From a virus, in the IMG/VR virus record IMGVR_UViG_3300024265_000194, positions 1-25,943 of that record: 25,943 nucleotides of DNA; one strand, 5' to 3'. The notes below the pieces were generated by a model, which did no database searches, was not told the origin of the DNA, and saw nothing but the letters and a program-made list of their open reading frames with translations. Below are positions 1 through 25,943 of this stretch, piece after piece (positions within the stretch are counted from its first letter, which is position 1; each line of letters begins with the position of its first letter). The position numbers were made by a program, and so were the translations under genes.

Positions 1-1
1 T

Positions 2-1675
2 GATTTAGCGACTGTAGCTCAAATAGAATTGGGAGAGGCTACAGATATTGCATCAGATGCGTTAGGCGCATTTAACCTGATGACAAAAGATCATACTCAA
101 CTCGGTAAAAATCTGGCCAGAATTAATAATGTAATTGCCAAAACAACCACATCAGCAAATACAAATACTGTTGAATTCTTTGAAGCAATGAAAGATGGTG
201 GACCGGTAGCAACGGCGGCGGGTGCTTCTATTGAGACTTTTGCAGCCCTGGTAGGGCAACTAGCTAATGCTGGTATCAAGGGTTCAAAAGCTGGCACAAC
301 TCTTAAAAATATGTTCCTCAAACTTTCCGCTCCAAGTTCAAAAGCTGCAAAGATGTTAAAGGATCTTGGAGTTAATGCGGTAGATTCTAATGGTAATCTA
401 CGCGATATGTTAGATATTTTGGGAGAACTTCAAAAGCCGTTAGCGAAATTAGGAACTGCACAGCAAGCAGCAATTCTTGATGAATTATTCGGTAAACGTG
501 CTATTGCTGGTGTAAATGTTTTATTGGCAGTAGGGGCAAAAAGACTGAGAGAATATAGAGGTGAAATCCTTAATGCTAATGATGCAGCCACCACAATGGC
601 AGCCGTTATGCGTGATCAGTTGTTTGGTAAATGGACTGCGTTTTTATCTGCTATTGAAGGTGTCAAGGTTAGTGTATTCAGCTATGTAGAAGGTCCATTA
701 TCAGATGTTATAGTCAAAATGACTGAGTGGGTTAGAGCAAATGAAGATTTAATAGCAGGAAAAATAGGCGAATTTCTTAAAAAAGTGATCAATAATTTTG
801 CTAATATTGTCAAATGGATGAAGAGGATTGGTATTGCAGTAGCAGTATTTTTTAGCTTGATAGCTGTCCTGAAAACTTTGACCCTAATATTGACGCTTGT
901 AAATCTGGTGATGGCAGCCAATCCCATTACATTAATTGTTATTGGGGTATTGGCATTAATCGCGGCTGTAGCAGCGGCGGCTCTATTATGGGATGATTTC
1001 AGAAATGCCTTGGTTACTACCTTCAATGATGTTGTAACTGTAATTAGAGATACGGTCTCAAATATTATTAATACTTGGCAAGGTGTTGTATTATTCTTCT
1101 CTAATGTATGGCTTACCATATTTGGCTTTTTCAATGAAGGGGTAGCTAAAATCAATAGCCTTGTTTCGTTACTTACTTCTGCATGGACAGCCGTTGGTAC
1201 ATTTTTCTCTGGATTATGGAGTAATATAGGCGGCTTTATTTTTGATGCTGTTAAAAAGTTTTCCGATGCGGTAGAGAATATAAAAAAAAGTTGGGCGCCG
1301 ATAAAAGCATTTTTCAAAGATTTATGGGATGATGTTGTCGGAATATTCCAAGATGCCTGGAAAATAATTAAATCAATTATTGATAAAATTATCGGCGGTG
1401 TTTCTATCATCGTAAATGCGTTAACAGGTAATTTTGCTGGTGGTTCAGCAATAAAATTTTTACAGCAAAGCAATGAAGGTCAAGTGAACAATGGTCAAAA
1501 TAATATAGGTGGTTCACAAGTTATAACTACCAGGGAGCAAATCACCAGAAGTATAGAAGAGAACCGCTCCGTTAACAGTGCAGAGATTACCATAAAAGAT
1601 GAAACCGGTTTTGCTCGCTTAACAAGGGGGCAATTTAACAAGAATATATCCTTAGAATCATCAGGGGAATTTTAA
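2..1675 (+). CDS. Phage tail tape measure protein (C-terminal part, 5' end outside the window)
   Basis: The reading frame is open from base 2, so the gene starts upstream of the window and about 557 C-terminal residues are seen. The first ~200 residues resemble the conserved core of TP901-type tape measure proteins, with the Ala/Gly-rich helical pattern GASIETFAALVGQLANAGI and a following FGKRAIAGVNVLL stretch. A long hydrophobic segment rich in Ile, Val, Leu and Ala lies around 260-320 residues in, as is usual for proteins that sit inside the tail tube and set its length. The C-terminus is polar and Asn/Gln-rich. A TTG at 29 is only an internal codon. The stop overlaps the next ATG by one base (TAATG), and the baseplate genes that follow support the call. 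Confidence 0.9.
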   Translation, partial: DLATVAQIELGEATDIASDALGAFNLMTKDHTQLGKNLARINNVIAKTTTSANTNTVEFFEAMKDGGPVATAAGASIETFAALVGQLANAGIKGSKAGTTLKNMFLKLSAPSSKAAKMLKDLGVNAVDSNGNLRDMLDILGELQKPLAKLGTAQQAAILDELFGKRAIAGVNVLLAVGAKRLREYRGEILNANDAATTMAAVMRDQLFGKWTAFLSAIEGVKVSVFSYVEGPLSDVIVKMTEWVRANEDLIAGKIGEFLKKVINNFANIVKWMKRIGIAVAVFFSLIAVLKTLTLILTLVNLVMAANPITLIVIGVLALIAAVAAAALLWDDFRNALVTTFNDVVTVIRDTVSNIINTWQGVVLFFSNVWLTIFGFFNEGVAKINSLVSLLTSAWTAVGTFFSGLWSNIGGFIFDAVKKFSDAVENIKKSWAPIKAFFKDLWDDVVGIFQDAWKIIKSIIDKIIGGVSIIVNALTGNFAGGSAIKFLQQSNEGQVNNGQNNIGGSQVITTREQITRSIEENRSVNSAEITIKDETGFARLTRGQFNKNISLESSGEF

Positions 1676-2937
1676 TGTCCTGGATAGATAGATTACAAGA
1701 GGCTGCATATATCTCCCCTAGCGGAGTTAGAATAGTTTTCAATTACGAAAACGTAAAAAGGGCTGTTTCTAAAAAAACAACAGGCTTTGAATTTCCGGAT
1801 GCAGATGGAACCTTTGTACAGGATCTTGGACGCTCCGGGCGTAGATATCCGATGATGGTAATTTTTTGGGGTAATGATTATGATCAACAAGCATCATCCT
1901 TTGAAGCGGCATTAATCGAGCGGGGAATTGGTAAGCTTGAACACCCGTTATACGGAACTATTGACGTAGTTCCATTTGGAACAATAACAAGGCGTGATGA
2001 TCTGAAAACAGCATCAAATCAGGCTTTTATTAATGTTTCATTTTGGGAAACTATCGGCTTAACATATCCGGCTACACAGACGGACCCAGGAAATGAAATA
2101 TTAGCAGCCATACAGGACTATAATACATCTGCATCTATTGCTTTCGGAGAATCAATCAGCCTTGATACCACAGTAGAACAGGTTACTTTTGAAAATACAT
2201 ACCAAGCTATCTCTGATGTAAGCGTTAATGTTTTGCAGCCTATTGCGGATACTCAGAGCAACATTAAATCCAGCTTTGATGTAATTAAAGATTCCATCGA
2301 TAATAGTATTGATCAGCTAATCAAAGAACCAATCATCTTAGCACTTCAAACAATTCAACTAATCCAGACACCTGCCAGGGCACTAACAAACATCACAGCA
2401 AGATTAGTTGCTTATGGTAATCTGATAACATCTATTATATCTGGTAAACAAAGTATTGCTAAACCGGGATTTGATTCAAAGAATTTTAATGATTTTTACA
2501 CCCGTGATCTTTATGGGTCTACCTATGTAACGGGGTCAATACTATCCACAATTAATAATACCTTTTTCACCAAACCGGAAGCTATAGCAGCGGCAGAAGT
2601 AATTCTAAATCAAATGGATGCAATCATCAATTGGCGAGACTTAAATTATAAATCTCTCAATGATAGTGATTTCAGGGCTGCTATTGATACTGGTGATGCC
2701 TACCAGAAGTTACAAGAGGCTGTAGCCTTGACGGCTGGTTTTTTAATTGAAATATCATTTTCACTTAAACAGGAATGGACAATTATTTTAGACCGCGATA
2801 GAACTATTGTAGATTTAACAGCCGAACTTTACGGGGAAATTGACGGTAAACTTGATTTTCTAATTGATTCAAATAATTTGAGCGGATCAGAGATAATAGA
2901 AATACCAAGAGGGCGGGCAATTGTCTACTACGTATAA
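1675..2937 (+). CDS. Mu gpN-like DNA circulation / tail-baseplate protein
   Basis: This 420-residue protein begins SWIDRLQEAAYISPSG and contains a QDLGRSGRRYPMMVIFWGNDYD block. Both match the N-terminal domain of the DNA circulation family (DNA_circ_N), typified by Mu gene N (gp43). In Mu-like phages these proteins sit at the distal end of the tail between tape measure and hub; the name 'circulation' comes from older genetics. The first ~130 residues carry the family signature. The rest is mainly helical and less conserved. It starts on the last base of the tape measure stop codon and ends 17 bases inside the next gene, so translation is probably coupled. Length is typical of the family (about 400-490 residues). 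Confidence 0.88.
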   Translation: MSWIDRLQEAAYISPSGVRIVFNYENVKRAVSKKTTGFEFPDADGTFVQDLGRSGRRYPMMVIFWGNDYDQQASSFEAALIERGIGKLEHPLYGTIDVVPFGTITRRDDLKTASNQAFINVSFWETIGLTYPATQTDPGNEILAAIQDYNTSASIAFGESISLDTTVEQVTFENTYQAISDVSVNVLQPIADTQSNIKSSFDVIKDSIDNSIDQLIKEPIILALQTIQLIQTPARALTNITARLVAYGNLITSIISGKQSIAKPGFDSKNFNDFYTRDLYGSTYVTGSILSTINNTFFTKPEAIAAAEVILNQMDAIINWRDLNYKSLNDSDFRAAIDTGDAYQKLQEAVALTAGFLIEISFSLKQEWTIILDRDRTIVDLTAELYGEIDGKLDFLIDSNNLSGSEIIEIPRGRAIVYYV

Positions 2938-4156
2938 AGTACAACCAGGCGATACTTTAGAGACTATTGCTCGTAAGCAGTATGGCACTGAAACAGCAGC
3001 CAAGCAGATATCAGATGCTAATCCAGGCTTATCAGCTACTCTTATACCCGGAACACAGATCATCACTCCTACAGCACCAGGGACAGCACCAGATGTAATA
3101 CCACAGGTATCTGCCAATAACGAAAATGAAGTGGCAGTAATTATAGAGGGGCAGACTTTCCGCTTTTGGGAAAATATCTCAATTACAAGGGCGATTGATT
3201 CAATGGACCTTGTAGAGTTTACAGCCCCTTTTGATTCAGAAGCGGAAGGATTCAGGGCAACTTTTCAACCTTTTACATTTAAGCCATTATCAATAACGGT
3301 TGGTGGTGAGGCGTTATTTACAGGGACATTAGTTGCAGTTGATCCTAAAATAGAGAACAAAAGGAAAGTATTATCCGTAGGTGCTTATTCTTTACCAGGT
3401 GTTTTAAACGATTGCACACCCCCTGCAAGTGCTTTTCCTCTGGAATTTAACAATCAGAGATTAAAAGAAATTGCCGCTTCTATCGCGGCACCATTTGGCA
3501 TAACAACAGAATTTCAAGCTGATCAAGGCGACGTATTTGCACGGGTGGCTTGTAATCCTGGTAAACGAGCCCTTGTTTTTCTGATAGAATTAGCACAACA
3601 GCGCAATCTAATTGTATCTAGTAGCTCGATTGGTCATTTGATTTTTTTACAATCTGTAGAAGTTGGTAATCCAGTTGCTTTATTAAGCCAGGGTGACATA
3701 CCTGTTTTATCAATATCCCCTGCCTTTTCTTCCCAGGATTATTACAGCCATCTTACAGGTATAAAACCTGTAGTAGTTGGTACAGAAGGTTCACAATTTA
3801 CTGTGAAGAATTCCCGCTTGCAGGGTGTTGTTAGACCAATTACATTCAATGTAACAGATACAGAAAGTGGTGGAGTTAAAACCGCTGTAGAGGCTAAATC
3901 AGGGCGAATGTTTGGAAATATGGCTTCATATTCTGTCAAATTGTCAACGTGGAGAGATACAACAGGTTCACTATGGAAACCAAATACAACAATAAAATTG
4001 ATAGCTCCGGAAGCAATGATATATTCAAATTATGAATTTGTAATCAGGTCTATTGTTTTCAATCGTGACAGTGCATCAGAAACAGCGACGCTCAATCTTG
4101 TTATTCCAGGCTCATTTAGCGGCAAAAATCCGGAGGTATTACCTTGGGAAAATTAG
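2921..4156 (+). CDS. Baseplate hub protein, Mu gpP (gp44)-like, with an N-terminal LysM domain
   Basis: Translation starts at TTG 2921, preceded by a purine-rich AGAGGGCGGG, inside the end of the previous gene. Residues 3-49 form a LysM module (YKVQPGDTLETIARKQYG and a later IPGTQIITP). The rest fits Mu gp44 / P2 gpD-type hub proteins: a VAVIIEGQTFRFWENISITRAID strand pair, then alternating beta-rich segments and a C-terminal IRSIVFNRDSASETATLNLVIPG block. Such proteins form the trimeric hub that joins tube to spike. In P2 the LysM element is a separate small protein (gpX); here it is fused to the hub. Position before the spike gene supports the role. Confidence 0.85.
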   Translation: MSTTYKVQPGDTLETIARKQYGTETAAKQISDANPGLSATLIPGTQIITPTAPGTAPDVIPQVSANNENEVAVIIEGQTFRFWENISITRAIDSMDLVEFTAPFDSEAEGFRATFQPFTFKPLSITVGGEALFTGTLVAVDPKIENKRKVLSVGAYSLPGVLNDCTPPASAFPLEFNNQRLKEIAASIAAPFGITTEFQADQGDVFARVACNPGKRALVFLIELAQQRNLIVSSSSIGHLIFLQSVEVGNPVALLSQGDIPVLSISPAFSSQDYYSHLTGIKPVVVGTEGSQFTVKNSRLQGVVRPITFNVTDTESGGVKTAVEAKSGRMFGNMASYSVKLSTWRDTTGSLWKPNTTIKLIAPEAMIYSNYEFVIRSIVFNRDSASETATLNLVIPGSFSGKNPEVLPWEN

Positions 4157-4920
4157 GTACAATATTATCTTCATTACGTGCGGTACGTAATAATGTCAAG
4201 GTTGATGATGTCAAGGTTGATATTGGTGGTGGTGCAAATATTACCGCTGAACACTTTGCAGATTTAGGCGAAGACTCACAACCATTAACAGGCGATTATG
4301 TAGCATTAAATAGAGATCAGGGCACAGGCAGAGAAACTGCAATCGGCTATATTGATCCAGTTAACGAGCATAAATCTTTACCTGGTGATAAGAGAATCTA
4401 TGCAAGGGAGTCAGAAGGGAGATTAATTGCAGAGCAATGGTTAAAAAGTGATGGAACTATTATCACAAATAGTCATGCTGTATCAGGTCAAGATATTGTT
4501 CTGATGTCTTCCATTACTCAGAATACTGATGGTAGTGTTTTAATTGAAAATGATGAAGGTTCTTTTATCATGGCAGCGAATGGTCAAATCACTTTTCAAA
4601 ATGATGAAGGTTCTATTGTTTTGGCGGCGGCTGGTGACATTACTATGACTTCCCCTGATGCTGTTTTGAATATTGCTTCCAATGGAGATATCAAAGGAAA
4701 CAATATTCTAGGTTCATTTGAGCTAACACCGGCTGGTAATTTTGATGTGAACGGTTTAATTATTGATGTAGATGGGAACTTATCCAGTACTGGTACTGTT
4801 TCTGCTGAAACTATTGATGGTGGAAAACATGTAATAGCGAAGGGTAAAGAACTTGTGAATCATAAGCACAACATAAACAGCGGCTCTAGTGCTCCCGGTC
4901 CTACTGGTGGTAACAACTAA
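4144..4920 (+). CDS. Baseplate central spike protein (Mu gp45 / P2 gpV type)
   Basis: This 258-residue protein uses a TTG start at 4144, chosen because CGGAGG lies just upstream at 4131-4136 and the frame overlaps the end of the hub gene by 13 bases. The N-terminal ~90 residues look like the OB-fold domain of gpV/gp45. The middle is a run of short beta-strand repeats with an NDEGS...AANGQITF pattern, as expected for the triple-stranded beta-helix of a membrane-piercing spike. Near the C-terminus His240-Lys-His242 forms the HxH motif that binds a metal ion at the spike tip in Mu and P2 homologues. A Gly/Ser/Pro tail follows. The order hub-spike-GP46 is Mu-like. Confidence 0.88.
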   Translation: MGKLGTILSSLRAVRNNVKVDDVKVDIGGGANITAEHFADLGEDSQPLTGDYVALNRDQGTGRETAIGYIDPVNEHKSLPGDKRIYARESEGRLIAEQWLKSDGTIITNSHAVSGQDIVLMSSITQNTDGSVLIENDEGSFIMAANGQITFQNDEGSIVLAAAGDITMTSPDAVLNIASNGDIKGNNILGSFELTPAGNFDVNGLIIDVDGNLSSTGTVSAETIDGGKHVIAKGKELVNHKHNINSGSSAPGPTGGNN

Positions 4921-4972
4921 TCAGGGCTGTAAATTATTGTTTATTGATGTATTATGTATTAAGAGGTATTCA

Positions 4973-5422
4973 ATGTTAGAAACTCAGCAAGGCGATGTTA
5001 TCCTATTCCAGATAAATGATGGTGGGGAAATAAATGTAGAAAAAGGTATAGCTGAAATGTCAGGTGGATTAGCAACGGCTGCATATCTATCATTATTCGG
5101 GGGTAATCAAGATGATGATAAAAGAGCAAATAATAATTTAACCTGGTGGGCTAATCTGAATGAAAACAATCCTATAGATCAATACAGAAGTGAAACACAA
5201 AATTTACTAAACAATATTGCGGCAACCAGTAACAATCTTTTACGTTTAGAAGAGGCTGCCAGGCGGGATTTAGCTTGGCTAATTGAAGGTAGTATAGCCT
5301 CTGATATATCAGTTGTGGCTAGTATAATTGCTATCAATAGAGTAGAATTATCAATTGATATTGAGGCTGTAGGCAGGGAATCATCTTTTGAATTTGTAGC
5401 TAATTGGAGAAGCACAGTATGA
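4973..5422 (+). CDS. GP46-like baseplate protein
   Basis: The start at ATG 4973 is chosen over an upstream in-frame codon because AGAGG at 4962-4966 lies at proper spacing and the protein then begins MLETQQGDVILFQINDGG, the usual start of GP46-family proteins. The product has 149 residues. The segment SGGLATAAYLSLFGGNQDDD and the nearby WWANL fit the family, which corresponds to Mu gp46 and functionally to the wedge component gpW/gp25 of other contractile tails. Its C-terminal part is amphipathic and ends with an ATGA overlap to the baseplate J gene. About 50 bases of A/T-rich leader separate it from the spike gene, one of the few gaps in this module. Confidence 0.8.
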   Translation: MLETQQGDVILFQINDGGEINVEKGIAEMSGGLATAAYLSLFGGNQDDDKRANNNLTWWANLNENNPIDQYRSETQNLLNNIAATSNNLLRLEEAARRDLAWLIEGSIASDISVVASIIAINRVELSIDIEAVGRESSFEFVANWRSTV

Positions 5423-6621
5423 GTTTATCTACACCTACTACAAAAGAAATAAGCGATAATATTATTGCTCAACTTGAATCAACTTTAAATCAAACCATAC
5501 CCCTGTTACCAAAATCTTTTATGCGGGTTTTGGCTAAGGCTCTAGGGGCTGTCTTTGTCATTTTGTATAAATATGCAGGATTCATTTTTCTACAGATGTT
5601 TGTGCAAGAGGCAAGCAATAGTGAAACTATTATTAATGGCAAAACTTTAATTCCGCTTGTTGAATGGGGGCGGTTAATAGGTGTTGGAGATCCTGCACCG
5701 GCTACCAGTGCAGAGCTCGAAATACAGATAACCGTAAATGTACAATCGGGAACTTTACCGAGTAGTACGCAATTAGTTAGCACTGATAACGGCGTAACAT
5801 ATTTAACTTTAGAATCAATTATATTGGATGCTCCATTGAAAACGGTTAATGTCATGGCTGTATCTGATCAGGCTGGTGGTGGTGGAGTTGGCACTATCGG
5901 AAATCTGGACATTGGTTCAATTTTATCTTTTGTAAATCCTCTTGCTAATATTTCCAGTAATACTCTTGTAACTAATCAAATAGTAACAGGTGCGGAAGCG
6001 GAAAGTACAGAAGCTTACAGGCAGAGGGTAAAAGATCGTTTTCAAAAAAGGCCGCAAGGGGGAGCTTTATCAGATTATGTATTATGGGGTACTGAACCGG
6101 TAGGAATTATTAACATCTATCCATATACAAGTGATAACCCAGGGCAAGTTGATGTCTATGCAGAGGCTACACCAGAAAGTTCTAGTGATCCTGATGGAAT
6201 CCCTACAGGCGCACAACTACAAGCGGTTGCAGATTCTATTAACTTAAATCAGAATGGTTTAGCTACCAGACGCCCGGCTAATGCTTTAGCAAACACATTA
6301 CCAATCACCAGAAGAGATTTTGAAGTCACAATATTTGGATTATCTGTTACTGAAACAGCAGAAGTACAAGAGGATATAACTACTGCAATCGAAGAATATT
6401 TTGCTGAAAGAGAACCGTTTATTGATGGTTTATCTATACCGCCACGAAGAGACAGAATTACTCAAACATCAATTAGTAGTGTAGTGGAAGATGTTGTAGC
6501 GGCGGCTGGTGGAGTATTTAACGGCACAGAATTATTTGATGTTCTAACAAGTTCAACAATTGGTATCTATAGCTTGGGAATCGGCGAGAAAGCTAAAGTA
6601 TCATCTGTTAGCTTTGTTTAA
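5419..6621 (+). CDS. Baseplate J-like protein (Mu gp47 type)
   Basis: The ATG at 5419 overlaps the previous stop (ATGA) and has GGAGA at 5406-5410. The 400-residue product shows the baseplate J pattern: a helical N-terminus ending in a hydrophobic YKYAGFIFLQMFVQEAS segment, a beta-rich middle with a Gly-rich AGGGGVGTIGNL loop, then the conserved EAYRQRVKDRFQKRPQGGALSDY block around residue 200, where the family has 'E...R.R.......P.G.G...Y'. In Mu-like phages this protein forms the wedge arms of the baseplate together with gp46 and gp48, its neighbours here. Length is normal for the family. A TTG 15 bases upstream is a less likely start. Confidence 0.9.
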   Translation: MSLSTPTTKEISDNIIAQLESTLNQTIPLLPKSFMRVLAKALGAVFVILYKYAGFIFLQMFVQEASNSETIINGKTLIPLVEWGRLIGVGDPAPATSAELEIQITVNVQSGTLPSSTQLVSTDNGVTYLTLESIILDAPLKTVNVMAVSDQAGGGGVGTIGNLDIGSILSFVNPLANISSNTLVTNQIVTGAEAESTEAYRQRVKDRFQKRPQGGALSDYVLWGTEPVGIINIYPYTSDNPGQVDVYAEATPESSSDPDGIPTGAQLQAVADSINLNQNGLATRRPANALANTLPITRRDFEVTIFGLSVTETAEVQEDITTAIEEYFAEREPFIDGLSIPPRRDRITQTSISSVVEDVVAAAGGVFNGTELFDVLTSSTIGIYSLGIGEKAKVSSVSFV

Positions 6622-6631
6622 TGGTGGTTTA

Positions 6632-7447
6632 ATGATTTCATTAGACATATTTAAGCATCTATTACCAAACGCTTTAGCCTGGAATATGACCATAAACAAG
6701 CGTTTAAGGGAGTTCTTTGAAGGGTTAGTACCATTTGCCAATGATATTAAAGTCTACATTGATTTGGTATGGTTGGATATTTTCCCTGATACTACTAGAG
6801 AAATAACAGCTTGGGAAAAGCAACTTGGTTTAAGTACAGCAATCATTGATGAGCAAGAGAGAAGGGACAGACTTACAGCAGCCTGGAAAGCTCTTGGTGA
6901 TCAAGATCCAAAATATATACAGGATACTTTACAAAATAATGGTTTTGATGTTTATATTCATGAATGGTGGGAACCAGGAACAGAACCGTTACCAGGTATT
7001 AAACAGGCAGCAACTCCCAGGAATCCATTACAATGGATCAAACAAGACGAAACCGCTGGTGGTACCTTTGTATCTTGCGGCGAAGTATTATCATTATGTG
7101 GTGAACCTACAGCCTTAGCAGGTGATGGCAGCGAACCATTAGGGTATATTTTAGTAAATAAAATAATCAATATGATTCCTGATGTAATTGTCCTTTGTGG
7201 TGAACCAGAAGTATTATGTGGCGAACCGGAAGCATTGTGTGGCGATTTTATAGAGTTCATAGAAGTTAAAAAAGAATATGTAGTCTCAAATGATCCCGCT
7301 GAATGGCCATATTTTCTATATTTTGGCGGGGAAACATTCGGAAATATTGCAACCCTTCCGGCTAATCGCCGTGATGAATTTGAAACCCTTTGTCTAAAAA
7401 TATGTCCTACACAGCAATGGTTAGGAATGTTAATTCAATATAGTTAG
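6632..7447 (+). CDS. YmfQ/DUF2313-like baseplate protein (Mu gp48 type) with Cys-Gly-Glu repeats
   Basis: The start at ATG 6632 gives a 271-residue protein beginning MISLDIFKHLLPNALAW, with the FPDTTREITAWEKQLGL motif near residue 50 and a following RRDRLTAAWKALG that are typical of YmfQ/DUF2313 proteins. These occupy the place of Mu gp48, between baseplate J and the tail fibre, and probably connect fibre to wedge. An insertion in the middle contains five CGE/CGD units: two near residues 148-158 and three closely spaced near 190-205 (LCGEPEVLCGEPEALCGD). Repeated cysteine in a phage structural protein is unusual and may bind metal or form cross-links; that is inference. The C-terminal part (LCLKICPTQQWLGMLIQ) matches the usual family end. 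Confidence 0.82.
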   Translation: MISLDIFKHLLPNALAWNMTINKRLREFFEGLVPFANDIKVYIDLVWLDIFPDTTREITAWEKQLGLSTAIIDEQERRDRLTAAWKALGDQDPKYIQDTLQNNGFDVYIHEWWEPGTEPLPGIKQAATPRNPLQWIKQDETAGGTFVSCGEVLSLCGEPTALAGDGSEPLGYILVNKIINMIPDVIVLCGEPEVLCGEPEALCGDFIEFIEVKKEYVVSNDPAEWPYFLYFGGETFGNIATLPANRRDEFETLCLKICPTQQWLGMLIQYS

Positions 7448-7459
7448 AGGAGAATAACT

Positions 7460-9184
7460 ATGGCTATCATACCTGAAGATTTATACACGTTACAAATAAC
7501 ACCGGGAAATGCTAATTATCCTTTAGGATCAGCAAGAAATATTACTTCCCCTGGTGATGGTTTGGGTACCCCCCTTGATCTTGCCTGGATAAATGATATT
7601 TGGGGATTTTTACAGAAGCTACTTGATGATGAAGGAATTGTAGCAGATGGTAATGCTGATACTGTATTACTTTCTCAATACATGGAAGCACTAACTGCCA
7701 AGGTTAGCAGAACAGATAATGATCTAACTGTGCTCAATGCAATTACAACAGCAGTTGATCAGGTTGTAATGAATCATGTTTTCCGCGATGGTGGTGCTAA
7801 ATTTTTATCCTGGTCTACCGTAGATCCTGGTGGATCAGTTCGATTACTAAATATAATGTTTGCTTACATTATTAATAATACATCGATAAGTATTAATATT
7901 AATGGACCTGTAGACGCATTTAATTTAATTGGCAGTTATATTGAAGCATGTAAGAATAATGGTATCATATTTGGTTTAAATGTTGTTGCTGATCAAGACG
8001 ATTGGAAAGCGTTAAATATCAATAGTACTGTATTTAGAAATATTGCGGCAACCGCTGGTCAAGAAGCCGCTGCCTGTAAAATATTTGGCAAATATCATTC
8101 TATAGTTAATAATGTTATAGATAATATCGTAGGTGCAGCCGGAGAGGAAACATCCGGTATAGCATCTCAAACTAGATACGGTGTGTTTGCTAATAATCGT
8201 ATTGATGGAATTGTAGAGGGTTCTGGTAGCACTGCTTGGGGTATTAAATTACTTGGTCAAAATCGACTTGGTGCCGGTTCAGGTCCACAAGGCTTTGCAA
8301 ATGTTGTAGCAAATAATATCATCAATCTGCCAGATAACGGTATAGGTATTGAATCCGGTAGTGATGATCATATAATAACTGGAAACTTGATTGAAGGTGC
8401 AGCCTTAGAAGGTATCCTGCACGCTGTTAAATCTGTTAATAGAGTTAGTTCGATTGGTAATACTATTGTATCTTTGACAAAGCCGGTCGGATCAATTGGA
8501 ATCAGTGCAAATATTAATGGACAATGTGAGAACGTATCAGAGAATATTATTGATAACCAGGAAACCGGTATTTACGTTGGATCAACTCTTGGCAAATCGG
8601 TAATGTCAATTACTGGAAATAAAATTAACGATTGTGATGATCCTATTGTCATTGATCCTACGGGGGCTATGTCAGAACTGATCATTACTAATAATGTAAT
8701 CAAGGGAAGTGGCACAAATGCAATCCGTATTGATGGAACTGTCAACAATTTAATCATCAAAGATAACATTATTGACGGTTACACCAATTTCGTAGAATGG
8801 TTGGAAGCGGATGCACCAACTAATTATTTAATATTACAAGATAATTTAAAAGCTCAGACTACGGATAATACGCCTCTAAATATCTTTAGTTTACCTTTAG
8901 CTGAAGAAACAGCAGTAATGATCAAAGTCACAGTAATTGCCTTACAAACGAATGGTGTTAATAGAGGCTTTTATGAAAGAATCCACACTTTTTATCGTCG
9001 AACTGCTGGTAATGTAACTGCCCAGAGTGTACCGGATAGCCTTGTTTTAAAAGAAAGCGATTCTACATGGGATGTAGCTTTCTTCAGTACTGCAACTGAA
9101 TTCGGTATCAATGTCAAGGGTAATACAGGTTTAGATATTACCTGGAATCTTAACGTTGAAATAAGTTGTATGCAGGTGGCTTAG
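7460..9184 (+). CDS. Tail fibre / tailspike with right-handed beta-helix
   Basis: The 574-residue product has an N-terminal module common to phage fibres (NYPLGSARNITSPGDGLGTPL followed by DIWGFLQKLLDDEGIVADGN), which attaches to the baseplate. From about residue 150 to 460 there are many short beta-strand repeats with Asn-Asn turns (NNIINLPDNG, GNLIEGAALEG, GNTIVSL, DNIIDGY), the parallel beta-helix pattern of pectate-lyase/NosD-like tailspikes. Such domains bind or cleave surface polysaccharide. I see no catalytic motif that would settle whether it is an enzyme. The last ~100 residues are beta-rich and not helix-like, possibly a trimerisation or receptor-binding tip. AGAGGAG at 7446-7452 supports the start. 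Confidence 0.83.
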   Translation: MAIIPEDLYTLQITPGNANYPLGSARNITSPGDGLGTPLDLAWINDIWGFLQKLLDDEGIVADGNADTVLLSQYMEALTAKVSRTDNDLTVLNAITTAVDQVVMNHVFRDGGAKFLSWSTVDPGGSVRLLNIMFAYIINNTSISININGPVDAFNLIGSYIEACKNNGIIFGLNVVADQDDWKALNINSTVFRNIAATAGQEAAACKIFGKYHSIVNNVIDNIVGAAGEETSGIASQTRYGVFANNRIDGIVEGSGSTAWGIKLLGQNRLGAGSGPQGFANVVANNIINLPDNGIGIESGSDDHIITGNLIEGAALEGILHAVKSVNRVSSIGNTIVSLTKPVGSIGISANINGQCENVSENIIDNQETGIYVGSTLGKSVMSITGNKINDCDDPIVIDPTGAMSELIITNNVIKGSGTNAIRIDGTVNNLIIKDNIIDGYTNFVEWLEADAPTNYLILQDNLKAQTTDNTPLNIFSLPLAEETAVMIKVTVIALQTNGVNRGFYERIHTFYRRTAGNVTAQSVPDSLVLKESDSTWDVAFFSTATEFGINVKGNTGLDITWNLNVEISCMQVA

Positions 9185-9188
9185 TAAA

Positions 9189-9638
9189 ATGATTAATGAA
9201 GATCAAGAATTATCTAAAAATTTCTGGCTTTCAGCTTTTGCAAAAAGCAGTGATGAACCGGAGCTTGTAGCCTTAACTGAATTTACAGAAGCACAAATTG
9301 CAAGGGCTGGCTATTTCTGTAAATTTCTTCTGCAACCATTACGTGATTATATTGGACCGGTAGGAACCACTTGTGGTAATCGTTCAATGTATAATGATAG
9401 GGTAAGCACTAACAAAAATTCAGATCATCTTTGGCGCGATGAAACAGAATCTCTTGCTGTTGATATTCGCTGCAAAGATTTAGGAAAAGCATTCACCTGG
9501 TTAATTCATCATCGGGCTATGTTCAAAATGGTATATCTGGATATGGAGCAAAAATTTATTCATATCAGCGCACTGGATACAACCCGTTTAGCTGGTAGAA
9601 TTTTTGTTAAGTGTGGAAAAAAACAAGTTAATCTATAG
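9189..9638 (+). CDS. M15-family zinc peptidase, probable endolysin
   Basis: This 149-residue protein fits Peptidase_M15_3, cell-wall D-Ala-D-Ala or L-Ala-D-Glu peptidases. Visible metal-site residues are His80 in SDHLW, Asp92 in AVDIRC and His125 in FIHIS, in the expected order and spacing (H...D...H). The preceding LLQPLRDYIGPVGTTCGNRS corresponds to the family's 'LQ.LRd..G.pi.itSGyR' region. The peptidoglycan-facing role is inferred from the family and from its place directly after the fibre gene and before other late genes. There is no signal peptide, so it would need a holin for export. It starts 4 bases after the fibre stop. Confidence 0.85.
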   Translation: MINEDQELSKNFWLSAFAKSSDEPELVALTEFTEAQIARAGYFCKFLLQPLRDYIGPVGTTCGNRSMYNDRVSTNKNSDHLWRDETESLAVDIRCKDLGKAFTWLIHHRAMFKMVYLDMEQKFIHISALDTTRLAGRIFVKCGKKQVNL

Positions 9639-9647
9639 AGGTATATT

Positions 9648-9953
9648 ATGGCAACATTCAATTTAGAATTATCTGGAAATTCTGGTTTAAGAATTGAATC
9701 TTTTCTTTTAACCGGACCGGGGACATTTGATACGGTTAATGTAACAAATGCCAGTGCTGTGCAATTTTATATAACTGATGGTACTGGATTCAATGTTAAA
9801 GAAGCAAATACAATTGGAGATCCTGCACCGGTTACGCCTGGTGAAACAGGTTATACATTCGGGCTTAAACCATTGAACAGTAACATAAATTATCCATTTT
9901 TGGTGGAACCTCAAAATGCAGGTAAAACTCTGATAGGAATAGCTTGGAAATAG
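9648..9953 (+). CDS. Small late protein of unknown function, probably structural
   Basis: This 101-residue protein was not recognised as a named family. It is beta-rich, Asn/Thr/Gly-rich, almost without Cys and without membrane segments. It begins MATFNLELSGNSGLRIESFLL and ends in LIGIAWK, which has the look of small virion proteins or fibre accessory domains. AGAGG lies directly upstream of the ATG, 9 bases after the endolysin stop, and the gene is followed closely by another small beta-rich protein. The pair may be decoration, adhesin or fibre-tip components; this rests on composition and position only. Confidence 0.7.
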   Translation: MATFNLELSGNSGLRIESFLLTGPGTFDTVNVTNASAVQFYITDGTGFNVKEANTIGDPAPVTPGETGYTFGLKPLNSNINYPFLVEPQNAGKTLIGIAWK

Positions 9954-9963
9954 GAGGTGGATT

Positions 9964-10452
9964 ATGGGAGGCGTAAGCGGCGCAAATCTTGGCAACCCAG
10001 GAGTACATAGAACCAACGGAAAACTATTTTGGAATAATGAAGCGGAAGGGAAAACCTTGGATATTACGTTTGGGGGTGGAGAAATTGATACTTTTAAGCC
10101 TGTAATTGGTGATACCGATGTGCTTAACAATGGTGGAATAAATAATAATATCATTGAAAACGGCGCATTAGCTAAAATGACAATCCAGAGAGCCGGCATA
10201 TATATAATTGGTGGTAGCTATTCAACCAGTGGTGATATTACCAATACAGTTATCCATGTAGCAGCATTTAGAAATACTATCAATATTGAAACTGGCCAGG
10301 TAGAGAGGCTTTTAGCTACTGTTTTTGATGTCGGTGCTATTGCTACTTTTGATAGTGTCCTCTGCGCCGCTGGTGATGTGCTAGAAGTTGAAATGAAAGT
10401 AAGCAAAGCAATTACTATTTCCTTTGAACATCTAACTTGGGTAATAATATAG
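9964..10452 (+). CDS. Small beta-sandwich-like late protein, possible receptor-binding or head-fibre protein
   Basis: The gene has an excellent binding site (AGGAGG at 9952-9957) before ATG 9964. The 162-residue product has a Gly/Asn-rich N-terminus (GANLGNPGVHRTNGKLFWNN) and then a pattern like C1q/TNF jelly-roll domains: an AGIYIIGGSYSTSG strand pair near residues 77-90, further alternating strands, AAGDVLEVEM and a closing ISFEHLTWVII. Such modules often end phage fibres or form separate receptor-binding proteins. The similarity is by pattern, not a firm family match. It lies between the endolysin gene and the DUF1353 gene in the late operon. Confidence 0.65.
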   Translation: MGGVSGANLGNPGVHRTNGKLFWNNEAEGKTLDITFGGGEIDTFKPVIGDTDVLNNGGINNNIIENGALAKMTIQRAGIYIIGGSYSTSGDITNTVIHVAAFRNTINIETGQVERLLATVFDVGAIATFDSVLCAAGDVLEVEMKVSKAITISFEHLTWVII

Positions 10453-10460
10453 GTGAAATT

Positions 10461-10973
10461 ATGATTGGATATAATCAGGATCAAATCATGGTTACAGCCA
10501 GATCCGGTAAAGTAGTTGGCTATACCTATGACAAAGCCGGTCCAAAATATCAACGGGTTTATGGTAAAAAGTTATATATTCTCACTGAGAGTTTTACTTT
10601 TATCCGCAATGAAACCGGAGAATCATTTACTATAGCAGCGGGTTTTACTTGGGATGGTGCCAGTATTCCGCGCATTCTATGGGGGTATACAACACCATTT
10701 GACCCGATGACAATAATTGCTGCCTTGATCCATGATTGGTTGTATAAGTATGGCATAGTTTCCAGGGCTCAAGCAGATGAAATGTTTAGAGAATTTCTTT
10801 TGTGTGAGCTTAACGGTCCGGTAAAAACCGGTCGGATGTTTTGGGCTGTTAGAATATTTGGTATACGGGGCTATGACAGCAAGCGAAAGAAAGCCTTAAA
10901 GGCAGCTAAAAAGGCTGCCAGGCGCGATAGATTCTCTAGATTCATTAAACCTAAATCTGATGATAAAAGCTGA
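10461..10973 (+). CDS. DUF1353 family protein
   Basis: The start at ATG 10461 follows AGGTGAAATT and lies 8 bases after the previous stop. The 170-residue protein contains the DUF1353 hallmarks: the AAGFTWDGASIPRILW block near residue 60, then a conserved ALIHDWLYKYG with a following ADEMFREFL. The C-terminus is strongly basic (KRKKALKAAKKAARRDR). DUF1353 proteins are common in late regions of phages and prophages, often beside lysis genes, but their biochemical role is not known to me. The His-Asp pair in the HDWLY motif is the most conserved feature and could be a metal or catalytic site. Confidence 0.82.
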   Translation: MIGYNQDQIMVTARSGKVVGYTYDKAGPKYQRVYGKKLYILTESFTFIRNETGESFTIAAGFTWDGASIPRILWGYTTPFDPMTIIAALIHDWLYKYGIVSRAQADEMFREFLLCELNGPVKTGRMFWAVRIFGIRGYDSKRKKALKAAKKAARRDRFSRFIKPKSDDKS

Positions 10974-10988
10974 TCAGGAGTAGTTCAA

Positions 10989-11315
10989 ATGCCAGGTAAA
11001 GATAGTTTTCAGGTTAGTATTGCCAGTACAGTGGAAAAAATATTTGAGGAAATCAAAGACCTCTCTGAGAAATTTACTGAAATGTCAACCAAGCAAGAGG
11101 AATTTGAACGAGTGTTGATCGTTGGCAATGGTGAAGATTCAGTTGTAACCAAGGTCAGGAAGACAAGGGAGCGCGTCCATAACGTCGATCAGCGGCTTGA
11201 TAATCATTTATCCCTTGATGCAAATAACAACACCTGGAAATCAAATTTACTGAGCTTTGCAAAATGGGCTATTCAAATAGCTATTGCAGTCGGAATATTC
11301 AAGCTTGCAGGATGA
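10989..11315 (+). CDS. Coiled-coil protein with C-terminal membrane anchor, holin-like candidate
   Basis: The 108-residue protein has a long charged helical region (residues 10-75, likely coiled coil: EKIFEEIKDLSEKFTEMSTKQEEF) and one hydrophobic segment at the end (about 86-107, LLSFAKWAIQIAIAVGIFKL). This layout resembles haemolysin XhlA and other small tail-anchored phage lysis accessory proteins. It is the last gene of the late operon, three genes after the M15 peptidase, and ends about 50 bases before the terminator. No multi-TM holin is otherwise seen in this module. AGGAG at 10976-10980 supports the ATG. The lysis role is inferred. Confidence 0.65.
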   Translation: MPGKDSFQVSIASTVEKIFEEIKDLSEKFTEMSTKQEEFERVLIVGNGEDSVVTKVRKTRERVHNVDQRLDNHLSLDANNNTWKSNLLSFAKWAIQIAIAVGIFKLAG

Positions 11316-11365
11316 TCAAGGTTATGTGATATTATGATTTCACCCCCCTCACTATTACGGTGATA

Positions 11366-11398
11366 GCGTCCCCTTTCGGGGGGGCGCATTTTTTTTGG
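11366..11398 (+). terminator. Intrinsic terminator of the late tail/lysis operon
   Basis: A GC-rich hairpin (GCGTCCCC on the left, GGGG...GCGC on the right, TTTC loop) is followed by A and eight T residues. It comes directly after the last late gene and before a new promoter, so it separates late from early/accessory transcription. Confidence 0.9.
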
Positions 11399-11417
11399 AT
11401 AAATGTTATTTAATGGG

Positions 11418-11446
11418 TTGACATTACCTGCCAGTGGCAGTATATT
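11418..11446 (+). promoter_or_regulatory. Strong sigma70-type promoter with operator-like palindrome in the spacer
   Basis: TTGACA at 11418-11423 is a perfect -35 hexamer. Exactly 17 bases later TATATT (11441-11446) fits the -10 hexamer. The spacer contains the perfect inverted repeat CTGCCA-G-TGGCAG (11428-11440). An inverted repeat between -35 and -10 is a classic place for a repressor to exclude RNA polymerase. The promoter drives the gene starting at 11475 and, by read-through, the genes after it. Confidence 0.85.
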
Positions 11447-11474
11447 ATATACATAAGCAAGGGAGACCAAGAAC

Positions 11475-11675
11475 ATGACACAGACAACAACAACATACTC
11501 AGTAGTTAAACAAGATTCAAACTCAACACATCCTTTCATGGTTGTCAAGACAGTTAAGAGCGTTCTCCATAACGGCGAGAAAAACGAATACACATGCAAC
11601 GCACGGGAAGACGGGCATACTTTCATGAACGAGCGTGATGCGATTCATTGCGCAGATAATATGTCAAGAGGTTAG
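11475..11675 (+). CDS. First gene of the early operon, unknown 66-residue protein
   Basis: I do not recognise this protein. It begins MTQTTTTYSVVKQ, is polar and Thr-rich at the N-terminus, and has two cysteines (YTCNA and IHCAD) and several histidines in its second half. It is flanked by a strong promoter upstream and a terminator-like hairpin 15 bases downstream, so it could be produced alone from a short transcript. AAGGGAG lies at 11459-11465. Codon use is richer in ACA/CAA than the neighbours. Its promoter-proximal place suggests a regulatory or host-interaction protein made early, which is only an inference. Confidence 0.7.
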   Translation: MTQTTTTYSVVKQDSNSTHPFMVVKTVKSVLHNGEKNEYTCNAREDGHTFMNERDAIHCADNMSRG

Positions 11676-11689
11676 TGGTTTTTAATATC

Positions 11690-11713
11690 GGGGCGAAAGC
11701 CCCTTTAATTTTT
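11690..11713 (+). terminator. Hairpin terminator or attenuator after the first early gene
   Basis: GGGGC (11690-11694) and GCCCC (11699-11703) pair around a GAAA tetraloop and are followed by TTTAATTTTT. This is a good short intrinsic terminator. The downstream genes have no comparable promoter of their own nearby, so partial read-through or antitermination is likely. Confidence 0.8.
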
Positions 11714-11723
11714 CAGGTGAATT

Positions 11724-11912
11724 ATGGAATATCTTAAAAAATTTATCAAGGCTGGTTGGAGCAAATCAAGGATTGCTCAAATGCTCAACTTAAAGGACAC
11801 CGGTACAATAGACAGATGGTTAAAGGGTCAAAGAAAATTAGAAGGTCCGGCTGTCCCTCTTTTAAAAATGGCTTGGAATCATCCAGAATTAACCCACGAA
11901 TTAATTGATTAG
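11724..11912 (+). CDS. Small HTH DNA-binding protein
   Basis: This 62-residue protein reads as a minimal helix-turn-helix domain: KKFIKAGWSKSRIAQMLNL (residues 5-23) followed by TIDRWLKGQRKLEGPAVPLLKMA. The arrangement resembles the HTH part of HigA/MqsA-like antitoxins and phage regulators that consist of little else. It follows the attenuator-like hairpin and a CAGGTGA binding site. It is a candidate for binding the palindrome in the upstream promoter, which the position suggests but does not prove. No toxin partner is seen beside it. Confidence 0.75.
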   Translation: MEYLKKFIKAGWSKSRIAQMLNLKDTGTIDRWLKGQRKLEGPAVPLLKMAWNHPELTHELID

Positions 11913-11920
11913 GAGAAATA

Positions 11921-12196
11921 ATGGCTAATATTTTCAAACTCGGAGAAAGCGTCAAGTATTCAGGAAAGAAAATCAAGCGATACAAAGACAAAACTTTCAT
12001 TGTGATTGGTAGACGCTCCGGACCTAAACTCAGCAATGGAAAATCAGACACTATTTGGATATTGAAGCTCATACTTGATGGTAAGAGTATAGAACTTATG
12101 GGTGTTGATTTGATGCCTACTCATTGCATAAAATGCGGCGAAGAGCTTTCTACTGAATTAGAGGGGCTCTGTTTCGGTTGCGATTATCCGCGCTAA
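11921..12196 (+). CDS. Small protein with C-terminal zinc ribbon
   Basis: The 91-residue product has a basic N-terminal part (KYSGKKIKRYKDKTFIVIGRRSG) that looks like a small beta-barrel. A C-terminal zinc ribbon follows, with Cys pairs CIKCGE and CFGC separated by about 13 residues. I cannot name the family. It starts 8 bases after the HTH gene with TAGGAG before the ATG, so the two are co-translated. Basic barrel plus ribbon suggests nucleic-acid or protein binding. Confidence 0.7.
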   Translation: MANIFKLGESVKYSGKKIKRYKDKTFIVIGRRSGPKLSNGKSDTIWILKLILDGKSIELMGVDLMPTHCIKCGEELSTELEGLCFGCDYPR

Positions 12197-12223
12197 ACCA
12201 CCAAACCAGTAACAGAGGACAAT

Positions 12224-12457
12224 ATGAAAGATTACAAATTAGCAATTGAAAAGCTCAAAAAATTGAATTATCAGAGTTTCACTCTTGCCAGAGGCGAAGA
12301 AACAGTAAACTTTAAAACTCAAATAGACCGGCTATCCACAAAAATGGGTAGAGAAGCTGCATTAGTACAGATGGCAATCTACCAGGTTGGTAGAGATAAC
12401 TTTTGGGCTTTCATCTGTGATCAACTAGAAACTGCTGAACTAGGAATAGAGGGGTAA
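12224..12457 (+). CDS. Unknown 77-residue protein
   Basis: No family was recognised. The protein is mostly helical, with an amphipathic middle (FKTQIDRLSTKMGREAALVQMAIYQVG) and an acidic C-terminus. It has a single cysteine and no membrane segment. AGAGG precedes the ATG, and it is spaced 4 bases from the next gene, which supports it being a real member of the operon. Confidence 0.65.
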   Translation: MKDYKLAIEKLKKLNYQSFTLARGEETVNFKTQIDRLSTKMGREAALVQMAIYQVGRDNFWAFICDQLETAELGIEG

Positions 12458-12461
12458 CACT

Positions 12462-12890
12462 ATGCCAGGTAAATACACTGGAGATTTTAAAAATCAAAAA
12501 TATGCTGAAAGGCTTTATACGCTGATTAAGCCAGAAAATAGAAAAACAAAAGGTTTAATTATTTGTTGTGACTACTCAGTTGTTGATGAAATAATTAAAA
12601 ACATAATCAATAATTGTTTTACAACGATGAATATGGTTGGTGATAAATTTAATAATTTACCTCTTGAGATGCCTACTCGTAACAATGCTATTATGAACGG
12701 ACATATAATTGATATTTATCATGAGCTCGGTTTAAGAGATAAGATTAAAGGTAAAAATTATGACTGGTATCTCTGGATTAGTAATTATCCTATTGATGAA
12801 ATTCTTGATACCGTCAATTTTCTAGTTTCTGGAATGAGATGTTCTTTTATTTTTCCATCTAATGAAAGAGGTAATACAGATGCCAGGTAA
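12462..12890 (+). CDS. Unknown 142-residue protein
   Basis: No family was recognised. After a polar start (MPGKYTGDFKNQKYAERLY) there is a hydrophobic strand-like segment TKGLIICCDYSVVDEII that could open an alpha/beta fold, then NNAIMNGHIIDIYHELG and a tryptophan-rich YDWYLWISNYP. The C-terminal part ends with a run overlapping the next gene's start by 11 bases. AGAGGGG before the ATG supports initiation at 12462. Its first codons (ATGCCAGGTAAA) are the same as in two other genes of this window. Confidence 0.65.
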   Translation: MPGKYTGDFKNQKYAERLYTLIKPENRKTKGLIICCDYSVVDEIIKNIINNCFTTMNMVGDKFNNLPLEMPTRNNAIMNGHIIDIYHELGLRDKIKGKNYDWYLWISNYPIDEILDTVNFLVSGMRCSFIFPSNERGNTDAR

Positions 12891-13209
12891 ACCAAATCAA
12901 TTGTATTGCAAAGGTTGCAAGGCTTTCAAAGATATAGATAACTTCTATGAGCGTAAAAGCGTTAAGCGAGGCTATCAAACCAATTGTAAAGCTTGCGCAA
13001 ATGAAGCAAAAAAACCAAAGCCAGAATTGACAGCAATTACTTTTGAGGATATCTCAAAAGCGGTTGGTGCAGTCATTAACCAGGACAACGTAAAAGAGGC
13101 AAGAATAGTTGACTGTAAAGCCCTAAACAACGGCGATTTTAATGTTGTTGTCAAGGGGTCTAGAAAAGGCAAAGTCATAACTGTAAGTATAAAGGGTTTG
13201 TGTATCTAG
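12880..13209 (+). CDS. Cys-rich small protein with N-terminal zinc finger (endonuclease VII/HNH-like finger)
   Basis: ATG 12880 is chosen because AGAGG (12867-12871) lies at ideal spacing; an ATG 18 bases upstream would take the binding site into the gene. The 109-residue product has Cys pairs YCKGCKAFK and NCKACANE around a short FYERKSVKRGYQ segment. This spacing is common in phage 'recombination endonuclease VII-like' and HNH-type zinc fingers, but no HNH catalytic residues follow. The C-terminal half is a small beta-rich domain (FNVVVKGSRKGKVITVSIKG). It may be a DNA-binding accessory protein. The stop lies inside an inverted repeat (13202-13218). Confidence 0.7.
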   Translation: MPGKPNQLYCKGCKAFKDIDNFYERKSVKRGYQTNCKACANEAKKPKPELTAITFEDISKAVGAVINQDNVKEARIVDCKALNNGDFNVVVKGSRKGKVITVSIKGLCI

Positions 13210-13268
13210 GTTAGATACCGTTTCTACCCGTTTCCAGAGCCAGAGGGCTATAAAAAAGGGAGTATCTA
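13202..13268 (+). promoter_or_regulatory. GTATCTA inverted and direct repeats upstream of gene 13271
   Basis: GTATCTA (13202-13208), GGT and TAGATAC (13212-13218) make a perfect 17-base palindrome over the previous stop codon. A third copy, GTATCTA (13262-13268), lies just before the next ATG. CCGTTTC occurs twice 10 bases apart between them. This is consistent with an operator region; no factor can be named. Confidence 0.4.
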
Positions 13269-13270
13269 TC

Positions 13271-13762
13271 ATGAATAGTTCAGATAGTGAATATTTACTG
13301 GATTTGAGAGTAAAAAAGAAACCATTTAGGGAAAGGCAAAAAATGCTCTTTAAAGAGAGCATTCAGAGAATGGCAGATTTACATCCGGTTCATTCAGGTA
13401 GATTGCAATTTCTGGCAGATATGGCAGATAACTTTAATCTGTTCTGGATATTCTATACTATGGCGATTCATTTTTATCTTGAAGGCTTTAGACATTACAG
13501 CCAGAGAACCATAAAAGAGTTGATAGTACATCATACGGTAGCAGCAACCATTACCCAGGATGGCTACAGGATCAATAATAATGTTGTAAAGTATCTGGCA
13601 GAGCTTGCTGTTGTCTATGATAACCGACTTGGTAAGCTGTTTAATTTCAGGGAGAAAGATCAAAAGGAATTGCCACCTGTTGAAAATCCTTTAGAAAGCT
13701 GTGGAAATCTTGTTGAAATTCCAACTACCCTTTTTTCGATGGGTGAAATTGACAATAATTAA
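13271..13762 (+). CDS. Conserved phage protein of unknown function
   Basis: The 163-residue product resembles a widespread, uncharacterised phage protein group with the pattern 'F..F......A..FY..GF.HYS.RTI.E.......V....G..I.NN...YLA.L......KLF.FRE'. Here this is seen as IHFYLEGFRHYSQRTIKELI, DGYRINNNVVKYLAELA and LGKLFNFREKDQ. The group is usually found in early or accessory phage operons. The N-terminal ~45 residues are basic (RVKKKPFRERQKMLF). AAGGGAG lies upstream of the ATG. It is followed by the iteron-bearing gap, so a link to replication is possible but not shown. Confidence 0.7.
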   Translation: MNSSDSEYLLDLRVKKKPFRERQKMLFKESIQRMADLHPVHSGRLQFLADMADNFNLFWIFYTMAIHFYLEGFRHYSQRTIKELIVHHTVAATITQDGYRINNNVVKYLAELAVVYDNRLGKLFNFREKDQKELPPVENPLESCGNLVEIPTTLFSMGEIDNN

Positions 13763-13778
13763 ACAAGTTATCAAAGAG

Positions 13779-13912
13779 TTTTCAACAGCTTTTCAACAGA
13801 TTGTGGAAAACTTCGGATAAGGGCTAAGGTCACTTTTCAACAGATTTGGAGTTTGTACACTACTGCTACGGAGTAGGTTGATTAATTAAAAGACTAATAT
13901 TAATAGTCAAGA
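13779..13912 (+). other. Iteron and AT-rich region, candidate replication origin or control site
   Basis: The gap between two genes holds TTTTCAACAG three times (13779-13788, 13790-13799, 13834-13843) and the inverted, related TTGTGGAAAA (13801-13810, complement TTTTCCACAA). The spacings are 11 and 44 bases, so the copies lie on the same helix face. They resemble degenerate DnaA boxes. A CTACT/AGTAG hairpin (13860-13876) and an AT-rich stretch with the GACTA/TAGTC inverted repeat follow, as expected for an unwinding element. Origin function is inferred; the sites could instead bind a repressor. Confidence 0.45.
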
Positions 13913-13921
13913 GGTGGATAA

Positions 13922-14344
13922 ATGGCATACGCAGAAAATACCAAGGTAACAGTTGAGCGGAGCAAAGCAGCTATTGAGAAGCTACTTTTCAAATATGGTG
14001 CTACCAATTATCTGTATGGTATGGAATCTGGCAAAGCATTAATCATGTTTATAATGGACGGTAGACATATCAAGATGGTTTTAGATTTACCGGTAAGGGA
14101 AGATGATAATGTTTCAGGCGTAAAGGCATATAATCAGATGCACAAACAGAAATGGCGGGCTCTATATATCGTTTTGAAAGCCAAACTGATAGCAATTGAA
14201 GAAAAGATAGCAACCCTGGAAGATGAATTTTTACCTTATACTGTCCTGCCAGATGGTAGAACAGTATCGGAATTTATTAACCCTCAAATAGATCAAGCTT
14301 ATCTTGACGGCAAAATGCCCAAGATGTTGATGTTAACGGAGTAA
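13922..14344 (+). CDS. Conserved phage protein of unknown function (YAENT... type)
   Basis: The 140-residue protein belongs to a common uncharacterised phage family starting MxYAENTxVxVExSxxxIExxLxxYGA. Here: MAYAENTKVTVERSKAAIEKLLFKYGATNYLYG, then MDGRHIKMVLDLP, the helix QKWRALYIVLKAKLIAIEEKIATLEDEFLPY and the end motif LPDGRTVSEFINPQIDQAYLDGKMP. Its neighbours in other phages are usually early genes near Holliday-junction or recombination functions, but no activity is known to me. AGAGGTGG lies before the ATG, just downstream of the iteron region. Confidence 0.85.
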   Translation: MAYAENTKVTVERSKAAIEKLLFKYGATNYLYGMESGKALIMFIMDGRHIKMVLDLPVREDDNVSGVKAYNQMHKQKWRALYIVLKAKLIAIEEKIATLEDEFLPYTVLPDGRTVSEFINPQIDQAYLDGKMPKMLMLTE

Positions 14345-14347
14345 AGT

Positions 14348-14707
14348 ATGAGAGAAGATCAGCTTAAAAAAAACCTGAAGTTATTAGATGATGAGCGCAA
14401 ATACAATAAACAATTTAAAATTGCACAATATTACGCTGTGAGTGTTGAGAATGCAATTCCAGATAGAACCAGTTTTTATTATGTAAAGCTCAATAATGGT
14501 AGATGCTATGAAGCTATATTAAGAGAAAATACAGATTGGCGTAAATCAAAAGCTGAATTGCAGCCAATTAAAATAATTCCAAAAAGGGCAAAAAAATATT
14601 CTAATTTTGAATTAAACAGCGAAATAACGCGGCTTTTAAATAATGCTTCATGTTCTTTTTATGTACACGATGCTATGGATTTAATTACGGAAGAGGTAAA
14701 TATATGA
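14348..14707 (+). CDS. Unknown 119-residue protein
   Basis: No family was recognised. The protein is very rich in Lys, Asn and Tyr. Its N-terminus is a charged helix (LKKNLKLLDDERKYNKQFKI). The middle (TSFYYVKLNNGRCYEAILREN) is strand-like. The C-terminus ends FYVHDAMDLITEEVNI. It starts 3 bases after the previous stop and ends with an ATGA overlap to a zinc-finger gene, so it is translated with its neighbours. Confidence 0.65.
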   Translation: MREDQLKKNLKLLDDERKYNKQFKIAQYYAVSVENAIPDRTSFYYVKLNNGRCYEAILRENTDWRKSKAELQPIKIIPKRAKKYSNFELNSEITRLLNNASCSFYVHDAMDLITEEVNI

Positions 14708-14910
14708 GCGAAACCAAGTATAGAAAAGGTAAAATCAAGTGCAAGAAATGCCAAGAACACAGAAACAGTAAACATGCTGGTAAATGTCCAAATGGTCACG
14801 GTCTGATCTGCTATCCCTGTGCTAATGTCAGAGGCTTAAAACAGCAATGTCCTTTCTGCAATGCTGCATTGTTGGAAATTGGAACCAGGCGTAAAAAGGG
14901 GAAAATATAA
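14704..14910 (+). CDS. Small double zinc-finger (RING-like) protein
   Basis: ATG 14704 overlaps the previous stop and gives a basic 68-residue protein. It contains CKKCQ, then KCPNGHGLICYPCANV and CPFCN: eight or nine Cys/His in a cross-brace-like order, as in RING or FYVE fingers. Such mini-proteins in phages may bind host proteins or nucleic acid. The N- and C-terminal ends are Lys/Arg-rich. An in-frame ATG 54 bases upstream would only extend it into the previous gene and is less likely. Confidence 0.75.
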   Translation: MSETKYRKGKIKCKKCQEHRNSKHAGKCPNGHGLICYPCANVRGLKQQCPFCNAALLEIGTRRKKGKI

Positions 14911-14912
14911 AA

Positions 14913-15224
14913 ATGAGTCTCATTAAGCAAATGAAAAAAATCAAAAAAACCAGAGTTGAGCATCGATGCACTTGCTGTAGGAGAATTATTCCAATCGGGG
15001 AAAGTTCTTATGAATGGCCTTTAACGCCAATGAATGCCCTTGATTGGGAAGGATATTTTGATCATTGGTATTTTCACGAACATTGTGTAAAAGCAACGGA
15101 AGATATTGCAGATTATTATGGAGAATATACAGAAGAGGGATTTAGTGAGGCGTGGGATACTCTTAGTTATAACATGCAAGAGGGTTGGTCTGATTGGGCA
15201 GATACAATATTGGAGTTACAGTAA
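14913..15224 (+). CDS. Small Cys/His zinc-binding phage protein
   Basis: The 103-residue product has RCTCCRRIIPIGESSYEW near residues 18-35 and a later FHEHC, the pattern 'C..C...I..Ge.Y......H..C' common in small phage proteins that describe a treble-clef-like site. The C-terminal half is acidic and aromatic (DYYGEYTEEGFSEAWDTLSYNMQEGWSDWAD). I do not know a function. It begins 3 bases after the preceding gene and ends in a TAATG overlap with the Lar-like gene. Confidence 0.72.
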   Translation: MSLIKQMKKIKKTRVEHRCTCCRRIIPIGESSYEWPLTPMNALDWEGYFDHWYFHEHCVKATEDIADYYGEYTEEGFSEAWDTLSYNMQEGWSDWADTILELQ

Positions 15225-15637
15225 TGGACCTATACCCCTGTATTGACTGTGGAGCGGAACCTATGCGGGTTAGTGCATCAGGACATATTGAAAAATTGGA
15301 ATGCAGCAATCCAGACTGTGATAATTTTGAGGCTAGAATAGTTAAGTTTGAAGATGAATTTGAAGCTCTAGAGTATCAATGGAATGCGGCAAATTTCAAA
15401 TCAAGAATTAAAAAAAGCACAGAAGAAATTGAAGCGACCCCTATTGATGATCATAGGCGGGTTGTTTGTTATAATTCAAGTTGCACTATCAAGCATCAAT
15501 GTGCAATTTCACTCCCCGATAACCTGGATACCAGAAGAGAAATTATAAAACCCGGCGAATTTGTCAAGATGAGAAAATACAAGCAAAATCTAGACGGATC
15601 TTGTGATGAGTTGGTAATGATAAGCGATGGAGAATAG
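15224..15637 (+). CDS. Lar-like restriction-alleviation zinc-ribbon protein
   Basis: ATG 15224 overlaps the previous TAA. The N-terminal ~55 residues follow the Lar pattern: PCIDCGAEP, a strand region, then LECSNPDCDNFEARIV and EALEYQWNAAN, matching 'PCPFCG...V.C..C......s..eA...WN'. Lar of the Rac prophage relieves EcoKI restriction and increases modification. The C-terminal ~80 residues add a second Cys/His cluster (CYNSSCTIKHQC), longer than usual for Lar. Three later genes encode DNA methyltransferases or a co-encoded partner, so an anti-restriction role fits. Function is inferred from the family pattern. Confidence 0.7.
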   Translation: MDLYPCIDCGAEPMRVSASGHIEKLECSNPDCDNFEARIVKFEDEFEALEYQWNAANFKSRIKKSTEEIEATPIDDHRRVVCYNSSCTIKHQCAISLPDNLDTRREIIKPGEFVKMRKYKQNLDGSCDELVMISDGE

Positions 15638-15639
15638 AT

Positions 15640-16071
15640 ATGGATTTTAAGAGAGAATTTTTTGAGACCTGTTCAATGTTGGAATTATACAAGATATTGA
15701 AAGCAGTTGTTAACGAGCGATACAGGCGCCTGGAAAAAGGATGGAAAAGCATTGCAATAATTCCACCAGATTCCAAGAGAGTATTTATCCGGCTATTTGG
15801 GCAAACTGGTATTCATGATGTTGCTAAATATAAAAGGGGTAAATGGCTTGTGGTGGAACATGATTACGATACAGAGAGTGATCCTAACAAAATGTTAACA
15901 AGTGAATATTTTGTAGAACTGGAAAAAAAATATGGAGAAAATACAAACGCTGTTGAATGGCATTACGTCGAAGAAAATTCACCTTGGCCTCTGCACGCTA
16001 ATTTAGCTGTTCATTGTATCAAAGAGATAACAGAGGTTGGATTGGGAAGGGCTAAAAATGGGAAGAAATAA
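15640..16071 (+). CDS. DUF551-like phage protein (tentative)
   Basis: The 143-residue product has a charged helical N-terminus and then a region like DUF551: GWKSIAIIPPDSKRVFIRL, a Lys-Arg-Gly-Lys-Trp turn, and EWHYVEENSPWP about 70 residues later, corresponding to 'W.s....P.....Vl......g.W......V..W.plP..P'. DUF551 proteins are small phage proteins without a known activity. The match is weak. It starts 2 bases after the Lar-like gene and overlaps the next gene by 14 bases. Confidence 0.6.
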   Translation: MDFKREFFETCSMLELYKILKAVVNERYRRLEKGWKSIAIIPPDSKRVFIRLFGQTGIHDVAKYKRGKWLVVEHDYDTESDPNKMLTSEYFVELEKKYGENTNAVEWHYVEENSPWPLHANLAVHCIKEITEVGLGRAKNGKK

Positions 16072-16303
16072 ATTCTACATCAAACCGGTTGCGCCGGGAA
16101 AGACTGAATATCATTACAAGTGCAATAGCTGCCAGGCTGTAAATATATTTAATCATCAATTAACTGATTTAGAACTGCACATTTTGCCTACTCACAGACA
16201 GCCAAATTGCAGATATATAACGCTGGCAAAACCTTACACTATCACCATGATGTCATTAGAACTAAATGGTGATTCGGCAATGCGCCGTCTGGAAGTTTGT
16301 TAA
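16058..16303 (+). CDS. Small zinc-finger protein before the methyltransferase gene
   Basis: ATG 16058 is favoured by GGGAAGG directly upstream; an in-frame start 21 bases earlier lacks this. The 81-residue product has KCNSCQ and a later HILPTHRQPNC, which could form one Cys2/His-Cys zinc site. No family was recognised. It ends 4 bases before the ATG of the cytosine methyltransferase gene, so both are probably translated from one message. Confidence 0.65.
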   Translation: MGRNKFYIKPVAPGKTEYHYKCNSCQAVNIFNHQLTDLELHILPTHRQPNCRYITLAKPYTITMMSLELNGDSAMRRLEVC

Positions 16304-16307
16304 GACA

Positions 16308-17453
16308 ATGGAGAAACAATTAAATGGCCTTGATTTATTCGCCGGAATCGGAGGGTTTTCCCTTGGGATCAGGGGGGCACTTGAGCGCGTCGGCATTGAT
16401 TACAGAACCCTTTGCTATGTCGAAAATGATCTCCCATGCCAGCAAATTCTCAAGAGTAGAATGCTCGATGGAGTCTATACCTTCGGGAATATCTACGGAG
16501 ATATCAGAGAATTTGATGGTAAAGAATGGCGGGGTAAAATTGATATCATCACTGGTGGATTCCCCTGCCAGGATATCAGCCTTGCAGGAAATAGAGCCGG
16601 TATTAAAGGCGAAAGAAGCGGACTATTCTTTGAAATATGGAGAGTGGTTCGCGAGGTTAGACCGGCAATCGTTATCATGGAAAATGTACCAGCAATCACT
16701 TCTACCGGCTATGGAGAAATCACCAGAGAAATTTCCGCGAGCGGGTATCATGTTCAATGGAATAATTTATCCGCTGCGGCTGTGGGAGCTCCGCACCAGA
16801 GAAATAGATGGTTTGCTATTGCCTACTCCAACTGTGCATGGAAACAACAATCGGAAGGGATACAGCAAAAAGAGCGGGGACGGTCTATCAACAGCAGTGA
16901 AAAAATTTCCAACTCCGACAGTAGCCGACAGCAGAAGGGGAAAAGTTTTAGGGGCAATGGAAATGTTTCCGACACCCACAGCGCACGAAGCGGGTGCAGG
17001 AGAAGCATTAAAAAATCTGGTAACGAAAGACGGAAGACCGGCAAAATTAGGGGAAAGAGCTTACAACCCGAAAACAGGAAAACACACACAGATTACATTA
17101 AATCGATCCGTGAAAATGTTTCCAACTCCAACGGTATCAGATGCAATAGCGGGGGAGAGGATTCCGCAGCGAAGCAAAAAAAGATCAGCAAATCTGATTC
17201 ACGTATTGAGAAAAATACCCACACCCACAGCCCAGGACGGGAAAAATTCAACTCTACCACCAAGTCAAAGTCAGAGGGATTCAATTCCGGGTTATCTAAT
17301 TCAGCAAGGGCTTTCTGGAGTGCTGAACCCCTTGTGGGTAGAGTGGTTGATGGGTTTTCCGGTAGGAATGACAGAATTAGAGCCCTTGGCAATGCTGTTG
17401 TTCCCCAAGTGGTAGCGGAAGTAGTCAGAAGAATATTGATAGATGGAGAGTAG
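16308..17453 (+). CDS. dcm: DNA cytosine-C5 methyltransferase (Dcm-like)
   Basis: ATG 16308 gives 381 residues with all main C5-methyltransferase motifs. Motif I is DLFAGIGGFSLG (9-20). Motif IV is GGFPCQ with catalytic Cys87. Motif VI is ENV (125-127). Motif VIII is HQRNRWFAIA (163-172). The last motifs are RVVDGF...RIRALGNAVVPQV (345-368). The enzyme transfers a methyl group from S-adenosylmethionine to cytosine in a specific site, probably to protect phage DNA from restriction. The stretch between motifs VIII and IX (about 175-335) is a low-complexity, Ser/Asn/Lys/Arg-rich string with repeats SNSDS, SDTHS, SNSNG and SKSDS, not a normal compact target-recognition domain. It coincides with the conserved repeats of an overlapping second frame, so its sequence may be dictated by that frame. 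Confidence 0.92.
   Translation: MEKQLNGLDLFAGIGGFSLGIRGALERVGIDYRTLCYVENDLPCQQILKSRMLDGVYTFGNIYGDIREFDGKEWRGKIDIITGGFPCQDISLAGNRAGIKGERSGLFFEIWRVVREVRPAIVIMENVPAITSTGYGEITREISASGYHVQWNNLSAAAVGAPHQRNRWFAIAYSNCAWKQQSEGIQQKERGRSINSSEKISNSDSSRQQKGKSFRGNGNVSDTHSARSGCRRSIKKSGNERRKTGKIRGKSLQPENRKTHTDYIKSIRENVSNSNGIRCNSGGEDSAAKQKKISKSDSRIEKNTHTHSPGREKFNSTTKSKSEGFNSGLSNSARAFWSAEPLVGRVVDGFSGRNDRIRALGNAVVPQVVAEVVRRILIDGE
16324..17415 (+). CDS. Second protein encoded in the +1 frame across the methyltransferase gene (PTPT-repeat protein)
   Basis: A 363-codon open frame on the same strand lies almost entirely inside dcm. It has the features of a protein group often seen beside or within phage cytosine methyltransferase genes: SPARISALQEIEPVLK (80-95), LDRQSLSWKMYQQSLL (112-127), FPRAGIMFNG (137-146), five PTPT units (167, 196, 216, 267, 299, each preceded by Leu, Phe or Ile-Pro contexts) and NPLWVEWLMGFPVGMTELEP near the end (335-354). 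GGAG at 16310-16313 is a possible binding site for ATG 16324; ATG 16516, just before the conserved part, is another possible start. Function is unknown; a partner or specificity factor for the methyltransferase is a guess. Random open frames do not normally carry conserved motifs, so I think it is real. Confidence 0.7.
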   Translation: MALIYSPESEGFPLGSGGHLSASALITEPFAMSKMISHASKFSRVECSMESIPSGISTEISENLMVKNGGVKLISSLVDSPARISALQEIEPVLKAKEADYSLKYGEWFARLDRQSLSWKMYQQSLLPAMEKSPEKFPRAGIMFNGIIYPLRLWELRTREIDGLLLPTPTVHGNNNRKGYSKKSGDGLSTAVKKFPTPTVADSRRGKVLGAMEMFPTPTAHEAGAGEALKNLVTKDGRPAKLGERAYNPKTGKHTQITLNRSVKMFPTPTVSDAIAGERIPQRSKKRSANLIHVLRKIPTPTAQDGKNSTLPPSQSQRDSIPGYLIQQGLSGVLNPLWVEWLMGFPVGMTELEPLAMLLFPKW

Positions 17454-17455
17454 AT

Positions 17456-17737
17456 ATGGATTATAGGCTAATTAGATCAATGAAACCGGTAGCGAGTCAT
17501 AATTACGAGTGTAACGCTTGTTTGTTTTTAGATAATGGTGCTTTAGGTGACATTTTCTTTGAAATGTCATTTGCCCAAAAGCGTGCAGTAGTCAAGCACA
17601 TTCGCCATAATAACGGCGAAATACAGAAAGGTGACAGATATAATTATGATGTTGGTATCCAGGACGGCGAAAGAGTAACAACCAAGTCAATTCCGGCAAT
17701 AGATGCTATTTGCCAGGAATTTGATATTTATCAGTAG
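17456..17737 (+). CDS. Small phage protein with partial Cys motif
   Basis: The 93-residue product begins MDYRLIRSMKPVASHNYECNACLFL and later has QKGDRYNYDVGIQDGERVTTKSIPA. This resembles phage proteins of the type 'R.P..C..C...I..G..Y.........g.......h..C', in which a first Cys pair and a later His/Cys bind zinc. It starts 2 bases after dcm and ends 9 bases before the next gene, so it belongs to the same operon. No function can be assigned. Confidence 0.65.
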   Translation: MDYRLIRSMKPVASHNYECNACLFLDNGALGDIFFEMSFAQKRAVVKHIRHNNGEIQKGDRYNYDVGIQDGERVTTKSIPAIDAICQEFDIYQ

Positions 17738-17746
17738 GAGAGAATT

Positions 17747-18124
17747 ATGAGTGAAATAAAAAAGTTACTAAATAATTGCGAAGAGGGTGTATTAATAAAG
17801 TTAGATCAACCTCTTGTGATCGAAGAACAGCATAGCAATATGTATTATCACTATATACCATTACCAGAGGGCAATTTACCAGTGATGATAGATGCTAGAG
17901 TAGGGGAAATAGTTTGTATTTTGAATAATCTACATGCTGAAATCTGTAAATGTGGCGAAGAGCGATTTAATGATACCTTTAAGTATTGCCCATATTGCGC
18001 AGAAAAATATCCTGATACATTTGGCAATGTTGGCGGTCGCATCATTGATATTCAGCTAAGGCGTTCATTTGGAAAAACACCACCTCGTTATTTAGTGGTT
18101 GTGCAAGTAGGAGATGCTTCATGA
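17747..18124 (+). CDS. Zinc-ribbon protein of unknown function
   Basis: The 125-residue protein has an N-terminal half with beta character (GVLIKLDQPLVIEEQ, then YHYIPLPEGNLPVMIDARVGEIV) and a zinc ribbon in the second half: CKCGEERFND followed by YCPYCAEKYPD. The tail is basic. AGGAGAG lies before the ATG and the stop overlaps the next gene as ATGA. No family was recognised; the ribbon type is common in small nucleic-acid or protein binding modules. Confidence 0.68.
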   Translation: MSEIKKLLNNCEEGVLIKLDQPLVIEEQHSNMYYHYIPLPEGNLPVMIDARVGEIVCILNNLHAEICKCGEERFNDTFKYCPYCAEKYPDTFGNVGGRIIDIQLRRSFGKTPPRYLVVVQVGDAS

Positions 18125-18417
18125 AAGTATGGGAAATGATGAACAGAACAGAATTGTTCGGCGAATACACTGCCAAAGATGATGGTATTGTTTGCCTCTG
18201 CTGTGGACAGATTGCAAACGAAAACGAAATAGGCGTAACAGGTGAATGGACTGAAAAATTTCCACACAAATCAAGCTGTTTTTTAATCCAGGATATCGAT
18301 ACAGCCAAAGGTAATACAATCTTCCAGAATGGATTACTACTCAGAATAGCTCTAAAAAGCCTCTGGAAACAAATAGTTGATATCTGTAAAGAAACTATCA
18401 GGGAGATAAAATCATGA
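18121..18417 (+). CDS. Small Cys/His protein of unknown function
   Basis: The 98-residue product shows VCLCCGQIANENEIG and a later HKSSC, a likely C-C-H-C zinc site within residues 24-55. The rest is an amphipathic helix (LLLRIALKSLWKQIVDICKETIREI). It is coupled to both neighbours by ATGA overlaps. No family was recognised. Confidence 0.65.
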   Translation: MKVWEMMNRTELFGEYTAKDDGIVCLCCGQIANENEIGVTGEWTEKFPHKSSCFLIQDIDTAKGNTIFQNGLLLRIALKSLWKQIVDICKETIREIKS

Positions 18418-18701
18418 TCAAGCGTTTATTTTGGCTAATCAGGGCAATATTTGCTTACTTTGAATTCAAGCGAGAAGTTGGAAACCAGAAAGGTGTACTA
18501 TTTGCCTTGAGGCAATATTGCTATTTGTGCACTGAATGCGGCTCTACTGGTGAATCTGATAAATTAGTAGTTGATGGTGAATATTCTGTAACCTGTCCGG
18601 ACTGCAAAGCAGAATTTATCAAGATTGATAACATACTGCAAATATGTAAATATTGGAAAACAACCATTAGATATATTGTCAAGGGTCGTTACTGGTGTTA
18701 A
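18414..18701 (+). CDS. Small zinc-ribbon protein with hydrophobic N-terminus
   Basis: The 95-residue product starts with an aromatic, hydrophobic segment (MIKRLFWLIRAIFAYFEF) that may be a membrane-surface helix. It then has two Cys pairs, CYLCTECG and TCPDCKAEF, about 25 residues apart, a classic zinc ribbon. The C-terminus is basic and aromatic. It overlaps the previous gene by ATGA and the next by TAATG. Function unknown. Confidence 0.65.
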   Translation: MIKRLFWLIRAIFAYFEFKREVGNQKGVLFALRQYCYLCTECGSTGESDKLVVDGEYSVTCPDCKAEFIKIDNILQICKYWKTTIRYIVKGRYWC

Positions 18702-18883
18702 TGAAGCTAAATAAAATTGAGAGGCAATGCAGTAAATGCCAATGGTGCACATTTGAAACAATAGCTACGGTTATTATGGCTGGTTGGCTGTTGAATTTTG
18801 AGGATAGCAAATGGACTTGTGGCGAATGTCCAAGACCAGAAAGTAAAAAGGTGAAGCATGGCACATCAAAAAGGATTTCATAG
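18701..18883 (+). CDS. Very small Cys-rich protein
   Basis: ATG 18701 overlaps the previous stop. The 60-residue product has CSKCQWC near the N-terminus and TCGECP near residue 40, with a hydrophobic stretch (TIATVIMAGWLLNF) in between and a basic tail. Four or five cysteines could hold one zinc ion. Its last 26 bases overlap the start of the XRE regulator gene. No family was recognised. Confidence 0.6.
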   Translation: MKLNKIERQCSKCQWCTFETIATVIMAGWLLNFEDSKWTCGECPRPESKKVKHGTSKRIS

Positions 18884-19094
18884 CAAGGCGTTAAAAAGAG
18901 AAGCATTTGCTAAACGTATTGAGGATAAGAGAATATTGCTTAAACTTTCATCATCAGAATTAGCGGTTAAAGCCGGAATTAGCAGAAATACAATGCAACA
19001 TTATGAAGAGGCTACAGCCTTCCCAGGTGATGACAACATGATCAAGTTAGCAGATGCGTTAGAAACAACACCACATCATCTAAGAGGTGAATAG
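18858..19094 (+). CDS. XRE-family HTH transcriptional regulator
   Basis: The 78-residue protein is a complete lambda-repressor-like (HTH_3) domain: KRIEDKRILLKLSSSELAVKAGISRNTMQHYEEATAFPGDDNMIKLADALETTPHHLR. The recognition helix is in SRNTMQHYE, and the ending with a residue pattern 'L...L......L.G' is typical. It is basic at the N-terminus. It probably binds a palindromic operator; the inverted repeats at 11428-11440 and 19904-19923 are candidates. Its position in the middle of the operon, overlapping the gene before, suggests feedback control of the phage's own genes. Confidence 0.82.
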   Translation: MAHQKGFHSKALKREAFAKRIEDKRILLKLSSSELAVKAGISRNTMQHYEEATAFPGDDNMIKLADALETTPHHLRGE

Positions 19095-19099
19095 TGGCT

Positions 19100-19288
19100 A
19101 TGACTAGAGAGAATCAAACAATCTGTAAATGTAATATTTGTCAAAAATTCAAGTATTCTTTTGATGTAATCCTGTGTAAACATTGCCTAAAGGCTATTTG
19201 TTCTGGTTGCTGTGTTATAAAGGAAAAATACGGTTATTGTCCTAATTGCAATAATTTGATAGCAGAAATTGATACTCAAATACATTGA
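19100..19288 (+). CDS. Small RING/zinc-ribbon-like Cys-rich protein
   Basis: The product (62 residues from ATG 19100, or 64 from GTG 19094 which overlaps the previous stop) has Cys pairs CKCNIC, LCKHC, CSGC and CPNC in order, i.e. about eight zinc ligands spaced like a RING or double ribbon. AAGAGGTG at 19083-19090 fits ATG 19100 better. Function is unknown. Several such cross-brace mini-proteins occur in this window. Confidence 0.65.
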   Translation: MTRENQTICKCNICQKFKYSFDVILCKHCLKAICSGCCVIKEKYGYCPNCNNLIAEIDTQIH

Positions 19289-19296
19289 GGTGATTA

Positions 19297-19902
19297 ATGT
19301 CTAAGACGATAGAAAATTTAGGTAATGGGGTAGGTGATCAAAATTATGGTACACCCTGGTATTTTTATGAGTATTTCAATGAGATATTCGGCTTTACTCG
19401 CGATTGCTGTGCTGATGAAATTAACCACAAGCATGAGAAATACTGGACAAAAAAAGATAACGCTTTAGCGCAATCCTGGAAAGATGAGATTATCTGGTGC
19501 AATCCACCATTTGGGCAAATAGCACCTTTTGCAGAAAAAGCTCTTGAGGAATTACAGAAGCATGGCACCACCACAGTAATGATTACTCCAAACTATTCAG
19601 GAACATTTTATTTCAGGGATTATTTGAACAAAGCTCAAATCTGGTTTATTACCGGTCGTATCAGATTTCAATTACCCGGTAGCTACGAGCTTGCAGGGGA
19701 GAATCCTAACTATATGGTGATTATAATATTTAGTCCTGAATTTTGCCGCATGGGAGATATGAGCGGGGATGTAAAGTTACTGGATTTACAGAAAATCAAA
19801 GATCACAACCAAGGCGAATTATTCAAAAAAGAGGTAATTGCTGAACCGGTCAAAAAGGTAAATAAAACAGAAGCGGCTCTTAAAAGGTTGACTTCTGAAT
19901 AG
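19297..19902 (+). CDS. dam: Phage DNA adenine-N6 methyltransferase (Dam family)
   Basis: This 201-residue protein matches the phage N-6-adenine-methyltransferase family. The N-terminus contains NYGTPWYFYEYFNEIFGFTRDCCAD, the family's 'w.TP...f..l...f.f.lD.aA' block. The catalytic motif IV is NPPFG at 69-73, within WCNPPFGQIAPF. A later IRFQLPG fits the conserved end region. It methylates adenine in DNA with S-adenosylmethionine as donor, which protects phage DNA from restriction or affects replication timing. The last ~40 residues are Lys/Glu-rich. No restriction enzyme gene is adjacent, so it is a solitary enzyme. GAGGTGA precedes the ATG. Confidence 0.88.
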   Translation: MSKTIENLGNGVGDQNYGTPWYFYEYFNEIFGFTRDCCADEINHKHEKYWTKKDNALAQSWKDEIIWCNPPFGQIAPFAEKALEELQKHGTTTVMITPNYSGTFYFRDYLNKAQIWFITGRIRFQLPGSYELAGENPNYMVIIIFSPEFCRMGDMSGDVKLLDLQKIKDHNQGELFKKEVIAEPVKKVNKTEAALKRLTSE

Positions 19903-19903
19903 A

Positions 19904-19923
19904 CTGTGTTAATTTTAACACAG
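19904..19923 (+). promoter_or_regulatory. Perfect inverted repeat upstream of HTH gene, probable operator
   Basis: CTGTGTTAA (19904-19912) and TTAACACAG (19915-19923) form a perfect 9-bp inverted repeat with a 2-base centre. It lies in the 34-base gap between dam and the small HTH gene, 13 bases before its ATG. There is no T-run after it, so it fits an operator better than a terminator. Confidence 0.55.
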
Positions 19924-19936
19924 CGAAGAGGTAAAA

Positions 19937-20167
19937 ATGGCTACTATAAAAGAAAAAATAAAAACTCTAAGATTTGAGTTTGACATGAAAATCAAAGATA
20001 TTGCAGAGGAAATTGGTGTCACCAAATCGGCGGCATATAAATATAGCTCTGGTCAAAGATTAAAGCCTGATCAGGAAATAGAAGATAAAACCGATGCGTT
20101 GATCGAGCGTTTACGTAAAAGCGGTATAAATTATTATCGCCTCAAAAATTCCCGGTCAAGCAAATGA
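19937..20167 (+). CDS. Small HTH regulator
   Basis: The 76-residue protein contains a helix-turn-helix: MKIKDIAEEIGVTKSAAYKYSSGQR (residues 17-41), where VTKSAAYKY would be the recognition helix, followed by a charged helix (DKTDALIERLRKSG) that may dimerise. A palindrome sits 13 bases upstream of its ATG, which suggests autoregulation. GAAGAGG precedes the start. The gene overlaps the next by ATGA. Confidence 0.75.
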   Translation: MATIKEKIKTLRFEFDMKIKDIAEEIGVTKSAAYKYSSGQRLKPDQEIEDKTDALIERLRKSGINYYRLKNSRSSK

Positions 20168-20523
20168 AATGGTTTGCCATAGCGGTAATAATTGCAGCTA
20201 TTCTTTTGCTGATAGGGGTTGTGGCTTTCTCGCTTTATTCGATATTTGACGCTCATGATGGACGTATTCTTGCTGCTAATGGTCATAAAAATAAATATTT
20301 GAAAATGATAGAGGCTTTTAAAATGGAAAAGACAGAAAAAGAATTAACTCCCAGGAACACGGCTAGACAGAAAGCAACGGGATTATTGATATTTGGTGTT
20401 GGTTTTCTCATAGCTGTAATATCAGCGGTCTGGTTAACATTTACCAATTATGGACCTGGTGCAGCATTTTTTACTTTTGGAGTATTGCTAGCTGTATTAG
20501 GTTTTATATATCCAAAATTATAG
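20164..20523 (+). CDS. Small membrane protein with three predicted transmembrane segments
   Basis: The 119-residue product has hydrophobic segments at about 4-27, 72-93 and 97-116, separated by a charged loop (DAHDGRILAANGHKNKYLKMIEAFKMEKTEKEL) that by charge is probably cytoplasmic. It lacks a lipobox or cleavage site. It overlaps the HTH gene by ATGA, so the two are co-translated. Possible roles are superinfection exclusion, lysis control or host membrane modification; nothing in the sequence decides between them. It is the last coding gene before the long structured non-coding region. Confidence 0.7.
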   Translation: MKWFAIAVIIAAILLLIGVVAFSLYSIFDAHDGRILAANGHKNKYLKMIEAFKMEKTEKELTPRNTARQKATGLLIFGVGFLIAVISAVWLTFTNYGPGAAFFTFGVLLAVLGFIYPKL

Positions 20524-20528
20524 CTTTA

Positions 20529-20860
20529 ATCATGAGCCTCCTTATTCATGATAATGGGTTGGCTGTCCCACTGGATGCTTTAATTCAGGAAACAGCTCCG
20601 GTTCTTTGATAAAGAGTTTGCAAGTCGGTAACGATGCTGTGTGAAGCATGGCAACCTATCTGTCACGATGCGGAATAATAGGCGACAAGCGCGGAAGCAT
20701 GACCTGATCAGTCAGTAAGCCTCATTAAGTCGCGGGAAAATGTTACGGCGCGGGCGGTTAGAATCCGACTAGTCCGGCTTGCATGAAGTTGCTTGATACA
20801 CGCGTTGTCTGTCGCGTTAATAACAGACCATAGTTTAGCTACTATAGTCAATTATCAAGT
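20529..20860 (+). ncRNA. Candidate large structured RNA
   Basis: No credible gene fits here, but many perfect short helices do. ATCATGA/TCATGAT (20529-20552) has the loop GCCTCCTTAT. Further helices are TCTTT/AAAGA (20603-20615), ATGCT/AGCAT (20634-20649), CCTAT/ATAGG (20655-20682) and TGAC/GTCA (20700-20714), plus a T-arm-like CGG-TTAGAAT-CCG (20755-20767). A three-way junction is closed by CTTGATA/TATCAAG (20792-20798/20853-20859) and contains GTCTGT/ACAGAC (20807-20828) and ATAGT/ACTAT (20830-20845). Together with the tRNA-like element that follows, this recalls large phage RNAs such as GOLLD and ROOL, which often sit near tRNAs; I cannot verify membership. The strand is chosen by the flanking genes and the + strand tRNA-like fold. 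A weak promoter (TTGCTA 20485-20490, TATATC 20507-20512) may precede it. Confidence 0.55.
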
Positions 20861-20864
20861 ATAG

Positions 20865-20970
20865 AGTCCCGTAGCGGCATGATAATGCTATTGGTGGAGA
20901 TAGAAAGAAGCTAGTAAATCGGCGTCCGCTACTTCTATCGTCTGTCGGTTCAACTCCGGTCTACGGGACT
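20865..20970 (+). ncRNA. tRNA-like cloverleaf without a readable anticodon arm
   Basis: CCCGTAG (20868-20874) pairs with CTACGGG (20961-20967), extended by AGT/ACT to 10 bp. Directly stacked on it is a 5-bp T stem (20944-20948/20956-20960, with two wobble pairs) with the canonical 7-base T loop TTCAACT. This 7+5 geometry is exactly that of tRNA. Position 20968 would be the discriminator A; no CCA follows. The remaining 69 bases do not fold as normal D and anticodon arms. They form a GCAT-GATA-ATGC hairpin (20877-20888) and a long arm with GATAGAA/TTCTATC (20899-20905/20933-20939). Possible readings are an aberrant or decayed tRNA, a tRNA with an insertion, or the tRNA-like domain of a larger RNA. 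Confidence 0.65.
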
Positions 20971-20979
20971 TTAAAGAAA

Positions 20980-21062
20980 TAACCCCCAAATAAACAGCAC
21001 CAGGTAGGGGTTAGCCCTGGTAGGAAACAAATCGCTGGCAAAGCCCCGATAAGCCAGCGATT
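20980..21062 (+). ncRNA. Competing helices and a 10-bp hairpin downstream of the tRNA-like element
   Basis: TAACCCC (20980-20986) can pair with GGGGTTA (21007-21013), and ACCAGG (20999-21004) with CCTGGT (21016-21021). The two helices interleave, but only two bases link 21013 to 21016, too short to cross a 7-bp stem, so they are probably alternatives. AATCGCTGGC/GCCAGCGATT (21030-21039/21053-21062) then forms a perfect 10-bp hairpin. No T-run follows, so this is not a terminator. Confidence 0.45.
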
Positions 21063-21112
21063 GCCAGATGACAGTAAACAAAACTAAAAAGCACTGTGCA
21101 AGAGAGGTAAAT

Positions 21113-21154
21113 ATGCACCGGATGGCACCAAAAGCCGGTTACAAAATCAGATAA
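21113..21154 (+). CDS. Possible 13-residue leader peptide
   Basis: ATG 21113 is preceded by AGAGAGG at good spacing and opens a 13-codon frame, MHRMAPKAGYKIR, ending TAA at 21152-21154. An in-frame ATG at 21068 would give 28 residues but has no binding site. The frame lies among RNA hairpins about 100 bases before the next gene, as leader peptides of attenuators do. It could also be chance. Confidence 0.3.
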   Translation: MHRMAPKAGYKIR

Positions 21155-21181
21155 CATGTTAGTACATTAAGTTTGTAATAA

Positions 21182-21228
21182 GCCCCTCGCTACTGTCAAA
21201 GCCTGTTAGCTAAGAGGATGTGAGGGGC
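21182..21228 (+). promoter_or_regulatory. 5'-leader stem-loop upstream of gene 21257
   Basis: GCCCCTC (21182-21188) pairs with GAGGGGC (21222-21228) and encloses GCTA/TAGC (21189-21192/21207-21210). The structure ends 18 bases before the AGAGG of the next gene and could affect its translation or transcript stability. Confidence 0.4.
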
Positions 21229-21256
21229 GCCTTAAACCAGATAAACAGAGGATAAT

Positions 21257-21631
21257 ATGCAGATCAAAATTAGGGTCCAAATCAATGAAAACATCGTAGC
21301 TCTGAAAAAATTACTAGACAAAGTAATTAAACTGGAAATCAAAAGAGACAACATCCCGGAAAAAATCAAAGAAGACATAGTTAGAGAATTAATTCTTCTA
21401 AGTAATGAATTTGATTTAGAGCTTTCTGGAATATTGGCAATTTTCCAGATTGAAACGTTGGAAGATTATCTATTATGTGAGGCTTGCAATTGTGCCAAGT
21501 TGTCAGAGGATATGAAAAGCGATGTTGACGGGGTGCCATTATGTGAATCTTGCTTTAATGAATTGATAGAGCATACGCTTGCGATGGAACCAGGGACAAA
21601 TATTGTTGATGGAGTGATGAATGATGAGTGA
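21257..21631 (+). CDS. Zinc-finger protein at the head of the radical SAM gene set
   Basis: The 124-residue product has a long charged helical N-terminal half (IKIRVQINENIVALKKLLDKVIKLEIKRDNIPEKIKED) and a C-terminal finger: LCEACNCAKLSEDMKSDVDGVPLCESCF, i.e. two Cys pairs about 20 residues apart, similar to DksA/TraR-type or LIM-like fingers. DksA-like phage proteins bind RNA polymerase; here the finger resembles that class but the match is not firm. AGAGG at 21247-21251 precedes the ATG, and the frame overlaps the radical SAM gene by 8-11 bases. Confidence 0.68.
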   Translation: MQIKIRVQINENIVALKKLLDKVIKLEIKRDNIPEKIKEDIVRELILLSNEFDLELSGILAIFQIETLEDYLLCEACNCAKLSEDMKSDVDGVPLCESCFNELIEHTLAMEPGTNIVDGVMNDE

Positions 21632-22367
21632 AAAGGGCTATCGTATGATCTATAAACCTAAAGGCATGGCTTTGGAATATGCACCACTGGCACTGAATCC
21701 CTATATAGGTTGCAATCATGGCTGTACATATTGCTACGGACCGGCTGCAATGCGTAGACCGGATTTTCATGATGTTATCCGACCACGAAAAGATTTTTTA
21801 AAAAAGCTTGCTTTAGATATCAGAGATATGAAAGCGGAAAATGACAAGAGACAAGTTCTATTATCCTTTGCTACAGATCCCTATAACGAGCTAGAACCGA
21901 AATTGAAGTTGACCCGCAATGCCTTGATGATGCTGAGTAAGGCAGAGATACCTTTTACTGTGTTGACTAAATCTGATTTTGCGGAAGATGATTTTGATTT
22001 GTATAGTGCAACCAGGGATAGCTTTGGTGTATCACTAACTACAATGAATGTTGCAAAAGCGGATAGATGGGAACCAGACGCGGCTAAACCCTGGAAAAGA
22101 TCAGAACAGCTTGAACGTGCAAAACGGGATGGTATTAGTACTTGGGTATCATTAGAACCGGTTATGGATTCAGTAGAGGCTATGGCAGTTATCTATAACG
22201 TCCATGAATTTACAGACGTTATCAAAATTGGCAAGCTCAATCATCAACAGCCAGAAAAGCCAATCGACTGGCAGAAATTTGCATTCGATGCTGTAGAACT
22301 ATGCGAGAAGTTAGGACAGAAATACATCTTGAAAGACAGCCTTGCAAAATATTTAGGGGCGGAGTGA
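21621..22367 (+). CDS. Radical SAM protein, SplB / COG1533 (Rv2578c-like) type
   Basis: The 248-residue protein has the radical SAM cluster motif Cys31-x3-Cys35-x2-Cys38 in NPYIGCNHGCTYCYGPAA, which binds a [4Fe-4S] cluster and S-adenosylmethionine. The surroundings (LSFATDPYNELEPKLKLTRNAL and PFTVLTKSDF) match the SplB-like COG1533 group rather than generic radical SAM proteins. Spore photoproduct lyase of this superfamily repairs thymine photoproducts, but COG1533 relatives have other, mostly unknown roles. The second half has WVSLEPVMDS and VIKIGKLNH. A phage gene of this kind suggests DNA repair or DNA base modification. Two ATG codons in tandem (21621, 21624) are both possible starts. 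The stop overlaps the nuclease start. Confidence 0.85.
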   Translation: MMSEKGYRMIYKPKGMALEYAPLALNPYIGCNHGCTYCYGPAAMRRPDFHDVIRPRKDFLKKLALDIRDMKAENDKRQVLLSFATDPYNELEPKLKLTRNALMMLSKAEIPFTVLTKSDFAEDDFDLYSATRDSFGVSLTTMNVAKADRWEPDAAKPWKRSEQLERAKRDGISTWVSLEPVMDSVEAMAVIYNVHEFTDVIKIGKLNHQQPEKPIDWQKFAFDAVELCEKLGQKYILKDSLAKYLGAE

Positions 22368-22924
22368 TGGATTCAGTAGAAATATTTACGCATGATGAAT
22401 TAGTAAAACGTGCTAGCAAATGGCTAGTAGGTAGCCAGAACTGTAAAATTGCTTTTCAGGAGTTGGTGACAAATACAGTTTACGGTGAAATTCCAGATGC
22501 CATAGGATTCAAGAGTGATGGTCAAACAATATTAGTTGAATGCAAGACAAGTAAATCAGATTTCAGACAGGATAGAAAGAAGACATTTCGTCTTATTCAT
22601 AACAGAGGAATGGGTAAATATAGATACATAATGTGTGCCCCAGGCGTTATAAATCCTGACGAGATGAGAACTAGCGGCTATCATGATTGGGGTTTACTTT
22701 GGACTATGCCAAAAATAATTAAAGTCATTAAAAGATCAGATATTCACGAGAGATTTGCGGACGCTGAATTGTCTTTAGTAACATCATGCTTAACCAGAGT
22801 TGCGATGCTAACACCTATGCACTTCCCGAATGGTGTATTTACAAATATAACCTACGATCATATTCAAGCAATGCGAGAGCTTGAAGATCAAAGAATGGAT
22901 GAAACAAAGGAGATTAACCGATGA
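22367..22924 (+). CDS. PD-(D/E)XK-type nuclease (MmcB-like)
   Basis: ATG 22367 overlaps the radical SAM stop (TGATG), with GGGGCGGAG upstream. The 185-residue protein has the nuclease core: Asp44 in EIPDAIGF, then Glu58-x-Lys60 in ILVECKTSKSDFRQDRKK, the 'D...E.K.S..DF..D.KK' pattern of MmcB-like/DUF nucleases found in phages and genomic islands. Such enzymes cut DNA with Mg2+; its substrate is unknown. Direct coupling to the radical SAM gene suggests the two act on the same DNA, for instance in repair or in attack on host DNA while phage DNA is modified. This is inference. Confidence 0.78.
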   Translation: MDSVEIFTHDELVKRASKWLVGSQNCKIAFQELVTNTVYGEIPDAIGFKSDGQTILVECKTSKSDFRQDRKKTFRLIHNRGMGKYRYIMCAPGVINPDEMRTSGYHDWGLLWTMPKIIKVIKRSDIHERFADAELSLVTSCLTRVAMLTPMHFPNGVFTNITYDHIQAMRELEDQRMDETKEINR

Positions 22925-24147
22925 AGAAATTAGTAACTATCATATTAGTAGCAATCATGCTGCTGTTATTCGCCGGTTGTGGCGATTACATCTTACTGAA
23001 AAAAAGCGATTTTGACCAGTTACGAGAACATATCGAAAAGGATCTACCCGCCCTGGATGCTTTGATGGCTAGAAAATTCAAGCAAGGCACCATGACACCA
23101 GAGGAATACATGGCGTATCAGTCCCGGCGCGGTCCGTACAATTTATGGCTTGCTGATATCGCCAGGAAAATAGATAGCAGTGGTGATCTACTTGGATCAA
23201 TAGAGGGGCTTGTAAGAATGGCTGGTTATGGTCAGTACGTTGATTTACTAGGTGGTGGTGGTAGTTCTGCTGTTGACCCGGTAATAATCAGTAGATTAGA
23301 CGCGATGGAGCGGATTGCACAAGCAAACAATATAACCATGCAGCAAGTGAGCAAAGATTTACTGGAAATGAAAAAATGGATTGAGGATGATAACAAAAAG
23401 CCAGAACCAAAGCCAGAACCCGAACCTGAACCGGAGCCCAAACCACAGCCAGAGGAACCAGACCCGGAACCGGAACCAGAAAAGCCAGTAGAACCATCTA
23501 TTACAGATGAAGTATTCCGTTTGAGTGAGCATAAATACAAAGATGAAAAGCCAGTTACCTATAAATTACCAGGACTGAAAACAGAATTTTATATTGAATT
23601 TACCGTATCTGATATTGCGTATCATGGAACAGAAAATATTATCAAACCATTTTTAACAATCACTAATGCCAGAATGGTCAAGAGGATGAAAGCAAATCCA
23701 CACCTTAACGCAGGTAGAATAATGTTTTCTATCTTTGGCGGTAGCAGAGAAGCTCCGTATGCAGGAATGTTTAATCTATTTTGGGCCTCTGATAATAACC
23801 ACGATGAGAAATTAAAAAGAGGCGATAAAGAAGAATTCGATGAATGGAGATCCAGAACTAATGTTGATTGGCTATCATCACATACAATCAGAATGGAATT
23901 TCGATTAGCGAGTGAAGCGGATAGAGGCGCCTATTTAGAAAACTTGACCCGTGAAATATCAAATTCTTTTGACGTGTTGACAGCAACATTATTTATTGAT
24001 GGACGCAAGATTAAGAGCAGAACAGCCGGTTACTATTGTCCTGAACCTCTGTTAGTGCTACCAGGTTTTTATTTCAAATCAAACTTAACGCAACCTGTAG
24101 GAATGGTATTGACTGATCTGGTAATTGATAACTTGGAAGGTGAATAA
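22921..24147 (+). CDS. Lipoprotein with Pro/Glu hinge and C-terminal beta-rich domain
   Basis: The 408-residue product has a clear lipoprotein signal: MKKLVTIILVAIMLLLFAGC with Cys20 as lipidated residue; Gly at +2 favours the outer membrane in Gram-negative hosts. Residues 24-155 form a helical, partly coiled region with a Gly-rich break (LLGGGGSS). Residues 161-192 are an almost pure Pro/Glu/Lys hinge that would span the periplasm. Residues 195-408 look like a beta-sandwich (lectin/LamG-like alternation with RIMFSIFGGS, GMFNLFWASDN and DVLTATLFIDGRKI). Phage lipoproteins often cause superinfection exclusion or receptor masking, or act in lysis (spanins). This one is larger than usual and sits in an accessory operon, ATGA-coupled to the nuclease gene. 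Confidence 0.75.
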   Translation: MKKLVTIILVAIMLLLFAGCGDYILLKKSDFDQLREHIEKDLPALDALMARKFKQGTMTPEEYMAYQSRRGPYNLWLADIARKIDSSGDLLGSIEGLVRMAGYGQYVDLLGGGGSSAVDPVIISRLDAMERIAQANNITMQQVSKDLLEMKKWIEDDNKKPEPKPEPEPEPEPKPQPEEPDPEPEPEKPVEPSITDEVFRLSEHKYKDEKPVTYKLPGLKTEFYIEFTVSDIAYHGTENIIKPFLTITNARMVKRMKANPHLNAGRIMFSIFGGSREAPYAGMFNLFWASDNNHDEKLKRGDKEEFDEWRSRTNVDWLSSHTIRMEFRLASEADRGAYLENLTREISNSFDVLTATLFIDGRKIKSRTAGYYCPEPLLVLPGFYFKSNLTQPVGMVLTDLVIDNLEGE

Positions 24148-24435
24148 ATGCACAAAATACAGCACGGTATAGATTCCCGCGATGAGGAAAAAGACGAAAC
24201 TCTATTTAGAGTTACTTTCAACAAAGACGGCGAATTTATTTCAACAGAAAAGCTAAACCATAATAAAGACGCTTTTGCTTACATCAGGATAAACGAAGCG
24301 GGGGATATGGCTTTTGAGGGAATTGGAGCAAGCGGCATTTTAGAAGCTCAAAGAAAAGCAGAAAGTGAAAGAGAACTTTATTTAAGCGGTCATGCTGAAA
24401 AACTACCATCTTACAACGGAGAGGTAAAAATATGA
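24148..24435 (+). CDS. Unknown 95-residue protein
   Basis: No family was recognised. The protein is charged, with a strand-rich middle (TLFRVTFNKDGEFISTEKLN) and a helical GILEAQRKAESERELYLSG. No cysteine or membrane segment is present. It begins directly after the lipoprotein stop and overlaps the next gene by ATGA, so it belongs to the same operon. Confidence 0.65.
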   Translation: MHKIQHGIDSRDEEKDETLFRVTFNKDGEFISTEKLNHNKDAFAYIRINEAGDMAFEGIGASGILEAQRKAESERELYLSGHAEKLPSYNGEVKI

Positions 24436-24764
24436 GCGGGACTGAATCAACACCAGAGCCAAAATGGAAAGTTGATATGATAGAAGATAGTGAAGTAACA
24501 GAAGGGGCAAATCATTTTGCAGCTTATGATATCACTACAGATTATCTCAATGAATTACCAACGGCGAAACAGGTAGAAATAGCACTTGATGAGCATGACA
24601 CCTTGAAAGCCAAAGTAGCGGAACTAGAAGCAAGCGAAAAGGAATTGATAAGCTTACTGGATAGAGTAGAAGGTTTTCTCGAATATGACAACTTGCCTGC
24701 TTATAAACTATTGAAGTTACTGGAAGCTGTTAGTAAAGCCCTCATCAAGCGCAAGGAACAATAA
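24432..24764 (+). CDS. Unknown coiled-coil protein
   Basis: No family was recognised. The 110-residue product has an acidic N-terminus and a predicted coiled coil (EIALDEHDTLKAKVAELEASEKELISLLDRVEGFLE, residues 48-83), then a short helical tail that turns basic. Similar short coiled-coil proteins are frequent in phage accessory operons and are rarely characterised. Confidence 0.65.
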   Translation: MSGTESTPEPKWKVDMIEDSEVTEGANHFAAYDITTDYLNELPTAKQVEIALDEHDTLKAKVAELEASEKELISLLDRVEGFLEYDNLPAYKLLKLLEAVSKALIKRKEQ

Positions 24765-24778
24765 AAGGTGAAGAAGCG

Positions 24779-24913
24779 ATGAAAAAACGAAAAATTGTAA
24801 ACACTCCAGCGCCGTGGATGTGGGTTGGCATGGGAGATGAAATAGGTTTAGCTCTGGTTGCCAGAGGCGATAGAGTAATATTAGAAACGAAATCAATAGA
24901 GGTGAAAGTATGA
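24779..24913 (+). CDS. Short 44-residue protein in the gap between two genes
   Basis: AAAGGTGAAGAAGCG precedes ATG 24779 and the frame ends in an ATGA overlap with the next gene at 24910. This is the same coupling used by its neighbours, so the frame is probably translated. The product is basic at the N-terminus (MKKRKIVNTP), then has PWMWVGMGDEIGLALVARGDRVILET, a small strand-turn-strand. No family was recognised. Confidence 0.55.
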   Translation: MKKRKIVNTPAPWMWVGMGDEIGLALVARGDRVILETKSIEVKV

Positions 24914-25395
24914 GTGAAAAATATGATTCTACCGGCGATACGGTTCACCACATAACCAGGGTGCAAAGTTTATTAAATTGTTTTGTATTCATTCTCAATC
25001 AGCAATCAAGGCTGCATGATGTATCAAAATTAGTTCCACCAGAAAAAGAGATTTTTGATGAGTTTACACCAAAACTCAGCGGGACTACTTACGGTAGCAA
25101 AGAATATAAGGACAATTTCGCAGAAATGTCAGTTGCTACCAAACACCATAACGAAGTCAATAGACACCATCCAGAATTTCACGGCAATGATTTAGGGAAG
25201 ATGGATTTAATTGATATTGTTGAAATGCTGCTCGATTGGAAAGCTGCCAGTGAGAGACACAAAGACGGCGATGTATTCCGGTCGATTGAACAGCAGCAAG
25301 AAAAGCTAGGCTATGATGATACTTTCAAAAATATCTTGATCAATACTGTTAACAGAGTTACGAGCCTTGATGATACAGAGGGGGGTAGAGTTTAA
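24910..25395 (+). CDS. DUF5662 family protein
   Basis: This 161-residue protein matches DUF5662: HDVSKLVPPEKEIFDEFTP, TYGSKEYKDN, the KHHNEVNRHHPEFH cluster, LIDIVEMLLDWKAASERHKDGD and a final ILINTVNRV. The family has conserved His/Asp residues (an HD-like arrangement: His-Asp, His-His, Asp-Trp) that suggest a metal-dependent hydrolase, but its substrate is not known to me. It occurs in many phages and mobile elements. Five His residues cluster near residue 78-92. Confidence 0.85.
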   Translation: MSEKYDSTGDTVHHITRVQSLLNCFVFILNQQSRLHDVSKLVPPEKEIFDEFTPKLSGTTYGSKEYKDNFAEMSVATKHHNEVNRHHPEFHGNDLGKMDLIDIVEMLLDWKAASERHKDGDVFRSIEQQQEKLGYDDTFKNILINTVNRVTSLDDTEGGRV

Positions 25396-25629
25396 ATGGC
25401 AATCATTTACTATATTCCGGTTACTTCACGCAAGACTGCTATAGAAGCTCTACCAGAGCATCAAACGCCTAACCTGCCAGGATGGGATCAAATGAATCTG
25501 TCACAGCAGAAAGCCACCATTAAATATTTAAGGCGAAAAATTGATAGAATCAATTTACGTGCAAATGGCAATGATCGATTGAATCAACAGATTCAGCGAA
25601 TTAAAGCAATCATCAGTTATTTGGAGTAG
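25396..25629 (+). CDS. Unknown 77-residue basic protein
   Basis: No family was recognised. The N-terminus is strand-like (AIIYYIPVTSRKTAIEALP) and the C-terminal half is a basic helix (QQKATIKYLRRKIDRINLRANGNDRLNQQIQRIKAII), which could bind nucleic acid. It starts immediately after the DUF5662 stop and ends 5 bases before the next gene. Confidence 0.6.
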   Translation: MAIIYYIPVTSRKTAIEALPEHQTPNLPGWDQMNLSQQKATIKYLRRKIDRINLRANGNDRLNQQIQRIKAIISYLE

Positions 25630-25634
25630 GGAAA

Positions 25635-25832
25635 ATGCAAATACATGATAGCCAAGCGGACAGAATTATTAGCTTGATTTTCCAGACCCTCACGGGGATG
25701 GAAGATGATAAGGACATTAAGTGTCCATCTTGCGGCTTAAATCATTATCATGATTATTTACCCAAAGAATGTGCACTACTTGATTCAATGTCGACATTTG
25801 GAATTAATCATGACAAGGAAATTGGTGTATAA
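25635..25832 (+). CDS. Small Cys/His protein
   Basis: The 65-residue product contains IKCPSCGLNHYHDYLPKECALL, a Cys pair followed by two His and a Cys, enough for one zinc ion. AGGG lies before the ATG. No family was recognised. It is followed after 2 bases by another zinc-ribbon gene. Confidence 0.58.
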   Translation: MQIHDSQADRIISLIFQTLTGMEDDKDIKCPSCGLNHYHDYLPKECALLDSMSTFGINHDKEIGV

Positions 25833-25834
25833 AA

Positions 25835-25943
25835 ATGGCTGAAAAACGTATTAAAATGGATGCAGATGAATACAGAAAATATCTCTGTTCAGGATGCGGC
25901 AAGACAGCAATCAATTGTAAATGCGATAAGACACCTACGGGGG
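25835..25943 (+). CDS. Partial zinc-ribbon protein running off the window
   Basis: ATG 25835 opens a frame still open at the last base. The visible 36 residues include YLCSGCGKTAINCKCDK, a Cys-rich site with four cysteines. It continues the pattern of small Cys-pair genes. The 3' part is outside the window, so length and family cannot be judged. Confidence 0.6.
   Translation, partial: MAEKRIKMDADEYRKYLCSGCGKTAINCKCDKTPTG

Follow-up and report, generated by a model that had tools for sequence, protein, structure and literature searches.

A phage cytosine-C5 DNA methyltransferase probably made as two subunits from overlapping reading frames, with a putative recognition half in the second frame

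The window analyzed here, a viral record of 25,943 bases that includes phage tail genes, very probably encodes a two-subunit cytosine-C5 DNA methyltransferase made from overlapping reading frames of the same strand, with the DNA-recognition half of the enzyme in the second frame (frame B). Judged by sequence, both frames are constrained, motif IX is assigned to frame B, relatives carry motifs IX and X in one frame or the other, or in a single chain, and the cassettes that precede motif IX have been shuffled; from there, we infer the assembly of the subunits, the recognition role of the cassettes and the biological purpose. In the mechanism that we propose, frame A would supply a catalytic domain (motifs I to VIII), a mostly disordered linker and the helix of motif X. 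Frame B, with a start of its own a few codons downstream of that of frame A, would supply an N-terminal domain, perhaps a docking surface, followed by PTPT-headed recognition cassettes and motif IX. The two chains could then assemble into an active enzyme in the manner of M.EcoHK31I, with chain B choosing the target. The phage would probably use the enzyme to escape host restriction by methylating one or several short sequences in its own DNA, a purpose that we attribute to it from what phage methyltransferases do.

The locus and its two reading frames

Frame A matches PF00145 at 3e-44 and carries motifs I, IV (PCQ), VI (ENV), VIII and X in the order seen in a C5 catalytic domain; an upstream ATG at 16266 is a possible alternative start. 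A sequence-only reading of this DNA had credited frame A with every C5 motif, which is not so: motif IX is absent from A and present in B, and a recognition domain and motif IX are therefore not found together in chain A. In an AlphaFold model of frame A, residues 1 to 180 mostly have pLDDT values of 85 to 97, and a Foldseek search with this model returned M.HhaI/M.HaeIII at an E value of about 3e-15. The linker over the cassettes has pLDDT values below 60 throughout, mostly below 50 from residue 211 (211 to 335), and the model holds no folded candidate recognition region in A. The prediction for frame A alone is thus an M.HhaI-like catalytic domain with disorder where the recognition region would lie.

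Table 1. Coordinates of the methyltransferase locus and of other features noted in the window.
Feature	Position	Strand	Description
Frame A	16308..17453	+	381 aa; probable large (catalytic) subunit of cytosine-C5 DNA methyltransferase; motifs I-VIII and X
Frame B (+1 frame)	16324..17415	+	Probable small subunit; putative recognition region and motif IX; 363 open codons
Frame-B start region	16310..16326	+	GGAG (16310-16313), 10-nt spacer, in-frame TAA, ATG
Motif I (DLFAGIGGFSLG)	16332..16367	+	Frame A
Motif IV (GGFPCQDIS)	16554..16580	+	Frame A; catalytic Cys
Frame-B N-domain, residues 103-165	16630..16818	+	Overlaps frame-A motifs VI-VIII; kept in 67 loci; constraint beyond shadow
Motif VI (ENV)	16680..16694	+	Frame A
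FPRAGIMFNG	16732..16761		Frame B
Motif VIII (GAPHQRNRWF)	16785..16814	+	Frame A
Five PTPT-headed cassettes	16822..17313	+	Frame B; putative target-recognition modules; borders 16822-16908, 16909-16968, 16969-17121, 17122-17217, 17218-17313
Frame-A linker over cassettes	16848..17312	+	Ser/Asn-rich, predicted mostly disordered, mostly shadow of B
Motif IX (LNPLWVEWLMGFPVGMTE)	17323..17376	+	Frame B; profile alignment to canonical motif IX
WVEWLMGFPVG	17335..17367		Frame B; over frame-A VGRVVDGFSGRN
Motif X (RALGNAVVP)	17379..17405	+	Frame A
Tail-region protein	6560..7447		CGEPxxLCGEP-like motif, repeated
Phage Dam-type second methyltransferase	19297..19902		PF05869, 5.5e-25; 1.8 kb downstream
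Radical SAM protein	21621..22367		PF04055, 7e-10; in the phage genome

The long opening of frame B inside frame A, described in the sequence-only reading, was borne out with its coordinates, as were the placement of FPRAGIMFNG and WVEWLMGFPVG (Table 1) and the five PTPT units (nt 16822, 16909, 16969, 17122 and 17218), which lie over frame-A YSNC, SNSDS, SDTHS, SNSNG and THTHS, in that order. The N-domain upstream of these units has the consensus SW.T.Q..L...PRSGMM.NG..Y.L across 67 loci. Frame B matches phrog_1008 (PHROG 1008), named "DNA methyltransferase," at 2.5e-27, and has no match in Pfam. Profile comparison matched its WVEWLMGFP to the motif IX of canonical enzymes over a short stretch of 18 columns (E value, 5e-5; probability, 68%), and tails that include X as well as IX align colinearly with the canonical IX-X segment (E value, 6e-5). 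Searches of Pfam and NCBIfam with the B proteins that have motif X gave no C5-methyltransferase match, and motif IX was therefore placed by profile alignment. The frame-B model is poor (pLDDT 58) and matched no solved structure in a fold search, and the frame-B profile found none among solved structures at E values up to 10; with matches neither in Pfam nor to solved structures, the putative recognition role of B rests on position and modularity.

The frame-B ATG abuts an in-frame TAA (TAA-ATG, 16321 to 16326), and its anti-Shine-Dalgarno energy of -6.4 kcal/mol compares with -3.4 kcal/mol for the frame-A ATG. Among 99 loci with an internal start, a B-frame ATG preceded by a good Shine-Dalgarno sequence is present in 77%, compared to 40% of synonymous shuffles (z = -9.6, inflated in size, as are all z-scores here, by treating related sequences as independent); in another group of 76 loci, the B start lies 1 or 4 nt from the A start. 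We take the ATG at 16324 to be the start in use.

Constraint on both frames and their layout in relatives

When the A protein was held fixed and its synonymous codons were shuffled, frame B averaged 8.4 stops and was open in none of 5,000 shuffles; with B fixed and shuffled likewise, frame A averaged 13.5 stops and was never open. All 80 viral relatives found with frame B share the same +1 overlap, with 0 stops against about 498 expected. As these had been picked by B, a second set of 80 was picked by frame-A alignment as an unbiased check (used in place of the frame-A protein, which as a direct query of viral contigs found no relative), and 76 of these viral loci, chosen without regard to frame B, place motif IX in +1 and motif X in A. 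Among 80 loci from cellular genomes that had been selected with frame B, 75 were arranged in the same way. In 14 canonical single-chain C5 enzymes (thirteen from the same cellular genomes, plus E. coli Dcm), stops in the +1 frame were near expectation, and the longest open runs spanned 35 to 161 codons.

To map constraint along the locus, we set the similarity seen in each frame against the similarity that the other frame imposes on it, using 33 loci thinned to <50% identity and the third frame as a control. Frame B stands above the shadow of A from about A residue 80 on, most strongly at residues 121 to 180, 201 to 280 and 321 to 360, with no excess in A residues 1 to 60. Frame A stands above the shadow of B over residues 1 to 180 and 321 to 360, and just slightly in 181 to 320. 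The excess in the control frame is smaller than in the two coding frames and is expected from leakage; since z-scores are inflated by relatedness, the evidence lies in the contrast between frames. The map therefore indicates that A codes for motifs I to VIII and B for its N-domain and the PTPT region, with both constrained across motif IX of B, under which a conserved VGRVxDG lies in A before motif X follows in that frame.

The earlier claim that both products are selected holds in that both frames are constrained beyond the shadow of the other, but not for B before about residue 60, where no constraint was detected (and which therefore does not fix the exact start), and over A residues 181 to 320 it is A that is mostly a shadow of B, not the reverse. 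The sequence-only reading had named stops or drift in B, or a B that is merely a shadow of A, as findings that would count against it; both were tested, and neither occurred.

Other layouts of the same parts occur among relatives. In four loci (L024, L174, L175 and L081, the last being Streptomyces phage Samora), 6 to 14 stops close frame A beyond motif VIII, and PTP cassettes, IX and X all remain in frame B. Arthrobacter phage MidnightRain has IX and X in A and the PTP region in B. In mycobacteriophage VRedHorse gp68, prophiT49-1 gp22 and Geralt gp64, motifs I to VIII, the PTP cassettes, IX and X all share one frame, and the B N-domain persists in +1. These varied layouts suggest that the boundary between frames slides between lineages and that B is the C-terminal half of the enzyme. 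The guess that B might be a specificity or partner subunit of the same enzyme agrees with a B protein that has motif IX, and in relatives also X, and agrees equally with the mycobacteriophage chains in which PTP cassettes and IX-X are joined to I-VIII.

Some loci depart from an intact pair. In an E. coli PCP07014 prophage (L279, 1501 to 2278), stops within a few bases of each other close both frames, so that both halves are broken together. Another locus (L194, 2897 to 3863) has one in-frame stop between motifs VIII and X of frame A and an intact B. In a third (L109, 2420 to 3411), the frame-A open reading frame ends in WVEWLMGWPIGWTDL and motif X is shifted to the third frame, with an indel, real or a sequencing error, inside motif IX.

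The cassette row

Between the B N-domain and motif IX lies a row of cassettes with a median of 35 residues each, PTP-type head first, and a mean of 3.0 per locus across 221 loci; a relative in an E. coli PT62 prophage (L280) has just one. Single-linkage clustering with the heads included merged unrelated cassettes through the shared PTPT head; rerun with the heads removed, it placed 630 cassettes in 300 families. Three of the five cassettes in the window have family members at other loci. When loci with catalytic domains <45% identical are compared, 267 cassette pairs are at least 60% identical, and 185 of these occupy different ordinal positions in the row. The cassettes that flank shared pairs were related in 4 cases and unrelated in 313. 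The cassettes have been shuffled between unrelated loci and are probably target-recognition modules.

The multispecific phage C5 methyltransferases SPR, SPbeta, phi3T and H2 have several short recognition modules arranged one after another between motifs VIII and IX. The putative recognition row in the window resembles these modules; SPR, SPbeta, phi3T and H2, however, each consist of a single chain read in one frame and have had their specificities measured, whereas the present row lies in the overlapping frame B. Works on these multispecific enzymes are cited in PMC8936443. Three loci (L002, L016 and L057) have in frame B an unusually long unit of >130 residues (...TTIEHWFRR...PSIEHWQAIKPHL...) that looks helix-turn-helix-like and, in L016, lies downstream of motif IX.

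Alternative readings and known systems

Could frame B be a mere shadow, open and conserved because A codons force it? Some B motifs are partly forced, such as SPARIS under FPCQDIS, and B overlaps A in all loci examined. Such a reading is nevertheless almost certainly wrong given the outcome of the synonymous shuffles, the similarity of B beyond the shadow of A, the excess of Shine-Dalgarno sequences and the loci in which the frame of A itself holds the cassettes, IX and X; it is refuted by the four loci in which A is closed over the B segment and B persists. A programmed +1 ribosomal frameshift from A into B after motif VIII would instead yield a single fusion, joining motifs I to VIII to the cassettes and IX in canonical order, and single-chain versions do exist in mycobacteriophages. 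A fusion product would, however, need neither the B N-domain, which lies upstream of the junction and is constrained beyond shadow, nor the B-frame ATGs with Shine-Dalgarno sequences, which are enriched, and motif X downstream stays conserved in frame A. As the N-domain and starts of B are conserved, we consider a frameshift fusion very unlikely.

HNH endonucleases encoded out of frame within phage methylase genes are known, and the hidden HNH element of ShiLan is a second protein in another frame of such a gene (PMC11855218). Whereas the ShiLan element is a homing endonuclease inserted in some phages, frame B appears to be half of an enzyme: it has no match to an HNH or other nuclease family, occurs in nearly all loci of the clade, unlike an insertion, ends in motif IX and has its parts in one chain with the catalytic domain in some relatives. 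A reading in which B is translated but has nothing to do with the methyltransferase, for instance as a hidden homing endonuclease, is therefore scarcely credible. Within a two-subunit enzyme, the cassettes might still be spacers or protein-interaction modules rather than recognition modules, as the fold search with B gave no match and the predicted recognition domain of M.EcoHK31I was placed in the large subunit (PMC3404938). We regard this as unlikely: frame A has no folded candidate recognition region, cassettes in single-chain relatives sit between VIII and IX, the site of the target-recognition domain in C5 enzymes, and they are shuffled like specificity modules.

If frame B is the recognition half of a two-subunit methyltransferase, frame A alone may look intact yet be inactive once cloned, and the cassettes, as recognition modules, would offer a large natural set of swappable specificities. 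Hundreds of phages and bacteria carry this hidden second gene. Because gene callers tend to retain a single frame, many phage and prophage methyltransferases have likely had their recognition half missed or annotated as a separate or hypothetical gene. We lean, by a small measure, toward regarding these loci as a widespread phage and bacterial class of C5 enzymes in which a shuffling, multispecific cassette row overlaps the catalytic gene, specificities are gained by recombination with both frames kept open, and the boundary slides so that IX and X may lie in either frame. The locus would also be a rare case of a same-strand overlap longer than 1 kb in which selection acts, in both frames, on two domains of a single enzyme, and it would allow direct tests of how overlapping genes evolve.

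The principle of two nested subunits is already known from M.EcoHK31I, whose large gene likewise contains the small one in a different frame, and which reportedly needs two proteins. Split C5 enzymes include M.EcoHK31I and M.AquI; the former consists of two polypeptides, a large one with motifs I to VIII and X and a small one with IX (PMC3404938). By this description, the window has the same division of motifs, but unlike in the M.EcoHK31I account, the VIII-IX region here is conserved, modular and in the small chain. A search for a relative of EcoHK31I through plasmids and E. coli genomes returned other plasmids and prophage copies only. M.AquI is split after motif VIII and has a C-terminal small subunit (PMC3404938), a layout close to that of L024, L174, L175 and L081, with IX and X in B, and of many actinophage pairs; the window differs in having motif X in frame A rather than in the small chain.

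The literature searched on nested C5 methyltransferases contained no account of this PTPT frame-B family, nor did it describe PHROG 1008 or the internal genes as the recognition half of the enzyme. The spread of the family, the two-frame constraint map, the sliding and frame-swapping architectures and the shuffled array of PTPT cassettes appear to be new. Some frame-B genes are already listed by annotators: PHROG 1008 members and annotated internal genes are frame-B proteins, as is gp56 of Paenibacillus phage Shelly, annotated as "g55 internal gene," and the paired "DNA methylase" open reading frames of actinophages include frame-B proteins.

Follow-up and report, generated by a model that had tools for sequence, protein, structure and literature searches.

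Genes and features at the locus

The DNA examined here (hereafter the window) is a complete IMG/VR record of 25,943 bases, but it covers just part of a phage genome. Its tape measure, baseplate hub, and baseplate wedge families (PHROGs) identified it as a fragment of a contractile-tailed phage, and the predicted genes are tightly packed and co-oriented. The baseplate J protein shares 64% identity with its counterpart in Shewanella phage SppYZU01, and relatives of this protein were found at 34 viral loci, with a top identity of 66%, plus 2 MAG contigs. The later genes of these relatives were mostly unlike those of the window, 2 of 39 window ORFs being matched, weakly, on one contig.

The ORF layout revealed an intergenic gap at 20524–21256 (+ strand), presumed to be a non-coding RNA locus or a long leader. 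At 733 nt it is the sole large non-coding gap in the window, where the second largest measures 159 nt, and the ORFs within it are of 48 aa or less. The G+C content is 0.47 to 0.53 in the gap core versus mostly 0.3 to 0.4 in the flanking genes, and no terminator-like site was found on the + strand at the gap. The proteins encoded by the ORFs at 20164 and 21257 had no match among phage records, and neither the 20164 protein nor the product of the radical SAM gene adjoining the gap (21621–22367, + strand) had close relatives among viral contigs. More distant relatives of the latter, at 25 to 35% identity, occur in Bacteroidales phages and Acidianus two-tailed virus.

Within the gap, a tRNA-like element (20862–20973) separates two flanking parts. 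The upstream part (20524–20861, + strand) possibly forms a domain closed by GCAAGTCGG/CCGGCTTGC, and the fold of 20524–20864 was no more stable than those of shuffled sequences (z, −1.02; 15 of 100 shuffles equally stable). The downstream part (20974–21256, + strand) contains an inverted repeat forming a 10-bp hairpin at 21030–21062 together with further hairpins, and the fold of 20975–21256 gave a z value of −2.46, with 1 of 200 shuffles equally stable. Also in the downstream part, the ORF list includes a 28-codon ORF at 21068–21154 (+ strand), a possible leader peptide, in which an internal ATG (21114) stands behind a Shine-Dalgarno-like AGAGAGGTAAAT, with a direct repeat of the start region of ORF 21257. 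A candidate H-type pseudoknot near 20980–21022 was rejected for lack of significance, since one also turned up in 23 of 300 simulated regions. A sigma-70-like promoter match (9/12) lies at 20820–20848 (+ strand), its end 13 nt short of the element's closing helix; such sites occur here at near the chance number (5 found versus 2.3 expected).

Fold of the tRNA-like element

The element is closed by a helix evident both in the folds and as an inverted repeat, whose 5′ strand (20862–20874, + strand) pairs with the 3′ strand (20961–20973, + strand) through 13 pairs, 12 Watson-Crick and one G·U. Its probability was near 1 in every folded context, with values of 0.62 to 0.96 for the two outermost pairs. 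The 7-bp acceptor noted in a preliminary description of this DNA (20868–20874/20961–20967), as well as its 10-bp extension (20865–20874/20961–20970), was recovered as the inner portion of this longer helix. The base following the 3′ end of the acceptor core is A20968, and no CCA is encoded.

The T arm (20944–20960, + strand) has the stem GTCGG/CCGGT and the loop TTCAACT (20949–20955), and it stacks on the innermost 7 bp of the closing helix without a gap; both the gapless stacking and the loop, as previously described, were borne out by the sequence and the folds. The same description had called the acceptor and the T arm perfect, and this held for the acceptor, all 7 bp of which are Watson-Crick pairs. 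The 5-bp T stem did not fit it, as it consists of 3 Watson-Crick and 2 wobble pairs, the latter (G·U and U·G) being the outer ones with pair probabilities of 0.01 and 0.15, compared with 0.65 to 0.70 for the inner three.

The 69 bases between the acceptor and the T arm (20875–20943) fold into a GATA-loop hairpin, the stretch ATTGGTGG, and a long bulged arm, in agreement with the hairpin and arm first reported. The hairpin (20876–20889, + strand; loop, 20881–20884) extends from G20876·U20889 to U20880-A20885, occupies the place of the D arm, and showed pair probabilities of 0.86 to 0.97. ATTGGTGG (20890–20897, + strand) is mostly single-stranded, although the ensemble shows partial pairing (0.52) of G20896. 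The long arm (20899–20939, + strand) adjoins the T arm and starts with the outer stem GATAG/CTATC, which is extended inward; its outer five pairs had a probability of about 0.73. As the preliminary description had stated, an anticodon arm with a 7-nt loop was absent from the minimum-energy, centroid, and constrained folds, the long arm with inner loops taking its place.

The minimum-energy fold had a free energy of −38.6 kcal/mol (z, −2.58), with 2 of 200 shuffles equally stable, and the cloverleaf as drawn (−36.6 kcal/mol) lay 2.0 kcal/mol above this minimum. A different D arm, formed by CUAU/AUAG and holding GG in the loop, was discarded, having a pair probability of 0.00 and giving, when enforced, a structure 6.5 kcal/mol worse than the cloverleaf without it.

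Searches for homologues and known RNA families

In blastn searches, the gap gave one 28-nt match against phages (E, 0.2) and none against plasmids. Exact and gapped patterns derived from the element returned 0 matches, and a pattern from the downstream hairpin loop returned three copies of one unrelated context. Comparison by blastn with the whole records behind 36 loci yielded matches of 21 nt or less (best E, 0.0117), and a search of 302 records with 7-base words yielded a best E of 0.53. A covariance model of the window element, run over 45 sources, detected besides itself only loci L195 (E, 4.1) and L159 (E, 9.1), neither of them significant and both collected for sharing ATTGGTGG with the element; the same model found 0 matches at E up to 1 in 37 whole records. 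As the DNA, protein, pattern, and model searches yielded no homologue, the fold of the element is a prediction from one sequence with no covariation behind any pair, the main weakness of the case.

ARAGORN, run in default, intron, and other modes, reported 0 tRNA or tmRNA genes in the window. All 4,227 Rfam families were likewise searched, with no match to the element and none in the window at gathering scores; when E values up to 10 were admitted, the gap gave two low matches only, both unrelated to the element, and the 121-base element gave no tRNA (RF00005), tRNA-Sec (RF01852), tmRNA, or other match. The mascRNA-menRNA model (RF01684) had no match in the element at E values as high as 10, the GOLLD and ROOL models matched neither the window at gathering scores nor the gap at E up to 10, and the Proteo-phage-1 model (RF03044) had no match in the window. 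Thus, the tRNA-finder and covariance-model searches that had been proposed assigned no standard tRNA, tmRNA, GOLLD, or ROOL to this locus. For bacterial Y RNA of the YrlA type, whose expected signature we take to be a Ro60-type partner gene nearby, Rfam gave no match in the window and a Pfam scan of 40 ORFs of the window, itself just a fragment of the phage genome, revealed no Ro60/TROVE domain. The idea that the element is an aberrant tRNA is therefore unlikely to hold in the sense of a working tRNA, given the absence of an anticodon arm, of an ARAGORN hit, and of an Rfam tRNA, tRNA-Sec, or tmRNA match.

Rarity of the acceptor and T arm combination

The tRNA-type feature of the element, a 7-bp acceptor stacked on a 5-bp T arm with a TTCRANY loop (two T pairs wobble), was formulated as a descriptor requiring a T arm with two Watson-Crick closing pairs, a TTCRANY loop, 7 Watson-Crick acceptor pairs, and a spacing of 60 to 130. 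This descriptor matched the window once, and it matched 1,500 first-order Markov windows four times, one of these matches reaching 10 bp; a looser version gave four matches in 60 simulated windows, one of them without acceptor wobble. Among relative-phage loci (81 partly overlapping records, about 1.08 Mb, with the locus copy of the window passed over), the descriptor retrieved only the window element and four tRNAs, all four called by ARAGORN too. Of two long-distance matches of the looser version, the one in L073 was rejected, as it turned out to be a T arm belonging to an ordinary tRNA-Ala, and the one in L077 was set aside. A descriptor run on 201 records gave 37 rows not covered by an ARAGORN tRNA call, among them the copy in the window itself; many of these rows look like tRNAs missed by ARAGORN. 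A chance origin of the element is unlikely but conceivable, since the preliminary description had been free to pick any pattern.

T-armed helix tips in Proteo-phage-1 loci

When stretches in which ATTGGTGG precedes a T arm were sought, at least 120 were retrieved, and 80 loci were read among the matches listed, which were mostly coding sequence and ordinary tRNAs and also included L159 and L195. In these two loci a T-armed fold sits on a long helix 75 to 100 nt downstream of an Rfam Proteo-phage-1 RNA. The T-armed fold of L159 scored 20.5 bits against the tRNA-Sec model, well below the cut-off, and the conserved-helix region of the two loci matched no other Rfam family at cut-off. A pattern for Proteo-phage-1 was found in 97 viral stretches, 88 of them distinct; a relaxed descriptor located a T-armed element within 650 nt in 14 of these 88 loci, and ARAGORN called tRNAs in 6 of them.

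We compared 10 loci that also carry GATGGCCGA, L195 being included through a relaxed pattern. A common helix was present in seven of them (L159, L195, L206, L209, L227, L262, and L289), with 18 to 20 of 20 positions paired, and the region was absent from L234, L242, and L290. The helix tip was T-armed and anticodon-less in four of the seven (L159, L195, L262, and L289), whose helices were paired at 19 to 20 of 20 positions; it was different in L206, L209, and L227, with no T arm in L206 and L227. Two-sided compensatory changes were observed between L262 and L289 (A-T to G-C and G-C to A-T) as well as between L159 and L195 (A-T to T-A). Phage RNAs thus do bear, on long helices, T-armed tips that lack an anticodon arm, and these tips are swapped between phages.

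Like these loci, the window element is an intergenic phage RNA, and like 4 of the 7 it has a long helix whose tip is T-armed and lacks an anticodon arm; it differs in having neither an RF03044 match nor sequence similarity to them. The relationship is a parallel, not homology. A text search of the literature, of partial coverage, found no mention of "Proteo-phage-1." The shared helix with its swapped tip makes up a larger conserved RNA directly downstream of Proteo-phage-1, at L159 1703–2100 (+ strand) and L195 7256–6900 (− strand) and in L262, L289, L227, L209, and L206.

Comparison with known tRNA-like RNAs

mascRNA and menRNA are described as keeping the acceptor and T arm together with a smaller D arm and a longer stem where the anticodon arm would be, with two guanines docking on the T loop, and as being recognized by RNase P and RNase Z (PMC11693755). 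The window element is similar to these RNAs (RF01684; the 3′ ends of MALAT1 and MEN-beta) in its acceptor, T arm, small D-side hairpin, and anticodon-less long arm, and likewise in adjoining what may be a long non-coding RNA. It differs from them in being phage-borne and about 105 nt, whereas they are human, nuclear, and about 60 nt; moreover, mascRNA/menRNA have the D-loop GG inside the hairpin loop, and the GG of the window element, a candidate for T-loop docking, lies in the single-stranded ATTGGTGG, outside the hairpin. GOLLD and ROOL are large phage non-coding RNAs often located near tRNA islands, and the GOLLD linker sometimes carries tRNAs (PMC12286853). The window has no real tRNA and no match to either family.

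Two further systems are comparable in architecture. The tRNA-like domain of tmRNA has an acceptor and a T arm, no anticodon arm, and a long arm that joins on the D side; the window element, unlike tmRNA, has no family match and no alanine identity pair. Mitochondrial t-elements are tRNA-like folds serving as RNA-processing signals, and they differ from the window element in being organellar. A full-text literature search, with partial coverage, found no matching report of phage tRNA-like RNAs without an anticodon arm.

Interpretation of the element

We tentatively favor a reading in which the element serves a phage non-coding RNA or leader as a tRNA-mimic domain, which would be recognized by tRNA-maturation factors. 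This reading is preferred because of the mascRNA/menRNA architecture and the company that GOLLD and ROOL keep with tRNAs, and it is consistent with the anatomy and folds, the rarity of the combination, the location in the 733-nt gap, the mascRNA-like layout, and the Proteo-phage-1 parallel. Its role is probably that of a tRNA mimic or a handle in RNA processing and not that of a translating tRNA.

From the computed fold and location, we infer a model in which the element would be transcribed and the unpaired GG of ATTGGTGG would dock on the T loop as D-loop G18-G19 does, generating a tRNA elbow. This putative elbow, along with the coaxial acceptor/T stack, may be recognized by RNase P of the host and perhaps by further factors that handle tRNAs, and cutting or binding at the element would then set one end of the flanking structured RNA (20524–20861 and/or 20974–21256) or protect it. 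The element would thus work like mascRNA at the MALAT1 end or a mitochondrial t-element, without membership in either. Several features argue against a tRNA mimic. Pairing between leader and trailer continues for 6 bp past the 7-bp acceptor, an unusual trait in a substrate of RNase P. In addition, the element encodes no CCA, there is no GG in the GATA loop, the outer T-stem pairs are weak, the upstream gap part folds no better than shuffles, and no homologue was found. If the mimicry is real, phages would employ the acceptor/T half of a tRNA apart from translation, as a module by which RNase P or other tRNA enzymes take hold of non-coding RNA. This would open a concrete, testable approach to a link that is so far unexplained, the one between tRNAs and large phage RNAs (GOLLD, ROOL, and Proteo-phage-1). 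A bolder form of the proposal, in which the locus is a phage counterpart of MALAT1/mascRNA, with an anticodon-less mimic at which host RNase P would cut and so define the terminus of a large non-coding RNA, and in which it forms with the Proteo-phage-1 tips a recurrent swappable module recruiting tRNA-handling machinery, seems to us unlikely.

Nearly as likely as tRNA mimicry is a purely structural role, in which the element would form the T-armed tip of a larger, ornate RNA of the phage, its T loop making internal tertiary contacts, and would be neither cut nor bound by a tRNA enzyme. A 13-bp closing helix exceeds a tRNA acceptor, as do the helices under the T-armed tips of the Proteo-phage-1 loci, where the T arm is swappable (no T arm in L206 and L227; region missing in L234, L242, and L290), and the downstream gap part folds better than shuffles. 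The upstream part, however, is not more stable than shuffles, and the exact acceptor/T stacking with TTCAACT is tRNA-specific, not being needed for a generic T-loop contact. The preliminary description had offered a tRNA-processing handle and a domain of a larger phage RNA as options; each would fit the anatomy and the 733-nt gap, with parallels in mascRNA, GOLLD-linked tRNAs, and Proteo-phage-1 loci, and the earlier interpretation as a whole is partly supported.

The remaining explanations fared less well. That the element is a decayed or remodeled phage tRNA gene, which lost its anticodon arm and its function, is quite improbable: many odd tRNAs in phage contigs were missed by ARAGORN and tRNAs do occur near Proteo-phage-1 RNA in some phages (the 6 of 88 loci above), but the acceptor helix, which should have decayed too, is intact and lengthened to 13 bp, and the window holds no other tRNA. 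A chance resemblance within an untranslated leader regulating ORF 21257 or the radical SAM gene would fit the energy z of only −2.58 and the leader-like features downstream, namely the hairpins and the small ORF with a ribosome-site-like start; with the 7-bp form seen just 4 times in 1,500 simulated windows and the element falling within the one large gap, we consider it decidedly improbable. A tmRNA-like or tRNA decoy titrating SmpB, an aminoacyl-tRNA synthetase, or a tRNA-targeting defense enzyme would share the arm set of the tmRNA tRNA-like domain, but it is very improbable given no tmRNA match by ARAGORN or Rfam, no G3·U70 alanine mark (pair 3 is C-G), and no encoded CCA.

Other T-armed folds and odd tRNAs in phage loci

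A third, separate anticodon-less T-armed fold was observed at L109 4065–4215 (− strand), with a 10- to 13-bp closing helix and a z value of −3.63; it sits just upstream of a tRNA (3992–4061) that was missed by ARAGORN and found by Rfam. Minihelices of about 43 nt were present at L077 11715–11673 and 11591–11549 (− strand) and in L132 near 4969–5047 (− strand), in the order acceptor stem, linker of ~10 nt with TGG, T arm with a TTCRANY-like loop, and acceptor stem. The two L077 minihelices have the linker NATGGTYGYA in common and carry different, complementary stems.

tRNA genes with anticodon-arm inserts of ~24 to 50 nt were located at L127 7532–7652 and 7661–7775 (+ strand), L160 77–194 (+ strand), and L086 4307–4444 (− strand). 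When nine insert-bearing genes were run in ARAGORN intron mode, four were read as intron-containing tRNA-Trp, -Thr, -Arg, and -Leu, and some of the inserts have short motifs in common, such as GCAAT.
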